A DNA stretch of 64,000 nucleotides from Thioalkalivibrio versutus (GCF_001999325.1 NZ_MVAR01000012.1:47903-111902), one strand, 5' to 3'. Positions 1 through 64,000 are shown, counted from the first letter of the stretch. Numbers and translations are program-made. Notes: generated by a model not told the origin, from the sequence alone.

Positions 1-241
1 GCGGTGACTGCCGTGCAGTCATTCTGCACAAGGGAACCGCAACGCCGTTCCCACGCCCGTTTTTGATCAACAACGGGCGGCCGAGCCCCTGCTTTTAATG
101 GCTTGTGGGGTTGGCACCCCAGGTTCCCCGATCCTGCGTTGCGGCCCTTGCCGGTAGAACCACTACCGGCTGCGCACCGCGCCTGGTCTCGGAAAACCTG
201 GGGTGCCAACGCGGGCGTGTACATTGATCAGTGTTTCCCCA
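1..241. mobile_element. Miniature inverted-repeat element, copy A (left end outside window)
   Basis: Base 1 onward matches the complete copy at 52006-52291 from its base 52067 on, including the hairpin tip GGTAGAACCACTACC and the inner arms that begin GTTGGCACCCCAGG and end CCTGGGGTGCCAAC. The right terminal repeat ends CAGTGTTTCCCCA, where the usual TA flank has become CA. About 60 bases of the left end lie before the window. No coding capacity is evident; short open frames across it follow the hairpin and have no recognisable product. It ends about 85 bases before trxC. Confidence 0.75.
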
Positions 242-326
242 GCGGCCTGATGGATCCATGCACGCGCTCGCGGAGTAAGATCAGGGTGCTGGCCTTTTCT
301 TCTTCTGCCTGGAACGAGGTGCTGCC

Positions 327-761
327 GTGAGTGAAGCCCTGCACGTGGTCTGTCCGCATTGTGACGCGGTGAATCGAATCCCTGCGACACGGCTGGGTGC
401 CGGCCCGAAGTGTGGCCAGTGTCATCGGTCGTTGTTCGGCCAGGATCCGCTGGAACTGACCGCCACGAACTTCCTCCGCCACCTCGAGCGTAATGAGATC
501 CCGCTGTTGGTGGACTTCTGGGCGCCGTGGTGCGGCCCCTGCAAGATGATGGCCCCGCAGTTCCGCCAGGCCGCGGCGGACCTCGAGCCGACCGTGCGGC
601 TGGCGAAGGTGAATACCGAGGCGGAGCCGGAGCTGGGCCGGCGGTTTGCGATCCGCAGTATCCCGACGCTGGCGCTGTTCCGCGGCGGACGCGAAGTGGC
701 GCGCCAGGCGGGCGCGATGGGGGCGGCAGATATCGTGCGCTGGACCCAGAGCCAGGTTTAG
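327..761 (+). CDS. trxC: Thioredoxin 2
   Basis: Cytoplasmic disulfide reductase of 144 residues. The N-terminus carries a zinc-ribbon made of CPHC (residues 9-12) and CGQC, the mark that separates TrxC from TrxA. The redox site is WCGPC in the run FWAPWCGPCKMM, and the cis-proline loop follows as SIPTLALF. Length fits the family. The GTG start is chosen because GAGG lies seven bases upstream and the zinc ribbon begins right after it. It stands alone, preceded by a repeat copy and convergent with the next gene. In other bacteria trxC is often under oxidative-stress control; no such site was identified here. Confidence 0.95.
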   Translation: MSEALHVVCPHCDAVNRIPATRLGAGPKCGQCHRSLFGQDPLELTATNFLRHLERNEIPLLVDFWAPWCGPCKMMAPQFRQAAADLEPTVRLAKVNTEAEPELGRRFAIRSIPTLALFRGGREVARQAGAMGAADIVRWTQSQV

Positions 762-819
762 CCGGGCAAAGGTGGCTTCGTCGCGGTCGTCAGCATCGTA
801 GGGTGCCGACGGTAATCAA

Positions 820-1176
820 TCAGCGGCTGCCCAGTTCGCGCCAGGCCTCGTGGCCGCAGCTCATGCAGTGGTATTGCGCCTCGAAATGCCCCGGCTGGTT
901 CGCACGTTCCCGGATCGTACCGTCCTGGAAGGTGAAGCTGCGCAGGGTGCAGCGCGGGCATTTTTCGACCGGGTCGCGGGGCGCACGTGGCTCGCTGGCC
1001 GCAGGCGTGTGGGTGCCATCGGTCCTGTCGGCGGCGTCCTCGATTGCCTGATTGAGCTCCCGGGTCAACTCGGCCGTGACCCGGTGGGCGGCCTCTGTGG
1101 TGTCCTCGCGGGCCATGGCCTCCAGCTCGGCCAGACGGTCACGGATGTGCTTTAGACGGGTTTCGAGTTCGGTCAC
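820..1176 (-). CDS. Coiled-coil and zinc-ribbon protein of unknown function
   Basis: Predicted 118-residue acidic protein. The first 50 residues are rich in E, A, R and L with heptad-like spacing, suggesting a coiled coil. After a low-complexity linker comes CPRC, and about 25 residues later CMSCGH, a plausible four-cysteine zinc ribbon. No catalytic motif is visible. It is convergent with trxC and lies about 50 bases downstream of the reductase gene on the same strand, so it may be its operon partner. Function is not recognised. Confidence 0.7.
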   Translation of the reverse strand: MTELETRLKHIRDRLAELEAMAREDTTEAAHRVTAELTRELNQAIEDAADRTDGTHTPAASEPRAPRDPVEKCPRCTLRSFTFQDGTIRERANQPGHFEAQYHCMSCGHEAWRELGSR

Positions 1177-1228
1177 GGGCGCCTCCAGGGTGGTATGCCC
1201 AGCATAGTCGGTTCGAGTTCGACGGGGG

Positions 1229-2221
1229 TTAATCCAGCCGGACTACTGTACGGCCGCGGATCTGGCCCTTCAGGATCGCTTCGCCGTAGTCCGGCAGGTC
1301 TTCCAGGCCGATCTCGCTGGTGATGGCGTCGAGATCGGCCCCGGGGAGCAGAGCGGCCAGGCGCTCCCAGGTGCCCCGCCGCCGCTCGGCGGGGCACAGG
1401 ACCGAGTCGATCCCCAGCAGGTTGATCCCGCGCAGCAGGAACGGCAGGACCGTGGTCTGGAGCTGCGCGCCGCCGGCCAGGCCACAGGCGGCCACCGAAC
1501 GTCCGTACGCCATCCCGGCGAGTACATGGGCCAGCATGTCGCCGCCGACCGTGTCCACACAGCCCGCCCAGCGTTCGCCCAGCAGCGGCTTGGCCGGCGC
1601 GTCGGCCAGCGCCTCGCGAGCCAAGATGGTGCTGGCGCCCAGTTGGTGCAGGTAGTTGGCGTTCTCCGGGCGTCCGGTCACGGCGGTGACCGTGTAGCCC
1701 AGGCGTGCCAGGAGCCGCACGGCGATGCTGCCCACGCCGCCGGAGGCACCGGTGACCAGAACCTCGCCGGTGCTCGGTTGCAATCCGTGATCTTCCAGGG
1801 CCTGCACCGCCAGCATGGCGGTAAAGCCGGCGGTGCCCGCGGCCATCGCCTGGCACGCGCTGTATCCGGACGGCTGAGCGATCAGCCAGTCGCCGCGGAC
1901 GCACGCGCGCTGGGCGTAACCGCCCCAGTGGGCCTCGCCGACACGGTAGCCGGTCAGCACGACGGGATCGCCCGGGCGGTAGCGCGGGTCCGCCGATTCG
2001 AGCACGGTCCCGGCCAGGTCGATGCCCGGCACGTGGGGATAATCCCGCACCAGGTTGCCCCGCCCCTGCAGGATCATGCCGTCCTTGTAGTTGAGCCCCG
2101 AATAGTGAACCTGGAGCAGGACTTCGCCCGCGGGCAGGTCGTCGAGGGTGAGTGTCCGGATCGTGGCCACCGGGCCGTCGGGCTGCGGTTCCAGGAGCAG
2201 GGCCTTGAAGGATTCGGTCAT
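1229..2221 (-). CDS. acuI: Acrylyl-CoA reductase / YhdH-family quinone oxidoreductase
   Basis: Zinc-less medium-chain dehydrogenase of 330 residues. The GroES-like half includes SGLNYKDGMILQGRG and PGIDLAGTV, typical of AcuI/YhdH. The Rossmann half carries the NADPH-binding run VTGASGGVGSIAVRLLA. AcuI reduces acryloyl-CoA to propionyl-CoA with NADPH and detoxifies acrylate; YhdH of E. coli does the same. Length matches the family. Assignment to this subfamily rests on the N-terminal signature, so a related quinone reductase activity cannot be excluded. It reads away from the divergent cyclase gene at 2394. Confidence 0.85.
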   Translation of the reverse strand: MTESFKALLLEPQPDGPVATIRTLTLDDLPAGEVLLQVHYSGLNYKDGMILQGRGNLVRDYPHVPGIDLAGTVLESADPRYRPGDPVVLTGYRVGEAHWGGYAQRACVRGDWLIAQPSGYSACQAMAAGTAGFTAMLAVQALEDHGLQPSTGEVLVTGASGGVGSIAVRLLARLGYTVTAVTGRPENANYLHQLGASTILAREALADAPAKPLLGERWAGCVDTVGGDMLAHVLAGMAYGRSVAACGLAGGAQLQTTVLPFLLRGINLLGIDSVLCPAERRRGTWERLAALLPGADLDAITSEIGLEDLPDYGEAILKGQIRGRTVVRLD

Positions 2222-2393
2222 GCGAATCAGCGTCTCGTCAGGGAATGCAACGGCAGCCTAACAAACGGCCGTCTTTTCTGGCGCGAAGGGCGGGGAATGT
2301 TGCTAACCTCATTGAGATGGGCGAACGGGATTGCGCGTGTTCGCCGGGCGGCGTTGCGCCACGCGCCGATTGTTTCCCGTTGCGAGGATCATC

Positions 2394-3830
2394 ATGGCGG
2401 CAGACCCCTCCGGGTGTTTCCATTCACAGATCATTGAATACGCCCCGGTCTGGGTGAATACCCTGGATCCCGAGGGGCGGGTGACGCTGTGGAATCGGGC
2501 GGCGGAACGGATCAGTGGCTATAGCCGCGAGGAAGTCGTGGGACACGCGAGTATCTGGGAATGGCTTTTCCCCGACCCGGACTATCGCGTAGCGGTCTAC
2601 GCCGAGGGGCAGGCCATCATTCACGAAGGCCGCGAGATCGCGGGCCTGGAGTCCACCATCCGCACCCGTAGTGGCGAACAGCGCACGCTGTCCTGGTATG
2701 CCCAGCGGTTTTTCGATACCGAGGGCACGCTGCTTGGGGCCAGCGTGATGGGCGAGGACATCACCGAGCGCAAGCAACTGGAACTCAGGGCACAGCACCA
2801 ATACCGGTTGCAGGAGGTGGTCTCGGCGATCTCCGCGCAGTTTGCGGACCTGTCGGCGGACGCGGTGGACGCGGCCGTTGTGCAGGCCCTGCAACGTCTG
2901 GGCGAGTTCTTCCGGATGGGGCGAGCCTACGTGATCTGCTTTCGCCCGGACCATGAGACGATGGACCTGGTGAGCGAGTGGTGCGCGCCCGGGGTCGGCC
3001 CCTTTCTCGACGAGATGCAAGGGATACCCATGGAGGCGCATGGTTGGGTGACCCGCCAGATTCGGCAGGGACACCCGGTGCACGTCCCCGATGTGGGTGC
3101 GCTCCCCGAGGCTGCGGTGGTGGAGCAGGCCGAGTTCCGGCGCCAGGATATCGAGTCCCTGTTGCTCATCCCGTTGATCAGTGATCAGAAGGCCTTCGGG
3201 CTTTTGGGCCTTGATTCGGTGGCCCGGCACTACGAGTGGAGCCCCGAACAGATCGCCGTGCTGCAGGTGGTAGCCGATATCATCGCCGGCACCTTCGCGC
3301 GCAAGGAGGTGGAGGCGGAGCTGGCACGCCAGGCGCGGGTAGATGGCCTGACCGGCCTCGCCAACCGGCGCGAATTCGATGCCGTGCTGGAGCGCGAGTG
3401 CGGTTCGCGGCGCGAGGTGAACCTGGCGCTGTTGATGATCGATATTGACCACTTCAAGCCGTACAACGACCGCTTTGGCCACCAGCGTGGGGATGACTGC
3501 CTGCGCCAGGTCGCGGAGGTATTGCGCGCCGCGGCACACCGGCCCACCGATCTGGTGGCGCGTTATGGCGGCGAGGAGTTTGCCTGCATCCTGCCGGACA
3601 CCACGCTGGAGGGTGCGCGGGCGGTCGCCGAACGGGTGCGCCGCAAGGTCGAATCGTTGCAGCTGGGCCACCCGGATAACGTGACGGATGCGGTGACGGT
3701 CAGTCTCGGAGTATCCGCAGTCGACGGGGGGCGATCCGTGGCGCCGGAGGATCTTCTGGGGGAGGCGGACCGGCAGCTTTACCGCGCCAAGCGCGAGGGA
3801 CGCAACCGGGTCTGCGCGGCGGGGCTCTGA
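2394..3830 (+). CDS. Diguanylate cyclase with PAS and GAF sensor domains
   Basis: Predicted 478-residue soluble signalling protein. Order: a PAS fold (about residues 10-125, with NTLDPEGRVTLWNRAAE and a PAC-like end GEDITERKQ), a GAF domain (about 140-300), then a GGDEF domain (about 315-478). The cyclase active loop is GGEEF in ARYGGEEFACILPD, so it should make c-di-GMP from two GTP. The metal-site run DIDHFKPYNDRFGHQ is intact. The ATG at 2394 is chosen over an upstream TTG because GAGG precedes it and the PAS fold starts soon after. The PAS or GAF ligand is not deducible. Confidence 0.92.
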   Translation: MAADPSGCFHSQIIEYAPVWVNTLDPEGRVTLWNRAAERISGYSREEVVGHASIWEWLFPDPDYRVAVYAEGQAIIHEGREIAGLESTIRTRSGEQRTLSWYAQRFFDTEGTLLGASVMGEDITERKQLELRAQHQYRLQEVVSAISAQFADLSADAVDAAVVQALQRLGEFFRMGRAYVICFRPDHETMDLVSEWCAPGVGPFLDEMQGIPMEAHGWVTRQIRQGHPVHVPDVGALPEAAVVEQAEFRRQDIESLLLIPLISDQKAFGLLGLDSVARHYEWSPEQIAVLQVVADIIAGTFARKEVEAELARQARVDGLTGLANRREFDAVLERECGSRREVNLALLMIDIDHFKPYNDRFGHQRGDDCLRQVAEVLRAAAHRPTDLVARYGGEEFACILPDTTLEGARAVAERVRRKVESLQLGHPDNVTDAVTVSLGVSAVDGGRSVAPEDLLGEADRQLYRAKREGRNRVCAAGL

Positions 3831-3850
3831 TTACCCCCGCCGGGGTTATT
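3831..3850. terminator. Possible bidirectional terminator between convergent genes
   Basis: ACCCC and GGGGT arms flank a four-base loop, with TTATT on one side and a short A/T stretch on the other. It sits in the 15-base gap between the cyclase stop and the stop of the gene on the opposite strand, overlapping the latter's TAA. The stem is short, so the call is tentative. Confidence 0.4.
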
Positions 3851-4199
3851 CTGCGCCGGCGGCGCGCGTCGGGCGTTCGCGCGGATCGGCGGAGCGGGCA
3901 TCTTCGCGCTCCAGCAGGGTGACGACCGGGACCGACTCGCTGTCTTCGCTCACCAGCTGATCGCCTTCCATCCACGGTGGCGGCAGCTGCGGACGCATGT
4001 CCTGGACCTGGGCGAAATTCGGGAACTCCACCTTGGAGAACAGTTCCGCAGCGGATTCCTGCGCCTGCGGGTTTTGCAGGGTCAGCACGAAGCCGGTGGC
4101 CAGCACCAGCAGGGAAAACTGGAAGCGCTGATCGCTATAGGTGGAACGTGAACGCAGCAGGTCGAGCATTGGATGGTCTCGCGGGAGTATTACCTGCAT
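3846..4199 (-). CDS. Hypothetical single-pass membrane protein
   Basis: Predicted 117 residues, not recognised. One hydrophobic segment near residues 28-42 (FSLLVLATGFVLTLQN) follows a basic stretch, so the short N-terminus is probably cytoplasmic. The rest is polar and rich in P, E and R with no cysteine pair or enzyme motif. A second ATG ten codons in (MLDLLRSRST) is an equally plausible start. The gene lies downstream of the methyltransferase on the same strand and may share its transcript. Confidence 0.55.
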   Translation of the reverse strand: MQVILPRDHPMLDLLRSRSTYSDQRFQFSLLVLATGFVLTLQNPQAQESAAELFSKVEFPNFAQVQDMRPQLPPPWMEGDQLVSEDSESVPVVTLLEREDARSADPRERPTRAAGAE

Positions 4200-4307
4200 A
4201 GACAGTACGCCCGGACGAGGGTTTCCATCAAGCAGGCCCGGTGCGGAGCGGGGCTTTGAGTCGCCACCGACCCGGGTCGTGTCAGGGGCAGCCGGGGGCG
4301 TGTTGCT

Positions 4308-5051
4308 TCAGGAGGCGCGGCGGCAGACCAGAAAGACCTCTTCGACGCCGTCGGTGGCGACCATGCCGGGGGTCAATTCGAGGGGCTTTTGCAGGCGCAG
4401 TCCCAGGGGCATCAGGAAGCGGTTGTAGACCTTCATCGCGACCGGCCGATGACGTTGCAGGAACCACATGCCGAGGTCATTGAGGCGCGAGGATTTGGGC
4501 TTCATGCCGAAGATTGCGCTTTGCTCGATCTGCAGGTGGTGGCGTTCCAGCAGTTGCGTCAGCTTGGCCGGTTCATAGCGCCGGTAGTGGCCGACGATGT
4601 CGTCGAACGGTGTCCAGTATTCCGGGTGTAGCGGGGTGGAGAGCAGTACCCGGGCCCCGGGTGCCGCCACCCGCGAGAGCTCGGCCAGGGCCGCCTCGTC
4701 GTCTTCCACGTGCTCCACGATGTCCAGCGCGCACACCAGGTCGAAGCTCTGGTCGGCGTAGGGCAGGGCGGAGATGGGGGCGGTGTGGGTGATGCCGCCC
4801 GCGCTTTCCAGTGCCGCCAGGGCCGGTGGGCTGATATCGACAAAGTGGGTGCCGGCGATCGGCAGGCGCGGGCGCATGCCGGGCCCGACTTCGAGCCGGC
4901 GGGTATGCGATTCGGCCAGGCTGGACACCAGGCTCCAGGTGTTGAAGCGCTCCGGGTGCACCAGACGCGTGTCCGCCCACAAGCCATCGTAGAAGCGCTG
5001 GTTGACGTCGCCGATGTCCGAATGTTGCTGCGGGGCAGTATCGTGGGTCAC
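4308..5051 (-). CDS. Class I SAM-dependent methyltransferase
   Basis: Predicted 247 residues with a methyltransferase-11 type core. Motif I is RRLEVGPGMRPRLP, with a degenerate glycine loop; the acidic end of strand 2 is HFVDIS; motif II is FDLVCALDIVEHVEDD; motif III is LAELSRVAAPGARVLLSTP. The C-terminal third, rich in aromatic and basic residues, would form the substrate cap. The family covers small-molecule and lipid methylation, and nothing here fixes the substrate. No quinone-biosynthesis or tRNA motif was seen. Confidence 0.8.
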   Translation of the reverse strand: MTHDTAPQQHSDIGDVNQRFYDGLWADTRLVHPERFNTWSLVSSLAESHTRRLEVGPGMRPRLPIAGTHFVDISPPALAALESAGGITHTAPISALPYADQSFDLVCALDIVEHVEDDEAALAELSRVAAPGARVLLSTPLHPEYWTPFDDIVGHYRRYEPAKLTQLLERHHLQIEQSAIFGMKPKSSRLNDLGMWFLQRHRPVAMKVYNRFLMPLGLRLQKPLELTPGMVATDGVEEVFLVCRRAS

Positions 5052-5174
5052 GCGGTGGCCGGGCTTGAGTGGTGCGCAACAGTGTAACCAACCTGACGGG
5101 TGGTCACAGGCTGACTGGGTAGACTCCGGGAAGCCGTTCTCGGTTTGGTGGGCGGGTCAGCGCCATCCGCTGTG

Positions 5175-5879
5175 TCATTCGTCGGTCTCAATGTGCCGTG
5201 AGTGGCGGCGCTGAATCCGGTGGCGCAGCGCGGCGCCCAGCAACAACAGCACCGCCAGCGCAAACAGGGGCAGGAGGGTTTGCGGTTGCAGGGCCTCGCC
5301 GCTCGCGAGGGCGTCGGTGGTCCCGTGGATGGCGGTGGCGTACACGCTCCATTTGACGGCGAGCCCAAGCACGGCTGCCAGCAGGAAACGGCCAAGTGGA
5401 AGGCCCAGCGCGCCGCCGGCGTAGTTGACCATCGAATGGGGAAAGCCGGGGAGCACGCGCAGCGCGATCTGCGTGGCGAGGCCACTGTGGCGGTGCAGGA
5501 AATCGGCCAGCCAGGCGTCTTCGCGGCGTTCGTGATCGGGATGGCGCGCCAGGCGGGCGGACACGCGGTACGCACCCCAGGCACCACTGACGCTACCTGC
5601 GAGGAGCAGACCGATGGCTAACAGGGGCGGATGGAACGGGGCGATCAACCAGAGGATGAGCGTGCCGGGCAGAGCAAAGGTCAGCATCAGGGCCATCAGG
5701 AGCACCAGCCCTGCCGTCGCCCAGGGGCCGCCCGCGACGGCATCGCCCCAGGCCAGCAGGCGGACCGGATCGCCGATCCGCAGCGCGATGCCGATGCCCA
5801 GCGCGATCAGCAGCACCAGCAGGCCGCGCCCGATGTTGGCGCGGGAAAACCCGTTGGGTCGGGGGCGGGGGTGCGTCAT
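5175..5879 (-). CDS. TVP38/TMEM64 (VTT-domain) membrane protein
   Basis: Integral membrane protein of about 234 residues. A first hydrophobic helix (LLVLLIALGIGIALRIG) is followed by the VTT/DedA-like core with a re-entrant region around PGFPHSMVNYAGGALGLPLGRF and three further hydrophobic stretches. Bacterial relatives are thought to act in lipid transbilayer movement or membrane homeostasis. Longer in-frame starts add a basic, unstructured tail, so the ATG giving MTHPRPRPN is preferred. It is divergent from the AAA ATPase gene. Confidence 0.8.
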   Translation of the reverse strand: MTHPRPRPNGFSRANIGRGLLVLLIALGIGIALRIGDPVRLLAWGDAVAGGPWATAGLVLLMALMLTFALPGTLILWLIAPFHPPLLAIGLLLAGSVSGAWGAYRVSARLARHPDHERREDAWLADFLHRHSGLATQIALRVLPGFPHSMVNYAGGALGLPLGRFLLAAVLGLAVKWSVYATAIHGTTDALASGEALQPQTLLPLFALAVLLLLGAALRHRIQRRHSRHIETDE

Positions 5880-6015
5880 TGAGCGGGGCCTCCGGGGAGC
5901 GTCCGGCGTGATGCGGTCAGAGTAGCGGATGCGCAATCCCAAGGTTCGGTGGGCAGGTCGCATCGGCGCCGCGGATCGGTACACTCGGCTCAGGCACCCG
6001 GGGAGGAGACGCGCA

Positions 6016-7548
6016 TTGAGCAAGAAGCTGGAGAATCAGACGGCACACAAGATCCTGCGCGGGCTCAAGTCGCACTATCCGGTGTTCTACCTTCTCGGCT
6101 GGGACGAAGATCGCATGGAGCGGCTGCTGCGTTCGGTCGCACGTTCGTTCTACGGCGAAGACGGCCACCTGGAAGTCTGGTCGGCGAGTCACGGATTTGG
6201 CGAGCACGACGACCCGAATGCCCCGACGACGGACCCGGTAGCTGCAGTGGCGCGGGTGGCGGCCGGCGAGACGGATGCCCCGCGCATGGTCCTGCTGAAG
6301 GATCTGCCCATGTGGTTCGATGACAACCCGGCGCTGGTGCGCGGAGTGCGCGACCTGTACTACCAGCTGAAGAAGGGACGCAACGTGGTGTTCCTCAGCT
6401 GCCCGTTGCTGAAGCTGCCGGAGATCCTGAAAAAGGAGGTCTTCCTGGTCGAGGTGGAGCTGCCGTCCGAGGCCGAGGTGCTGGAGCAGCTCGAACACAC
6501 CCGCGGCGCCGAGGCGGTCCCGCGCGAGCAGTTGTTCCGGGTGGCGGCGGGAATGCGCGGCCTGTCGCTCAACGAGGTCGGGCACCTGAGTGCGCGGCTG
6601 TTCCGCGGCAAGCCGCTGCCCGAGGCCGACATGCTGGCCGAGATCCAGGAGGAGAAGGGCCAGATCCTGCGCAAGGAGAGCTGCCTCGAGTTCTATCCGC
6701 CACAGCGCTCGCTGGAGGATATCGGCGGTCTGGAGAACCTCAAGGAATGGGTGCGCACGCGCGCCGACCTGTTCACCGAGAAGGCCTGGAACGACAACGT
6801 CCCGCTGCCGGCCGGGGTGCTGTTCATGGGGGTGAGCGGCTGCGGCAAGAGCATGGCCGCCAAGGCGATCGCCACCGCCTGGAAGCTGCCGCTGGTGCGG
6901 CTGGACATGAGCCTGGTGCTGTCCGGCAGTTTCGGTACGCCGGAATACGCCTTTGCCCGGGCCACCCGGATCGCCGAGGAGATCGCGCCGATGGTGCTGT
7001 GGGTCGACGAGCTGGAGAACGCCTTCGGTTTCGATAGTCACGCCGCGGGCAGCGCCGGCAATGTCAACATCTTCTCCAGCTTTCTCACCTGGCTGCAGGA
7101 GAAGTCGCCCCGGGTGTTCGTGGCGGCGACCGCGAACCGCATCCAGCAGCTCCCGGCCGAGCTGATGCGCAAGGGGCGCTTTGACCAGCTGTTCTTCCTC
7201 GACCTGCCGAATGTGGAGGAGCGCAAGGAGATCCTGCGCATCCACGTCGAGCGTCACGGCGGCAACCTGGAGGACTTCAACCTGAACTACATGGCGGCCA
7301 GCACCGAGGACTGGAGCGGGGCCGAGATCGAGCAAGCGGTGAAGTCGGCGCGGATCGACGCCTACCAGGAGGGGCGGGTGTTCAACCAGCGCGACGTGAT
7401 CCGCAACGTCATCAACACGGTACCGCTGTCGCGGACCATGGTGGAGCAGATCCGCGAGATCAAGAGCTGGGTCTTCCAGCGCGCAATCAATGCCTCGAAG
7501 CCGGAGCCGAAGGGCGCCGCGTCCGGCCCGCCGAAGCCGCCCGGCTGA
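6016..7548 (+). CDS. Ycf46-like AAA ATPase
   Basis: Predicted 510-residue cytosolic ATPase. The N-terminal half (about 1-240) lacks a nucleotide site and resembles the degenerate first half of Ycf46 proteins. The second half is a complete AAA module: Walker A GVSGCGKS, Walker B MVLWVDELEN, sensor 1 FVAATAN, and an arginine-finger region ELMRKGRFDQLFFLDLP. There is no FtsH-type HExxH, so it is not a protease. The start is the TTG at 6016, set by GGAGGAG ten bases upstream; an upstream start would add 29 implausible residues. Ycf46 has been linked to inorganic-carbon use in cyanobacteria; the role here is unknown. Confidence 0.85.
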   Translation: MSKKLENQTAHKILRGLKSHYPVFYLLGWDEDRMERLLRSVARSFYGEDGHLEVWSASHGFGEHDDPNAPTTDPVAAVARVAAGETDAPRMVLLKDLPMWFDDNPALVRGVRDLYYQLKKGRNVVFLSCPLLKLPEILKKEVFLVEVELPSEAEVLEQLEHTRGAEAVPREQLFRVAAGMRGLSLNEVGHLSARLFRGKPLPEADMLAEIQEEKGQILRKESCLEFYPPQRSLEDIGGLENLKEWVRTRADLFTEKAWNDNVPLPAGVLFMGVSGCGKSMAAKAIATAWKLPLVRLDMSLVLSGSFGTPEYAFARATRIAEEIAPMVLWVDELENAFGFDSHAAGSAGNVNIFSSFLTWLQEKSPRVFVAATANRIQQLPAELMRKGRFDQLFFLDLPNVEERKEILRIHVERHGGNLEDFNLNYMAASTEDWSGAEIEQAVKSARIDAYQEGRVFNQRDVIRNVINTVPLSRTMVEQIREIKSWVFQRAINASKPEPKGAASGPPKPPG

Positions 7549-7670
7549 CCGCCGAGCCTGGTTTTCCGGGCGCCGGAGAGTGGGCCCCGGGTGGCCTATA
7601 CTCCGGTCAGGGGGACGCCAGAGCCGGTACGGGTCCCGGTCCCCCACGGGTTCAGATACGGGTCGCCGGT

Positions 7671-7675
7671 GGAGG
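7671..7675 (+). promoter_or_regulatory. Ribosome binding site that fixes the lipoprotein start
   Basis: GGAGG at this position is one base from an ATG at 7677 but seven bases from the in-frame ATG at 7683. The second spacing is workable, so the protein is taken to start at 7683. Confidence 0.7.
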
Positions 7676-7682
7676 AATGCTC

Positions 7683-8144
7683 ATGTGGCGCAATGTTTCT
7701 TTCGCGATTGTCCTGGCGGCGGTCCTGGGTCTCGGCGGCTGTGCGACCTATCAGGGGTCGCAGGAACAGGCCGGGATGGTGATCGGCGGCGTGCTGGGGG
7801 GCGTGCTTGGCTCGCAGGTCGGCTCCGGGCGTGGCCGGACCGCGGCGATCATTGCCGGCACCCTCGCGGGGGCGGCGATCGGTGGCTCGGTGGGCCAGTC
7901 CATGGACGAGGTCGACCGGTTGAAGACGGCCCAGACCCTGGAGAGTGTGCGGACGGGTGTGCCCTCGCGGTGGGTCAACCCCGACAGCGGCAACCAGTAC
8001 ACCGTGGTGCCGACGCGGACCTACGAGACCACCGCCGGCCCGTGCCGCGAGTACACCATCGACGCGGTGATCGGAGGCCAGACCGAGCAGGTGTACGGGA
8101 CCGCCTGTCGGCAGCCGGACGGCAGCTGGCGTATCCAGGGCTGA
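7683..8144 (+). CDS. Glycine-zipper outer-membrane lipoprotein
   Basis: Predicted 153-residue precursor. A signal peptide with hydrophobic core VSFAIVLAAVLGL ends in the lipobox LGGC, so the mature protein starts at that cysteine. Next comes a glycine-zipper hairpin (MVIGGVLGGVLGSQVGSG, then IIAGTLAGAAIGGSVG) typical of the 17-kDa surface antigen/Rick_17kDa_Anti family. The C-terminal part has a cysteine pair in GPCREYTID and GTACRQPDGSW, as in that family. It probably sits at the inner face of the outer membrane with a structural role. Confidence 0.88.
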   Translation: MWRNVSFAIVLAAVLGLGGCATYQGSQEQAGMVIGGVLGGVLGSQVGSGRGRTAAIIAGTLAGAAIGGSVGQSMDEVDRLKTAQTLESVRTGVPSRWVNPDSGNQYTVVPTRTYETTAGPCREYTIDAVIGGQTEQVYGTACRQPDGSWRIQG

Positions 8145-8165
8145 GTGGCGGGCCTGGTCCGCGTC

Positions 8166-9530
8166 TCAGACAGACGGTTCCGGGGTCGGTTGCACCGGCC
8201 CGGGCGAGTCGGCGGCGGCGTGGATGTCCTTGCAGTCGGATTCGGCTCCAGCATCCAGGGTGCGCGAGACGACGCAGTCACGCCCCTCGCTCTTCGCCTG
8301 GTAGACGGCCTGGTCGGCGACCCGGAAGAGGTCGTTCATGTCCACCTCGCGACCGCAGGGACGACTGGTCACGCCGAAGCTGGCGGTAATGGTCAGTCCG
8401 GCGGGCTGGAGTTCGCGCAGTTGCTGGCGCAGCTCCTCGGCACGGGTATGGGCATCGAACAGGTCGCACTCGGGCAGGACCAGCAGGAATTCCTCGCCGC
8501 CGAAGCGCAGGGCGACATCGACCTCGCGCCCGGTGGTACGTAGCAACTCGCCCACACCAACCAGGACCTCGTCGCCCACCAGATGGCCGTGGCTGTCGTT
8601 GATCTGCTTGAAATGGTCGATATCCAGCAGGATCAGGCTGAGGGCCATGTCCTTCTGGTTGGCTTCGGTGAAGAAGCGTGCGGCGCATTCGGCCAGGACA
8701 TTGCGATTGCGCAGGCCGGTGAGGGGATCGATCATCGCCATGTCGTAGAGTTTCTGGCGCTGGCCTTGCACTTCCTCGAGCAGGCGCTTGTTCGCCAGGA
8801 GGTTGCCGATGCGGGCGCGGACCTCGTCTTCCAGCACCGGCTTGGTCACGAAGTCGTTGACCCCCAGGCGGAAGAGCTCGGCGCGTCGGTTCGGGTCGTC
8901 GAGGCCGGACATCGCGACGATCGGCAGGCTGGTCTTGTCGGGGAAGCGGTGGCGCAGGCGGCTGACCAACCCCATGCCGCTGATGTCGCCCTCGACCAGG
9001 ATATCGCTCAGGACCAGATCCCAGGTGGCCTCGTCGAAGGCATTCAGGGCGGCGGAGGCGCTCCGAAAGTGCGCTACTTCCAGACCCATGCCTTCGAGGA
9101 TGCGAGTCATCACCCGGGCGACGGTGGGGCTGTCCTCGACATACAGCACATGCCCCTCATGGGCGTGTTCCACCGGCCGGCCGTAGCGTGCGGCCTGGTG
9201 GAACAGGTCACGGATGTTGGTCTTGTCGTGGAGATCGGTGGCGCCGGCCTCGAAGGCCGCGCGGCGTATGTCGTGGTCCTGCTTGGTGGTCAGCAGGATC
9301 AGCGGCAGATCATGGCCGGCGGATTTGGCGCGTGCCTGGCGGCAGAACTCGATCCCGCTCATGTCGGGCAGGGTAATGGAGGCGCAGACCAGCTCGAGGT
9401 CGTCTTCCTCGATGCGGACGAGGCCCTCCGCACCACTTGCGGCCATGATCGGCTTGTGTCCGGCGGCCAGGACCATTCGGCTCCACAGCGCCCGGAATAC
9501 GCGGGAGTGGTCGACGACCAGGATCTTCAT
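8166..9530 (-). CDS. PleD-like response regulator: REC-REC-GGDEF
   Basis: Predicted 454 residues. The first receiver (about 1-120) starts MKILVVDHSR. Its expected phosphoacceptor region reads LVCASITLPDMSG, with S in place of the usual D, so it may not be phosphorylated. The second receiver (about 130-250) has VEDSPTVARVM and WDLVLSDILVEG, keeping the Asp, and a KP switch in VTKPVLEDEV. The GGDEF domain ends the protein with FGGEEFLLVLPE, an active cyclase loop. It is convergent with the lipoprotein and divergent from a second receiver gene. A phosphorelay-controlled c-di-GMP source is likely; its kinase is not in the window. Confidence 0.9.
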   Translation of the reverse strand: MKILVVDHSRVFRALWSRMVLAAGHKPIMAASGAEGLVRIEEDDLELVCASITLPDMSGIEFCRQARAKSAGHDLPLILLTTKQDHDIRRAAFEAGATDLHDKTNIRDLFHQAARYGRPVEHAHEGHVLYVEDSPTVARVMTRILEGMGLEVAHFRSASAALNAFDEATWDLVLSDILVEGDISGMGLVSRLRHRFPDKTSLPIVAMSGLDDPNRRAELFRLGVNDFVTKPVLEDEVRARIGNLLANKRLLEEVQGQRQKLYDMAMIDPLTGLRNRNVLAECAARFFTEANQKDMALSLILLDIDHFKQINDSHGHLVGDEVLVGVGELLRTTGREVDVALRFGGEEFLLVLPECDLFDAHTRAEELRQQLRELQPAGLTITASFGVTSRPCGREVDMNDLFRVADQAVYQAKSEGRDCVVSRTLDAGAESDCKDIHAAADSPGPVQPTPEPSV

Positions 9531-9772
9531 GGCGGGCCGTCCATTGGGCGGTCTCGCTGGGGCGCGGCCGTGCCCGGCGGCCGGAGCGTGTCTGCCGTCA
9601 TGCTGGGCCCTGACTCCATTCAGTGATCCGCAGGCAAATCCGGATAATGCGCGTCTTCGCACCGGGCTTCAAACGGGCCGTCAAGGCGCGCTGGACAGCG
9701 CGTGCGGGCACGGGAACAATGCGGTCATCTGGCGTGCGACGAAACACTACGCCCAGGGGAAAGGAGTCCGGC

Positions 9773-10261
9773 ATGAGCTACATGCAGCGAATGGGGAGTC
9801 TGCTGCGGTTCGGCAAGGCCGGCGAGCGGCGTACAAAGGCACGCCAGGAGGCCGCTCGCGGGCTGCGGGTGTTGGTGGTGGATGATTCGCGCACGGTGGT
9901 CGCGCTGCTCACCAGCATGCTCAAGCAGAACGAGCTGGAGCCGATTGGCGTCGGCGATGCCGAGGAGGCGCTGGCTTTGGCGCGCGAGAATCCACCGGAC
10001 CTGATCTTCCTGGATATCCTCCTGCCCGGGATGACCGGGTTTGCCATGCTGCGTCAACTGCGCCGGGACCCCGCCACCGCGAAGGTGCCGGTGATCATGA
10101 TCAGCGGCAACGAGGACGCGGTCGAGCAGTTCTTCCTCGATCGCATCGGCTCCGACGACTTCATGAAGAAACCCTTCGGCCGCGGAGAGGTGTTCACCCG
10201 CATCGAGCGCCTGGTGGCGAAGGGGCGTCTTCCGGCCCGCCCGACGCGCTTCTCCGGATAG
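9773..10261 (+). CDS. Single-domain response regulator
   Basis: Predicted 162 residues: a basic 30-residue tail, then one receiver domain. The acidic pocket is VVDDSRTVV, the phosphoacceptor sits in DLIFLDILLPG, and the conserved Lys in DDFMKKPFG. No output domain follows, as in CheY- or PilH-type proteins. The ATG is chosen because AAAGGAG precedes it and longer reading frames add a non-conserved stretch. It is divergent from the REC-REC-GGDEF gene, but no shared operator was seen. Confidence 0.88.
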   Translation: MSYMQRMGSLLRFGKAGERRTKARQEAARGLRVLVVDDSRTVVALLTSMLKQNELEPIGVGDAEEALALARENPPDLIFLDILLPGMTGFAMLRQLRRDPATAKVPVIMISGNEDAVEQFFLDRIGSDDFMKKPFGRGEVFTRIERLVAKGRLPARPTRFSG

Positions 10262-10285
10262 GAATCCCGGACCCGCACTCGCGGT

Positions 10286-11976
<1,691 letters not shown>

Positions 11977-11987
<11 letters not shown>

Positions 11988-12555
11988 CGGCAACCTCCAA
12001 GGACCCGTAGCGCCAGGCCTGCAGGCCGTCGGGCCAGCCGCCCGGCGCCAGCCCGGCCTTTTGCAGCAGGGCATCGAGGAAGGTCTCGGGGTCGGGCAGT
12101 TGTTCCCAGACCGCAGGGAGGAAGGTGGCGCGGCGCGCTCCGGCCTGAACGACCAGGCCGTCCCGGCCCGGTTGTAGCTGATCCAGCAGGCCCTTGCGGT
12201 GCGCGGCCTCCATGGGTCGCGACGCGGTCAGCAGCGTGACCGAGTAGGCGAGACCGGCCAGTTCCGACGTGCGCAGCGGCGGAAAGCGCGGGTCATTGAG
12301 CGCCGCCGCGCGAGCGTTGTGCAGGACGTCCGCGGCCAGGGGCTGGTGGGCCTCCAGCGTGCCGATGCAGCCGCGCAGGGTTTCCCCTTGCTTCAGGGTG
12401 ACGAAGCTGGCGCCGGGATCGGGTAGCGGGTCGGGCTCCTGTTCCAGTGCAATGGGGCGGGCGGGGGCATGGTGCGCGGCCCGCCGGATGGCATCCGCGG
12501 CCAGTTCCAGCAGGCGCTCGCGCGCCGGCGCGGGCAGGTCGATGGTGTGCGTCAT
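11977..12555 (-). CDS. amrA: AmmeMemoRadiSam system protein A (AMMECR1 domain)
   Basis: Predicted 192 residues. The AMMECR1 signature is clear: FVTLKQGETLRGCIGTLEA, then ALNDPRFPPL and ELAGLAYSVTLL. The biochemical function of the family is not settled. The ATG overlaps the stop of the MEMO gene in an ATGA arrangement, indicating coupled translation, and the 3' end overlaps the rhomboid start. With the MEMO gene and the divergent radical SAM gene it completes the three-part set that defines the system. Confidence 0.92.
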
Positions 12556-13352
12556 TGCAGCATCCAGGCGCCGTAGCCGACCACCTGGTCGCGCGGGCCG
12601 GCGGTGTCGCCGGAGTTGCGCTGGTCCAGTGTGGTGATGGTGAGACCGCGCTGCCGCGCGAGCCGCAACAAGCCCGCCAGCGGCCGGCAGCCGCAGGCCT
12701 GTTCCGGCCCCAGCGCGTGTTCGTCCAGCTGTTCGATGGCACGGGTGGTGGCCGTGTCCAGGCGGCACGCGGTGGCATAGTCGTGGAAGTGGGAGAGATC
12801 CGAACTCACGACGATCAGGGTCTCCGGGCCGCCCCACAGCCGTTCCAGCACGCTCGCGACCTGCTCGGACGAGGCATCCCCGACCACCAGCGGGACGAGT
12901 TCGAATGTCCCCAGTGCCACCTGCAGGAACGGCAGGTGGGCCTCCAGGCTGTGTTCCGGTCCGTGGGCGATGTCCAGTAACTGGACGCCGGGCAGGTCCG
13001 CGATGGCTTCCAGGGCTTTGTGGTCCACGGGGAGGTCTCCCAGCGGGCTGCGGTAGGCCGTTGCCGTAGTGGTCGCGATGCCGCGGAAGGGCACGCGATG
13101 CGACGGACCCAAGAGGATGACGCGCTGGATCTTCCCCGCCAGGGGGCGGATGTGCGCATAGACCGAGGCCGCCACCGGGCCGGAGTACGGGTAGCCGGCA
13201 TGCGGCGCGATCAGGGCCTTGGGCGGCGCCGCGTCCGCTACGAGTGGGACGGCATCGAGCAAGCGGGTGACCGTGGCGCGCAGCTCCTCGGGATCGGCAG
13301 GGTAGAACTGGCCCGCGATGGCGGGCTCGCGGATGCGGGGCTGTGCCGTCAT
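12552..13352 (-). CDS. amrB: AmmeMemoRadiSam system protein B (MEMO1 family)
   Basis: Predicted 266 residues, MEMO-like fold related to class III extradiol dioxygenases. Hallmarks are IAGQFYPADP near the N-terminus, PHAGYPYSGPVAASVY, ILLGPSH, EHSLEAHLPFLQ and SSDLSHFHDY; the conserved His residues that bind metal in the dioxygenase relatives are present. Reaction unknown. It heads the leftward operon MEMO, AMMECR1, rhomboid, and is divergent from the radical SAM member with an 85-base spacer that contains an inverted repeat. Confidence 0.93.
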   Translation of the reverse strand: MTAQPRIREPAIAGQFYPADPEELRATVTRLLDAVPLVADAAPPKALIAPHAGYPYSGPVAASVYAHIRPLAGKIQRVILLGPSHRVPFRGIATTTATAYRSPLGDLPVDHKALEAIADLPGVQLLDIAHGPEHSLEAHLPFLQVALGTFELVPLVVGDASSEQVASVLERLWGGPETLIVVSSDLSHFHDYATACRLDTATTRAIEQLDEHALGPEQACGCRPLAGLLRLARQRGLTITTLDQRNSGDTAGPRDQVVGYGAWMLQ

Positions 13353-13379
13353 TGGGGGGCTCCATCAAACATTATGTTG

Positions 13380-13410
13380 TTGAATATTGGGATTGTGTCC
13401 TCATATTCAA
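13380..13410. promoter_or_regulatory. Inverted repeat between divergent AmmeMemo and radical SAM genes
   Basis: TTGAATAT (13380-13387) and ATATTCAA (13403-13410) form perfect eight-base arms with a 15-base spacer, in the 85-base gap that serves both transcription directions. The stretch is AT-rich compared with its surroundings. An operator for a shared regulator is plausible; the regulator is unknown. Confidence 0.5.
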
Positions 13411-13437
13411 GACCATGAATCACGGTCTGGACTGGAT

Positions 13438-14544
13438 ATGAACGACATCCCCGAACACGACGCATTCACCGTCGCCACGCGCTACTGGCATGCCCTGGAG
13501 GATGGCCGCGTACAGTGCGATCTGTGCCCGCGCTACTGCAAGCTGAAGCCCGGACAGCGCGGCGCATGCTTTGTGCGCGCCAATCTCGACGATGCCGTGG
13601 TGCTGACCAGCTATGGGCGTTCCTCCGGCTACTGCGTGGATCCGATCGAGAAGAAGCCGCTCAATCACTTCCTCCCGGGCAGTCCGGTGTTGTCGTTCGG
13701 CACGGCCGGCTGCAACCTGGCCTGCAAGTTCTGCCAGAACTGGGACATCAGCAAGTCGCGCGAGATCGACACGCTGGCCGATCGCGCCGATCCCGAGACC
13801 ATTGCACGTGCCGCCGAGGCGCTGGACTGTCGCGCGGTGGCCTTTACCTACAACGACCCGGTGATCTTCCACGAGTACGCCATCGACGTGGCGGCGGCCT
13901 GCCGCGCCCGGGATATCCGCACGGTGGCCGTGACGGCCGGTTACATCACCGAGCAGGCGCGCGGCGAATTCTTTGCCGCCATGGATGCGGCGAACGTGGA
14001 CCTGAAGGCATTTACCGAGCGCTTCTATCACAAGCTGACCGGGGCCCATCTGCAGCCAGTACTCGACACCCTGGAATGGCTGGTGCACGAGACCGATACC
14101 TGGGTCGAGATCACCACGCTGCTGATCCCGGGGGAGAACGACAGCGATGCGGAGATCACCTCCATGGCGCAATGGGTCCGGGAGCATCTGGGGCCGGATG
14201 TGCCGCTGCATTTCACCGCCTTCCATCCGGATTTCAAGATGACCGAACACCCGCGCACGCCGATCGATACGCTGCAGCGGGCGCGGCGCATCGCTCGCGA
14301 GCAGGGTCTCCATCACGTGTATACCGGCAATGTGCATGACACGGAGGGCCAGAGCACCTGGTGTGCGGGCTGCGGGCAACGCGTGATTGGCCGCGACGGG
14401 TACGAACTCTCGGACTGGAAACTGACCGCCGATGGTTGCTGCAACGCCTGCGGGGCATCGGTGCCCGGGGTGTTCGAGGCGCGCCCCGGCAACTGGGGCG
14501 CGCGGCGTCAGCCGGTGCGGCTAGCCGATTTTCGGGGGGTCTGA
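13438..14544 (+). CDS. amrS: AmmeMemoRadiSam system radical SAM protein
   Basis: Predicted 368 residues. The radical SAM cluster motif is CNLACKFCQNW (CxxxCxxC), preceded by LSFGTAGC. An N-terminal CDLCPRYCKL and a C-terminal zinc-ribbon-like part (CAGCGQRVIG, then CCNACGA) are as seen in AmrS proteins. It should form a 5'-deoxyadenosyl radical, but the substrate is unknown. The ATG giving MNDIPEHDAF is used; an upstream in-frame start adds a poor 17-residue stretch. It is divergent from the MEMO and AMMECR1 genes. Confidence 0.92.
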   Translation: MNDIPEHDAFTVATRYWHALEDGRVQCDLCPRYCKLKPGQRGACFVRANLDDAVVLTSYGRSSGYCVDPIEKKPLNHFLPGSPVLSFGTAGCNLACKFCQNWDISKSREIDTLADRADPETIARAAEALDCRAVAFTYNDPVIFHEYAIDVAAACRARDIRTVAVTAGYITEQARGEFFAAMDAANVDLKAFTERFYHKLTGAHLQPVLDTLEWLVHETDTWVEITTLLIPGENDSDAEITSMAQWVREHLGPDVPLHFTAFHPDFKMTEHPRTPIDTLQRARRIAREQGLHHVYTGNVHDTEGQSTWCAGCGQRVIGRDGYELSDWKLTADGCCNACGASVPGVFEARPGNWGARRQPVRLADFRGV

Positions 14545-14553
14545 TTCGCAGGG

Positions 14554-14582
14554 CTTGAAAAGTCCCTCTCCGCGACCTAGTT
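14554..14582 (+). promoter_or_regulatory. Candidate heat-shock (sigma-32) promoter
   Basis: CTTGAAA at 14554-14560 matches the sigma-32 -35 element. After 15 bases comes CCTAGTT, a weak match to the CCCCATNT -10 element. It lies 38 bases upstream of the hsp20 start, in the right orientation. The -35 match is exact and the -10 match only partial. Confidence 0.5.
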
Positions 14583-14619
14583 AACTCGGTAGACAGGATT
14601 TGCAACGGAGGTGATCACC

Positions 14620-15144
14620 ATGGACCTGCAAAAGCTCAAGCCGTGGAACTGGTTCAAGCGCGAGGAGACCGCGAGCACGGAGGTCGTGCCGGCTCGGCGC
14701 GAGGGCGGCGACCCCTTGATGCGCATGCACCGCGAGATGGACCGGATGTTCGAGGATTTCTTTGGCTCGACCCTCGGGATGCGTGGGGGTGATGCCGCCG
14801 CCTCGATGCTGCTCAAGCCCAGTGTGGATATCGCGGAGAGCCGCGAGGCCTACCGGATCAGCGTCGAGGTGCCGGGGATCGAGGAGGACGCGATCGACCT
14901 GACGGTGGATGGCGACGACCTGATCATCTCCGGCGAGAAGCGCCAGGAGACCGAGGAAGACGACGCGGGCTACCATCGGGTGGAGCGGGCCTACGGACAG
15001 TTTCGCCGTATCCTCAGCCTGCCCGGGGACGCCGATATCGATGCCATCCAGGCGCGGTTCAAGAACGGTGTTCTGAAGATCGACATCCCCCGGCGCAAGG
15101 ACGACGCCCGGCCGGGCGTGCGCCGGATCGAGATCGGCTCCTGA
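14620..15144 (+). CDS. Small heat-shock protein, Hsp20/alpha-crystallin family
   Basis: ATP-independent holdase chaperone of 174 residues. An N-terminal arm with MRMHREMDRMFEDFF leads into the alpha-crystallin domain (about 65-160): VDIAESREAYRISVEVPGI, DDLIISGEKRQE, and the closing FKNGVLKIDIPR with the A-x-x-NGVL signature. The ATG is chosen because GGAGG lies seven bases upstream; a GTG three codons earlier overlaps that site. A probable heat-shock promoter precedes it. Confidence 0.93.
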   Translation: MDLQKLKPWNWFKREETASTEVVPARREGGDPLMRMHREMDRMFEDFFGSTLGMRGGDAAASMLLKPSVDIAESREAYRISVEVPGIEEDAIDLTVDGDDLIISGEKRQETEEDDAGYHRVERAYGQFRRILSLPGDADIDAIQARFKNGVLKIDIPRRKDDARPGVRRIEIGS

Positions 15145-15221
15145 GGGGGCATCACACGGCGGCATGCCGTGCGGCGAATGATCGCCGGGCCCGCCCGACG
15201 ACAAGGATGTGAGCCCAGCGA

Positions 15222-16240
15222 ATGACACGACGGATCGTGATCTGTGCGGACGGAACTTGGAATCGCCCGGAGGAGGACGTCGAGTCGGACGTGCCGACGA
15301 ATGTCCGGCCATTGCGCCCGCCGATGCCATGGGCGACCCGCAGCAGGTCTACTACGACTGGGGCGTGGGGGCGTACTACGCAAAGATCTCGGGTGGCGTT
15401 ACCGGGCGTGGCATCCACAAGAATATCCAGGATGCCTATCGCTACATCGTGCAGAACTACGCCCCCGGCAGCGAGATATTCCTGTTCGGTTTCAGCCGCG
15501 GGGCGTACACCGTTCGCAGCCTGTGCGGCTTGATCAACAACTGCGGGGTCCTGAAGCGCCCGGATGCACGGTTGATCGAGCAGGCCTTTCGGCACTACAA
15601 GAACAGCGGCGCCAGCCATGCGCCCGAGGGCGAAGCCTCGCGTACCTTTCGCGCGAAACATGCACATCCCTCGCGGGAGATCCGCTTTGTTGGTGTCTGG
15701 GATACGGTCGGCGCGTTGGGAATCCCGTTCTCTCTGCTGGGAATGTTCGATCGTACGGACGAGTTCTACGACACCAAGCTGGGGCCCAACGTGCGCATCG
15801 CCCGCCATGCCATGGCGATCGACGAGACACGAGCCGACTTTGAGCCCACCCTGTGGGATCCGCGCCCGGGGCTGGACCTGAAACAGCTGTGGTTCAGTGG
15901 CGTGCATGCCGACGTGGGCGGCGGCTACGCCCCGGATGCCGTGGGGCGTCTCGCGTCAGAGGCCCCGCTGGCGTGGATGATCGAGCAAGCCCGGATGGCC
16001 GGACTGCAAGTGGAGGGGTATCTGCCGGATAACCTGCGCCCCGACCCGCTGGCGTCGCTGCACCGCTCGCGGCGGCACATCTATCGCCTGCGACGGCGCT
16101 ATCGGCGTCCGTTGTACCAGTCGGGTCACCCGACCGAGGTGCATCCGAGTGCCCTGGAACGCTATCGGAAGGATGTCGCCTACCAGCCCGAGAACCTGCG
16201 CGCGTTTCTGGACGAATGGGGCTGGCCGGACGCCGACTGA
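15222..16240 (+). pseudogene. DUF2235 alpha/beta-hydrolase gene, frameshifted
   Basis: The conserved N-terminal strand of DUF2235, MTRRIVICADGTWNRPEE, is read from 15222, but the matching body (MGDPQQVYYDWGVGAYY, then the nucleophile elbow FLFGFSRGAYTVRSL) is in another frame. The switch falls near 15305-15308, between PTNV and AIAP. From memory of the family, about five residues (LxLAR) are missing there, equal to a net loss of about 13 bases. The rest runs open to the stop at 16240. DUF2235 includes type VI secretion phospholipases (Tle), but no secretion genes are nearby. It is a recent pseudogene or a sequencing error; a product starting at the internal ATG near 15329 would lack the first strand. 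Confidence 0.7.
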
Positions 16241-16322
16241 ATTCCCCCGGATGGAGTAAACGCTCGCGTTGGGAGGCCGGGTCTCCGTTATCCTGTAGGA
16301 ATAGCAGACGGAGATTCCCTCA

Positions 16323-16703
16323 ATGCAGCCATTTCCCTCGAAGAACGTGTTTGGCGGGGCCCTGGAGCCCTGCAGTCGCGGACCGGTCACTGGTTTTTAT
16401 CGCGACGGCCGTTGTGCCACCGGCTACGACGACCAGGGCATGCATACCGTGTGCGCCGAGCTCACCCGCGAGTTTCTCGATTTCTCCCTGGCACGGGGGA
16501 ATGATCTGATCACGCCGGTTCCGGAATTCGGCTTCCCCGGCCTGGAGGCCGGGGATCGCTGGTGCCTGTGCGCCGCGCGCTGGCTGGAGGCCTACCGGGC
16601 GGGGGCGGCGCCCGGGGTCTTCCTGCGCGCGACGCACGAGGAGACCCTGGCGGTGATCCCGCTGGACATCCTCAAGGAACACGCGCGCGACCCAGCTGAT
16701 TGA
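16323..16703 (+). CDS. DUF2237 family protein
   Basis: Predicted 126 residues. The family pattern is clear: NVFGGALEPCSRGPVTGFYR, then HTVCAELTREFLDFS, then GNDLITPVPEFGFPGLEAGD followed by RWCLCAARWLEA. Four cysteines are conserved, in keeping with the family, but no catalytic role has been assigned to it as far as I know. The ATG at 16323 starts the conserved block almost at once. It stands alone between the broken DUF2235 gene and the signalling cluster. Confidence 0.88.
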   Translation: MQPFPSKNVFGGALEPCSRGPVTGFYRDGRCATGYDDQGMHTVCAELTREFLDFSLARGNDLITPVPEFGFPGLEAGDRWCLCAARWLEAYRAGAAPGVFLRATHEETLAVIPLDILKEHARDPAD

Positions 16704-16709
16704 GATGGA

Positions 16710-16756
16710 GGCCCTCCTCGGAGGGTCGGTGGGGGGCCGGGGTGGGCCCCGTTGAA
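16710..16756 (+). terminator. Tandem GC-rich hairpins after DUF2237
   Basis: CCCTCC-TC-GGAGGG is followed directly by a second stem, GGGGCC and GGGCCCC with a short loop. No clear T run follows, so factor-independent termination is uncertain. The hairpins separate the DUF2237 gene from the signalling operon that starts 90 bases on. Confidence 0.4.
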
Positions 16757-16845
16757 TACAGGGAGAAGACGGATGGATCCGTACATGGTGGGGCTGACAA
16801 TCGTTCGGGTCGATAACGTGGGCATGGGGAATCGGGGGGTGGCCG

Positions 16846-19182
16846 ATGGTTGACCGCATGGCGGTGCCCGAGATCGAACGCTTCCGGATCACGCGGACGC
16901 TGGGTACGAGTGCCCGCGACGGGCTCTATGTCGCGCACGACCCGCTGCTGGATCGGCAGGTCGCGATTCGAACGCTGACCAACGTCGCGGCGGACGCTTC
17001 GACCCGCCAGGCATTGCTTGAAGATGCCCGCCGGTTAAGCCGCTTTCGACACCCGAACATCGCTCCAATCTTCGAGGCGGGGGACTACGCCGAGGGCGTC
17101 TACCTGGTGTTCGAGTACGTCGAGGGCGAGACCCTGGAGCAAATCCTGGCGCGCGGACCCTTGCCGATCGATCGCGCCCTGGCCCTGATGCGCGAGCTGC
17201 TGGATGCGGCGGCGGCGGCGCACGAGCAGGGCATCCTGCACGGGGCCTTGCAGCCGGCGAACGTGACCGTAAACCCCGAGGGGCATGCGCGCATCACCGG
17301 GCTGGGCATGGCGTTGCCCGACGTGGCCGCGCGCGGCGAGAGCCACCTGCCGGATACACCCTACTATCTGGCGCCGGAACGGCTGGCAAACGAGGCCGCG
17401 ACCGAAGGGTCCGACGTGTTCTCCCTGGGGGCCTTGTTCTTCGAGATGCTGACGGGCGAGCGCGCGTTTGCCGGTGATACCCCCGCGGCGATCCGGCAGG
17501 CGATGCAGGCGGGGGCGCTGGAGCCACCCTCCGGTCGCACCGGCAATGGCGACGAACGCTTCGACGCCCTGGTACTTCGGGCCACCCGCCCGGATCCCGC
17601 CGAGCGTTTTGCATCGGCCCGCGAGTTTCGCGAGGCGCTGGTGGTGGCCGTCGAGGGCGAAAGCCAGACGGGCGACGGATCGCAGGACTTCATCCTGCGG
17701 CGGATCCGACGCAAGCCTGATTTCCCCGGCATCTCCAGCCATATCCGCGAGATTACCCAGTGTTCCGACGACACCATGAAGCGCTCGGTGGCCGAGCTGT
17801 CGAATGCCGTGCTAAAGGACTACGCCACCACGCAGAAGCTGCTTCGGCTGGCGAACTCCCCCTTTTACAGCAACTTTGGCGGCAATATCCGCACCGTTTC
17901 GCGCGCGATCGTGCTGCTGGGCTTCGAGCAGGTGCGCACGGCGGCGCTCGGGCTGGTGCTGTTCGAAAACCTCAAGGGCGGACGTCATTCCGGACGCCTG
18001 ATGGAGGCGCTGGTCGGCACCCTGTTCAGCGCCATGCTGGCGCGCGACCTGGCGGAACAGGTCGGCGGGGTGGAGAGCGAGCAGGCCTTTGTCTGCGCTC
18101 TGTTCCACGATATCGGCCGCATGCTGGTGTTGTACTACCTGCCGGAGGAGGCGGACGAAATCCGCATTCGTGTGGGTCAGGGTACGAGCGAGGGCAGTGC
18201 CGCCCGTCAGGTCCTCGGTATCTCCTACGAGGCCCTGGCGCGCAGCGTGCTGGAGGACTGGAACTTCCCGCGCGAGATCGTTACGTCGGTGGAACGGGCT
18301 CCCTCGGGCACGCTGCCGGCAGCGCGGGATGCCGACCAGCGCCTGCACCGCATCGTCACCCTGGCGTCGGAGATGGGGCAATGCATTACCCAGGCGGATC
18401 GCGACCAGCAGGGCGCCTTGCTCACCGATCTGCGCAGGCGCTACGAACGTGCCCTGGGCGTGGATGCCCGCGGCATGCAGCGGGCCATCAAGTCCGGGCG
18501 CGAGCACATGGATCACTTCCTGACGGTGGTCAAGCTGCCGCCGGAGGGCCGCGAGCCGCTGAACCGGCTGAAGGCGAATCTGGGTGTGCAGATCGATGAC
18601 AGCGACGCGGCGGATATCGAGCCCGCGGGGGGGAGCGGCGAAGCGGCGGCAGCCGCAACTGCCGATCCCGACGCACAGGCCGCGGCACTGATGGAGACCC
18701 TGACCGACATGCTGGACAGCATGGTGGGCGAGTTCGAGCTGAACACCTTGATGCAGACAACGCTCGAGACCCTGTACCAGACCCTCGGTCTGCGCCGGGT
18801 AATGCTGATGCTCGCCGATCGCGAGCATCGGGTGCTGGTGGCGCATACCGCCTTCGGAAAGGATGCCGAGACGCTGTCCGGACGGCTGCGACTCACGCTT
18901 GCGGGCAAGGGCGACATTCTGTCGCTGGCCCTGGAACAGAAGAAGGACCTGGTCATCACCGACAGCCACGAGGCCTCGATCAGCCGTTATATCCCCGACG
19001 AGTTCCGCCAGGCTCTGGATGCGCGCAGTTTTCTGCTGCTGCCGCTGGCGGTGCGTGATCGTTGTATCGGGCTGCTGTATCTGGAATTGCCGGCCGGCGC
19101 CGCCGTGGAACCGACGGTCCTGCGGGCCCTGAAAGCGGTGCGCAATCAGATGGCTCTGGCCATTCGGCAGGCGCGCGACTGA
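16846..19182 (+). CDS. Pseudokinase-HDOD-GAF signalling protein
   Basis: Predicted 778 residues. A Hanks-type kinase fold (about 10-270) keeps the overall pattern and YLAPERL, but the key residues are gone: the VAIK Lys is Arg (VAIR, residue 42), HRD is HGA (132-134) in HGALQPANV, and DFG is replaced by GLG (152-154). It should not phosphorylate and may bind a ligand or partner. An HDOD domain follows (about 293-500, with DYATTQKLLRLANSPFY and ALFHDIGRML), then an acidic linker and a GAF domain (about 620-778). HDOD proteins act in c-di-GMP and motility signalling. It heads a run of three signalling genes. Confidence 0.88.
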   Translation: MVDRMAVPEIERFRITRTLGTSARDGLYVAHDPLLDRQVAIRTLTNVAADASTRQALLEDARRLSRFRHPNIAPIFEAGDYAEGVYLVFEYVEGETLEQILARGPLPIDRALALMRELLDAAAAAHEQGILHGALQPANVTVNPEGHARITGLGMALPDVAARGESHLPDTPYYLAPERLANEAATEGSDVFSLGALFFEMLTGERAFAGDTPAAIRQAMQAGALEPPSGRTGNGDERFDALVLRATRPDPAERFASAREFREALVVAVEGESQTGDGSQDFILRRIRRKPDFPGISSHIREITQCSDDTMKRSVAELSNAVLKDYATTQKLLRLANSPFYSNFGGNIRTVSRAIVLLGFEQVRTAALGLVLFENLKGGRHSGRLMEALVGTLFSAMLARDLAEQVGGVESEQAFVCALFHDIGRMLVLYYLPEEADEIRIRVGQGTSEGSAARQVLGISYEALARSVLEDWNFPREIVTSVERAPSGTLPAARDADQRLHRIVTLASEMGQCITQADRDQQGALLTDLRRRYERALGVDARGMQRAIKSGREHMDHFLTVVKLPPEGREPLNRLKANLGVQIDDSDAADIEPAGGSGEAAAAATADPDAQAAALMETLTDMLDSMVGEFELNTLMQTTLETLYQTLGLRRVMLMLADREHRVLVAHTAFGKDAETLSGRLRLTLAGKGDILSLALEQKKDLVITDSHEASISRYIPDEFRQALDARSFLLLPLAVRDRCIGLLYLELPAGAAVEPTVLRALKAVRNQMALAIRQARD

Positions 19183-19345
19183 CGCCGCCGCAGTGTCGAG
19201 CGCGGCCCTCTGTCCGCCGGATTGGGCCAGCCGGTGCCGACATTTGCGAACGCCTAGCGGGTTCTGTACTAAAGCGCTGTTCCGCCTCGGGGAGCGGCGC
19301 TAAGGTAGAGGTGATGCAAAGCTGGCCGAACATCGTCGCGGCCAG

Positions 19346-20617
19346 ATGCGACAGTTGGACAACAGTGGTATGCCTTGGGGACTGTTACAGCAGGAGATCC
19401 CGGTTTCCGACCTGCAGGTTGGTATGTACGTCAGCCGGCTCGATCGCCCGTGGCTGGAGACGCCCTATCTGGTCGAGGGGGTGCGGATTCGCTCGCAGGA
19501 CGATGTCGACGAGCTCGCCCGGCATTGTGTGCATGTATTCGTTGATCTGGATAAGAGCGCGCCGGAGTCGTTGAGCCGGCTGCCACCGGCCGCGGGATCC
19601 GCGCGGGCTGCCGCGACGGCCTCGAGCCGGGCCGAGGCCGCCCAGTTCCGCGGTATGACGGTGTATCGCGATCACTGTTCGGTGGAGCAGGAGCTCCCGG
19701 CGGCCAAGGAGGCTCAGGCGATTGTCGGGCGTGTTCTGGAGCAGATCCGTGCCGGCATGGAGCGTAATCCCGGGGTCCCTCTGTCGGCGGCCCGGGAGGC
19801 GTCCGAGGCGTTGCGCGAGAGCGTGGAGCGCAACCCGGACGCCCTGCTGCTGCTGGCCAGGCTGAGCCACTCGGACGACGTGCTGTACGCCCACTCGCTC
19901 AATGTCGCGATCCATCTTCTGGCGCTGGGTCGGCACATGGGGCTGGATCGAGCCGAATTGTCGGTCCTCGGGCTGGGGGGGCTGCTGATGGATATCGGCA
20001 AGATGCAGATGCCGCGGACGCTCCTGGGGCGCCGCACGCGGCTGTCCCCGGATGAGCGGCGCGAGATTCAGCGGCACGTGGAATATGGCGAGACCATTCT
20101 GCAGTGCTCCCACGGGATCCCGGAGGGCGTGCGCGACATTGTCGCCCAGCACCACGAACGCGAGGACGGGCGTGGCTACCCACGGGGTCTGGTGGCCAAC
20201 CAGATCAGTGCCTATGCGCGCATGGCGGCTATCGTGGATTCCTACGAGGAGATGCTGACGGAAGGCGGCCTGGCCGGGACCCCCTTCGAGGCCCTGAAGG
20301 AACTGCGGGAGAACGCGCGCTGGGGGCTGAATTCGGCGCTCGTGGATCAGTTCACCCACTGCGTGGGGCTGTTTCCCGTGGGCAGCCTGGTGGAGCTGGA
20401 TAACGGTGAGGTCGCGATCGTGCTGAGTCACCGCCGCACGCAGCGCTTCATGCCCCGGGTGATGCGCATCCTCGATCCGTCCCATATGCCGTATCCCGAC
20501 CCGTGGGAGCTGGATCTGGGGTCGCACGCGCCGGAGTCCGAGGGGGCGCGGCGCCAGATCCTGCGCGACCTTCCGGCGGGCGCCTACGGGGTCGACCCGG
20601 CGCGCTATTATCTTTGA
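19346..20617 (+). CDS. DUF3391-HD-GYP protein, possible c-di-GMP phosphodiesterase
   Basis: Predicted 423 residues. An N-terminal DUF3391 domain (about 15-150, with VSDLQVGMYVSRLDRPWLE) precedes an HD-GYP domain (about 170-330). The upstream His (YAHSLNVA, 183) and the GYP signature HHEREDGRGYP (269-279) are intact. The HD pair reads MDIGK (215-219), with Met in place of the metal-binding His, so hydrolysis of c-di-GMP may be weakened or the metal site altered. It follows the pseudokinase-HDOD-GAF gene and precedes an EAL gene, all on one strand. Confidence 0.88.
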   Translation: MRQLDNSGMPWGLLQQEIPVSDLQVGMYVSRLDRPWLETPYLVEGVRIRSQDDVDELARHCVHVFVDLDKSAPESLSRLPPAAGSARAAATASSRAEAAQFRGMTVYRDHCSVEQELPAAKEAQAIVGRVLEQIRAGMERNPGVPLSAAREASEALRESVERNPDALLLLARLSHSDDVLYAHSLNVAIHLLALGRHMGLDRAELSVLGLGGLLMDIGKMQMPRTLLGRRTRLSPDERREIQRHVEYGETILQCSHGIPEGVRDIVAQHHEREDGRGYPRGLVANQISAYARMAAIVDSYEEMLTEGGLAGTPFEALKELRENARWGLNSALVDQFTHCVGLFPVGSLVELDNGEVAIVLSHRRTQRFMPRVMRILDPSHMPYPDPWELDLGSHAPESEGARRQILRDLPAGAYGVDPARYYL

Positions 20618-20692
20618 GTAGATGCGCATTCCGTACATGGGATCCGCATGTACTGATTTCGCCGCATGGGCGTAGCAGCAGGAACTCTCCCG

Positions 20693-21970
20693 ATGTCGAA
20701 GCTGTTTGAATACCCCGATTTTCTCCGTGCGCTGGACGGGATTTCTCCGTGCCCGCAGGACGCCGGGGCGCAAGCAGCCGTGACCGTCATCGAACTGGAG
20801 GGGCTAAGGGACGTGGACGCGGCCCTGGGGTATGCCGCGGGAGACGAGCTGATCCGGAACGCGGGTCAGGCACTGGCCCGCGCCCTGGCGGACGGCCTGG
20901 TCGGTATCACTGGACGCCATCAGATCACCTGTGCGCAGCTGGCCGTGGCCGGGAGCGGGTTCGCCGAGCTGGCGGCCCACAAGATGCTGCGGGTGTTGAG
21001 TGAACCGTTTGCCTGTGGCGAGCGGCAGGTGCTGCTTTGGCCGCGTGCCGGGCTGGCGCTGGCGGGCCCCCGGGTGGTGCGCCCGCAGGAGTTGCTGGCC
21101 CATGCCTATGCCGCAGTTCGGCAGGCGCGGCGGGCTCGGGCGCGCCTGCGCCTGTATGCCCCGGAGGCGGCGGCAACCATGCTGGAGGGCGTGGATCTGT
21201 GGTCCCAGCTGGGGCAGGCCATCGAGGAGGGAAGCCTGCACCTCGAGTATCAGCCACAGGTCGCGCTGGCATCGGGCTGCGTGCAGTCGGTGGAAGCTTT
21301 GTTGCGCTGGGATCACCCGCAGTACGGCTCGATCCGTCCGGACACCATGGTGCGCGCGGCGGAGGGAACGGACCTGATGCCCCGGCTGACGCACTGGGTC
21401 TTCAACACGGCCCTGCGCCAGTGTGCCGAGTACCGCCAGGCCGGACTGGACGCGGGGATCTCGGTGAATTTTTCTGCCGATGACCTGCAGGAACGGGAGG
21501 TGGTGGATCTGGTGGCCCAGTCACTGGAGGTCTGGCAGGTGCCGGCGGAGAGCGTCACGGTGGAGCTGACCGAAACCGCGGTGATGGAGAGTCACGACGC
21601 CGAGGCGCGTGCGGCCCTGCACGGGATGAAGGACCTGGGCTTGCGGGTGTCCATGGATGACTTCGGTATTGGCTATTCGTCGATGGAGCGGCTGCTGCGC
21701 ATGCCGCTCGATGAGCTCAAGATCGATATGACCTTTGTCCACGAACTGGTGTCCAGCCGGCCGCACCAGCGCATCGTGGAATCCATGATCGGGCTCGGCC
21801 AGAAAATGGGCTTGAGCGTGGTGGCCGAAGGCGTGGAAGATCAGGAAACCCTCGAGCGCCTGCGCGCTCTGGGCTGTGATCTGGTACAGGGTTTTTATCT
21901 CGGGCGGCCGGCGCGCCTGGCTCAATTCATGGAACAGACGCGCTCGGGCCATGGCCCGAGCGCGTTCTGA
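20693..21970 (+). CDS. Degenerate GGDEF-EAL c-di-GMP phosphodiesterase
   Basis: Predicted 425 residues. The first 165 residues have the outline of a GGDEF domain (GYAAGDELIRNAGQALA) but no GGDEF loop. The EAL domain (about 170-425) is complete: VEALLRWDHP, NFSADDLQ, ELTETAVME, DDFGIGYSS, LKIDMTFV and AEGVEDQETL, so it should cleave c-di-GMP to pGpG. The ATG at 20693 is used because AGGAA lies upstream and it precedes the conserved fold; another ATG nine codons earlier is possible. The degenerate half may sense GTP or act as a dimer interface. Confidence 0.9.
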   Translation: MSKLFEYPDFLRALDGISPCPQDAGAQAAVTVIELEGLRDVDAALGYAAGDELIRNAGQALARALADGLVGITGRHQITCAQLAVAGSGFAELAAHKMLRVLSEPFACGERQVLLWPRAGLALAGPRVVRPQELLAHAYAAVRQARRARARLRLYAPEAAATMLEGVDLWSQLGQAIEEGSLHLEYQPQVALASGCVQSVEALLRWDHPQYGSIRPDTMVRAAEGTDLMPRLTHWVFNTALRQCAEYRQAGLDAGISVNFSADDLQEREVVDLVAQSLEVWQVPAESVTVELTETAVMESHDAEARAALHGMKDLGLRVSMDDFGIGYSSMERLLRMPLDELKIDMTFVHELVSSRPHQRIVESMIGLGQKMGLSVVAEGVEDQETLERLRALGCDLVQGFYLGRPARLAQFMEQTRSGHGPSAF

Positions 21971-22148
21971 ACGCGCCCACCCCGTCCTCGTTCGGCGCGC
22001 CAGCGCACCGATCCCGTAGTCCGGAAGCCTGTCGCGTGCTCCCGGGACAGGCAGTCGGTGACGTCGACCCCCGGCCCGTGGAGTGTCATCCAGCAGTGGC
22101 AAGGCGGGACTTGGCGGGCCCGTTCCCCCTGGGTGATTGCATGGATGA

Positions 22149-22739
22149 TCATGCGCCGCGCCTGCCGGCATCGCGGGAACGCAGGTACCAGTGGATGACG
22201 ATCCAGTCGTACAGGGCATGGGTGACGATCACCACCAGCAGGTTGCCGGTCAGGTGATAGAGCAGCCCGAGGTAGAGCCCGATGACGGTGGCGAACACGA
22301 AGTACAGGCGGCTGATCGAATGGGCGAGTCCAAACACAATTGCCGCGGCGACGATGGCCCACTCGGGTGACCAACGTTCGGTCAGCCAGCCCTGCAGCAC
22401 GCCCCGCACCAGCAGTTCCTCGCCCACGCCGGCGAGGATGGCGATCAGCAGCACGGCGCCAGGCAGGGCGTTGCGAAAGAGCTGGTGCACGAAATCGCGG
22501 ACCTGGTCGGCCAGTGCGCGGTAGGGCTCCCAGCCGCTGAGTGCGAGCGTGCCGAGCAGCATCAGCATGGGCAACACGGCAAGGGCGCCCAGCGCTGCGG
22601 CCTCCAGGCTCCAGTCGATTCGCTCGTCGAGCGGGATGCCGGCCACCCGGGCCAGGATCAGGGCGAGCGGGATCAGCGCGGCCTGAAAGGCCATCCCGGC
22701 CAGCAGCGGGTGTCGCGCGACCGCTTGACGGAAGCTCAT
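22149..22739 (-). CDS. CPBP-family intramembrane metalloprotease
   Basis: Predicted 196 residues and about six membrane segments. The Abi/CAAX-protease motifs are GVGEELLVRGVLQGWL (EExxxR), FGLAHSISRLYF (FxxxH) and VIVTHALYDW. Bacterial relatives are poorly characterised; some process peptides or confer immunity to bacteriocins. The gene is alone, facing the end of the EAL gene, with no bacteriocin-like gene beside it. Confidence 0.88.
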   Translation of the reverse strand: MSFRQAVARHPLLAGMAFQAALIPLALILARVAGIPLDERIDWSLEAAALGALAVLPMLMLLGTLALSGWEPYRALADQVRDFVHQLFRNALPGAVLLIAILAGVGEELLVRGVLQGWLTERWSPEWAIVAAAIVFGLAHSISRLYFVFATVIGLYLGLLYHLTGNLLVVIVTHALYDWIVIHWYLRSRDAGRRGA

Positions 22740-22813
22740 GGGTGTTGGGCCGGGGCGTGTGGACTCATCCGCGAGAGGATGCCCGATTCCGGGGGTGGTT
22801 GTCCCGAACGGAA

Positions 22814-22852
22814 CGGCCCCCGCGGCGCCGAGACCGGCGGGCGCGGGGGCCG
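22814..22852 (-). terminator. Strong hairpin downstream of the BCCT gene
   Basis: Perfect 11-base arms, CGGCCCCCGCG (22814-22824) and CGCGGGGGCCG (22842-22852), with a 17-base loop, lie 50 bases after the transporter stop on the minus strand. No long T run follows. A role in termination or mRNA stability is likely. Confidence 0.5.
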
Positions 22853-22901
22853 GGTGGGGAGGCTGGATGGCCTGTGGTGACCATCCAGACGGCGGCCGGC
22901 G

Positions 22902-24521
22902 TCAGGTCTTGGCTTCCTCGATGCGGATCAGGGCCAGTTCGTGGAACAGTCCCTTCATCAGGCTGACGCACATCAGCAGCAGCACGACGACGAATGGCAG
23001 GCCGGTGCTCACCGCCCCCGCCTGCAGTGCATTGAGGGCCGCCGCGCCGCCAACCGCCAGCAGGACCCCCGCGACCACGCCCTCGGTGGTGGCCCAGAAC
23101 AGGCGCTGGGATTGCGGGGCGTCGGTCTTGCCGCCCGAGGTGATGGAGTCGATCACCAGGGAACCGGAGTCCGAGGAGGTGATGAAGAACACCAGCACCA
23201 GGGCGATCGCCAGGAACGAGGTGATGGCGGTGAACGGCAGGTGCTCCAGCATCTGGAACAGGGCCAGGGAGGAGTCGGAGATGCCGTCCGCCAGGGCGCC
23301 AACGCCGTCGCGTGCCTGGGCCAGGCCGGAGCCGCCGAAGGCACTCATCCAGACGACGGTGACCAGGGTCGGCACTAGCAGTACGGCGGTGACGAACTGG
23401 CGCACCGTACGGCCGCGGGAGACGCGGGCGATGAACATGCCGACGAACGGCGACCAGGAGATCCACCAGGCCCAGAAGAAGATGGTCCAGGCGTGGTAGA
23501 AGGTCTCGTCCTCGCGCCCGACCGGGTTGCTGAGCGGGATGAAGTACTGCACGTACCCGGTGACCGTGGTGCCGATGCTGGAGAGGAATGCGAGGACGCC
23601 GCCGGCGACCATCACGAACAGCAACAACACTGCGGCGAACACCAGGTTGATGTTGCTGAGGAGCTTGACGCCGCCATGGATGCCGCGCATGACCGACAGC
23701 AGTGCAATGATGGTCACGCCGATGATGATGGCGATCTGGGTGTTCAGGCCGGTATCGATGTCGAACAGGAATCCGATGCCCGAAGCGGCCTGCTGCGCAC
23801 CCAGGCCCAGCGAGGTGGCCAGGCCGAACATGGTCGCCAGCACGGCCAGGATGTCGATCACGTGGCCGATCGGGCCCCAGATGCGCTCCCCGAGGATGGG
23901 ATAGAACGCCGAGCGGACGGTTAGCGGCATGCCCTTGTTGTAGGCGAAGAACGCCAGCGCCAGGCCGACGACCGCGTAGATCGCCCAGGGGTGCAGGCCC
24001 CAGTGATACATGGTGGCCCCCAGCGCCGCCTGCCGGGATTCTTCGGTCCCGCCTTCGATCCCCAGCGGCGTGCCGAACCATTCGGTGAAGTAGCCCACCG
24101 GTTCGGCTACGCTCCAGAACATCAGACCGATGCCCATGCCGGCGGCGAACAGCATCGAAAACCAGGACATGACGGAGAATTCCGGCTTGGCGTCCTGGCC
24201 GCCGATGCGGATGCGCCCGATGGGCAGGACGACCAGGGCCAGGCAGAACAGGACAAAGATGTTGCCGGCCGACAGGAACAGCCAGTCAAAGGAGCGGCCG
24301 ATCCACTGACGCGTGTTGTCGAGGTGCTCGTTGGCCTGTTCCGGAAAGACCAGGGACAGGATGACGAATACGACAATCAACAGGGCGCTGGTGACGAAGA
24401 CCGGATTGTGCAGGTCCAGCCCAAGCGGGTTGATGTTCTGATCACCGATCTCGTGCTCGGTGTCGTATTCCGCTTCCAGTTCCTTTTTCTGCTCTTCGAG
24501 ATCGTGCGGATTCTCGCTCAC
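22902..24521 (-). CDS. BCCT-family osmolyte transporter
   Basis: Predicted 539 residues, about 12 membrane helices. The BCCT marks are AAGMGIGLMFWSVAEP, MYHWGLHPWAIYA and WWISWSPFVGMFIARVSRGRT. The GMGIG stretch resembles the sodium-coupled betaine carriers such as BetP rather than the CaiT exchanger, so Na+-driven uptake of glycine betaine or a similar solute is likely; the exact solute is not fixed. The acidic N-terminal tail is cytosolic. The GTG start is set by GAGGAG seven bases upstream; a longer frame from 24602 reads through non-conserved bases. It fits a salt-adapted host. Confidence 0.92.
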   Translation of the reverse strand: MSENPHDLEEQKKELEAEYDTEHEIGDQNINPLGLDLHNPVFVTSALLIVVFVILSLVFPEQANEHLDNTRQWIGRSFDWLFLSAGNIFVLFCLALVVLPIGRIRIGGQDAKPEFSVMSWFSMLFAAGMGIGLMFWSVAEPVGYFTEWFGTPLGIEGGTEESRQAALGATMYHWGLHPWAIYAVVGLALAFFAYNKGMPLTVRSAFYPILGERIWGPIGHVIDILAVLATMFGLATSLGLGAQQAASGIGFLFDIDTGLNTQIAIIIGVTIIALLSVMRGIHGGVKLLSNINLVFAAVLLLFVMVAGGVLAFLSSIGTTVTGYVQYFIPLSNPVGREDETFYHAWTIFFWAWWISWSPFVGMFIARVSRGRTVRQFVTAVLLVPTLVTVVWMSAFGGSGLAQARDGVGALADGISDSSLALFQMLEHLPFTAITSFLAIALVLVFFITSSDSGSLVIDSITSGGKTDAPQSQRLFWATTEGVVAGVLLAVGGAAALNALQAGAVSTGLPFVVVLLLMCVSLMKGLFHELALIRIEEAKT

Positions 24522-24646
24522 CGTCTTCTCCTCGCTTCTTGGTCTTGTATGGCGGCCACACCAACTGCCGCGGTGGCAATCTCGTTGAGTAAAGACCGGC
24601 AATCGGCGGATTGCAAAGGCCGCGGCCGGTTCTTGTTGTGCCGGCG

Positions 24647-24674
24647 TAAGAAAACACTGATCAGTGTTTCCCTA
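24647..24674. repeat. 28-base palindrome: two fused tips of the inverted-repeat element
   Basis: TAAGAAAACACTGA is followed at once by TCAGTGTTTCCCTA. Each half matches the outer 14 bases of the terminal repeat of the element at 52006-52291 (TAGGGAAACACTGA), with two changes on the left. The whole interior is missing. Its last bases, CTA on the plus strand, are the TAG stop of the deacetylase gene. It could be a deletion remnant or a minimal target of the element's transposase. Confidence 0.65.
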
Positions 24675-25607
24675 GCGGCGCGGGGCCTCACAAAGCGCGC
24701 GCACATGGGCCGCCGCACTTCGGCCCAGGGCCGGGAGGGCGTAGCCGCCTTCCAGCATCGAGACCAGACGCGCGCCGGCATACCGCGCGGCGATGCGGGT
24801 GAGTTCGTGGGTGATCCACGAAAAGTCGTCCGCGTCGAGGTTCAGGCCCGCGAGGGCTTCGTCCCGATGCGCGTCGAAGCCGGCCGAGACGAGCACCAGT
24901 TGGGGGCGGAACTGTTCCAGTGCCGGCAACCAGTCGTGGCGGACCGCCGCGCGGAACTGCGCCCCGGTCGTGCCGGCGGCAAGCGGGGTATGTATCAGAT
25001 GGTCCCGTTCGGCTCGCGGCGTGTCCGGGTAGAACGGGTGCTGAAAGCTGGAGCAGTAGAGCACTCGGGGATCATCCCGGAAGATGTCCTCGGTGCCGTT
25101 TCCGTGGTGCACGTCGAAATCGGCGATGGCCACGCGCGACAGCGCGTAGTGCTCCAGGGCATGCGCAGCGGCCACCGCGATGTTGTTGAACAGGCAAAAG
25201 CCCATCGCGCGTTCGCGTTCGGCATGATGGCCGGGCGGACGGATGGCGCAGAAGGCATTGTCCACGTCCTCCTCCATGACGGCCCGCACGCCCTCGATGC
25301 CGGCCCCGGCGGCGCGCAGGGCGGCCTGTAGCGAGTGTTCGCCCATGGCCGTGTCCGGGTCCAGCAGCGCGTGATGTCCTAGGGCGGGGGCGTTGGCGCG
25401 AATGCGGGCGACGTGCGCCGGGGTGTGCACCCGCTGGAGCTGCGCATCGGTGGCTGGCGGGGCATCCAGAAGGTGCAGGCCTTCCATCAGGCCTTCGTCG
25501 AGCAGGGCGTTACGAACGGCGTGCAGGCGGTCGGCCCGTTCCGGGTGGTGGGGCCCCGAGTCGTGCAGCAGGCAGTCGGGATGCGAGATATACGCCGTAT
25601 GGGTCAC
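24672..25607 (-). CDS. Histone-deacetylase-family zinc hydrolase
   Basis: Predicted 311 residues, arginase/deacetylase fold. Motifs: GPHHPERADRLHAV, RPPGHHAERERAMGFCLFNN (the His pair and tunnel), DFDVHHGNGTEDIF (zinc Asp and His) and SAGFDAHRDE (second zinc Asp region). Bacterial members deacetylate acetyl-polyamines, acetyl-lysine or similar amides; the substrate is not fixed. The GTG start giving VTHTAYISHP is chosen because GGAGG lies six bases upstream. The TAG stop lies within a repeat remnant. Confidence 0.88.
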   Translation of the reverse strand: MTHTAYISHPDCLLHDSGPHHPERADRLHAVRNALLDEGLMEGLHLLDAPPATDAQLQRVHTPAHVARIRANAPALGHHALLDPDTAMGEHSLQAALRAAGAGIEGVRAVMEEDVDNAFCAIRPPGHHAERERAMGFCLFNNIAVAAAHALEHYALSRVAIADFDVHHGNGTEDIFRDDPRVLYCSSFQHPFYPDTPRAERDHLIHTPLAAGTTGAQFRAAVRHDWLPALEQFRPQLVLVSAGFDAHRDEALAGLNLDADDFSWITHELTRIAARYAGARLVSMLEGGYALPALGRSAAAHVRALCEAPRR

Positions 25608-25733
25608 GGGAAGCCTCCGCGCGATCATCTCCAGGGAGTATAGGTGCATGCGGAGTACGTGTGCGGTGGCCGCGCGGCCGCCGGACCTTTACCGTGGTAC
25701 CGACGATGAACCACCCGTGCAGAGGGGAACCGC

Positions 25734-26039
25734 ATGAAGGCCTTGTTGATTGATCCGGAGCAGCAGACGATCGAAGCCGTGGACGTCCAAGGGCGTGACG
25801 ACATCGCCCGGCTGATCGGGTACGACACGCTCGAGTCCGACGAGATCGGGCCGGATGGTGATCGCCTGTTCTTCGACGAAGAGTGCTTCCTGCGCGGAAC
25901 CACCGGGCGCTTTCAGATCGACAGCGTGATCCCGGTTTCCGGCAAGGGGCTCGTGGTTGGCAGTGACGACGATGGCGCGACCCTTAAGGACGTCGCATCC
26001 GATCTGGAGTCCATCCGGGGCCGGATGAAGTATCTCTAG
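25734..26039 (+). CDS. Small acidic protein, DUF3846-like
   Basis: Predicted 101 residues. The start MKALLIDPEQQTIEAVDVQG and the RLFFDEECFL stretch resemble DUF3846-type proteins; this is from memory and not certain. It has an acidic, compact alpha/beta look and no membrane segment or cysteine motif. GAGGGGAACC lies just before the ATG. It is divergent from the deacetylase and convergent with the YbiI-like gene. Confidence 0.6.
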   Translation: MKALLIDPEQQTIEAVDVQGRDDIARLIGYDTLESDEIGPDGDRLFFDEECFLRGTTGRFQIDSVIPVSGKGLVVGSDDDGATLKDVASDLESIRGRMKYL

Positions 26040-26046
26040 GGCGAGC

Positions 26047-26313
26047 TCAACGAAGCTGGCTGTCCTTGGAGGCCCGCCGGTTGTAGGGGCTGGTGGCCTG
26101 CTGTGCCGCGTCCTCCGCCTCCTGACAGTCCACGCACAGGCGCACGCCCGGCAGGGCCTGGCGCCGGCCTTCGGGAATCGGCGCCCCGCATTCCTCGCAT
26201 TCTTTCAGACCTTCCCCGGTGGGAATCTGGCTGCGCACCCGTTGCAGGGCGTCCTCGACCGTGTTGTCGATCTGCTCCTGCTCCGCACCGTCTTTTGCCC
26301 ATCCGCCTGCCAT
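26047..26313 (-). CDS. ybiI: DksA/TraR-type zinc-finger protein, YbiI-like
   Basis: Predicted 88 residues, the same length as E. coli YbiI. The zinc finger is CEECGAPIPEGRRQALPGVR, followed by LCVDCQ (two CxxC pairs); the N-terminal helix EQEQIDNTVEDALQRV lacks the long DksA coiled coil with its acidic tip. It may bind RNA polymerase weakly or not at all; the role of YbiI is not established. The ATG giving MAGGWAKDG is set by GGAGG seven bases upstream. It reads toward the adjacent convergent small gene. Confidence 0.85.
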   Translation of the reverse strand: MAGGWAKDGAEQEQIDNTVEDALQRVRSQIPTGEGLKECEECGAPIPEGRRQALPGVRLCVDCQEAEDAAQQATSPYNRRASKDSQLR

Positions 26314-26409
26314 CGCGAGGCCTCCGCCCGTGGTCAACAAGACTGAGACCGGCGCAACCTGGCCTGAAGTTCCCGTCGCGCCGCCTTCGAGCCGTATTGG
26401 CGAGGCGGG

Positions 26410-27606
26410 CTATCCGTGTCCGAACTCGCGGGCGACGTAGTCGATGTCCTTGTCGCCACGACCGGAGAGGTTGGCCAGGATCGTCGTGCCGGGGTTCTCG
26501 CGGCCGTGCTTCATGGCCCAGGCCACCGCATGGGCACTTTCCAGGGCCGGGATGATCCCCTCGGTGCGCGAGAGCTGGTAGAAGGCATCCAGGGCCGCGT
26601 CGTCGTTGATGGCGTGGTAGGCGACGCGCTGGGTGGTCTTGAGGTAGGAGTGCTCGGGGCCGACGCCGGGATAGTCCAGCCCGGAGGCGATGGAGTGGAC
26701 CGGGGCCGGGTTGCCCTCCGCGTCGGCCAGCAGCATGCACTTGAAGCCGTGGATCATGCCCGGCTTGCCGTAGGTCATGGTGGCGGAGTGCTCGCCGAGC
26801 TTGGTGCCGCGCCCCAGCGGCTCCACGCCGTTGAGTTGCACCTGGGCGTCCTCGATGAAGCCGGCGAACATGCCCATGGCGTTGGACCCGCCGCCGACGC
26901 AGGCGACCACGTGATCCGGCAGCTCGCCACCACTCATCTCCAGGTACTGTTCGCGGGCTTCGATGCCGACCACCGACTGGAAGTTGCGCACCATCAGCGG
27001 AAACGGGTGCGGCCCGACCACGGAACCGATCGCGAACAGGGCCTCGTCTGCCTGCGACAGGTAGGACTGGAAGGCGGAATCCACGGCCTCCTTCAGCGAG
27101 CGTCCACCGAAGGAGACCGGCACCACCTGGGCCCCCATCAGCTTCATGCGGGTCACGTTGGGCGCTTCCTTGGCGATGTCGATCTCGCCCATGTGGATTT
27201 CGCATTCCATGCCGAAGTAGGCCGCCGCAGTGGCCAGCGCCACGCCGTGCTGGCCGGCCCCGGTCTCGGCGATCAGCTTGCGTTTGCCCATGTGCTTGGC
27301 CAGCAACGCCTCGCCCATGCAGTGGTTCAGCTTGTGCGCGCCGGAGTGGTTCAGGTCTTCGCGCTTGAGATAGATATGCGCGCCCACCGAACGGCTCAGG
27401 TTATGGGCGTAGTACACCGGCGTCGGGCGCCCCTGATAGTGCTTGCGGATGTAGCGAAGTTCGTTCAGGAAATCGCCGGAGCGCGCCAGGGTCCGATAGG
27501 CGTGGTTGATCTCGGCGAAATGCGGTTCCAGCTCCGGCGGCAGGAAGGCGCCGCCGAATTCGCCAAAGTAGCCTTCCGGGTTGGGGTAGTCCTTGAGATA
27601 CGACAT
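26410..27606 (-). CDS. trpB: Solo tryptophan synthase beta subunit (variant)
   Basis: Predicted 398 residues, PLP fold type II. The PLP lysine is in SGAHKLNHC, where canonical TrpB has TGAHKINN. Other TrpB marks are [29 protein letters not shown] and [18 protein letters not shown]. TrpB joins indole and serine to tryptophan. No trpA or other trp gene is in the window, and a [13 protein letters not shown] segment replaces the usual GGHAA region, so this may be a stand-alone paralogue working without TrpA or on another indole source. The ATG giving [10 protein letters not shown] is preferred to a longer N-terminal tail. Confidence 0.87.
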
Positions 27607-27754
27607 GGGCGGTCTCGGTGCCAGGTTGGTGGGCCGGGTGGAAGTGGCCGTTGGGTCGGACAGGGTTTCGTGACCCGGCACGACCGGGTTGGGTCCATAT
27701 CATCCGTTCCCCGAACCCGATTGCCAACCCGGGCGGATCCCGGTCCGCGTCGTC

Positions 27755-28378
27755 CTACGCGGAAAAGGGCAGGTCGTTATAGCGGATTACGCGGTCCAAC
27801 TGGGTCGCGTCGAGCTCGAGGCCGTAGTCCTGCTGCAGACGCGTGCGCAGCTCGGTGGCGGTGGTCGGGGGTGGGTCCATCTCGCGGGTGAACTGGCCGA
27901 CGTCCTCGATGACGGCCCAGGGGTAGAGGATCCAGCGCCACTCCTGCACGGCCTGACTGTGGAAATTGGCGGGGCACTGGGTGCTGGCCTTTTCATGCAG
28001 CACGGCGGTGCGCACGGCGGCCGGCTCGAAGCCCTCCAAGTGGGGGCGGGCGGCCACCAGGGTGTCGCCGGAGTCGTTGACGTCGTCCACCAGCAGGACC
28101 TGTTCACCGCGCACATCTCCGGCCAGCGGGACCGTCACCGCCGCTCGCTGTTTTTCACGCGCCCCCGAGGTGTAGTGTTCGACCTTCAGGCTGAGCAGCT
28201 TGTGCACGTGGAGGAAGTCGCACAAAAAGCGCGCGGGCATGAATCCGCCGCGGGCGATGGCCACGATCGTGTCCGGCCGAAAGTCGCTGGCCCGTATCTG
28301 GCGTGCCAGGTCGTCGGCGCGGCGGACCACTTCCTCGACCGAGATCAACTGCACGGGCATCTTGCCGGGTTCAGCCAT
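27755..28378 (-). CDS. Phosphoribosyltransferase, substrate unknown
   Basis: Predicted 207 residues, type I PRTase. The PRPP loop is VLLVDDVNDSGDT, and the pyrophosphate loop region is AIARGGFMPARFL. The hood region is not diagnostic; general similarity is to hypoxanthine/xanthine-type enzymes. It is last in an overlapping set macrodomain, pncB, pncA-like, PRTase: its ATG lies eight bases inside the pncA-like gene. That context suggests a base or nucleotide of NAD turnover as a candidate substrate, but this is inference. Confidence 0.85.
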   Translation of the reverse strand: MAEPGKMPVQLISVEEVVRRADDLARQIRASDFRPDTIVAIARGGFMPARFLCDFLHVHKLLSLKVEHYTSGAREKQRAAVTVPLAGDVRGEQVLLVDDVNDSGDTLVAARPHLEGFEPAAVRTAVLHEKASTQCPANFHSQAVQEWRWILYPWAVIEDVGQFTREMDPPPTTATELRTRLQQDYGLELDATQLDRVIRYNDLPFSA

Positions 28379-28949
28379 GCTCGGCGATCTCCACGCCCGC
28401 TGCCCTCATCTTCGCGCGCGCCTCCGTGCCGCCCTGCGGCGAAATCGGCAGCGAGGCATAAGGGATCAGGTGAACGTCAAATCCTTCCTCGCGTGCGCCC
28501 AGGGCGGTTGCCGCAACGCATACGTCCAGGGCCAGTCCGCCCATCCAGATGCGTTTCACACCCCGGTTGCGCAGTTCGCCCGCCAGCCCGGTCTGGTCGA
28601 AGGCGGAGTACTGGTCCTGGTCGAAGCGTACCCCCGTGGTGACCTTGACGGTGCCGGCCGGCAGGGCCAGATCGGCGTGGAAGCGTGCCCCGGGCGAATC
28701 CTGCAGGCAGTGCGGGGGCCAGGGCCCGCCTTGTTCCACGAAGCTCGCATGCCCGGCTGGGTGCCAGTCGCGCGAGGCATACACCGGAATATCCAGCGCG
28801 GCGGCCGCCTCCAGCCAGCGGTTGAGTACCGGGATCACGGTATCCCCGTGCTCGATAGCCAGCGCGCCGCCGGGGCAGAAATCGTTCTGTACGTGGATCA
28901 CCAGCAGGGCGTCGCCGGCTTGCAGGTGATTGCGCGGATCGTCAGTCAT
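28371..28949 (-). CDS. Nicotinamidase-like isochorismatase-family protein
   Basis: Predicted 192 residues. QNDFCPGGAL (catalytic Asp), SRDWHPAGHASF (metal ligands) and the cysteine in GLALDVCVAATAL are all where PncA has them. The third catalytic residue, a Lys usually found as KG or SKA about 12 residues before YSAF, seems replaced by Thr (TTGVRFDQDQYSAF). Position between pncB and the PRTase gene argues for nicotinamide to nicotinate hydrolysis, but the missing Lys leaves activity in doubt. Overlaps with both neighbours indicate translational coupling. Confidence 0.78.
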   Translation of the reverse strand: MTDDPRNHLQAGDALLVIHVQNDFCPGGALAIEHGDTVIPVLNRWLEAAAALDIPVYASRDWHPAGHASFVEQGGPWPPHCLQDSPGARFHADLALPAGTVKVTTGVRFDQDQYSAFDQTGLAGELRNRGVKRIWMGGLALDVCVAATALGAREEGFDVHLIPYASLPISPQGGTEARAKMRAAGVEIAEHG

Positions 28950-30363
28950 TTGAGTGGTCTCCGTCTCCAGTTTCGGACGTTCGACCCGATGCGGCGTAGC
29001 GGGCCTGGATGGTGCGGGTCACTGCATCCTGGTGTGCCTGCAGCGCGGGACTGATGGCTACGGGATACGGCGTTTCGGCGGGCTCGATGGCGCGGATCCC
29101 GGGGGGCAGTTGTTCCAGCTGAGCCCGGGCATATTCGCGCAGTGTATCCAGGTCACGAGAATGGCCCGGCAGGCGCTGGCCGTCACGCATCACGGGCTGC
29201 AGCAGCGGCTCCCCGGGCTGGGTCTCGTCCTGGCGTCCGATGGTGTCGCCCGCGAACCGGTTGCCTTCCCGGCGGCGATAGATCTGCTTGGCACCGGGCA
29301 GGATGGGCTTGCCGCTGGAGAGCTTGAGACGCCCTTCGCCGGCGTATTCGGCCAGCTTGTAGGCAATGTCCAGGTCGGGGGCATCGGGGGCAATGCCCAT
29401 GCTGGTGCCGACCCCGAAGGCATCGATCGGTGCGCCGTGTGCCAGTAGCTCGGCAATCAGGTGTTCGTCGAGCCCGCCGCTGGCGAAGATCCCGACTTGT
29501 TGCAGGCCCGCTTCATCCAGCATCCGCCGCGCCTGGCGGGCCAGTTCTCCCAGGTCGCCGGAGTCGAGGCGGACGGCGTGTACGCGGAAGTCATCGCCCA
29601 GCTCACCGCTCAGCTTGATGACCCGGCGCACCCCTTCGAGGGTGTCGTAGGTATCGACTAGCAGCACCGTTTCCGGATAGAGACGGGCAAAGGCGCCGAA
29701 GGCCTCGGCTTCGTCATGGTGCGCCTGGATGTAGCTGTGGGCCATGGTGCCACTCACCGGTACGCCGTACTGCTTGCCCGCCAGTACATTGGAGGTGCTG
29801 GCGACGCCCGCGACATGGAAGGCGCGTGCACCCTTCAAGGCCGCATCCAGCCCGTGCATGCGGCGCGCCCCGAAATCGACCACCGGCCGCCCGTCGGCCG
29901 TGGCCACCAGGCGGGCGGCCTTGCTGGCCTGCACCGTTTGCAGATGAATCTGGTTCATCACCAGGGTCTCGATCAGCTGGGCCTCGGGGAGTGGCGCGGT
30001 GACCTCGAGGATGGGCTCGTTGGCGAAGACCGGGGTCCCCTCGGGCACGGCGCGGACCGTGCCGGTGAAGCGGAAAGCCTCCAGCCAGCGCAGGAACCGT
30101 TCGGAGAAGCGGTTGAGGCCGGCCAGGTAGTCGAGATCCGACGGCTCGAAACGGAGGCCTTCGAGTTGTTCCAGCACCGTATCGAGTCCGCAGGCCAGGA
30201 GATAGTTGCGCCGTTGCGGCAGGCGGCGTACGAACAGGCTAAAGACCGCTGGTTCGTACAGGCCTTCTTCGAAATAGGCCTGGAGCATGGAGAGCTCGTA
30301 GAAGTCGGTGAAGAGCGCCAGGCCATCGTCGCTTGGGATTGCGCTGCGCCCGGCCGCGATCAT
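28942..30363 (-). CDS. pncB: Nicotinate phosphoribosyltransferase
   Basis: Predicted 473 residues, close to the longer PncB form. The N-terminus reads LFTDFYELSMLQAYFEEGL, and FVRRLPQRRNYLLACGL follows. Core marks include DFGARRMHGLDAALKGAR, VSGTMAHSYIQAH, VRLDSGDL and SGGLDEHLI. It converts nicotinate and PRPP to nicotinate mononucleotide with ATP hydrolysis, the committed step of NAD salvage. Its ATG overlaps the stop of the macrodomain gene (ATGA), and its end overlaps the pncA-like gene. Confidence 0.95.
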   Translation of the reverse strand: MIAAGRSAIPSDDGLALFTDFYELSMLQAYFEEGLYEPAVFSLFVRRLPQRRNYLLACGLDTVLEQLEGLRFEPSDLDYLAGLNRFSERFLRWLEAFRFTGTVRAVPEGTPVFANEPILEVTAPLPEAQLIETLVMNQIHLQTVQASKAARLVATADGRPVVDFGARRMHGLDAALKGARAFHVAGVASTSNVLAGKQYGVPVSGTMAHSYIQAHHDEAEAFGAFARLYPETVLLVDTYDTLEGVRRVIKLSGELGDDFRVHAVRLDSGDLGELARQARRMLDEAGLQQVGIFASGGLDEHLIAELLAHGAPIDAFGVGTSMGIAPDAPDLDIAYKLAEYAGEGRLKLSSGKPILPGAKQIYRRREGNRFAGDTIGRQDETQPGEPLLQPVMRDGQRLPGHSRDLDTLREYARAQLEQLPPGIRAIEPAETPYPVAISPALQAHQDAVTRTIQARYAASGRTSETGDGDHSND

Positions 30364-30893
30364 GCGGTCAGTTCCTCCAGGATCCGGACGTGGATGTCGT
30401 GATCATCCTTGGTGTGCAGCACGAAGCGGACATGGCCGACGGCATCCAGTCTGGGCGTGGCGGCGATCACGGTTTCCAGGGCGATGCGCGCGGCTTCCTC
30501 GACGGGGTAGCCGAAGGCCCCGGTGGACAGCGCGGGAAATGCGATGCTGTAGGCCCCGGCCTCTTCGGCGCGGGTGAGGGCGTTGCGATAGCAGGCAGCC
30601 AGCAACCGGCTGGCCGATTCGTCGTGCCCGTAGACCGGTCCCAGGCAGTGGATCACAAAGCGATTGGGCAGGTTGTGGGCATCGGTCAGTACGGCCTGGC
30701 CGGGCTCGATCGGGGCCAGGGGCTGGCATTCACGCTCCAGGCCGGGCCCCGCAGCGCGGTGGATGGCCCCGGCCACGCCGCCGCCGGGCCGCAGCCAGGC
30801 GTTGGCGGCATTGACGACCGCGTCCATGTCGCGCTGGGCGGCGATGTCGCCCATGGTGCATTCGATGGTGACGCCGCGAACCTTGACGCGCAT
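30360..30893 (-). CDS. Macrodomain protein (ADP-ribose derivative hydrolase)
   Basis: Predicted 177 residues forming a complete MacroD-type fold: GDIAAQRDMDAVVNAANAWL, the glycine-rich GGGVAGAIHRAAG, VIHCLGPVYG and the phosphate loop PALSTGAFGYPVEEAA. MacroD-type enzymes remove O-acetyl or protein-linked ADP-ribose. It starts the operon with pncB, so it may feed ADP-ribose products of NAD use back into salvage. GGGAGAG lies seven bases upstream of the ATG. Confidence 0.92.
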   Translation of the reverse strand: MRVKVRGVTIECTMGDIAAQRDMDAVVNAANAWLRPGGGVAGAIHRAAGPGLERECQPLAPIEPGQAVLTDAHNLPNRFVIHCLGPVYGHDESASRLLAACYRNALTRAEEAGAYSIAFPALSTGAFGYPVEEAARIALETVIAATPRLDAVGHVRFVLHTKDDHDIHVRILEELTA

Positions 30894-30985
30894 GTGTCTC
30901 TCCCGTGCTGAATGGTCTCGGCTACTACGGCCCTTGTCTCAAGCATAGGGTACGCATTCCGGTCAGGTGAACCGGCGACCCGCGC

Positions 30986-31981
30986 TTATCTAGCGATGCG
31001 GTCGCGCACCTCCGCGGTCAGTTCCAGCGAGCGCCGGCGCGCCGCATGGTCGAAGGTGGAGGTGGTCACGATCAGCTCGTCGGCGCCGGTCTGCTCGAGA
31101 AACCGGCGGATCTCCTCTTCGACCGTATCCGGCGAGCCGATCGCGGAACAGGCCATGGTCTGTTCGACGATCGCGCGTTCGGCGCGGTCGAGGCGTTCGC
31201 GGTAGCCCTCGATCGGCGGCTGGATCGGTTCGGGCCGACCCCGCCGCAGGCTGACAAAGGCCTGTTCCATGGAACTGGCCAGCGTCCGCGCCGCGGCGTC
31301 GGTGTCGGCGGCATACACGTTGTAGCCGAGCATCGCATAGGGGCGATCCAGCCATGCGGAAGGCCGGAACTGGCTGCGGTACAGCTCCAGGGCGTTCATC
31401 AAATGCCCGGGGGCGAAGTGCGAGGCAAACGCATACGGCAGGCCCATCTGCGCGGCCAGCTGGGCACCGAACAGGCTGGAACCGAGGATCCAGACGGGCA
31501 CGTGCTGGCCGGCGCCGGGGATGGCGCGGATCACCTGGTCCGGCTGGGGGTCGTCGAAATAGCCCAGCAGCTCGGCGACGTCGCGCGGGAACTGGTCCGG
31601 GTCGATATCCGGGGCCCGGCGCAGGGCGCGCGCGGTGGTCGGGTCGGTGCCGGGGGCGCGCCCCACCCCGAGGTCAATGCGGCCCGGATACAGCGCGTTC
31701 AGGGTGCCGAACTGTTCGGCGATCACCAGCGGGGCATGGTTCGGCAGCATGATGCCGCCGGCACCCACCCGAATGCGCTGTGTGGCCGCTGCGACTTGGC
31801 CGATCACCACCGCCGTGGCTGCGCTGGCGATGCCGGGCATGTTGTGGTGTTCCGCCAGCCAGTAGCGCTGGAAGCCGAGGGCCTCGGCGTGTTGCGCAAG
31901 ATCGAGGGTGTTGTGCAACGCATGGGTGGCGTCCCCGTCAGCGGTGATCGGGGCGAGGTCGAGTACGGAAAAGGCAGTCAT
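30986..31981 (-). CDS. LLM-class flavin-dependent oxidoreductase
   Basis: Predicted 331 residues, bacterial-luciferase-like TIM barrel. [16 protein letters not shown] at the N-terminus, [40 protein letters not shown] and [14 protein letters not shown] identify the MsnO8/YhbW subgroup. Such enzymes use reduced FMN; substrates are mostly unknown. It lies upstream of the macrodomain gene on the same strand with a 92-base gap, so it need not be in the NAD operon. Confidence 0.9.
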
Positions 31982-32073
31982 GTTCCTGATTGTACCGACC
32001 TGTCCGATCCGTGCAGACGTGGGCGATCCCGATGAGGTCTATAGTCGAAGGAAGGCACTGCGGAGGGCGCGCC

Positions 32074-32547
32074 ATGAGTATCCCCAGGACCCTGAACAAC
32101 TTTCTGGACGAGCATGCGGTGACCTACCAGCTGGTGCCCCATCCGCATTCGAACTCGGCCAGTCGCACGGCCGAGGCGGCCCATATCCCGGGCGACGCCG
32201 TGGCCAAGGCGGTGTTGCTGGTCGAGGAGGATGGACAGTACCGATTGGCCGTCGTGCCGGCCACGCGCCGCGTAAAACTGGGGCAGTTGCACCGGTTGTT
32301 GGGCGAGCACGTGGGCCTGGCTACCGAGGACGAGGTGGCCAGCGTCTTTGCTGACTGCGAACGCGGCGCAATCCCCGCTCTGGGTGCCGCTTACGGGCTG
32401 GAAACCCTGCTTGATGACAGTATGCTGGAACAGCGCAACGTGTATTTCGAGGCTGGCGATCACGAGTCGCTCGTCCGGCTGCGCGAAACGGATTTCCTCC
32501 ATCTGCTCGGCCAGCCGCGGCGGGGCCAGTTCAGCGCCCACATCTGA
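32074..32547 (+). CDS. YbaK/EbsC-family aminoacyl-tRNA deacylase
   Basis: Predicted 157 residues. The YbaK/ProRS-INS fold is shown by LNNFLDEHAVTYQLVPHPHS, AKAVLLVEEDGQYRLAVVPA (Lys of the active groove), VGLATEDEVASVFADCERGA and IPALGAAYGLETLLDDSML. Members edit mischarged tRNA, for example Cys- or Ala-tRNAPro. The subgroup is not determined. The ATG follows GGAGGGCGCGCC. It is divergent from the flavin oxidoreductase. Confidence 0.87.
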   Translation: MSIPRTLNNFLDEHAVTYQLVPHPHSNSASRTAEAAHIPGDAVAKAVLLVEEDGQYRLAVVPATRRVKLGQLHRLLGEHVGLATEDEVASVFADCERGAIPALGAAYGLETLLDDSMLEQRNVYFEAGDHESLVRLRETDFLHLLGQPRRGQFSAHI

Positions 32548-32647
32548 CGCCCGTTCCATCAGCGTCTCACGCGTGGGTCGGATCGATCTTGCAATGCCAT
32601 ATCGTCTACCGTCAGCCTGAGTTCGTTGCGACAACTGGGTGACGACG

Positions 32648-33085
32648 ATGGATCCGTTTCTGGAGATGGCGCTCGACGAAGCGCGTACGGGGCTGGGCGA
32701 GGCGGGGATCCCGATCGGGTCGGTGCTGGTGCACCGGGGCGAGGTGATTGGGCGCGGGCACAACCGGCGAGTGCAGCAGGGCAGCGCGATCCTGCATGCG
32801 GAGATGGATGCGCTGGAGAAGGCCGGCCGGCAGTCGGCGCAGGTGTATCGCGAATGCACGCTCTATACCACGCTCTCGCCCTGCGCGATGTGTAGCGGCG
32901 CGATCGTCCTCTACGGCATTCCGCGAGTGGTGATCGGGGAGAACGAGTCGTTCCTGGGGGAGGAGGCGTGGTTGCGCGGTCACGGCATCCAGGTGGACGT
33001 AGTCCAGGACCCGGGCTGCCGCGAACTGATGCGTTCGTTTATCGAGACGCACCCCGAGCTGTGGCACGAGGACATCGGCCACTGA
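32648..33085 (+). CDS. Cytosine deaminase-like enzyme (CDA fold, Fcy1 type)
   Basis: Predicted 145 residues. The zinc site is HAEMDALE with SPCAMCSGAIVLYGIPRVVIGE, the hallmark of the cytidine/deoxycytidylate deaminase fold. The whole chain, including HNRRVQQGSAI and the closing PELWHEDIGH, resembles the small yeast-type cytosine deaminase rather than the amidohydrolase CodA. It should convert cytosine to uracil; guanine deaminase is the nearest alternative. A GTG three codons earlier is an alternative start. Confidence 0.85.
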   Translation: MDPFLEMALDEARTGLGEAGIPIGSVLVHRGEVIGRGHNRRVQQGSAILHAEMDALEKAGRQSAQVYRECTLYTTLSPCAMCSGAIVLYGIPRVVIGENESFLGEEAWLRGHGIQVDVVQDPGCRELMRSFIETHPELWHEDIGH

Positions 33086-33137
33086 GCCTGATAGCCGGCG
33101 CAAGAGCCGCGCCCCGGCGTGTCCCTCAGCGTCTCCT

Positions 33138-34159
33138 TCAGGGTGTCTCGAGCCGCTGCTGATCGGCGTAGGGGTAGTCGCTGGCCTCCAGGTTTTCCTG
33201 AAAGGTCTCCAGGCGTTCCACGGCGAGGTCCGTACGGTTGAACTGGGCGATGTGGAACAGCGCATCGCCCTCGTTGATCAGCGGCAGGTTGAGCTGACCA
33301 ATGATGATGCCGGAGGCCGGGGCGAGGATCTCGGTCTCGGTTTCGCCAAACGGGTCGGAGATGATCGCCAGGCGGGTCTGGTCGCGGACCACGCGGTCCC
33401 CGTGGCGCACGAAGGTGCGCAGGATGCCGCTTTGGGGCGCGCGGACCCAGCCGCTGGTGCGCGCCATGATGGGTTCCTTGCGCGGGCGCCGGCGTACGGC
33501 CGGCAGCATGCCCAGATGGCGCATCACCTCGATGATGCCGTGCACCCCGCCGCGGCGGCCTCGCGCAGGGAGCCGTCGCGCAGGGCCGAGTTGAGAATCA
33601 CCGGGGCCCCGAAGGCGCGCGCCAGGTCGAGGGTCTCGGCGTGATCGAGGTTGGCGCGGATCTGCGGCAGGTTGGAGCGGTGGATGGCGCCGGTGTGCAG
33701 GTCGATGCCATGGGTACTGTTCTGCACGATTTCGCGCATGAACAGGCGCGCAACGCGAGCCCCCAGTGAGCCTTTCTGCGAGCCGGGGAAACAGCGGTTC
33801 AGGTCACGCCGGTCGGGCAGGTAGCGGCTCTGGTTGATGAAGCCGTGCATGTTGACCACAGGGATGGCAATCAGGGTTCCCTTCATGCGCCGCAGGGCCG
33901 GCACTTTGAGCAGGCGGCGGATGATCTCGACGCCGTTGATCTCGTCGCCGTGGATGGCGGCGCTGACAAACAGCACGGGCCCTTTGCGCCGACCGCACAG
34001 CACCTGTACCGGCATGTTGGTCGGGGTGTGGGTGTACAGCGCTCCCAGTTCCAGTTCCACCGTGCGCCGCTCGCCGGGGCGGACGGTGGTGCCACCAATG
34101 GTGATCGGCTTGTTGCGCAGCGACCGGGGTATGCCGGGCATCAGGGAGCCACCGAACAA
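33138..34159 (-). pseudogene. Succinylglutamate desuccinylase/aspartoacylase family gene, broken by deletion and frameshift
   Basis: The 5' part (34159-33524) encodes a zinc carboxypeptidase-like domain with SAAIHGDEINGVEIIRRLL (HxxE), RDLNRCFPGS and GIDLHTGAIHRSNLP. It should continue through a segment bearing the catalytic Glu (E in a YEAGE-like motif) into GIIEVMRHLGMLP and a C-terminal barrel. That C-terminal part exists (33545-33138) but in another frame. At the join REAAAAG runs directly into VHGIIEV, so about 75-80 bases, including the catalytic Glu, are missing. It lies downstream of rimB and rimK, a linkage also seen elsewhere. The product is almost certainly inactive. Confidence 0.8.
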
Positions 34160-34238
34160 TGTGCAAACGCACGCGCGGGTCGTTCTTGCGTGCGGTCCAC
34201 CCGCTGCGAGTGACGTGTAGCCTTGCGACTCGAGGACA

Positions 34239-35144
34239 CTAGCCGCTCCCTTTGGTCTTCGTCCGGTTGGGCTTGGCGTTCTTCTCGATGAACTCGATGA
34301 TCATGCCCGCCACGTCCTTGCCCGAGGCATTCTCGATGCCCTCCAGGCCGGGCGAGGAGTTCACCTCCATCACCACCGCGCCATGGTTGGAGCGCAGCAG
34401 ATCCACGCCACAGACGTTCAGGCCCATGACCTTGGCCGCGCGTACCGCGGTGGCACGTTCTTCCGGGGTGATGCGGCACAGGGAGGCGCTGCCGCCGCGG
34501 TGCAGGTTGGAGCGGAACTCGCCGTCCTTGGCCTGGCGCTTCATCGCCGCGACCACCTTGTCGCCGATCACAAAGCAGCGGATATCCGAGCCCTTGGCCT
34601 CCTGGATGTATTCCTGCACCAGGATGTGCTGCTTCAGGCCCATGAAGGCCTGGATCACGCTCTCGGCCGCCTGCTTGGTCTCGGCGAGTACCACGCCCAG
34701 CCCCTGCGTACCTTCCAGCAGCTTGATCACGCAGGGCGCGCCGCCCACGGTCGCCAGCAGGTCATCGATGTCATCCGGCGAGTGGGCAAACCCGGTCACC
34801 GGCAGGCCGATGCCGCGGCGCGAGAGCAACTGGAGGCTGCGCAGTTTGTCGCGCGAACGCGAGATGGCCACCGACTCGTTCAGCGGGTAGACGTTCATCA
34901 TCTCGAACTGGCGCAGGATCGCGGTCCCGTAGAAGGTGATCGATGCCCCGATCCGCGGGATGACCGCGTTGAACTGGTCGAGGATGTCGCCCTTGTAGTG
35001 GATCTGCGGGCTGTGCGCGGTGATGTTCATGTAGCAGCGCAACGGATCCACCACACGGACCTCGTGGCCGCGCTGTTCGGCCGCCTCGACCAGGCGTCGG
35101 GTGGAATAGAGTTTGCTGTTGCGCGAAAGGATGCCGAGTTTCAT
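34239..35144 (-). CDS. rimK: RimK-family alpha-L-glutamate ligase
   Basis: Predicted 301 residues, ATP-grasp fold. [19 protein letters not shown] at the N-terminus, [54 protein letters not shown] and the metal-binding [15 protein letters not shown] mark RimK, which adds glutamates to the C-terminus of ribosomal protein S6. The ATG overlaps the stop of rimB (ATGA), so the two are coupled. A basic lysine-rich tail ends the chain. Confidence 0.95.
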
Positions 35145-35644
35145 TCAGGCGCCTGCTGGGCTGTAGGGATTTGCGGTCGGTGGCTGGCGACAAACGAGGC
35201 CTGGGGGTCGACAAGAAAGCGACCGCGCATGGCCTCGCGGCCGAGCAGCATGCGAAAGAGCATGGTATCGCGGCTGGTCAGGGAGAGTTCAACTGGCAGT
35301 ACTACGGCACCGAGTTGCACCCGGGTGGCGATGAAGTAGCGCTCCCCGGTGTGCCCGCCGGAATCCGTCACCTTGCGGACATCCAGCACCGGTGCCTCGC
35401 ACCAGACTTCGGTCTCGCTATCATGCTGGTGGGGGTGGATGCCGAAGCGCACCCACTCGTGGTCATCACGCGTGAAGGGTTCGATCTGGAAGGTATGCAG
35501 CGCCGAACTGCGGGCTCCGGTGTCGACCTTGCACTTGATCGCGGGGATGCCGAGGTCGGGCAGGCCGACCCATTCGCGCCAGCCGAGGATGGGCCGGTCG
35601 CGGATGTCGGGTGAGGTCTGGCTGGAAGGGGACGGGCGATCCAC
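35141..35644 (-). CDS. rimB: RimB/retropepsin-like ATP-dependent zinc protease
   Basis: Predicted 167 residues. [20 protein letters not shown] followed by [13 protein letters not shown] is the RimB/DUF785 retropepsin-like active-site run (DTGA), and [20 protein letters not shown] its partner segment. In Pseudomonas RimB trims polyglutamate added by RimK. The GTG at 35644 is preferred (GGGAG six bases before it); a TTG start 13 codons upstream is possible. First gene of the rimB-rimK pair. Confidence 0.85.
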
Positions 35645-35748
35645 GTCGGCTCCCGGAAAGGATGGAAGCCTCACTATAACCAATCGCCCGCCCGGCGCGA
35701 GTGAACCTCAGCAGGGCTGCGCCCGTGCGGCGGGGATCGAGCAGGTGC

Positions 35749-36213
35749 TCAGTCCTCGGCGATTGCTGCGTTGGTCAGATTGTCCAGCGCGTTGCTCATG
35801 GTATCGAGGATGTCATCGCGGTCGTCGATGCCGTGGCGCTCGGCCATCCATTCCGGATCGTTGTAGGCGAGCCAGGTCTGGCCGTCTGCGTCGGTCCACG
35901 CCAGCGCCTTCATCGGCAGGTCGATGCCGGCGGTCTGCTGGCTGGTGAACAAGTGGCTGCCGAGCGCCGGGTTGCCGAACATCAGGAGTTCGGTCGGGCC
36001 GAGTTCGATATCCACGCCGTCAGCCTTGGCGGCGTGGTCCCAGCGCAGGGCGACGCCGATATCGTTGGCTTCCAGGGCATTCTCCAGCCGATCCAGGGTC
36101 TCGGAGGCGGAATGCGGGCTGGCCTTGGCGATCATCCCGGGTACGTCGGCGGCCAGCGCCGGGGTCGCGATCAGGGCCAGGGGCAACAGCGCGGTCAGTA
36201 GCGTCTTCTTCAT
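35749..36213 (-). CDS. Periplasmic DUF302 protein
   Basis: Predicted 154-residue precursor. The signal peptide MKKTLLTALLPLALIATPALA probably ends at ALA-AD. The DUF302 fold follows: SASETLDRLENALEANDIGV, ELLMFGNPALGSHLF and LPMKALAWTDADGQTWLAYN. DUF302 proteins are common in sulfur oxidisers and nitrifiers; function unknown. It follows the DsrE-like gene on the same strand with a gap of about 200 bases. Confidence 0.9.
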   Translation of the reverse strand: MKKTLLTALLPLALIATPALAADVPGMIAKASPHSASETLDRLENALEANDIGVALRWDHAAKADGVDIELGPTELLMFGNPALGSHLFTSQQTAGIDLPMKALAWTDADGQTWLAYNDPEWMAERHGIDDRDDILDTMSNALDNLTNAAIAED

Positions 36214-36410
36214 GACAAAGTCCTTGTGCAGTAATAATGGGTGCGTCGAGCGAGTGGCGACGATCGACCGGGTGGTTTCGTCAGCGCGTCCGGAAAAGGT
36301 AGACGACCCATGCAGAATTTTCAGCGACCGGTCCACGGAAGCGTGATCGGGTCGTGGGACAACGCCCGTGCACGGTGTTCGGCCCTGGGTGGCCGAACAC
36401 CGTTCGAGGA

Positions 36411-36914
36411 TTACTGCATCAGCAGATAGCCTTCGTGCTGCAGTTCGATGATCTCGGCATCGGCCATCGGTACGACGTTCACGAAGCCATGCACGTCTTC
36501 CACGTCGATGCCGCGCAGGCGCGCCGAGGCCTCGCACATGCGGAACTCGATATTGCCGGACTGGGTGAGCGAGCGCGCGCGACGCATCAGTTCCTCGTGC
36601 TCGCCAAACTCGTCGCGAGTGAAATACGGGACCTCGGCACCGTGCAGCACCAGGACGATGTGCGATTCGAACGGGTCCGCCTCGTAGACGTTGTTCAGCA
36701 TGCTCACGCGGTCGAGTACGCCCTCCAGCTCGCTGGGGCTGCTGGTATACACGTCGTAGACCACCTTGCGGGGTTCGTACTGCCGGTCCATCTTTTCGGC
36801 CGAGCCCCAGGGCAGGTTGTCGTCCGCGCCGGCCACAAGCGGCGTGGCCAGGAGACTGGCGGCGGCCAGCAGGATCAGCAGAAGACGGGTCAATGGGTGG
36901 TTGTTTCGTTTCAT
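36411..36914 (-). CDS. Exported DsrE-family-like protein
   Basis: Predicted 167 residues. A signal sequence with core LLLILLAAASLLATPLVAGA precedes a DsrE/DsrF-like domain: RKVVYDVYTSSPSELEGVLD, IVLVLHGAEVPYFT, and a single cysteine in NIEFRMCEASARLRG, the usual place of the sulfur-carrying Cys. It ends IIELQHEGYLLMQ, the family's common C-terminus. Periplasmic sulfur transfer is possible. Next downstream on the same strand is the DUF302 gene. Confidence 0.85.
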   Translation of the reverse strand: MKRNNHPLTRLLLILLAAASLLATPLVAGADDNLPWGSAEKMDRQYEPRKVVYDVYTSSPSELEGVLDRVSMLNNVYEADPFESHIVLVLHGAEVPYFTRDEFGEHEELMRRARSLTQSGNIEFRMCEASARLRGIDVEDVHGFVNVVPMADAEIIELQHEGYLLMQ

Positions 36915-36991
36915 GGGGGACTCCGATTGTTGCAGTAGATCGTGTGAGGTTGACGGTCTCGCCCGCCAAAGCGTTCCCCGGCAGGTGGACT

Positions 36992-38077
36992 TTACATCCG
37001 GGTTTCCGGCCCCTGGCTGCGCAAAACGCGCTCGAGGATGGATTCCATCGCAAAGGTGATGCGCCGGCCCAGGGTCTGCGGGCGGTGATAGGTCAGTTCG
37101 AAGACGTCCGCCTCGCGGGTCAGCTCCAGCAGCAGATCGTCGCTGGTGCGCAGTTCGTCGGCCAGCCCCATCTCGCGGGCCTGTTCGCCGTACCAGTGTT
37201 CGCCGGTGGCGACCTGGTCCAGGTCCAGTTGCGGGCGGTAGCGGGCGAGAAAGGTCTTGAACAGCTCGTGGGCCTCTTCCAGTTGTTCGCGGAATTTCTT
37301 GCGGCCCTCGTCAGTGTTCTCGCCAAGCATGGTCAGGGTGCGCTTGTATTCGCCTGCGGTCAGCAGTTCGATGTCGATATCGTTGCGCGACAACCAGCGG
37401 TGAAAGTTGGGGATCTGGGCGACCACGCCAATCGAGCCGAGCACCGCGAATGGCGCGGCGACAATGCGGTGACCGACCGCCGCCATCATGTAGCCGCCGC
37501 TGGCGGCGACGCGGTCCACCGCCACGGTCAGGTCCAGCCCGGCTTCGCGCAGGCGTGCCAGCTGGGCGGCCGCGAGCCCGTAGGAGGGCACCAGCCCGCC
37601 GGGGCTCTCCAGGCAGACGATGGCGCGGTCCTGTTCCGGTCGCGCCATGGTGAGGATGGCGGTGACCTCCTCGCGCAGGCTCTCGACGCTGGAGGCGCGG
37701 ATATCACCGTCGAAGCGCAGGACGTACACGCGCGAGCGTTCGGCATCCGCCTCGCGGTCGGAACGGGTGCCACCGAGATTGTCGGTCTGTTCGGTTTCGG
37801 TTGTGGCGGTCGAGTCCCCCATCCCCTTGCGCGGCAGCTTGCGTGCGGCCCAGTGGCGCAGGCGTTCCACCCGCCCGCGGCGGCGCTCCACCGCCCGGCG
37901 CACGGTCTTCTCCATCCGCTCGAAACGATCGTTCAGGCGTTTGACGTGCAACCGGTCCGGCTTGCCCTCGCGCGACCGGCCGACCAGGCCGGCGATCGCA
38001 CTCAACACAATGAGCCCGGCGATGACGGCCGTGGCGGCCTTGGCGACGAAAAGTCCGTATTCCTGAAGAAATTCCAT
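36992..38077 (-). CDS. sohB: SohB-like inner-membrane serine protease (S49)
   Basis: Predicted 361 residues. One N-terminal membrane anchor (VIAGLIVLSAIAGLVG), a long basic and charged linker, then the S49 protease core: CLESPGGLVPSYG, nucleophile Ser in RVAASGGYMMAAVG and catalytic Lys in TAGEYKRTLTMLG. An N-terminal DUF and linker like this are typical of SohB. It acts on the periplasmic side on peptides or small membrane proteins. Confidence 0.92.
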   Translation of the reverse strand: MEFLQEYGLFVAKAATAVIAGLIVLSAIAGLVGRSREGKPDRLHVKRLNDRFERMEKTVRRAVERRRGRVERLRHWAARKLPRKGMGDSTATTETEQTDNLGGTRSDREADAERSRVYVLRFDGDIRASSVESLREEVTAILTMARPEQDRAIVCLESPGGLVPSYGLAAAQLARLREAGLDLTVAVDRVAASGGYMMAAVGHRIVAAPFAVLGSIGVVAQIPNFHRWLSRNDIDIELLTAGEYKRTLTMLGENTDEGRKKFREQLEEAHELFKTFLARYRPQLDLDQVATGEHWYGEQAREMGLADELRTSDDLLLELTREADVFELTYHRPQTLGRRITFAMESILERVLRSQGPETRM

Positions 38078-38124
38078 TGGCTGTCCTTGATGAGCCGGGA
38101 TGTCCGCGCAGGCATAATGCCAGC

Positions 38125-38514
38125 ATGGATACCGATACAGTTGAAGACCCTCGTAGCGCGGGACGGTTTCACGGCCAGGAAGGTTCCGCGGCCGGTCCGA
38201 CGCCGGAGCCGATCATCCATGCCGGGTATGCGACGCTGAGTCTGCGCCAGGTCGATGCATGGAACGGCGTGCCCAAGGGCACGGCCTTCCGTCTGTTCAA
38301 GGCGCGCAAGCATCAGCTGCGCGAGGGCGTGGACTTCTTCTACATCCCGGAAGGCCGCGACCCCGAACTCACCGAGACCCTGCGCCTGGACGGGCGGATC
38401 TACCCCTCCACCGTACACCTGGTCCTGCTGACCGGCGCGGCCTATGCCCGCATGCGCGAGGAATGGCATGCGCGGACCCACAATCCGGGCTGCGGCTGCC
38501 CCGAGGAACACTAG
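38125..38514 (+). CDS. Hypothetical protein with possible DNA-binding region
   Basis: Predicted 129 residues, not recognised. The middle reads TLSLRQVDAWNGVPKGTAF, then RLFKARKHQLREGVDFFYIP, which looks like the wHTH-like start of phage antirepressor or ORF6N-type domains; this is a weak resemblance. It ends with CGCPEEH. No good ribosome site precedes the ATG. It is divergent from sohB and ends next to a decayed repeat element. Confidence 0.55.
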   Translation: MDTDTVEDPRSAGRFHGQEGSAAGPTPEPIIHAGYATLSLRQVDAWNGVPKGTAFRLFKARKHQLREGVDFFYIPEGRDPELTETLRLDGRIYPSTVHLVLLTGAAYARMREEWHARTHNPGCGCPEEH

Positions 38515-38523
38515 GGGTGCGCG

Positions 38524-38815
38524 CATCAATGGTCCCGTTCGTGCTCGAGTCGATTGTGCTCGCTGACTCGGCAGAGCGACCGCCATGCCTTCGCTCTGCA
38601 CAAGGGAGCCGCCACGCCGTCAGCGGGCCCAACGTTAGAAGGCAAACGCGGCCGCGGCGCGTCATTCAATGGTTTGTGGGGTTGATGCCCCAGGTTTCCC
38701 GACCCTGTGTTGCGACCCGAGACAGACCAAAACCGGCCGGTAGCATCACGCTCGGTGGCGCGCCGCGCCAGGTCTCGGGAAACCCGGGGCACCAGCGCGA
38801 GCGGGTAGATTGATC
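38524..38815. repeat. Decayed copy C of the miniature inverted-repeat element
   Basis: Blocks match the complete copy at 52006-52291 in order: GTGCTCGAGTCG, CTCTGCACAAGGGAGCCGC, CACGCCGT, TCATTCAATGG, GGTTGATGCCCCAGGTTTCC, AGGTCTCGGGAAACC, GGCACCAGCGCGAGCGGG and GTAGATTGATC. Both terminal repeats are degenerate and the interior hairpin tip is lost. The TTG start of the LysR gene lies in its right end. Nothing else is seen in this intergenic stretch. Confidence 0.65.
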
Positions 38816-39703
38816 CGCGTCACTCTCGAACAGTGGCGCATGCTGCAGGCGGTGGTGGACGCCGGGGGCTTTGCGCGTGCTGCGGAACGGGTGCACAAGA
38901 GTCCGTCGAGCATCAACCACGCGGTGCAGAAGCTGGAAGAACAGCTGGGCGTCGACGTCTTCGAGATCAAGGGCCGCAAGGCGGTGCTTACCGCGGCCGG
39001 GGCGGCGCTGTTGCGCCGGGCCGGCCACCTGCTGGAAGAGGCGGCGGAGATCGAGACCCTGGCCGGTGCGCTGGCCGCCGGGGTGGAATCCGAAATCCGG
39101 TTGGCAGTGGATCAGCTCCTGCCGCGGGCGCCGGTGATCGGGGCCCTGGAGGGGTTCTCACGGGCCTACCCGGCCACTCGCATCCAGCTGCACGAGGTGG
39201 TGCTGAGCGGTGGGCCGGATCTGCTGCGCGAAGCGGCGGTGGACATCCTGCTGGGTCCGGAACTGCCATCCGGCTACCTCGGGACCTGCCTGGGCGAGTT
39301 GTCGATGGTGTGCGTGGCGCACCCTTCGCATTCCCTGGCGCAGGGAGAAGCGCCGCTGACCCGGCGCGATCTGCAGCCGCACCGCCAAGTCGTGGTGCGG
39401 GACTCGGGTGCCCAGGCCTCCGGTGAGGGCGGCTGGGTGGAGGCGGACCAGCGCTGGACGGTGTCGCACATGGGTACGGCCTGCGAGATCCTGCGCTCCG
39501 GTATCGGCTTCGCCTGGATGCCGGAGGACCGGATCGCCGAGGATCTTGCCGCGGGAGGCCTGGTCGAACTGAATCTGGAGGCCGGGGCGCGGCATGCGGT
39601 GCCGTTCTACATTACGCATGCCGATCGCGACCGCGCCGGCGCGGCCAGCCAGTCCCTGATGGACGCACTGGAGCAGGCGTTTCGAACCGAGCGATCGTCC
39701 TGA
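38810..39703 (+). CDS. LysR-family transcriptional regulator
   Basis: Predicted 297 residues. The helix-turn-helix is LEQWRMLQAVVDAGGFARAA followed by ERVHKSPSSINHAVQKLEEQ. The effector domain (about 90-290) starts EIRLAVDQLLPRAPVIGAL. The TTG start at 38810 keeps the full helix-turn-helix; the next start, ATG at 38840, would remove the first helix. The TTG and upstream region derive from a decayed repeat element. The gene lies 100 bases before the amidotransferase on the same strand and might regulate it. Confidence 0.85.
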   Translation: MIRVTLEQWRMLQAVVDAGGFARAAERVHKSPSSINHAVQKLEEQLGVDVFEIKGRKAVLTAAGAALLRRAGHLLEEAAEIETLAGALAAGVESEIRLAVDQLLPRAPVIGALEGFSRAYPATRIQLHEVVLSGGPDLLREAAVDILLGPELPSGYLGTCLGELSMVCVAHPSHSLAQGEAPLTRRDLQPHRQVVVRDSGAQASGEGGWVEADQRWTVSHMGTACEILRSGIGFAWMPEDRIAEDLAAGGLVELNLEAGARHAVPFYITHADRDRAGAASQSLMDALEQAFRTERSS

Positions 39704-39802
39704 TCGCCGCTTGGGGGGCGGGTTCGCCCGCGAAGCCCCGCCCGCGTCGGACGATGGCCACGAAGCACAACCCAAGAAGTCCCAACCAGCAAGGAACCAA
39801 TC

Positions 39803-41587
39803 ATGTGCGGGATCGCAGGAGAATTCGTCTGGGGTGAACGGCGCGCGAGCGGCGAGGCGGTCGCGCGCATGCTGCCCTGTCTGGAACGGCGCGGGCCGGA
39901 TGCCGACGGCCTGTGGGCTTCTGGTCGGGTCGCCCTCGGCCACCGGCGGCTGTCGATCCTGGACCTGTCGCAGCGCGCGCACCAGCCGATGTTCGATCCG
40001 GAGACCGGGCTTGCGCTGGTGTTCAACGGCGCGATCTACAACTTCCGTGCGCTGCGCAGCGAACTGGAAGGACGCGGCCACCGCTTCTTCTCCACCGGCG
40101 ACACCGAGGTCATCCTGCGCGGCTACGCCGAGTGGGGCGAGGGCATCGTCGCCCGACTGCATGGGATGTTCGCGTTCGCACTGTTCGATGGCAACGCCCA
40201 GCGTCTGTTGCTGGCGCGCGACCGCATGGGCATCAAGCCGCTGTACCTGGCCCGCGTCGGTGAGGGCATCCGCTTCGCCTCCAACACCCAGGCGCTGCTG
40301 GCGGCCGGCGACGTGGACACCGAGCTGGATGCGGAGGCCCTGCACATGCTGTTCTCGCTGCACGCGGTGGTGCCCGCGCCGCGCACCGTGCTGCGCGGCA
40401 TCCGCAAGCTGGAGCCGGGGCACTACCTGAGCATCGACGCGCGGGGCCAGGAGCGGTTGCAGCGCTACTGGACGCTGCACGCACACCGCCCGGCCGAGGC
40501 GGTATCGGACGGCGAGTGGCAGGAACGCATCGAGCATTCGCTGCGCCAGGCGGTGCGCAAGCGGCTGGAGGTGGCCGATGTGCCCGTCGGCGTGCTGCTC
40601 TCCGGTGGGCTGGATTCCTCCCTGCTGGTCGCGCTGGCGATGGAGGAGGGTGCGCAGGATCTGCGCACCTTTACCGTCGGCTTCGAAGACCAGCCGGAGG
40701 AGAAGGGCTCCGAGTTCGAGTATTCCGACCCCGTCGCGGAGCGCTATGCGACCGACCATCAGGCCACGCTGATCCCCAACGACCAGGTGCTGGCCCGGTT
40801 GCCGGAGGCGGTGGGTGCCATGGCCGAGCCGATGTTCGGCCAGGATGCGGTCGCGTTCTACCTGCTCTCGGAGCAGGTCTCGCAGCATGTGAAGGTCGTG
40901 CAGTCCGGTCAGGGCGCCGATGAGGTCTTCGGCGGCTACTTCTGGTATCCGCAGATGGCGGAGGATCGCCATGGCGACTGGGTGGAGCGCTTCCGGCGCC
41001 ACTACTTCGACCGCGATCATCCGGAGATGGCCGAGATGCTGCGTCACCCGCCGGCGAACGACGTCACTGGTGACTGGCTGCGCGAGCAGTTCGCCGAACT
41101 GGAGACCGACCGCGCGGATTCCTTCATCGACGCCGTGCTGGCGCTGGACGTGACCACGCTGATCGTGGACGACCCGGTCAAGCGCGTGGACAACATGACC
41201 ATGGCCTTCGGCCTGGAGGCGCGGGTGCCGTTCCTGGACCACGAGCTGGTCGAGACCGCCGCCGCGATGCCGCCGCATCTGAAGCTGGGCGATGGCGGCA
41301 AGGACGTGCTGCGCCGCATCGCTCGTGGCCGGCTACCGGACGCGGTGCTGGACCGGCCCAAGGGCTACTTCCCGGTGCCGGCGCTGAAGTACGTGCGCGG
41401 TGACTTCCTCGAGTTCATGCGCGACATCCTCACCTCGCGCGCCTCGCGCGAGCGGGGCCTCTATCAGCCGGCCTACATCGACAAGCTGCTGGATGCGCCC
41501 GATCAGTACTTCACCCGCATCCAGGGCTCCAAGCTCTGGCACGCGGCCCTGCTGGAGTACTGGTTGCAGACTCACGTGGACCGGTAA
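39803..41587 (+). CDS. Asparagine-synthase-like amidotransferase, probable NAGGN amidotransferase
   Basis: Predicted 594 residues. The glutaminase Cys2 (MCGIAGEFVW) is intact, with RRGPDADGLW and NGAIYNFRALRSELE. The synthase half has the PPi loop LLSGGLDSSLLVALAME and SGQGADEVFGGY. The C-terminus, from DRPKGYFPVPALKYVRG to GSKLWHAALLEYWLQTH, resembles N-acetylglutaminylglutamine amidotransferase (AsnO), which makes the osmolyte NAGGN. The usual partner gene ngg is not adjacent or in the window, so plain asparagine synthetase or another amide target stays possible. DUF488 follows eight bases on. Confidence 0.8.
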   Translation: MCGIAGEFVWGERRASGEAVARMLPCLERRGPDADGLWASGRVALGHRRLSILDLSQRAHQPMFDPETGLALVFNGAIYNFRALRSELEGRGHRFFSTGDTEVILRGYAEWGEGIVARLHGMFAFALFDGNAQRLLLARDRMGIKPLYLARVGEGIRFASNTQALLAAGDVDTELDAEALHMLFSLHAVVPAPRTVLRGIRKLEPGHYLSIDARGQERLQRYWTLHAHRPAEAVSDGEWQERIEHSLRQAVRKRLEVADVPVGVLLSGGLDSSLLVALAMEEGAQDLRTFTVGFEDQPEEKGSEFEYSDPVAERYATDHQATLIPNDQVLARLPEAVGAMAEPMFGQDAVAFYLLSEQVSQHVKVVQSGQGADEVFGGYFWYPQMAEDRHGDWVERFRRHYFDRDHPEMAEMLRHPPANDVTGDWLREQFAELETDRADSFIDAVLALDVTTLIVDDPVKRVDNMTMAFGLEARVPFLDHELVETAAAMPPHLKLGDGGKDVLRRIARGRLPDAVLDRPKGYFPVPALKYVRGDFLEFMRDILTSRASRERGLYQPAYIDKLLDAPDQYFTRIQGSKLWHAALLEYWLQTHVDR

Positions 41588-41594
41588 TCGCCGC

Positions 41595-42023
41595 ATGGAA
41601 CGGGTGCGGATCCGGCGCGTCTACGACCCGGTCGATCCCGGGGATGGGACGCGTGTGCTGGTCGACCGCCTGTGGCCGCGCGGGGTGAAAAAGTCGGCGC
41701 TCCTGCTGGACGCCTGGGAAAAGTTGCTCGCTCCGTCCACCGACCTGCGGCGCTGGTTCGGCCACGATGTGGAGCGCTGGCGCGAGTTCTGTCGCCGGTA
41801 CCGGGCGGAACTGGGAGCGGCGCCCGAGGCCTGGGGCCGCTTGCTGGGGTTTTCCCGTCGCGGCCGCCTGACGCTGCTGACGGCGACCCGGGACGTCGAG
41901 CACAGCCATGCGGCGGTGCTGCGCGCTCTCCTCGACGCCGAACGGGCCGAGGAGGAACCAACGGGCGAGCGCGCCTCGCCGGCATGCTTCGCGCCCGACG
42001 AGTCCGGGCCGGCCCCGGATTGA
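41595..42023 (+). CDS. DUF488 family protein
   Basis: Predicted 142 residues. IRRVYDPVDPGDGTRVLVD followed by RLWPRGVKKSALLLDAW is the YeaO-type DUF488 start; STDLRRWFGHD and LTLLTATRDVEHSHAAVLRA follow. Function is unknown; the fold has conserved Arg and Asp residues suggestive of nucleic-acid or phosphate binding. It is eight bases after the amidotransferase and probably cotranscribed, and convergent with moaB. The C-terminal 20 residues are low-complexity. Confidence 0.85.
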   Translation: MERVRIRRVYDPVDPGDGTRVLVDRLWPRGVKKSALLLDAWEKLLAPSTDLRRWFGHDVERWREFCRRYRAELGAAPEAWGRLLGFSRRGRLTLLTATRDVEHSHAAVLRALLDAERAEEEPTGERASPACFAPDESGPAPD

Positions 42024-42033
42024 TCGTGTCTCG

Positions 42034-42570
42034 TCAAACTTCCTTCAGGCGCGGCATCAGCATGGTGAGGTTGCAGGGCATGGTGCGGTCGTCGAGCTGG
42101 GCCTGGATGATGCGGTCCCAGGCGGTGCGGCAGGCGCCGGTGGAGCCCGGAAGCACGAAGAGATAGGTCCCGTTGGCGACGCCGGACAGGGCGCGCGACT
42201 GCAGGCTGGAGGTTCCGATCTCGTCGAAGGAGAGCATGCGGAACAGCTCGCCGAAGCCCTCGATGGTCTTGTCCAGCAGGACCGATACGGCCTCGGGGGT
42301 GCCGTCGCGGCCGGTAATGCCGGTGCCGCCGGTGGTCAGCACCGCGTCGATATCGGGATCGGCGATCCAGCGCGAGAGTTCGGCGCGGATGGCATAGATG
42401 TCGTCCTTCACGATCTTGCGCTCGGCCAGCCGGTGACCGGCGCTTTCAAGGCGTTCCACCAGGGCGTCGCCGGAGCGATCCTCCGCGAGTTCGCGGCTGT
42501 CGGAGACGGTGAGCACGGAGATGTTCAGCGGTGTCTTGACGGGCGTGGTTTCCGGCGCGGAATCGGTCAT
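42034..42570 (-). CDS. moaB: Molybdenum cofactor biosynthesis protein B
   Basis: Predicted 178 residues, MogA/MoaB fold. [38 protein letters not shown] and [21 protein letters not shown] followed by [16 protein letters not shown] are diagnostic. The family handles molybdopterin adenylylation; E. coli MoaB itself is inactive in that step, so the exact role is open. The ATG giving MTDSAPETT follows AGGACG and is preferred to one 11 codons earlier. Divergent from rluB. Confidence 0.92.
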
Positions 42571-42629
42571 GGCAACGTCCTGTTGGTGTATCGTGGCGTC
42601 CATCTTAATGAGTTGCTGGAGTTCCGGGA

Positions 42630-43634
42630 ATGTCGGAGCGGGTACAGAAGGTCCTGGCGGCGCGCGGGCTGGGTTCGCGGCGCGAGATCGAGGGCTGGAT
42701 CGAGCGCGGCGAGGTGCAGGTGAACAACCGCACCGTGAAGCTGGGCGACCAGGTCGACGAGCACGACGTGATCCGCGTGCGCGGGCGCATCGTGCGGCGC
42801 CCGGAGCATCCGCATCGGTGGATCGTGTATCACAAGCCGGTGGGCGAGATCTGCAGCCGCTCGGACCCCGAGGGGCGGCGGCCGGTGTTTGCCAGCCTGC
42901 CGCGGTTGAAGGGGCAGCGCTGGGTGGCCGTGGGACGGCTGGACCTGAATACCTCGGGCCTGTTGCTGTTCACCACCGATGGCGAACTGGCCAACCGGCT
43001 GATGCACCCGAGCATGGCCCTGGAACGCGAGTACGCGGTGCGCGTGCTGGGCGAGGTGCCGCCGGCGACCCAGGACATGCTGCGCGAAGGCGTGGAACTG
43101 GAGGATGGCGCGGCCCGTTTCGACAGTCTGGAAGAGCAGGGTGGGGAAGGCGCCAATCACTGGTTTCATGTGGTGGTCAGCGAAGGCCGCAACCGGCTGG
43201 TGCGCCGCCTGTGGGATGCGGTCGGGGTCACGGTCAGCCGCCTGATCCGGGTGCGCTACGGGCCGGTGGTCCTCGGGCACGGGCTGAAGACCGGTGCGGT
43301 GCGGGATCTGGAGACCCGCGAGGTGGCCGGGTTGTACGAGGCGGCGGACCTGCCCGTGCCGGACTCCGTGCGCACGCGCGGTCGCGGCGGCCCGCGACGC
43401 GATCCGCGCGGCAAACCGCGGGATCAACGCCCCGGCAAGGCGGCGCCGGCGGGCAAGGCCCGCACCAGCCGGGCGGCGCGCGAGGACGGCTGGAGTTCGT
43501 CGCCGCCGAAGAAGCCGGGCAAGTCTTCGTCCCCCGCGGGTCGCGGCGGCTCCCGGGGCGCGAAGCTTGCGGGAGGTCGACCCGGCGGCCGCTCGGGCGG
43601 CGGTGGCAAACCGGGCGGTAGCCGTCAGCGGTAG
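42630..43634 (+). CDS. rluB: 23S rRNA pseudouridine(2605) synthase
   Basis: Predicted 334 residues. An S4 domain (about 1-60, SERVQKVLAARGLGSRREIE) is followed by the RsuA/RluB catalytic core with GRLDLNTSGLLLFTTDGEL (catalytic Asp) and VVVSEGRNRLVRRLWDAVG. The C-terminal 90 residues are a disordered tail rich in R, G, P and K, typical of RluB and likely to contact rRNA. It modifies U2605 of 23S rRNA. The next gene starts five bases on. Confidence 0.93.
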   Translation: MSERVQKVLAARGLGSRREIEGWIERGEVQVNNRTVKLGDQVDEHDVIRVRGRIVRRPEHPHRWIVYHKPVGEICSRSDPEGRRPVFASLPRLKGQRWVAVGRLDLNTSGLLLFTTDGELANRLMHPSMALEREYAVRVLGEVPPATQDMLREGVELEDGAARFDSLEEQGGEGANHWFHVVVSEGRNRLVRRLWDAVGVTVSRLIRVRYGPVVLGHGLKTGAVRDLETREVAGLYEAADLPVPDSVRTRGRGGPRRDPRGKPRDQRPGKAAPAGKARTSRAAREDGWSSSPPKKPGKSSSPAGRGGSRGAKLAGGRPGGRSGGGGKPGGSRQR

Positions 43635-43639
43635 CTCCT

Positions 43640-44281
43640 GTGCGGATCCCCGAGCTCCTGGATGCCCTGCGCGCGGAGTACGGCGACCTGCAGTGGTGGC
43701 CGGCGGAGACTGCGTTCGAGGTGATGGTCGGCGCGGTGCTGACGCAGAACACCAGCTGGACCAACGTCGAGAAGGCGCTGGCCAACTTGCGCGGTATCGA
43801 CGCGCTGTCGCCGGAGGGCTTGATGGCCCTGAGCCGGGAAGAGTTGGCCGAACACATTCGTCCCAGTGGCTATTTCAACGTGAAGGCGGATCGCCTGCGC
43901 CACCTGCTGGCCTTCCTGGAGGCGTCCGGCGGGATCGAGGGTCTGGCGGCGCTGGACACCGACGCGCTGCGCGCGGCGCTGCTGGGGGTCAAGGGTGTCG
44001 GGCCGGAGACCGCCGACGATATCGTGCTGTACGCCTTCGAGCGCCCGGTGTTCGTGGTGGATGCCTATACCCGCCGGTTGTTCGAACGTCTGGACCTGCC
44101 GCAGGCACGGGCTCCGTACGATGCGCTGCGCGAGCACGTCGAGGTGGCACTGGGGCCGGATGTGGCGGCGCTGAACGACCTGCATGCGCTGATCGTGGAA
44201 CATGGCAAGGAGCGCTGCCGGCCTCGGCCGCGCTGTGATGCCTGTCCGGTGCGGCGGCACTGCACCCACGCCGAGGCCTGA
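43640..44281 (+). CDS. Endonuclease III-like DNA glycosylase (MagIII-type)
   Basis: Predicted 213 residues, HhH-GPD fold. FEVMVGAVLTQNTSWTNVEK leads; the hairpin LLGVKGVGPETADDIVLYAF has Glu where Nth has its catalytic Lys (GVGRKTA), so it should lack lyase activity. The Asp in VFVVDAYTRR is kept. An iron-sulfur loop CRPRPRCDACPVRRHC ends the protein. This pattern fits the H. pylori MagIII group of alkyl-base glycosylases. GTG start, five bases after rluB, so probably cotranscribed. Confidence 0.87.
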   Translation: MRIPELLDALRAEYGDLQWWPAETAFEVMVGAVLTQNTSWTNVEKALANLRGIDALSPEGLMALSREELAEHIRPSGYFNVKADRLRHLLAFLEASGGIEGLAALDTDALRAALLGVKGVGPETADDIVLYAFERPVFVVDAYTRRLFERLDLPQARAPYDALREHVEVALGPDVAALNDLHALIVEHGKERCRPRPRCDACPVRRHCTHAEA

Positions 44282-44360
44282 AACCCACCGCCCGGCCGGT
44301 TGACGCCCGCGGCGGGGCGCCGGAACCTGAGAGGCATGTTCGACTGACCAGGGAGGTCCC

Positions 44361-44576
44361 ATGCGTTACCTGTACACCCTGTTGATTATCGTGTTCGTCG
44401 CGGTGGTTGCGATCTTTGCGATCCAGAACCTGCGTCTCGTAACGCTCAACTTCCTCACCCTGTACGTAACCCTGCCACTGGCGCTGCTGATTGTCGGAAT
44501 CTACCTGCTGGGCCTGGTCTCCGGGGGTGCCCTGGTCGCGTTGCTGAAGCGCTGGATACGCGGCGCCAGTCGTTGA
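44361..44576 (+). CDS. LapA-domain (DUF1049) small membrane protein
   Basis: Predicted 71 residues with two membrane helices (LLIIVFVAVVAIFAIQNL and LALLIVGIYLLGLVSGGALVA) and a basic C-terminus. The IQNLRLVTLNFLTLYVTLPL loop is the LapA/YciS signature. LapA works with LapB in LPS assembly; no lapB is in the window, so this may be a paralogue. GGAGG lies just before the ATG. Confidence 0.85.
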   Translation: MRYLYTLLIIVFVAVVAIFAIQNLRLVTLNFLTLYVTLPLALLIVGIYLLGLVSGGALVALLKRWIRGASR

Positions 44577-44609
44577 GCCGCGTGGTGTCCTTCGGGGCGG
44601 CATCCCTCG

Positions 44610-45806
44610 ATGGCTGACATGATCCGCCGCCATCCGCTGGCGGTGATCGTGGTGGCGCAGCTGTTCGGGACGTCACTGTGGTTTTCGGTCAACGGGGTCG
44701 GGCTGTCGCTGCAGCAGGCACTGGGGTGGTCGCCCGCCGAGATCGGCTGGCTCACGATGGCCACCCAGCTCGGTTTCATCACCGGGACCCTGGCGGTCGC
44801 TGCCACGGGGCTGGCGGATCGCTTTCGCGCCAGTCGTGTGTTCGCCATTTCGGCGCTTTTCGGGGCCGGGCTCAACGCCATCTTCATCCTGCTCGCCGGC
44901 GTCTGGGAGCTGGCCCTGCTGACGCGCTTTCTGGTCGGGCTGGCACTGGCCGGGGTCTATCCGCTGGGCATGAAGCTGGTAATCGGCTGGACCCCGCAGT
45001 ACAAGGGCTGGGCGCTGTCCTGGCTGCTCGGAATGCTGACCCTGGGGACCGCGCTCCCGCATCTGCTGCGTGGCGCCACGCTCGATTTCCCGTGGGCGGT
45101 GCCCGTGCTTCTGGCCTCGGGCCTGGCCCTGCTGGCCGCGCTGATGATCCTGCGTCTGGGGGATGGCCCGCATCTGCCGCCACCGGGGCGCACGCCGGGG
45201 CTCGGGAAGGGCTTCCATGCCCTGGCCCGGCGGGATTTTCGCGCCGTGGCCGGGGGCTACTTCGGGCACTGCTGGGAACTGTATGCGTTCTGGACGCTGG
45301 TGCCTCTGCTGGTCGCCCGTGAGCTTGCACGAATGGAGGCCGATGCGGCCCTGATTCCGTGGTTGGCCTTTGGCGTGATCGCGCTGGGGCTGGCGGGCTG
45401 TGTCTGGGGTGGGCGCCTGAGTCGGGGCCTGGGAAGCCTGCGTGTGGCGCGGGTGGCACTGGCAACCTCGGGCCTGGCCTGTCTGCTGTACCCGCTGCTT
45501 GCGGGGCAGTCGCCCTGGTTGCTGTTCGGCCTCCTGGCGCTGTGGGGGCTCACGGTGATCGCGGACTCGCCCCAGTTCTCCGCGCTGGCCGCGGACAGCG
45601 CGCCGGAGGATGCCGTGGGTTCCGCGTTGAGCGTGATGAATGCAATCGGCTTTGCGCTGACCTTGCCGGGCATCTGGCTGACCGGCTGGTTATGGGCGGA
45701 TGGCGGGGTTTGGGTCCTGTGGCTGTTGCTGCCCGGCCCGTTGCTGGGGCTTTGGGCGCTGGCGCGTCTGTCGGCGCCGCATCGCGTCCGGGAAGCCGTG
45801 GATTGA
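44610..45806 (+). CDS. MFS transporter
   Basis: Predicted 398 residues with about 12 membrane helices. MFS marks: LADRFRASRVFAISALFGA (loop 2-3 motif, shortened) and YPLGMKLVIGWTPQYKGWAL. The second half, VAGGYFGHCWELYAFWTLVPLL, resembles unclassified carriers of Proteobacteria. Substrate cannot be inferred and no adjacent catabolic gene helps. It starts 33 bases after the LapA-like gene. Confidence 0.85.
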   Translation: MADMIRRHPLAVIVVAQLFGTSLWFSVNGVGLSLQQALGWSPAEIGWLTMATQLGFITGTLAVAATGLADRFRASRVFAISALFGAGLNAIFILLAGVWELALLTRFLVGLALAGVYPLGMKLVIGWTPQYKGWALSWLLGMLTLGTALPHLLRGATLDFPWAVPVLLASGLALLAALMILRLGDGPHLPPPGRTPGLGKGFHALARRDFRAVAGGYFGHCWELYAFWTLVPLLVARELARMEADAALIPWLAFGVIALGLAGCVWGGRLSRGLGSLRVARVALATSGLACLLYPLLAGQSPWLLFGLLALWGLTVIADSPQFSALAADSAPEDAVGSALSVMNAIGFALTLPGIWLTGWLWADGGVWVLWLLLPGPLLGLWALARLSAPHRVREAVD

Positions 45807-45849
45807 CTCGAGTGCCGGGCTGCGGCGGCCGCGCAGCCATGCGGGGCGC

Positions 45850-46569
45850 TCAGTTGCTGTGGGGTGCCGGCTCGGGTGCCGTTAGCAGGGTCTGGGCGCG
45901 TTCAAGCAACTCACCGGCGGCATCGGGTTGTTCGCGCAGGGCGCGGCTCCAGTGCGGGAACAGGTTCTGTTCCTCGCGGCCTTCGTGCTTGGCCAGCGCG
46001 CCGGAGATCAGGGCGAAGAACGGGGCCACGGCCCAGGCCTCGTCCACGCCTTCGCTGAATTCGTGTTCCAGCATCGCGGTCTGTTCCAGGATCTCGTCGT
46101 GCTCGCGCAGCATGATCGAGGTGGGATCCTGGCCGTTCGGGCTGCGGGGCAGGTCCAGCAGGGGGACGATCAGGTCGTTTTCCACCTCCACGTGGCGACG
46201 CAGGCCGTCGACATAGGCGTGGAAATCCGGTGCTGCGCCTTCGAGGTCGCCGGTGTTGACCTTGTGCAGGGCGCTGGCGAACAGGCGGTCGATGCGCAGG
46301 TGATCGCGTTCCAGCAGGTCGACCAGGTCCACCGGGGCGACGTCCTCGCGGCGTTGTACCGCGAGCTTCCACAAGGGCGGGCCGTCTTCGAGCACCCGCC
46401 AGTGGATGGCCTGACGCAGCTGCAGGCTGACCGCGTCCATCAGCATCTTCGGTTCCTGATCAAGCCAGACCTCGAAGACCTGACCGCTGCGCAGTTCGCG
46501 CAGGGTGTAGTAGGCGCGGGTGTGGGCCTGTTCGGCCAGGCCGCGGAGGTCGAGTACGAAATCAGCCAC
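45850..46569 (-). CDS. DUF2249-hemerythrin protein
   Basis: Predicted 239 residues. The N-terminal 75 residues (FVLDLRGLAEQAHTRAYYTL, then VFEVWLDQEPKML and LEDGPPLWKLAVQRRE) are a DUF2249 domain. The rest is a hemerythrin-like bundle with iron-ligand patterns HLRIDRLF, HVEVENDLIVPLL, HDEILEQ and HEGREEQNLFPHW. Such proteins bind a di-iron centre and sense or store O2 or NO. The GTG start overlaps the end of the other hemerythrin gene by eight bases. Both read away from a TTGAT-N4-ATCAA box. Confidence 0.85.
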   Translation of the reverse strand: MADFVLDLRGLAEQAHTRAYYTLRELRSGQVFEVWLDQEPKMLMDAVSLQLRQAIHWRVLEDGPPLWKLAVQRREDVAPVDLVDLLERDHLRIDRLFASALHKVNTGDLEGAAPDFHAYVDGLRRHVEVENDLIVPLLDLPRSPNGQDPTSIMLREHDEILEQTAMLEHEFSEGVDEAWAVAPFFALISGALAKHEGREEQNLFPHWSRALREQPDAAGELLERAQTLLTAPEPAPHSN

Positions 46570-47107
46570 GGTCTGCGCTCGCGATGCCCCGGCGTGCGGC
46601 CATGGCGGCACCGATGGCGCGGCGGTCTTCCGGGCTTAGCAGGTGCTCGGCAAAGGGGAGTACGGCGCGCTCTTCCAGATCGAGGTGGATGCGGTATTGG
46701 CGTATCCAGGCGTCGGCCCCGTCGAGGTCCGCCGGCTGGCCCGCGGCGATGCGTTGCAGGGCCGGCTCCAGTCGATCCCAGCCGGCCTCGATCTCGTCAT
46801 GTTCGGCGGTCAGGCGGTCCAGCCATTCGCACAGTTGCGGATGACTCTCGGGGTGGCCACAGTGCTGGCGCAGCACGGGGAACAGGTCCTGGTCCTCGTC
46901 CGCGTGGTGGTTGGGCGCTGCCTCGTGAAAGTAGTTCAGGACCCGTTGCGCGGCGCCTCGGGCCTCTTCGTCGGCGCCTTTGTCGGCCAAATGGGCGGGC
47001 AGGCGCTCGAGGATGTCCAGAGAGTTGAGGATTCGGCGATGGCACGCCCGCAGCAACTCGATGGGCTGCTGGAATCCGGGAACACTTTCGTGGAGTTGCG
47101 CGTGCAT
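46562..47107 (-). CDS. Hemerythrin-domain protein
   Basis: Predicted 181 residues, a four-helix bundle. Iron-ligand patterns: CHRRILNSLDILE, NHHADEDQDLFPVLRQHC, HDEIEAGWDRLE and HLDLEERAVLPFAEHLL. The C-terminus ends in LSPEDRRAIGAAMAARRG, as in many NO- or O2-responsive hemerythrins. The ATG giving MHAQLHESVPG is preferred to an upstream reading into the AT-rich control region. First gene of the leftward pair, divergent from the CcoN-like gene. Confidence 0.87.
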   Translation of the reverse strand: MHAQLHESVPGFQQPIELLRACHRRILNSLDILERLPAHLADKGADEEARGAAQRVLNYFHEAAPNHHADEDQDLFPVLRQHCGHPESHPQLCEWLDRLTAEHDEIEAGWDRLEPALQRIAAGQPADLDGADAWIRQYRIHLDLEERAVLPFAEHLLSPEDRRAIGAAMAARRGIASADRG

Positions 47108-47174
47108 GGGGTATCGGACCTTCGCAGAGTGGTCAACAAGCAGGCGACTTTCGCCGAAGCGCTCGCGCCCCGTC

Positions 47175-47188
47175 TTGATCTCGATCAA
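47175..47188. promoter_or_regulatory. FNR/DNR-type box
   Basis: TTGATCTCGATCAA is a perfect TTGAT-N4-ATCAA site, bound by FNR, ANR, DNR or NnrR. It lies between divergent genes. The centre is 47181.5; a -10-like TATGCT at 47212-47217 would start transcription near 47223, giving a -41.5 position, the class II activator spacing. Control of the leftward hemerythrin genes is less clear, as no -10 sequence was found on that side. Confidence 0.8.
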
Positions 47189-47211
47189 TGTAAATTGAAT
47201 ATAGCTTAAAG

Positions 47212-47217
47212 TATGCT
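47212..47217 (+). promoter_or_regulatory. Candidate -10 element of the redox operon
   Basis: TATGCT, with the FNR-type box taking the place of a -35 element. The following ATG is 47244, giving a short leader of about 20 bases with GGAG at 47234-47237. Confidence 0.5.
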
Positions 47218-47243
47218 GTGCGAAACCTGGCCTGGAGCTTTTG

Positions 47244-47642
47244 ATGCACCCTCGGAACCGGATGTTCATCCTCGCGGCCCTCGCCTATGCCCTGCTGGGC
47301 GGGCTGCTCGGCATCCTCTGGCTGGCCCATCCCGGCCTGATCCCCGGCAATGTGCCGCGCATCCATGGCCACCTGATGCTGCTGGGGTTCGTGACCATGA
47401 TGATCTATGGCGTGGGTCTGCATGTGTTGCCGCGCTTTTCCGGACGTTCGCTGTTCTCCGAGCGCCTGGGCCATGTGCAGTTCCTGCTGGCCAATCTCGG
47501 GCTCCTGGTGATGATCGCGGGCTGGCTGGTCTTTCATAACCCGACCGTCGCGGTCGGCGGGGCGATGGCCTGGGGGGCGATGATCCTGTTCGCACTGAAC
47601 ATTGCACTCACCGTGCGTCACTACGGTCCGAAGGGGGCGTAA
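47244..47642 (+). CDS. Small CcoN/NnrS-like membrane protein
   Basis: Predicted 132 residues and four membrane helices. The run RIHGHLMLLGFVTMMIYGVG followed by LHVLPRFSGR resembles part of cbb3 oxidase subunit I and of NnrS, with two or three His residues that could bind heme. It is far too short to be an oxidase. The start is the ATG at 47244 (GGAG six bases before); a TTG one codon earlier is unlikely. The TAA overlaps the ATG of the next gene. The box upstream suggests induction by low oxygen or NO. Confidence 0.8.
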   Translation: MHPRNRMFILAALAYALLGGLLGILWLAHPGLIPGNVPRIHGHLMLLGFVTMMIYGVGLHVLPRFSGRSLFSERLGHVQFLLANLGLLVMIAGWLVFHNPTVAVGGAMAWGAMILFALNIALTVRHYGPKGA

Positions 47643-48094
47643 TGAGTCATACGGAATACAACGGCTGCGAGTTGCCGGACGACCTGTTCTATGACCTGGA
47701 TTATGTCTGGGTCCGTCCGGAGGACGACGGCACCTTTACCCTCGGGATTACCGATCCCGCCCAGACCATGGCGGGGCGGGTGCAGTACTTCCGCTTTCGC
47801 AAGCCGGGTTCGCACCGCGCCGCGGGCAAGCCGGTGGCGCGGCTGGAGTCCGGCAAGTGGGCGGGGGGCATCCCTACGCCGTTCGACGGCACCATTGAGC
47901 GCATCAATCCGGCCGTGGAGGCCGATCCGGGGCTGGTGAACGTGGCCCCCTATACCGATGCCTGGGTCGTGGTGATGCGCCCGGACGATCCGGAAGCGGC
48001 GCTGGAGCGGCTACATACCGGGGCCGAGGCGATTGCCGGTCTGAAACAATGGGTCGATCGCTACGACATCCACTGCATGCGCTGCGCGGACTAA
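47642..48094 (+). CDS. GcvH-like lipoyl-domain protein with C-terminal CxxC
   Basis: Predicted 150 residues. The outline matches glycine cleavage H protein: LDYVWVRPEDDGTFTLGITD, then VARLESGKWAGGIPTPFDGT with the Lys where lipoate is attached, then TIERINPAVEADPGLVN. It differs in its extended loop and in a C-terminal YDIHCMRCAD, adding a CxxC pair. No gcvT or gcvP is near, so it is not for glycine cleavage. A lipoate-based sulfur or electron carrier for the fused thioredoxin and rhodanese next door is one possibility. Start overlaps the previous stop (TAATG). Confidence 0.8.
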   Translation: MSHTEYNGCELPDDLFYDLDYVWVRPEDDGTFTLGITDPAQTMAGRVQYFRFRKPGSHRAAGKPVARLESGKWAGGIPTPFDGTIERINPAVEADPGLVNVAPYTDAWVVVMRPDDPEAALERLHTGAEAIAGLKQWVDRYDIHCMRCAD

Positions 48095-48104
48095 GGGCGG
48101 GATC

Positions 48105-48773
48105 ATGAAAGTGGAACTGCTGGTGTCCGAGTGGTGCGCCTCCTGCCACGATGCCGAGCGCATCTGGCGCGAGGTGTCGGAAAACAAACAGATCGACTTC
48201 GCGGTGGTCGACATGGGCCAGCCCGAAGGGCGCGAACTGGCGACCCGGCTGCGCATCCGGTCGATCCCGGCCGTGGTGGTGGATGGCGAGCTCAAGCACA
48301 TCGGGCTGCTGGATCGCACTGCCGCGACCGCACTGGTGGCGGAGGCCCCGGAACGCACACAGAAGGCCGCGCGCCATGTCGGGCTGGGGTTGTCGGCCTC
48401 CAGCCGGGCCTCGGTGCTGGGCGCGATGATCTGGCTGCTGATCGCGGGTGCCGCGTTGCCACTGGGCGGGTTCTTCCTCGAGGGTGCGGCGCGTCCGGCC
48501 GCGCTGCATGGCTTTACCCTGGGTTTTCTTCTGTTGCTGATCATGGGGCTTGGCGAGCACATGCTGCCGCGCTTTACCGGCCACCCGATCGCCAGTGGCT
48601 GGCTGTGGGCCTGGACGCCGCAGGTCCTGGTGCATCTGGCCGTGCTGGGCATGGGGCTCGGCTGGATCCTGGGCGTTGCGATGTTAACGGCGGTGGGTGC
48701 GGTGGCGGCGCTGGTCGGGCTGGTCCTGTTCACCCTTCGGGTGGTCCCACTGCTGGTACGTCCGTCGTTGTGA
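48105..48773 (+). CDS. Thioredoxin-like domain fused to CcoN/NnrS-like membrane domain
   Basis: Predicted 222 residues. Residues 1-80 are thioredoxin-like with the redox pair WCASC (11-14) and RIRSIPAVVVDGE (cis-Pro). After a linker come four membrane helices including ALHGFTLGFLLLLIMGLGEH followed by MLPRFTGHPIASG, the same H-x-LPRF-[ST]-G run as in the protein from 47244. The domain order would place the thiol part near a heme-like membrane site. No described protein of this form comes to mind. Ten bases separate it from the H-like gene. Confidence 0.8.
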   Translation: MKVELLVSEWCASCHDAERIWREVSENKQIDFAVVDMGQPEGRELATRLRIRSIPAVVVDGELKHIGLLDRTAATALVAEAPERTQKAARHVGLGLSASSRASVLGAMIWLLIAGAALPLGGFFLEGAARPAALHGFTLGFLLLLIMGLGEHMLPRFTGHPIASGWLWAWTPQVLVHLAVLGMGLGWILGVAMLTAVGAVAALVGLVLFTLRVVPLLVRPSL

Positions 48774-48822
48774 CCCGGGCGCGCGCTAAACTTGCGGTTC
48801 ACGCAGCCAACGGAGTCCTCCT

Positions 48823-49170
48823 GTGAGTCTTTTCGAGAAGCGTATTCGCGAGCTGGAACAAAGCCTGCCGCATCTGGAACCAGGGGAGGTGGCGCGCTGG
48901 CTCGAGGAAGAGAAATCGTTTCTGCTGGTGGATGTGCGCCAGCCCGAGGAGGCGGCCGCGGGGACGATCGAGGGCGCGATCAACATCCCGCGGCCCAAGC
49001 TAGAGGCCGGTATCGAGTCTCATATGGCGGATGCGGACCAGCCCGTCGTGGTGTTCTGTGGCGGTCGCGGCCGGTCCCAGCTCGTGGCCGACAGCCTGCG
49101 CACGATGGGTATCAATGCGCATGTGCTGCGCGGGGGCTACGCGGCGTGGCGGGAGACCTGGCCTCGGTGA
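48823..49170 (+). CDS. Rhodanese-domain sulfurtransferase
   Basis: Predicted 115 residues. A short N-terminal helix (IRELEQSLPHLEPGEVARWL) precedes a single rhodanese domain: FLLVDVRQPEEAAAGTIEGA, and the active loop VVVFCGGRGRSQLVADSLR with the sulfur-carrying Cys. It has a GTG start. It ends the four-gene run and could pass sulfane sulfur to the thioredoxin or lipoyl partner; this is inference. Confidence 0.9.
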   Translation: MSLFEKRIRELEQSLPHLEPGEVARWLEEEKSFLLVDVRQPEEAAAGTIEGAINIPRPKLEAGIESHMADADQPVVVFCGGRGRSQLVADSLRTMGINAHVLRGGYAAWRETWPR

Positions 49171-49304
49171 GGGCGCAAGGCAAAGGCTAGGTGCGGCTCC
49201 CGCTTACGAGCACTGTGATGGGCGCTATGGCTTTTTTGCCGGGTCTTGGCTAGTCTCCCGAATAAGTTTCCCGGTTTCCGGAAATTCCCTGAATATTATT
49301 TGCC

Positions 49305-49326
49305 TGGCGCGTCTCCCCGGAGGCGC
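49305..49326 (+). other. Hairpin in the rnk leader
   Basis: CGCGTCTCC and GGAGGCGCG pair over nine bases with one G-T pair and a two-base loop, 25 bases before the rnk start, with no T run after it. Likely an mRNA structure; role unknown. Confidence 0.35.
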
Positions 49327-49349
49327 GTTCTGCATTCTGGAGTAAGAAA

Positions 49350-49760
49350 GTGAACAAGCCGAAGATCATTGTCTCCACCACGGACATGGAGCGCCTGGAC
49401 AAGCTGCTGGAGTCGCTTCCGGATGGCAGTTTCCCCGGCAAGGCCGATCTCGAGTCCGAACTGGATCGCGCGGATGTCGTGGATTCGCACGAGGTTCCGG
49501 GTTCGGTGGTGACGATGAACTCGAAGGTCCGGTTCCGGGTGATCGAGTCCGGCGACGAGTTTTCGATGACACTGGTGTACCCGCGCGATGTGGACGAGAG
49601 CGGTGGCACGCTGTCAATCCTGGCGCCGGTGGGCAGTGCGCTGCTGGGCCTGTCCGAGGGCGACGAGATCGAGTGGCCGCGCCCGGGCGGGGGGCAGATG
49701 CACGTGCGCATCGAGGAGGTCGAGTACCAGCCGGAGCGCGCGGGCGAATACCACCGCTGA
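49350..49760 (+). CDS. rnk: Rnk, GreA-like nucleoside diphosphate kinase regulator
   Basis: Predicted 136 residues. An N-terminal helical part (IIVSTTDMERLDKLLESLP) precedes a GreA/GreB C-terminal-like domain: VPGSVVTMNSKVRFRVIESG, FSMTLVYPRDVDESGGTLSI and LAPVGSALLGLSEGDEIEW. Rnk binds RNA polymerase in the secondary channel in E. coli but lacks GreA's acidic tip. It has a GTG start with GGAG upstream. It is convergent with imuB. Confidence 0.93.
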   Translation: MNKPKIIVSTTDMERLDKLLESLPDGSFPGKADLESELDRADVVDSHEVPGSVVTMNSKVRFRVIESGDEFSMTLVYPRDVDESGGTLSILAPVGSALLGLSEGDEIEWPRPGGGQMHVRIEEVEYQPERAGEYHR

Positions 49761-49774
49761 CGCGGCGTCCCCCC

Positions 49775-51367
49775 TCAGCCCCAGTAACCCTGGCGATACC
49801 ACTGGCCGCTGCGCAGGCAGCGGTACAGCCAGAGCCGGCGGCCCTGACGGTCGCGGCTGCAAGCGTAGTCGCGGCGCGCGTCCTGGCCGTGATCCCACCA
49901 GCCGTCTTCCAGTCGTCCCAGCCATTGGGGCTGGTCGGGGGGCGCGGCGGGCTCGGGGCCCTGTAGCCAGAGGGCAGTTCCGCAGGCCCGTTGGCCCGGG
50001 GTTGGAGCGGTGGGGGCCGGAGTGGTGGCGAGATCGTGTCGCGGCCGCTGGGCATCCTCCGGTCTCGGTGTGCGGCGGTTGATCAGACGGGCGACGGCCT
50101 GCTCGCCCAGCCGGGCGCGCAGGCGAGCCAGCACGGCGGGGAGCTGATCGGCCGGGGGTCTGCTCGCCGGGTCTGCGGCGAGCAGACTGTCGCCCCGGGC
50201 CGGTGGGTCCAGCAAGCGGGGTGCCTGCAGGCGCAGGCCGATCACCGCCGCCGGCAGGGTCTCGCGATCGAGTCGGGTCTGCCACAGGGGCAGCCACTCG
50301 TCGGTGCGAATGCCCGGCTGCCCGCGCTCCAGTGAGATGCGGGTACACGCCTCGCGGTGGGCCAGTTCCAGTGTCATCCCCTGCAGGCTGCGGTTCAGGC
50401 CGCGCAACTGCGCCTCGGCCTGGCGCAGCAGCCGCTTGAGCGGGAAGGCCAGGGTCGCCGTGGCGTGGATCTCGTGCTCCAGCCGCAGGGACAGATCCAG
50501 CACCGGGGGTGGCGCAAAGCGGGGCAGGGTCTCCGCGCGCCGCGCCAGCAGTCGGTCCAGCAGGTCCAGCAACTCCGGTCCGTGGCGTCGGGCCAGTTCG
50601 GGGCGCGACAGGCGCAGCAGATCGCCCAATTGGCGCAGGCCCACGGCGCGCAGGCCCTCGCGGGTCGCGGCGGCCAGTGGCAGGGCCTCCAGCGGAACCG
50701 GGGACAGGATGCGGCGCAGGGCCTCGGGGTCTTCCGCGATCGCGGGGTTGCGCAGGCGGGCCAGCAGGCGCGCGGCGGCGGGGCTGCGGGCCAGTCCGAT
50801 ACGGGGATGGAAGCCCAGTTCGGTCAGGGTGTCCCGCGCCTGGTCGCGCAGGGTCTCGAGGCCGCCGAACAGGCGGCGGCTGCGCCCGACCTCCACCAGG
50901 ATGCGCTGTGCCTCCGGCTCCGGGTGCACGTGATCGGAGAACCGCAGCAGTACGCCGGCCAGCATCTCCAGTTGGGCCTGCAGGGTGTCCGGGGCATGCT
51001 CGACCAGTTCCGGGGTATCCAGCACCGCCAGGGCATCCCCCAGCGCCATGCCGGGGCGGGCACCCGCCTGGCGGGCGGCGCGGTTGGCGGCGTGCACCCG
51101 GGGGGCAGGGTCGGATTCCACCACCAGCAGGGGGCGCTGCAGCCGCCCGGGGTCCGGCTCCGTCCGGGCCAGCGCGTCCAGCGCAAGGTGCGGCAGGTCG
51201 ATTGCCATCCAGTGTTCCTGCCGCGGCCGGGCGTCGCGGGTGGCGGTATGCGTCTCCGGTGGCCGGGGTGCGGTGGCGGGCAGGGCTGCGGCCGGAAGCA
51301 GGCTCAGTTGTTGTCGGACCGGCTCCGGGTGTGTGGCCGCACGCGAGGGACGGGCAGGCTGGCCCAT
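49775..51367 (-). CDS. imuB: ImuB, inactive Y-family polymerase homologue
   Basis: Predicted 530 residues. The polymerase-like part starts near residue 54 (AIDLPHLALDALARTEPDP) and lacks the paired acidic residues of Pol IV/V, as ImuB does. It serves as a hub for mutagenic translesion synthesis with ImuA and DnaE2. The first 50 residues are a proline- and alanine-rich tail with a QLSLL run (20-24) that resembles a beta-clamp motif. Its ATG lies two bases before the end of imuA. No dnaE2 gene is in the window. Confidence 0.88.
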   Translation of the reverse strand: MGQPARPSRAATHPEPVRQQLSLLPAAALPATAPRPPETHTATRDARPRQEHWMAIDLPHLALDALARTEPDPGRLQRPLLVVESDPAPRVHAANRAARQAGARPGMALGDALAVLDTPELVEHAPDTLQAQLEMLAGVLLRFSDHVHPEPEAQRILVEVGRSRRLFGGLETLRDQARDTLTELGFHPRIGLARSPAAARLLARLRNPAIAEDPEALRRILSPVPLEALPLAAATREGLRAVGLRQLGDLLRLSRPELARRHGPELLDLLDRLLARRAETLPRFAPPPVLDLSLRLEHEIHATATLAFPLKRLLRQAEAQLRGLNRSLQGMTLELAHREACTRISLERGQPGIRTDEWLPLWQTRLDRETLPAAVIGLRLQAPRLLDPPARGDSLLAADPASRPPADQLPAVLARLRARLGEQAVARLINRRTPRPEDAQRPRHDLATTPAPTAPTPGQRACGTALWLQGPEPAAPPDQPQWLGRLEDGWWDHGQDARRDYACSRDRQGRRLWLYRCLRSGQWYRQGYWG

Positions 51368-51368
51368 C

Positions 51369-52001
51369 TCAGGCCTCCGGTGGTTCGGGAACCTGTAGGG
51401 GGTGGCCGGAGCGGGCCCAGTGGCCGGCCCCCTTCAGGCAGTGCAGTTCCAGGCCGGAGGCCGCGGGCTGCCAGCGCAGGCGCTGGTGGGCCGGCGAAGG
51501 CTGTGCCGCGGCGTTTGGTGGCCGGTACAGGATCGCGCAGGCCCGGCTCTCGCTGGCAGCCAGACGCAACCGGCGCAGCAGGGCCGTCTCCACGGGGCCG
51601 CGCAGCCAGGCGAGCAGGACGCCGAACGCCGGGTCGCGCAGGCACTGCTCGCCGGCCCACAGGGTGTCGCGGTCGTGCTCGGTATGGATCAGCAGGACTC
51701 GCTCCGGCGGGATGCCGAGGGTCTGCCAGCCGGGTAGCCAGGGCGTGGCCGGCGGTGCGATCAGCGCGATCCAGTAGCCGTCGCGGCCGCAGGCGGCGAG
51801 CATGGGGATCAGCAGCCGGGTCTCGCCGCAGCCGAACGGGGCCCCCAGCAGTTCGATCAGCTGGCCGCGCGGCCAGCCGCCGCCCAGGGCCCGGTCCAGT
51901 TCCGCATGGCCACTGGGCCAGACCGGGGCATCCGTGGCCGGGGCAGCACTGCGCCCGCGCCAGAGCGCCGGGTGGTTGAGCAGGGTATCCAGCGCGCTCA
52001 T
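51369..52001 (-). CDS. imuA: ImuA, translesion synthesis protein
   Basis: Predicted 210 residues, RecA/SulA-like. VWPSGHAELDRALGGGWPRGQ and LIELLGAPFGCGETRLLIPM carry a relaxed Walker A (GAPFGCGET), followed by WIALIAPPATPWLPGWQTLG and ILLIHTEHDRDTLWAGEQCL. Partner of ImuB and DnaE2 in damage-induced mutagenesis. A repeat element separates it from lexA; its start is four bases from the element's left flank. Confidence 0.88.
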   Translation of the reverse strand: MSALDTLLNHPALWRGRSAAPATDAPVWPSGHAELDRALGGGWPRGQLIELLGAPFGCGETRLLIPMLAACGRDGYWIALIAPPATPWLPGWQTLGIPPERVLLIHTEHDRDTLWAGEQCLRDPAFGVLLAWLRGPVETALLRRLRLAASESRACAILYRPPNAAAQPSPAHQRLRWQPAASGLELHCLKGAGHWARSGHPLQVPEPPEA

Positions 52002-52005
52002 GGCT

Positions 52006-52291
52006 TAGGGAAACACTGATTCATGTACACGCTCGCGCTCGAGTCGCTTTTGCGTGCGAACAAGGCGCGGTGACTGCCGTGCAGTCATTCTGCACAAGGG
52101 AGCCGCAACGCCGTGCGCGCGCAAAAGCGGCCGAGCCCCGTCTTTCAATAGCTTGCGGGGTTGGCACCCCAGGTTTCCCGATCCTGCGTTGCGCCGCTTA
52201 CGGGTAGAACCACTACCCGCTGCACGACGCGCCTTGTCTCGGAAAACCTGGGGTTCCAACGCGAGTGTGTACATGAGTCAGTGTTTCCCTA
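52006..52291. mobile_element. Complete miniature inverted-repeat element, copy B, inside lexA-imuA-imuB
   Basis: The ends are TAGGGAAACACTGATTCATG and, reversed, TAGGGAAACACTGACTCATG; the match runs about 30 bases with three changes, and TA flanks both sides (52006-52007, 52290-52291). Inside, two stems: CGCTTTTGCGTGCG (52045-52058) with 52116-52129, and 52160-52181 with 52239-52260, with a tip CGGGTAG-AACCA-CTACCCG at 52201-52219. It has no open frame of note. It matches copies at 1-241, 38524-38815 and 24647-24674. The TA flanks suggest a Tc1/mariner-like (IS630) or YTAR-type (IS5) transposase, acting in trans. Confidence 0.85.
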
Positions 52292-52906
52292 GGCCTGCGG
52301 GTCGAGATCGCGCAGCACGCCCACGCCGATCCCCTCGATGGCCAGGTCCTGGCGCTCGAGGTCGATCTCGATGGGGGCGAAGTCGGGGTTCTCCGGGAGC
52401 AGGCGCACCTTCGGGCCGTCCTGCGCGAAGCGCTTGACGGTGACTTCGTCCTCGATGCGGGCGACCACGATCTGGCCGGGCCGGGCCTCCGGGGTCTGGC
52501 GCACGGCCAGCAGGTCGCCGTCGAGGATGCCGGCGTCGCGCATGCTCTCGCCGTGTACGCGCAGGAGATAGTCCGGGCGGGCGCGGAACAGGGCGTCGTC
52601 GACCCGGTAGTGGCGCTCGATATGCTCGGTGGCGAGGATCGGCGAGCCGGCGGCGACGCGCCCGACCAGAGGGAGTTCGGCCGGTGCGCCACGGGCGGCG
52701 CCCGGCAGGCGGATGCCGCGGGAGGTGCCGCCCAGCAGTTCGATCGCGCCTTTCTTCTCCAGGGCTTTCAGATGGCACTCGGCCGCGTAGGGCGAGCGGA
52801 AGCCGAAGGCCCGGGCGATCTCGCTGCGGGTCGGTGCCGTGCCCTGGGTGGCGATGGTCTCGGCGATGTAGTCGAAGATGGCTTGCTGGCGTGCAGTGAG
52901 CGACAC
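52289..52906 (-). CDS. lexA: LexA repressor
   Basis: Predicted 205 residues. The winged helix (1-65) reads [20 protein letters not shown]. The self-cleavage site is A86-G87 in RVAAGSPI; the Ser121 (HGESMRD) and Lys158 (VTVKRF) dyad is intact. It represses SOS genes until RecA filaments trigger cleavage. The stop codon TAG comes from the last bases of the element that separates it from imuA. A CTGT-N8-ACAG box precedes it, so it represses itself. As a lexA next to imuAB it may be a second paralogue of the genome. Confidence 0.93.
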
Positions 52907-52923
52907 GGGGCACCCTCCGGTTG

Positions 52924-52939
52924 CTGTCTATATATACAG
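52924..52939 (-). promoter_or_regulatory. LexA (SOS) box
   Basis: CTGTCTATATATACAG matches CTGT-N8-ACAG exactly, the gammaproteobacterial LexA site. It ends 17 bases before the lexA start and would control lexA and the imuAB genes behind it. Confidence 0.88.
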
Positions 52940-53017
52940 TACAGGGGTAGCTGGCGCGAGGACAAGAGCGGCGCATCCATCCGGAGTGCGTGTTTGCTCC
53001 TGACGGCCGGTTTGTTC

Positions 53018-53232
53018 CACCACGAAGTGCACGAAGAAGCTCAAGTGCGGTTGCACCACAGAGGATTACGGAGAAAACCCAGGGAGGTGTCGCGACCCGG
53101 GCGTAGGATGCTGTTGAGCGAAGCGAAACGCATCGATCCGGGAACCTCGCAACCCTTGGGATGGCTACACGATGCGCTTCGCTTCGCTCATCACATCCTG
53201 CCGGCCCTTGCCTTTCTTCGTGCCTTCGTGGT
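53018..53232. repeat. Nested inverted repeat between lexA and lrp
   Basis: Outer arms: ACCACGAAGTGCACGAAGAA (53019-53038) and TTCTTCGTGCCTTCGTGGT (53214-53232). Inner arms: the 33 bases from GTAGGATGCTGTTGAGCG (53103) and the 32 bases up to CATCCTGC (53201), whose cores are AGCGAAGCGAAACGCATCG and CGATGCGCTTCGCTTCGCT. The inner pair is related to the repeat at 55655-55747. The rest of this 350-base gap shows nothing else. Confidence 0.7.
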
Positions 53233-53260
53233 CAACCCGCCCTGGGTCTTGAGGTGGTAT

Positions 53261-53752
53261 TCAGGTGGGGGTGTAGTCCAGTGGCAGGGCGGTGCGGTCG
53301 ACCACGCGGCGCAGCACGAAGCTGGAATGGACGCTGTCCACGCCCTCCAGTCGGGTGATCCGGCGCAGCAGGAATTCCTGGTAGGCATCCATGTCGGGGA
53401 CGACCACCTGCAGCATGTAGTCCGCCGACTGGCCGGTGATCAGGTAGCAGTGCTGGACCTCGGGGTAGCTCGCCACGGTCTCCTCGAAGTGGGCGAAGCG
53501 CTCCGGGGTGTGGCGGTCCATGCCGATATGGATCAGGGCGGTCAGCTCCAGCCCCAGGCTGCGCCGATCCAGCAGGGCTACGCGGCTCAACAGGACGCCG
53601 GCCTGTTCCAGCGCACGCACCCGACGCAGACAGGGGGAGGGGCTGAGCCCCACGCGATCGGCCAGGGCCTGATTGGACAGGCTCGCATCCTCCTGCAGGA
53701 TCTCGAGGATGCGGCGGTCATAGCGGTCGAGTCGGTGCGGTTCGGGTGTCAT
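53261..53752 (-). CDS. lrp: Lrp/AsnC-family regulator
   Basis: Predicted 163 residues. The helix-turn-helix is LDRYDRRILEILQEDASLSN, then QALADRVGLSPSPCLRRVRA. The C-terminal RAM domain (about 75-155) has VQHCYLITGQSADYMLQVVV. Lrp proteins respond to leucine or other amino acids. It is divergent from leuA with a 179-base spacer full of TTGCG-type half-sites, so control of leuA is likely. Confidence 0.92.
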   Translation of the reverse strand: MTPEPHRLDRYDRRILEILQEDASLSNQALADRVGLSPSPCLRRVRALEQAGVLLSRVALLDRRSLGLELTALIHIGMDRHTPERFAHFEETVASYPEVQHCYLITGQSADYMLQVVVPDMDAYQEFLLRRITRLEGVDSVHSSFVLRRVVDRTALPLDYTPT

Positions 53753-53780
53753 GGTTGAATATTGCTCTCAAGTGGCTTTG

Positions 53781-53854
53781 TTGCGCAAGGATAGTGCGCA
53801 ACTATTGCGTTCTTAGGGAAAAACGCAAGGTTATGCCGGGGGCAATGCGTTAGG
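53781..53854. promoter_or_regulatory. Candidate Lrp-site cluster upstream of leuA
   Basis: TTGCGCAA (53781-53788), TGCGCAA (53795-53801), TTGCGTT (53805-53811), AAACGCAA (53821-53828) and CAATGCGTT (53844-53852) are repeated half-sites within 74 bases between the divergent lrp and leuA genes. A -10-like GGATAAT follows at 53853. Spacing of half-sites on one DNA face would suit an Lrp oligomer. Confidence 0.5.
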
Positions 53855-53931
53855 ATAATGCACAGATAGAAATCCGGAGCGCGGCACCCGACCACACGGC
53901 GAGGCCGCGCCCCTTACAGGAGACGAACACG

Positions 53932-55617
53932 ATGGCCTTCGATCACACCAAGTACGCCCCGTTCCCGCCGATCGACAAGTCCGATCGGCGCTGGCCGGCC
54001 CAGCGCACCACGGCCGCCCCGCGTTTCTGCGCGGTGGACCTGCGCGACGGCAACCAGGCGCTGGTGCACCCGATGAGCGTGGAGCAGAAGATGCGCTTCT
54101 TCGAGGTGCTGGTGGGGATCGGTCTGACCGAGATCGAGATCGGCTTCCCGTCCGCCTCGCAGATCGACTACGACTTTACCCGCCGCCTGATCGATGAAGA
54201 CCGCATCCCCGAGGGCGTGTACATCCAGGTGCTGACCCAGGCGCGCGAGGACTTGATCCAGAAGACCTTCGCGGCGCTGGAGGGCGCCCCGCGCGCGGTG
54301 GTGCACGTGTACAACTCCACCAACCCGGCGCAGCGCGAGCAGGTCTTCCGCATGGATCGCGACGGCGTGCGCGGCATTGCCGAGAACGGTGCGCGCTGGG
54401 TGCGTGACCATGCGGCGAAGTACCCGCAGACCGACTGGATCTTCCAGTACTCCCCGGAGAGCTTCTCCACCACCGAGCTGGACTTCGCGGTCGAGGTGGT
54501 CGATGCGGTGAATGCGATCTGGCGCCCGGACCAGGGCCAGAAGGTCGTGATCAACCTGCCGGCCACGGTCGAGTCCGCCACGCCGAACGTCTTTGCCGAT
54601 CAGGTCGAGTGGTTCTGCGACCACGTGCAGTACCGCGAGCATTTCTGCGTGTCGCTGCATACGCACAACGACCGGGGCACTGGTGTGGCCGCGGCCGAGC
54701 TGGGGCTGCTGGCCGGGGCCGATCGCCTGGAGGGCACGCTGTTTGGCAACGGCGAGCGCACCGGCAACATGGATCTGGTCACCGTCGGCATGAACCTGTA
54801 CTCGCAGGGCATTGACCCGACCATTGACCTGTCCGACATGGAGCGGCTGATGGACGTGTACAAGGAGTGCACCGACATGCCCATCAACCCGCGCCACCCG
54901 TGGGCGGGCGAGCTGGTCTACACCGCCTTCTCCGGCAGCCACCAGGACGCGATCCGCAAGGGCCTGGCGCATTACAAGGAGAAGGGCGGCCACTGGAACG
55001 TGCCCTACCTGCCGATCGACCCGAGCGATCTGGGCCGGCGTTACGAGGAGGTCGTGCGCATCAACAGCCAGTCCGGCAAGGGTGGGGTCACGCATGTGCT
55101 GGAGCGCGACTACGGCATCGAATTGCCGCGCTGGCTGGCGATCGAGTTCGCCCGCATCGTGCAGAAGGATGCCGAGACCTCGCAGATCGAGGTCTCCTCG
55201 AAGCGCATCCACGAGCTGTTCGAAAAGCATTACCTGACGCCGGTTACCGGCTGGGATCTGGTGCGTTACGAGATCGAGAAGGACGGTCCTGTGGTGCGGC
55301 TGGATGCGACCATGGGCCCGCCCGGGCGTGAATCCCGCCTGCGGGGCGAGGGCCACGGCGCGGTCGCGGCGCTGACCTCCGCCATGGAGGCCGAGCGTGG
55401 CGTGCAGGTGAAGATCACCCACTTCGACGAGCACGCGATGGAGTCCGGCACCGAGGCGCGCGCCATGGCCGCCGTGGACGTGCAGGTCGATGGCGAACGC
55501 TCCGTGGGCGTCGCCCTGGGCGAGGACACCACGGCCGCCACGCTGCAGGCCGTCCTGAACGCTACCGGCCGCCGTCTGGGCGAACGCGCTGCCGAGCCGG
55601 CCGCCGTTAACGCCTGA
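53932..55617 (+). CDS. leuA: 2-isopropylmalate synthase
   Basis: Predicted 561 residues, the long fungal/actinobacterial LeuA type. The N-terminus has FCAVDLRDGNQALVHPMSVE (metal Asp), INLPATVESATPNVFADQVE and the HxH metal pair in VSLHTHNDRGTGVAAAELGL. LFGNGERTGNMDLV follows. The C-terminal regulatory domain (about 440-561) should bind leucine for feedback inhibition. It condenses acetyl-CoA with 2-ketoisovalerate, the first step of leucine synthesis. No other leu gene is adjacent. AGGAG lies 10 bases before the ATG. Confidence 0.96.
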   Translation: MAFDHTKYAPFPPIDKSDRRWPAQRTTAAPRFCAVDLRDGNQALVHPMSVEQKMRFFEVLVGIGLTEIEIGFPSASQIDYDFTRRLIDEDRIPEGVYIQVLTQAREDLIQKTFAALEGAPRAVVHVYNSTNPAQREQVFRMDRDGVRGIAENGARWVRDHAAKYPQTDWIFQYSPESFSTTELDFAVEVVDAVNAIWRPDQGQKVVINLPATVESATPNVFADQVEWFCDHVQYREHFCVSLHTHNDRGTGVAAAELGLLAGADRLEGTLFGNGERTGNMDLVTVGMNLYSQGIDPTIDLSDMERLMDVYKECTDMPINPRHPWAGELVYTAFSGSHQDAIRKGLAHYKEKGGHWNVPYLPIDPSDLGRRYEEVVRINSQSGKGGVTHVLERDYGIELPRWLAIEFARIVQKDAETSQIEVSSKRIHELFEKHYLTPVTGWDLVRYEIEKDGPVVRLDATMGPPGRESRLRGEGHGAVAALTSAMEAERGVQVKITHFDEHAMESGTEARAMAAVDVQVDGERSVGVALGEDTTAATLQAVLNATGRRLGERAAEPAAVNA

Positions 55618-55654
55618 TTCCGGCGAGGCCCCGCCCCTGCCAGTCTGCGGTCTA

Positions 55655-55747
55655 CCGTAGGGTGCGTATAGAAAAGCGAAACGCACCGTCACCCAGGCGT
55701 TTGGGTCGCGATGCGATTCGCTGCGCTCATCGGCATCCTGCCTACGG
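55655..55747. repeat. Inverted repeat after leuA
   Basis: CCGTAGGGTGCG at 55655 and CATCCTGCCTACGG ending at 55747 bracket GCGAAACGCACC and CGATGCGATTCGCTGCGCTC. The pattern is that of the inner repeat at 53103-53201. It fills the gap between leuA and the end of the PIN toxin gene. Confidence 0.6.
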
Positions 55748-55768
55748 ATAGGTTGGATGCCCGAGGCG

Positions 55769-56212
55769 TCAGAATCGACGAACGGTCAGCCCCATCGATG
55801 AAGCCGCATCCGCGAGGACGTTGTCTGCGGTGGCGATCACCGGAATTTGATGGTGGCGCGCGGTTGCGATGTGCAGCGCGTCCAGCGTCCGCAATGGATG
55901 TTCGGGATAGCGGGTGATCAGGTTGGTCGCTTCGTCGAACAGTGAGTCGTCGAAGGGATAGAGTTGTAACGAGGCGCTGGAGATGTCGTCCTGGAAGGTG
56001 GCGAAGATGATCGTTTCCAGTTCCTGCGGCAGCTCCCCCATGCGTCGGCGTCGTGCGAGCAGGGACCGCAGTTCGGTCGCTACCAGGCGGCTGATGATCG
56101 CGACGTCGACGCGCTGCAGATAGTCGACGAAGGCCTCGGATCCCGGTTCGTTCAAATACCACTTGGCCAGGGCACTGGTGTCGAGGTAGCTCCGTTCATC
56201 CGCGCTCGTCAC
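55769..56212 (-). CDS. PIN-domain toxin (VapC-like)
   Basis: Predicted 147 residues. The acidic residues of PIN nucleases are in YLDTSALAKWYLNEPGSEAF, VATELRSLLARRR and LRTLDALHIATA followed by VIATADNVLADAA. VapC toxins cleave RNA, often tRNA or rRNA. The start overlaps the end of the antitoxin gene by 17 bases. Confidence 0.9.
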   Translation of the reverse strand: MTSADERSYLDTSALAKWYLNEPGSEAFVDYLQRVDVAIISRLVATELRSLLARRRRMGELPQELETIIFATFQDDISSASLQLYPFDDSLFDEATNLITRYPEHPLRTLDALHIATARHHQIPVIATADNVLADAASSMGLTVRRF

Positions 56213-56423
56213 GCTCTTCCCTCAGGAGGATTTCCGAGGGAACCAGTGGTCCGGTTCGCCGGCGAAGTTCGTGGTGGTCGGGGCGCTGGCGCCCGCGACG
56301 AACGGGCAGGACCCGTGCAATGGGCTTTCCGTGACGGGTGATGGTGATTTCCCCGGACGCCTGGACGATTTCGTCCAGATGCCCAATGGAGGCTCGCATT
56401 TCGCGGACGTTGAGCTCTTTCAT
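56196..56423 (-). CDS. Phd/YefM-type antitoxin
   Basis: Predicted 75 residues. KELNVREMRASIGHLDEIVQ and EITITRHGKPIARVLPVRR give the prevent-host-death fold; the C-terminus is charged and would wrap the PIN toxin. It precedes the toxin with overlapping frames. An inverted repeat lies 14 bases upstream for its own repression. Confidence 0.9.
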   Translation of the reverse strand: MKELNVREMRASIGHLDEIVQASGEITITRHGKPIARVLPVRRGRQRPDHHELRRRTGPLVPSEILLREERDERG

Positions 56424-56436
56424 GGCGCCACCCTAA

Positions 56437-56467
56437 GTGTGCTTCATATTTCGATATTGAAGCACAC
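56437..56467 (-). promoter_or_regulatory. Toxin-antitoxin operator
   Basis: Perfect ten-base arms GTGTGCTTCA (56437-56446) and TGAAGCACAC (56458-56467) with an 11-base AT-rich spacer (TATTTCGATAT). Position just upstream of the antitoxin start fits binding by the antitoxin or complex. Confidence 0.75.
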
Positions 56468-56513
56468 CGCCGTGTGTTCGGCAATGACGGGGCCGAATGA
56501 GTAGTAAAGAAGG

Positions 56514-57356
56514 TTAACGTACGCGTTTCTCCAGCATGGTTTGCATGCGGGTCAGGCGTTCCTGGAGCTTGAGGGTTTCCTGCTGTATCTCGTGGATCTC
56601 CGCGTGCAGGGCCTGGTTCTCTTCGTGCACGCTGTCATGGATCATCTGCTGCTCGATCTCCATCGAGCGGTCGTGCATGCGCTGCATGGCGTCCACGATG
56701 ATGGCGATGAACAGGTTCAGCACGGTGAAGGTGGCGATCAGGATGAAGGGCACGAAGAACGCCCAGGCCCAGGGGTAGATTTCCATCACCGGGCGGGCGA
56801 TGTCCTCGGACCAGCCCTCCAGCGTCATCACCTGGAACAGGCTGTACATAGTGGCGCCGAGCGTGCCGAACTTCTGCGGGAAGGATTCACCAAACAGGCC
56901 GGTAGCGATGATCGCGAACACGTAGAAGATCAGCACCAGCAATCCCATGATGGAGATGATGCCGGGGATCGCCCGCAGCAGCGCCTCCACGATGAAGCGC
57001 AGCTTCGGCACCATGGAGACCAGGCGCAACAGACGCAGCACGCGCAGCACCGAAAATGGCCCCGAGGCCGGGATCAGTGCGATCCCCACCACGAAGAAAT
57101 CGAACACGTTCCACGGGTTGCGCCAGAACCGCAGGCGGTAGACGAACAGCTTGGCCAGCACTTCGGCGGTGAAGATCGACAGGATGATGGCGTCCGCACT
57201 CAGGATCACCGGGCCCATCCAGCCCATCACGGTGTCCGAGGTCTCGAGCCCCAGGGTCAGGGCGTTCAGCAGGATCAGGCCAATGATGAAGCGCTGGGTC
57301 AGCCGGGCCTCGATAAAGTGTTCCAGGCGTGCGCGCAGCGTGGGGGTTTCGCTCAT
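56514..57356 (-). CDS. Prokaryotic voltage-gated cation channel (NaChBac type)
   Basis: Predicted 280 residues, one six-helix subunit that should form tetramers. S1-S3 include LTQRFIIGLILLNALTLGLE and PWNVFDFFVVGIALI. S4 is FSVLRVLRLLRLVSMVPKLR with Arg at 105, 108 and 111. The pore loop FQVMTLEGWSED has filter TLEGWSE (178-184), where NaChBac-type sodium channels read TLESW. S6 (FFVPFILIATFTVLNLFIAI) leads to a neck and a C-terminal coiled coil (about 230-278). Likely role: Na+ or Ca2+ entry linked to pH or motility in saline habitats. Confidence 0.92.
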   Translation of the reverse strand: MSETPTLRARLEHFIEARLTQRFIIGLILLNALTLGLETSDTVMGWMGPVILSADAIILSIFTAEVLAKLFVYRLRFWRNPWNVFDFFVVGIALIPASGPFSVLRVLRLLRLVSMVPKLRFIVEALLRAIPGIISIMGLLVLIFYVFAIIATGLFGESFPQKFGTLGATMYSLFQVMTLEGWSEDIARPVMEIYPWAWAFFVPFILIATFTVLNLFIAIIVDAMQRMHDRSMEIEQQMIHDSVHEENQALHAEIHEIQQETLKLQERLTRMQTMLEKRVR

Positions 57357-57508
57357 GGTGTCGAAGATCGTTGGAGTCCTAGGGGACGCGCAAGAGTAGG
57401 GTAAAGCCGGGGTTCCGGCAATCGCGCGAGCGCAAGCACGCGCCACGTCAGGAGTGCCTGGCAGACGGCACGAATGGACAGATTCCGGGGAACGGAAGGA
57501 GAGCAGGG

Positions 57509-58111
57509 ATGTGGGATGAACGTTACGCCGAGGACGACTACGTCTACGGCACTGAACCGAATGATTTTCTGCGCGCGGCAGTGGCCAACGTGCCGCGCGG
57601 GCGGGCCCTGTGCCTGGCCGAGGGGGAGGGCCGCAACGCGGTGTTCCTGGCGCAGCAGGGGTTCGACGTGCTGGCGGTGGACAGCTCCGCGGTCGGCCTG
57701 CAGAAGGCCCAGCGCCTGGCCGAGGACCGGGAGGTACAGATCGAGACCCTGGTGGCGGATCTCGCCGATTACGCGATCGAGCCGGACTCCTGGGATCTGA
57801 TCGTATCGATTTTTTGCCATTTGCCACCGGACGTTCGGCGCCGCCTGCACGCCGAGGTGGTCGCGGGCCTGCGCCCGGGCGGGGTGTTCATCCTCGAGGC
57901 CTATACGCCGGCGCAACTCGAATGGGGCACGGGAGGTCCGCCCACTGCGGAATTGATGATGACGCGGGAGGCGCTAACCGAGGAACTGGAAGGGCTGGAG
58001 TTCGAAGAGGCCGTGGAACGCGAACGCGACGTGATCGAGGGGCGTTTCCACACCGGGCGCGGTGCGGTGGTGCAGGTCCTGGCGCACAAGCCGCGGAACG
58101 ACTGGGGCTAG
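57509..58111 (+). CDS. TehB-like SAM-dependent methyltransferase
   Basis: Predicted 200 residues. MWDERYAEDDYVYGTEPNDF is the common N-terminus of this group; motif I is ALCLAEGEGRNAVFLAQQGF, then VLAVDSSAVGLQKAQRLAED and SWDLIVSIFCHLPPDVRRRL. Relatives (TehB, thiol or thiopurine methyltransferases) methylate tellurite, selenite or small thiols. The substrate is not decided. Divergent from the channel gene, with AGGAGAGCAGGG before the ATG. Confidence 0.85.
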   Translation: MWDERYAEDDYVYGTEPNDFLRAAVANVPRGRALCLAEGEGRNAVFLAQQGFDVLAVDSSAVGLQKAQRLAEDREVQIETLVADLADYAIEPDSWDLIVSIFCHLPPDVRRRLHAEVVAGLRPGGVFILEAYTPAQLEWGTGGPPTAELMMTREALTEELEGLEFEEAVERERDVIEGRFHTGRGAVVQVLAHKPRNDWG

Positions 58112-58151
58112 ACGCGGGCGCGCCCGTTCTTGGAGGTTGCCGGGCCGGTGT

Positions 58152-58754
58152 TCAGGCCGCTGCGGGCGGGACGGCCACACCCGCTTCGCGCAACCAGTTT
58201 CCCAGGGTGATCAGCGGTAGCCCCACCAGCGCGGTCGGGTCGTCGCCGCTCATGCGCGCGAACAGGCTGATGCCCAGCCCCTCGGACTTGAAGCTGCCGG
58301 CACAGTCCAGCGGCTGGTCCAGTGCAACGTAGCGCCGGATCTCCTCGGCGCTCAGTTCGCGGAAGGTCACGGTGAACGGGACCTGGCCTGTCCGCACCTT
58401 CCCGGTGGCCGTGTCCAGCAGGCACAGGCCGGTGTGGAACGTAACCGTTTCCCCGGACAGCGCCGCGAGTTGCGCCTCGGCGTGGACGCTGTCGCCGGGC
58501 TTGCCGAGGACCTGCCCGGCGTGGCTGGCGTTCTGGTCGGAGCCGATGACCAGATGGTCGGGATAGACATCGGCGACCGCCCGGGCCTTGGCCTCGGCCA
58601 GGCGTGCCACCATCGCCTCGGGCAATTCATGCGCCAGAGGGGTCTCGTCCACCGCCGGGCGCGCGGTCTCGAATGGCAGATGCAGCCGCTCCAGCAGTTC
58701 GGCGCGATAGCGCGAGGTGGAGGCGAGGACCAGTCTTCGTGCGGTATCAGCCAT
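58152..58754 (-). CDS. Maf-family nucleotide pyrophosphatase (YceF type)
   Basis: Predicted 200 residues. LVLASTSRYRAELLERLHLP and PAVDETPLAHELPEAMVARLAEAKA precede the catalytic HLVIGSDQNA; SDQ rather than SDT is a mark of YceF (m7GTP pyrophosphatase). GSFKSEGLGISLFARMSGDD ends the site. Its start overlaps the pycB end by eight bases, so it is translated from the pycAB message. In E. coli yceF lies directly beside yceD; here pycAB sits between them. Confidence 0.9.
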   Translation of the reverse strand: MADTARRLVLASTSRYRAELLERLHLPFETARPAVDETPLAHELPEAMVARLAEAKARAVADVYPDHLVIGSDQNASHAGQVLGKPGDSVHAEAQLAALSGETVTFHTGLCLLDTATGKVRTGQVPFTVTFRELSAEEIRRYVALDQPLDCAGSFKSEGLGISLFARMSGDDPTALVGLPLITLGNWLREAGVAVPPAAA

Positions 58755-60582
58755 CGTCGCCGTCGATCTCGATCAGAGCGTCGTCCGGATTGGCGGCGGC
58801 CCCTTTGGTGATGTTCACTGCGGTGACCGTGCCGGATACGGGTGCGGCGATCTCGGATTCCATCTTCATCGCCTCCAGCACCAGCACTGGCTGCCCGGCT
58901 TCGACCTTGTCACCCTCGGCCACCAGCACGTCGATGATGGTGCCGGGCATGGAGGTAGTGACGTCGCCCGGCCGGGTCGCACGGCGCGACTTCTTGCCTC
59001 CGCTGCCCCCGCGGCTGCGTTCGGCGCCGCCGTTGCCGGCGGTCTCGATGCTGTCCAGGGTCTCGATCTGGACCTCTTCCGGCATCCCGTCGACCGTCAC
59101 ATACATCGGGCGGGTGTCCTCCCGGTGATGGCCGGAGCCGTTGACCTGGATGTGATAGGTCTCGCCGTGGAAGGTGACGTTGAACTCCACCGGGGCCGGG
59201 CAGCCGGCCTGGGTGTTCTCCGGCAGGTTGAGCGGTTCCGGGTTGAGCGTGCCGTCGCGGCGCTGCTCCAGGAATTGCCGTCCTACCTCGGGGAACAGGG
59301 CGAAGGTCAGGACATCCTCCGGGCCCCCGGCGAGGTCTCCGATCTCGTCAGTCAGGGTAGCCATCTCCGGCTTCAGCAGGTCGGCCGGGCGGCAATCGAT
59401 GACATCGGCATTGCCGATGGCCTGTTGCCGCACGACGCTGTTGATCGGGCCGGGCGCCCGGCCGTAGTGCCCGGTCAGGTATTGCTTCACCTCGTTGGTG
59501 ATGGTCTTGTAGCGCTCCCCGGCGAGGACGTTCATCACCGCCTGGGTGCCGACGATCTGCGAGGTGGGGGTGACCAGCGGCGGGTAGCCCAGGTCCTCGC
59601 GCACCCGTGGGATCTCTTCCAGCACCGCATCAAAGTGATCCAGCGCGTTCTGGTCACGCAGCTGGTTCGCCAGGTTGGAGATCATCCCGCCGGGCACCTG
59701 GTTGATCTGCACGCGGGTGTCGACGCCGGTGTACTCACTCTCGAAGCGCTGGTACTTCTTGCGCACCTCGTGGAAGTACAGCCCGATCTTCTGCAGCGCG
59801 ACCAGATCCAGACCGGTGTCGTGTTCGGTGCCGGCGAGGGCGGCGACCAGGCTCTCCGTTGGCGGGTGGCTGGTGCCCCCGGCGAATGCCGAGATCGCGG
59901 TCTCGATATGCCGGCAGCCGGCCTCGATGGCCTGCCAGTGGCACAGCTCGGACAGCCCCGATGTGGCGTGGGCGTGCAGGTGGATCGGCACGTCCAGGGC
60001 ATCCACCAGCTCGGTGACCAGCTCGCGGGTGGCGCTCGGGGTGAGCAGCCCGGCCATGTCCTTGATCGCGATGCTCTGCGCGCCCATCGCGACCAGCTCG
60101 CGCCCCAAGGCGACGAATTCGGCGGCCGAATGCACCGGTCCGGTGGTGTAGCAAAGCGTGCCCTGGGCGTGGCCGTCGGCCTCGCGGGTGGCCTCGATCG
60201 CGGTGCGCAGGTTTCGCGCGTCGTTCATCGCGTCGAAGATGCGGATGATGTCGATGCCACCGGCGATCGAGCGCTCGACAAAGGCGCGCACCACGTCGTC
60301 GGCGTAGTGGCGATAGCCGAGCAGGTTCTGTCCGCGCAGCAGCATCTGCAGGGGGGTGTTCGGCAGCGCGGCCTTCAGCTGGTGCAGCCGCTCCCAGGGG
60401 TCCTCCTTGAGAAACCGCACGCAGGCATCGAAGGTGGCACCGCCCCAGACCTCCAGCGAGTGAAAGCCGATGGCGTCCATCTGCTCGCAGATTGGCAGCA
60501 TGTCCTCGGTGCGCATGCGCGTGGCGATCAGGCTCTGATGGCCGTCGCGCAGGGTGACATCGGTGATGTGAACTCGATCCAT
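58747..60582 (-). CDS. pycB: Pyruvate carboxylase subunit B / oxaloacetate decarboxylase alpha subunit
   Basis: Predicted 611 residues. The carboxyltransferase TIM barrel (about 1-460) begins HITDVTLRDGHQSLIATRMR; RIFDAMNDARNL and the metal-binding HLHAHATSG are present. A flexible linker rich in G, S and R leads to a biotinyl domain with EAMKMESEI, the Lys being biotinylated. It pairs with the biotin carboxylase 20 bases upstream. No oad beta/gamma membrane subunits are near, so anaplerotic pyruvate carboxylation is more likely than a sodium pump. Confidence 0.92.
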   Translation of the reverse strand: MDRVHITDVTLRDGHQSLIATRMRTEDMLPICEQMDAIGFHSLEVWGGATFDACVRFLKEDPWERLHQLKAALPNTPLQMLLRGQNLLGYRHYADDVVRAFVERSIAGGIDIIRIFDAMNDARNLRTAIEATREADGHAQGTLCYTTGPVHSAAEFVALGRELVAMGAQSIAIKDMAGLLTPSATRELVTELVDALDVPIHLHAHATSGLSELCHWQAIEAGCRHIETAISAFAGGTSHPPTESLVAALAGTEHDTGLDLVALQKIGLYFHEVRKKYQRFESEYTGVDTRVQINQVPGGMISNLANQLRDQNALDHFDAVLEEIPRVREDLGYPPLVTPTSQIVGTQAVMNVLAGERYKTITNEVKQYLTGHYGRAPGPINSVVRQQAIGNADVIDCRPADLLKPEMATLTDEIGDLAGGPEDVLTFALFPEVGRQFLEQRRDGTLNPEPLNLPENTQAGCPAPVEFNVTFHGETYHIQVNGSGHHREDTRPMYVTVDGMPEEVQIETLDSIETAGNGGAERSRGGSGGKKSRRATRPGDVTTSMPGTIIDVLVAEGDKVEAGQPVLVLEAMKMESEIAAPVSGTVTAVNITKGAAANPDDALIEIDGDDG

Positions 60583-60602
60583 GGTCAGTCCGGTGGCCGG
60601 GG

Positions 60603-62021
60603 TTATAACCCGTGGTGGGCGGCGAGGGCTGCGGCAACGGCCACGGCCAGCTGGCGGTCCGAGCGCTTGCCGGGGAAGTGCGTCAGCTCCGGGTGGGCCG
60701 CGACGAACCCGGTATCGAAGTGCCCGCTGCGGAAGGTCGGGTGGTCAACGATGGCCAGGTGGAACGGGATGGTGGTCTTGACCCCGAACACGCCCATGTC
60801 CCGCAGGGCACGATTGGCGCGGGCCAGCAGGTCGTCCCACTCCAGGGCCCAGCAGATCAGCTTGGCGCACATCGAGTCGTAATGCGGCGGGATGGTGTAG
60901 CCGGTGTAGATGGCCCCGTCGGTGCGCACGCCCGGGCCGCCCGGGGCGAAGTAGCGGGTGATGCGGCCGAAGCTCGGCAGGAAGTCGTTCTTCGGGTCTT
61001 CCGCGTTGATGCGGAACTCCATCGCATAGCCGCGGCGGGTGATCTGCGACTGTTCGTAGCGCAGCGGCTCGCCGGCGGCGATGCGCAGCTGTTCCTGCAC
61101 GATGTCGACCCCGGTGATCATCTCGGTAACTGGATGTTCTACCTGAAGTCGTGTGTTCATTTCCATGAAATAGAACGAATCATCTGCGTCCATCAGGAAC
61201 TCGACGGTGCCGGCGTTCTGGTAGCCGACGGCGAGCGCGGCGCGCACCGCCAACTCGCCCAGATACTGGCGCTGCGCCTCGTCCAGTTGTGGCGAGGGGG
61301 CGATCTCCACCAGCTTCTGGTGGCGGCGCTGCACCGAGCAGTCGCGTTCGAACAGGTGGATCGCATGGCCGTGGGCATCGCCGAGGATCTGCACCTCGAT
61401 GTGTCGCGGATTGACCACGGCCTTCTCGAGGAAGATCTCGGTACTGCCGAAGGCACGGGTGGCCTCGGAGCGCACGCGCTCGAAGTTGTGCTCCAGAGCG
61501 GCGGCATCCTCGCACAGGCGAATGCCGCGTCCGCCGCCGCCATTGGTGGCCTTGAGCATCACCGGGTAGCCGATGCGCTCGGCCACCTCCAGCGCCGCGG
61601 TGACGCCCTCCAGGTTGCCCTCCGAGCCGGGTGTGACCGGCACGCCGGCCTCAATCATCGCCCGGCGCGCGGCCACCTTGTCGCCCATGCGGCGGATCAC
61701 CGACGCATCAGGGCCGACCCAGATCAGGTTGCGGGCGGCGCAGGCCGCGGCAAAGTCGGGGTTTTCGGAGAGGAAGCCGTAGCCCGGGTGCACCGCGTCA
61801 CAGCCGGCGGCGCGCGCGACGCTGATCAGGCGATGGATGCTGAGATAGCCGCCCATGGAGTCCGGGCCGATGGCGTAGGCCTCGTCGGCCTTCTTCACGT
61901 GCAGGGCGTGGCGGTCGGCATCGGTATAGACGGCGACCGAGATGATCCCCAATTCGCTGCATGCCCGGATCAGGCGCACGGCGATTTCGCCCCGGTTGGC
62001 AATGAGCAGCTTGCGAATCAA
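60603..62021 (-). CDS. pycA: Biotin carboxylase / pyruvate carboxylase subunit A
   Basis: Predicted 472 residues, ATP-grasp. IRKLLIANRGEIAVRLIRAC at the N-terminus, KATNGGGGRGIRLCEDAAAL, FIEKAV-like FLEKAVVNPRHIEVQILGD, and MEMNTRLQVEHPVTEMITGV are standard. It carboxylates biotin on PycB with bicarbonate and ATP. The TTG start at 62021 gives the usual N-terminus; longer frames run into the yceD promoter. First gene of pycA-pycB-maf, divergent from yceD. Confidence 0.92.
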   Translation of the reverse strand: MIRKLLIANRGEIAVRLIRACSELGIISVAVYTDADRHALHVKKADEAYAIGPDSMGGYLSIHRLISVARAAGCDAVHPGYGFLSENPDFAAACAARNLIWVGPDASVIRRMGDKVAARRAMIEAGVPVTPGSEGNLEGVTAALEVAERIGYPVMLKATNGGGGRGIRLCEDAAALEHNFERVRSEATRAFGSTEIFLEKAVVNPRHIEVQILGDAHGHAIHLFERDCSVQRRHQKLVEIAPSPQLDEAQRQYLGELAVRAALAVGYQNAGTVEFLMDADDSFYFMEMNTRLQVEHPVTEMITGVDIVQEQLRIAAGEPLRYEQSQITRRGYAMEFRINAEDPKNDFLPSFGRITRYFAPGGPGVRTDGAIYTGYTIPPHYDSMCAKLICWALEWDDLLARANRALRDMGVFGVKTTIPFHLAIVDHPTFRSGHFDTGFVAAHPELTHFPGKRSDRQLAVAVAAALAAHHGL

Positions 62022-62097
62022 ACGGAAGGCCCCGGGCAGGTCGATGACAACCCGAGTATCGACGTCGTTTGGGGCGGCTGCAAGTTTCTGTTTCGCT

Positions 62098-62126
62098 TTG
62101 ACAGATCGCCCTCGCGCGCGTATATT
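62098..62126 (+). promoter_or_regulatory. Sigma-70 promoter for yceD-rpmF-plsX
   Basis: TTGACA (62098-62103), 17 bases, TATATT (62121-62126). Transcription would start near 62133, 20 bases before the yceD ATG. A near-consensus promoter fits a ribosomal-protein operon. Confidence 0.85.
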
Positions 62127-62151
62127 CCGCGCCCTTGCAACCGAGCCGTTT

Positions 62152-62673
62152 ATGAGTCGCATCCCCGTTTCTCTTGACCCGTGGCAACCGCGTGCGCGGC
62201 ACCTGGAATTCGAGGGTGACCTGCGTGCGGAAGAGCTGCCGCGGTTGCGTGCCGATGCCCTGCCGGGACACCCGTTGCGGGTGCACGCGCAATTCCAGCT
62301 GGAACGCGGGGCGCTGGACGAGATACGGCTGAGCGGGACGATTACCGGCGAGCTGTGGCAGACCTGTCAGCGCTGCCTGCAGCCGATGGCATGGGAATTC
62401 CGCCTCGAACCGGATGCCGTGCTGCTGCCACCGGAAGGCACTCCGGCCGGCATGAGCGAGGGCGATGACTTTGTCGCTCTCGAGGCGGATGGCCTGTTGC
62501 GCCCCGCGGCATGGGTCGAGGAAGAGATCCTGCTGGCGTGGCCACTGGTGCCGCGCCATGCGGACTGCGAACCCGCCGCCGGGGCCGAATTCGAGGAAGG
62601 CGAGGGCGCCGAAAATCCGTTCGCGGTGCTCGAACAACTCAAGAAGGGCGGCCCGGACCGGGGCGGCTCATGA
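62152..62673 (+). CDS. yceD: YceD (DUF177), large-subunit assembly-associated protein
   Basis: Predicted 173 residues. VSLDPWQPRARHLEFEGDLR, the zinc-like CQRCLQP in ELWQTCQRCLQPMAWEFRLE, and the closing VPRHADCEP with a run of acidic residues and NPFAVLEQLKK fit YceD. YceD is implicated in 23S rRNA or large-subunit accumulation. First gene of the yceD-rpmF-plsX operon, with a strong promoter. Confidence 0.92.
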   Translation: MSRIPVSLDPWQPRARHLEFEGDLRAEELPRLRADALPGHPLRVHAQFQLERGALDEIRLSGTITGELWQTCQRCLQPMAWEFRLEPDAVLLPPEGTPAGMSEGDDFVALEADGLLRPAAWVEEEILLAWPLVPRHADCEPAAGAEFEEGEGAENPFAVLEQLKKGGPDRGGS

Positions 62674-62783
62674 CGTGAGCGCCGGCCGGGGCATTGTCCG
62701 GGCCGAACCGTTATACTTGCGCCCGATTTGATACCGGGCTCACTCCCGTCGCCACGGGATTTTGATCAATCTGGAGATGCATC

Positions 62784-62981
62784 ATGGCTGTTCAGCAACG
62801 CCGCAAGACTCGTTCCAAGCGCGATATGCGCCGCTCCCACGACAGTCTGACGGGCGCTACTCTGTCGACCGACCCGACCACCGGCGAGATCCATCGTCGT
62901 CACCACATGACTCCGGATGGTTTCTACCGCGGTCGTCAGGTGATCCAGCAGGCCGTCGAAGTCGACGAAGACGAAGATTAA
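62784..62981 (+). CDS. rpmF: 50S ribosomal protein L32
   Basis: Predicted 65 residues. [20 protein letters not shown] and [20 protein letters not shown] are diagnostic of L32, without the zinc cysteines found in some bacteria. GGAG lies 10 bases before the ATG. An acidic tail (VEVDEDED) ends the chain. Lies between yceD and plsX as in other gammaproteobacteria. Confidence 0.97.
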
Positions 62982-63080
62982 GGTCCAGGGAATGACCGTC
63001 CCGGGGCCACGGCTGCGTTTGCGCCGTGGCCTTTCCGCGTTTGAATACGGCCGCTGTGCGGTCGTCCGTCGGGCCCGAGC

Positions 63081-64000
63081 ATGACTGCCAGTTTTACCAT
63101 CGCACTGGACGTGATGGGCGGCGACCACGGTGCGTCCGTCATCCTTCCGGCTGCGCGCCGTTCACTGAAGGTCGCAGACGATTTCCGCCTGCTGCTGGTC
63201 GGTGACCAGGAGACCATCGAGTCCGGGATATCCGGCTGGTCCGCGAGCGAACGCGAGCGGGTCGAGATGGTGCATGCCAGCCAGGTGGTCGGCATGGACG
63301 AGCTGCCGGCCGTGGCCCTGCGTACCAAGCGCGACTCCTCGATGCGGGTCGCCATTGACCAGGTGAAGAACGGGGCGGCCCAGGCCTGCGTCTCCGCCGG
63401 CAATACGGGTGGTCTGATGGCCACCGCGCGGTACGTCCTGAAGACCCTCCCCGGCATCGATCGCCCGGCCATCGCCACGGCCCTGCCGTCGATGAACGGG
63501 CATACCCACATGCTCGACCTGGGCGCCAATGTGGATGTCGAGGCCGCGCATCTGTATCAGTTCGCGGTGATGGGATCAGTGCTGGCGAATGCGGTGGACG
63601 GTCTGGAGGCCCCGCGGGTCGGCCTGCTGAACATCGGCTCCGAGGCGATCAAGGGCAATGACCGCGTGCGCGAGGCCGGCCGCATGCTGGAAGAATCCAG
63701 CCTCAATTACATCGGCTTCGTCGAGGGGAACGATGTCTACTGTGGCGACGTGGACGTGGTGGTCTGTGACGGCTTTGTCGGCAACGTCGCGCTGAAGATC
63801 AGCGAAGGCGTGGCCAAGATGATCTCCTCCAAAATGAAGGCGGAGTTCGATGCATCGGTGTTTTCTCGATTGTCCGGCCTGTTCGCACTGCCGGTACTGC
63901 GCCGGATCCGTCATCGGTTCGATCACCGCCGCTACAACGGCGCTTCGCTGCTGGGCCTGCAGGGTGTGGTGATCAAGAGCCACGGCAGTGCCGACGAGCT
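63081..64000 (+). CDS. plsX: Phosphate acyltransferase PlsX, 3' end outside window
   Basis: About 306 residues visible of a family that is about 340 long. [60 protein letters not shown] and [20 protein letters not shown] are diagnostic. It makes acyl-phosphate from acyl-ACP for phospholipid synthesis. The coupling to rpmF is conserved; fabH and fabD would be expected beyond the window. Confidence 0.95.

Follow-up and report, generated by a model that had tools for sequence, protein, structure and literature searches.

LbpA proteins are known components of the gene clusters for sHdr-type sulfur oxidation. Cao et al. (2018; PMC6067878) defined them by a lipoyl lysine and by two cysteines, each near one end of the protein, that are missing in GcvH, and suggested that the lipoate of LbpA carries electrons from sHdr to NAD+. 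A second group of described systems comprises the NO-response regulons of DNR and FNR, with a TTGAT-N4-ATCAA box, DNR-like regulators, globin, reductase, hemerythrin and NnrS-like members (PMC1274295). For A. ferrooxidans, Rodionov et al. (2005; PMC1274295) predicted that the cgb-COG0543 operon is controlled by DNR and serves NO detoxification. Here we describe a locus of Thioalkalivibrio versutus in which an LbpA-family protein adjoins hemerythrin, heme, thioredoxin and DNR/FNR elements.

The window, that is, the whole stretch of 64,000 nucleotides that was analysed (NZ_MVAR01000012.1:47903-111902), contains six predicted ORFs between 45850 and 49170, all of which were confirmed, two divergent hemerythrin genes facing a rightward run. 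All six genes named in the initial annotation are thus present, but its interval, beginning at 46562, takes in one hemerythrin, and the second lies just to the left. The features are as follows.

45850-46611, minus strand: DUF2249 and hemerythrin protein, second gene of the leftward pair; the true start is probably near 46569
46562-47107, minus strand: hemerythrin (PF01814), divergent from the LbpA3 operon and conserved alongside it
47175-47188, no strand: FNR/DNR-type palindrome TTGATCTCGATCAA, centre 62.5 nt before the ATG at 47244
47212-47217: -10-like hexamer TATGCT, downstream of the palindrome and before the ATG at 47244
47244-47642, plus strand: 132-aa 4-TM protein, CcoN/NnrS-like, with invariant H41-x-H43 and H60
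47642-48094, plus strand: LbpA3, predicted GcvH-fold lipoate-binding protein, with K72, C9, C145 and C148 and a C-terminal CxxC
48105-48773, plus strand: Trx/4-TM fusion, a thioredoxin domain (CASC) and a second 4-TM domain in which H135 and H152 are invariant
48823-49170, plus strand: rhodanese, behind the operon in Thioalkalivibrio only, accessory at most

The Pfam matches over the six proteins were PF01814 (both hemerythrins), PF10006, PF01597, PF13192 and PF00581. The gene content of the genome indicates sulfur oxidation, as it includes a SoxB-like protein and, on contig C18, a complete-looking sHdr/LbpA/Lip cluster. Pfam reports only 5'-nucleotidase/metallophosphatase domains for the SoxB-like protein, and its assignment comes from reading the sequence.

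Four full GcvH-type proteins are encoded in this genome: GcvH, between gcvT and gcvP on contig C15, LbpA1 and LbpA2, both inside the sHdr cluster, and the protein at 47642, for which we use LbpA3 as a working name. LbpA3 has the GcvH fold (PF01597, 103.6 bits), and its GcvH equivalog score of 79.2 is below the cut-off of 115.85; it is also unlinked to gcvT and gcvP. It carries the lipoyl lysine and both LbpA cysteines, as well as a further one. K72 and C148 are present in 98/98 alignment rows, and C9 and C145 in 97/98 each. C9 and C145 are common to LbpA3 and LbpA1/2, while the extra C148 gives a C-terminal CxxC. In a maximum-likelihood tree of 96 rows, the LbpA branch was supported at 100/100, LbpA3 formed a single clade (98/91), and this clade was sister to LbpA1 (99/96). 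The tree and the cysteines rule out a stray GcvH, and judged by sequence the protein is a third clade of the LbpA family, sister to LbpA1. It thus shares with LbpA1/LbpA2 (PMC6067878) the fold, the ESGKW lipoyl lysine, the conserved N- and C-terminal cysteines and the separation from GcvH, but it differs in having a clade of its own, the C-terminal CxxC and a position outside the hdr cluster. Because of this position, we regard LbpA3 as an LbpA-family paralog and not as an LbpA of the sHdr system. The initial annotation had proposed a GcvH-like lipoyl carrier without any glycine cleavage genes. The fold and the conserved K72 bear out a predicted lipoyl carrier, but it is an LbpA, and gcvT, gcvP and a true GcvH are present elsewhere in the genome.

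In the 4-TM protein, H41, H43 and H60 are invariant in 22 alignment rows, and H41-x-H43 aligns with the HVH of helix X in CcoN of the same genome, a motif that carries both heme ligands. Both family scores are below their cut-offs, namely 26 against 34.8 bits for COX1 and 16.3 against 28 bits for NnrS, and with 132 aa and four helices it is not a full-length NnrS. Its structure model (pLDDT 88) overlaps cbb3 and NOR subunits with TM-scores of up to 0.77 by query length, at Foldseek E-values above 0.001. A 4-TM profile search of PDB sequences gave no match, and CuB ligands are not evident in the protein. The fusion protein combines a thioredoxin domain bearing CxxC with the second 4-TM domain, and for its AlphaFold model the plausible matches were thioredoxins only, the two top matches, to GPCR fusions, having a TM-score of 0.30. 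The 132-aa protein resembles NnrS and CcoN/NorB in the 4-TM unit, the HxH heme-ligand helix and the overlap with cbb3 and cNOR subunits, but differs in its small size, in scores under the family cut-offs, in the lack of an evident CuB site and in the fusion of a second copy to thioredoxin. The invariant histidines and the alignment with CcoN agree with the earlier proposal that the two membrane proteins share putative heme ligands.

No perfect TTGAT-N4-ATCAA other than the palindrome TTGATCTCGATCAA occurs in the 64-kb window, and the 2.83-Mb genome has seven in all. Typical FNR targets follow at least three of the other boxes: ccoN (PF00115), a CCP/MauG peroxidase and a cytochrome c pair. The TATGCT hexamer is found at the distance from the box that a class-II FNR promoter demands, confirming the spacing given initially. 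In some related loci of other genera, TATAAT replaces TATGCT at the identical distance. Three loci have the box centred 40.5-41.5 nt from the ATG itself, the position required for a leaderless class-II promoter. In 20 of 35 listed entries of the gene arrangement seen here (type 1; one locus is included twice), the 200 nt that precede the first gene contain a perfect TTGAY-N4-RTCAA. As 0.007 is expected by chance per 200 nt, the box is not a chance occurrence. A perfect box is missing from these 200 nt in about 15 type-1 loci, and no box is found near LbpA3 in most Acidithiobacillus-type loci. The uniqueness of the site in the window and its recurrence in type-1 loci uphold the proposed control of the FNR/DNR type.

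What reads this box appears to differ among genera. A Crp/FNR family search of this genome turned up a single true FNR (motif CQHCTLRQLC; 1.2e-61 to FNR) and nothing DNR-like, so FNR is most likely the reader here. DNR, a sensor of NO, was the best PDB match of three LbpA3-linked Crp-type proteins from different groups (4.7e-40, 9.8e-37 and 4.2e-45), and the FNR cysteine motif was absent from the linked Crp-type regulators examined. DNR-like regulators flank the LbpA3 locus in other genera only, where they are most likely the readers.

To follow the gene set, 84,980 species, one genome each, were scanned with two N-terminal peptide patterns, and the loci of the best 80 of 96 matches were compared. 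The nearest match among named records is strain ALMg11, whose LbpA3 is 99% identical to the protein described here. They belong to Thioalkalivibrio, Acidithiobacillus, Acidiferrobacter, Thiobacillus, Sulfuriferula, Sideroxydans, many proteobacterial MAGs and one MAG labelled Terriglobia. There are two arrangements. Type 1 consists of the 4-TM protein, LbpA3 and the Trx/4-TM fusion, and type 2 (Acidithiobacillus, Acidiferrobacter) consists of hemerythrin, LbpA3 and a free thioredoxin of about 82 aa, frequently with a globin, a Fer2/FAD/NAD reductase, a DUF488 protein, a CopD-like protein or a lipoate ligase. Within 5 kb of LbpA3 in these 80 loci, we found the Trx/4-TM family in 75, hemerythrin in 52, a Crp-type regulator in 38, the reductase in 17, globin in 13 and lipoate ligase in 12; because single linkage merged the Trx and 4-TM families via the fusion, the first value is a joint count. 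In Acidithiobacillus-type loci both membrane proteins are missing, leaving thioredoxin, hemerythrin and LbpA3, often with globin and the Fer2/FAD/NAD reductase alongside. The globin and reductase of type-2 loci are similar in kind to those of the cgb-COG0543 operon. No sHdrA, C1, C2, B2, DsrE, LipS or LipT was found in the best 80 of 96 loci, a gene content that rules out membership of LbpA3 in hdr clusters; HdrB1-type matches occur in two of them. The neighbourhood is thus conserved across families of the class, in several gene orders. The set resembles the NO-response regulons (PMC1274295) in its box and regulators and in having a globin, a reductase, hemerythrins and NnrS-like proteins, but it also holds a lipoate carrier and thioredoxin, and no nor or nir genes are linked to it at the locus described here. 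A search of the open-access literature on lipoate with hemerythrin, NnrS or NO found no published account of such a gene set, which accords with the initial view that no named pathway contains it.

The two hemerythrins have the fold and the NO-type context of the YtfE/RIC di-iron proteins, but their RIC/YtfE equivalog scores (19.7 and 19.2 bits) are far below the cut-off of 204.7 bits. The rhodanese is found behind the operon in Thioalkalivibrio only, among the loci listed, and is ruled out as a core member. Of the route linking heme, lipoate and sulfane sulfur that had been suggested, the lipoyl carrier and the putative heme ligands therefore stand, but sulfane sulfur loses its basis in the rhodanese and rests on the kinship of LbpA3 with LbpA. 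The only PF00115 heme-copper oxidase-family gene in this genome is ccoN, and thus there is no NorB. Operon-bearing members of the genus mostly have one heme-copper gene, a few having a second of unassigned type, so that linkage to nor, which had been named as support for an NO role, was not seen. The lack of NorB is in line with a requirement for some other protection from NO and speaks against an accessory of Nor-linked denitrification, a candidate that we rejected.

Co-occurrence was examined in 369 genomes, sampled evenly across the class, with identity thresholds of at least 55% for LbpA3 and at least 64% for LbpA1. LbpA3 was present in 18/369 genomes, LbpA1 in 20/369 and both in 16, where about one is expected. 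The presence of LbpA1 in 16 of the 18 LbpA3 genomes gives a Fisher p of 2e-22, a value inflated by shared ancestry. The LbpA3 genomes cover 11 families of the sample, so the association is not that of one clade. One of the two exceptions is a 75%-complete genome, the other being G226; four LbpA1-positive genomes (G182, G035, G033 and G330) have no LbpA3. In the genomes of the named loci and two further relatives, many of them incomplete MAGs, at least one other LbpA was read from the match lists in 29 of 33, mostly as an adjacent pair. The idea that an adjacent lipoate ligase substitutes for a missing sHdr ligase was rejected, since most ligase-bearing genomes also hold the LbpA1/2 pair.

We propose, tentatively and with a probability of roughly 0.4, that the locus encodes a low-oxygen/NO redox module of sHdr-type sulfur oxidizers, in which lipoyl electrons pass through thioredoxin to heme and di-iron centres as a defence. 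The electron flow, deduced from the gene content, may be as follows: LbpA3 would receive lipoate at K72 from the sHdr-type ligase system, and its dihydrolipoyl arm would be reduced by sHdr or dihydrolipoamide dehydrogenase. The C-terminal CxxC would then pass two electrons to thioredoxin, and thioredoxin would pass them to b-type heme in the two membrane proteins, the site at which NO (or O2) would be bound and reduced. In the cytoplasm, the hemerythrins would bind NO or O2. The module would be switched on by FNR in this genome and by the adjacent DNR-like regulator in other genera, and it would shield the Fe-S-rich, radical-SAM-dependent sulfur-oxidation machinery when O2 falls or NO arrives. 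LbpA3, with its CxxC beside thioredoxin, might thus form a branch of the sHdr-LbpA electron route towards heme and di-iron centres. The proposal draws on the LbpA identity of the carrier, the conserved operon and box, the DNR-like regulators, the globin and reductase of Acidithiobacillus loci, the adjacent lipoate ligase in 12 of the 80 loci, the co-occurrence with LbpA1 and the putative heme ligands. Against it speak the low family scores and fold-match E-values of the 4-TM protein, its lack of evident CuB ligands, the loci without a perfect box, and the absence of NorB from this genome and of nir genes from the locus. Since the membrane proteins are missing in Acidithiobacillus-type loci, the heme step cannot be universal.

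The same proteins might act in sulfur oxidation itself. LbpA3 could be a low-oxygen isoform that works directly with sHdr, carrying sulfur or electrons from it, with thioredoxin and the membrane heme pair delivering the electrons to quinone; the proteins of the NO/O2 type would only have the regulator in common with it. This has to be taken seriously, since the strict association with other LbpAs may reflect common lipoylation enzymes or a common function. The near-strict co-occurrence with LbpA1 (16/18), the position of LbpA1 as closest kin, the rhodanese downstream in Thioalkalivibrio and the proposal that LbpA hands on electrons via lipoate (PMC6067878) all favour such an isoform. However, sHdr, DsrE, LipS and LipT are absent from the best 80 of 96 loci, apart from the two HdrB1-type matches, the partners are proteins of the O2/NO type and DNR-like regulators, and the rhodanese is not conserved. 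We consider this role possible but unlikely.

Another alternative is protection from oxygen, in which hemerythrins and heme proteins scavenge O2 for Fe-S and radical-SAM enzymes, and LbpA3 and thioredoxin only keep thiols reduced. It draws on the hemerythrins (52/80) and globin (13/80) of the best 80 of 96 loci and on FNR as the likely reader here, but FNR-type control activates genes once O2 is already low, and the Crp-type regulators (38/80) are DNR-like where checked, which makes it improbable. Still less probable is a lipoyl/octanoyl relay hub, similar to GcvH of Bacillus, in which LbpA3 makes or shuttles lipoate for LbpA1/2 at low oxygen. The adjacent lipoate ligase in 12/80 of these loci and the near limitation of LbpA3 to genomes with other LbpAs would fit a hub, which, however, leaves the thioredoxin, heme and hemerythrin partners unexplained and faces the four LbpA1-positive genomes without LbpA3. 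FNR boxes do draw functionally mixed genes, and the rhodanese is apparently one; nevertheless, that the set consists of unrelated FNR-regulon genes brought together by chance is very hard to accept, because it recurs over families of the class in several gene orders.

Within the proposed low-oxygen/NO redox module, a more specific version is that NO (or O2) is reduced in a lipoate-dependent manner in NorB-less sulfur oxidizers, electrons moving from the dihydrolipoyl group of LbpA3 through its CxxC and thioredoxin to a minimal pair of heme proteins. This version is rather doubtful, but if true, it would give lipoate a third role, next to those in carbon metabolism and in sHdr sulfur oxidation. 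The motif EYxGCELP...ESGKW...CMRC can serve as a marker for finding LbpA3. The presence of LbpA3, which is almost confined to organisms with other LbpAs, in a set of heme, hemerythrin and thioredoxin proteins under FNR/DNR-type control suggests that lipoate is a link between sulfur lithotrophy and the way these organisms respond to NO or low oxygen. The module is a testable candidate for how sulfur oxidizers without an NO reductase cope with NO.

Several loci of LbpA3, the third LbpA clade, also contain a lipoate ligase gene, which is divergent from the DNR-like regulator gene and LbpA3:

About 6.1-7.2 kb in L092, L111, L113 and similar loci: LplA-type lipoate ligase (PF21948)

These ligases are ~26-33% identical to the ligase region in the sHdr sulfur-oxidation cluster of the window genome.

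In Acidithiobacillus, three LbpA3 loci are present in Acidithiobacillus sp. HP-2 (L098, L101, L112), and two each in A. sulfurivorans (L114, L116) and A. montserratensis (L106, L123). Since the flanks differ among the loci of each genome, it is suggested that these loci have been duplicated or are mobile. Thioalkalivibrio halophilus has a divergent version of the locus (L076), in which LbpA3 is 65% identical and neither the hemerythrin nor the FNR-type box was found near LbpA3.

In L059-L064, the type-1 locus (4-TM protein, LbpA3 and Trx/4-TM fusion) is bordered by genes judged by eye to be moaB-, moaC- and moeA-like, which hints at a nitrate-reductase or molybdenum connection in this lineage. 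Next to the operon in the window, ORFs resembling ImuB polymerase, ImuA and LexA by eye (49775-52906) are probably an SOS mutagenesis set.

Perfect FNR-type boxes are also located elsewhere in the window genome:

L002:3920 (genome C5:60919): box ~390 nt upstream of the SoxB-like gene start
L003:4251 (genome C7:108750): box in the vicinity of an ORF for a small membrane protein and of a molybdopterin oxidoreductase/Fe-S pair

Judging from the position of the C5 box, thiosulfate oxidation may be under O2 control.
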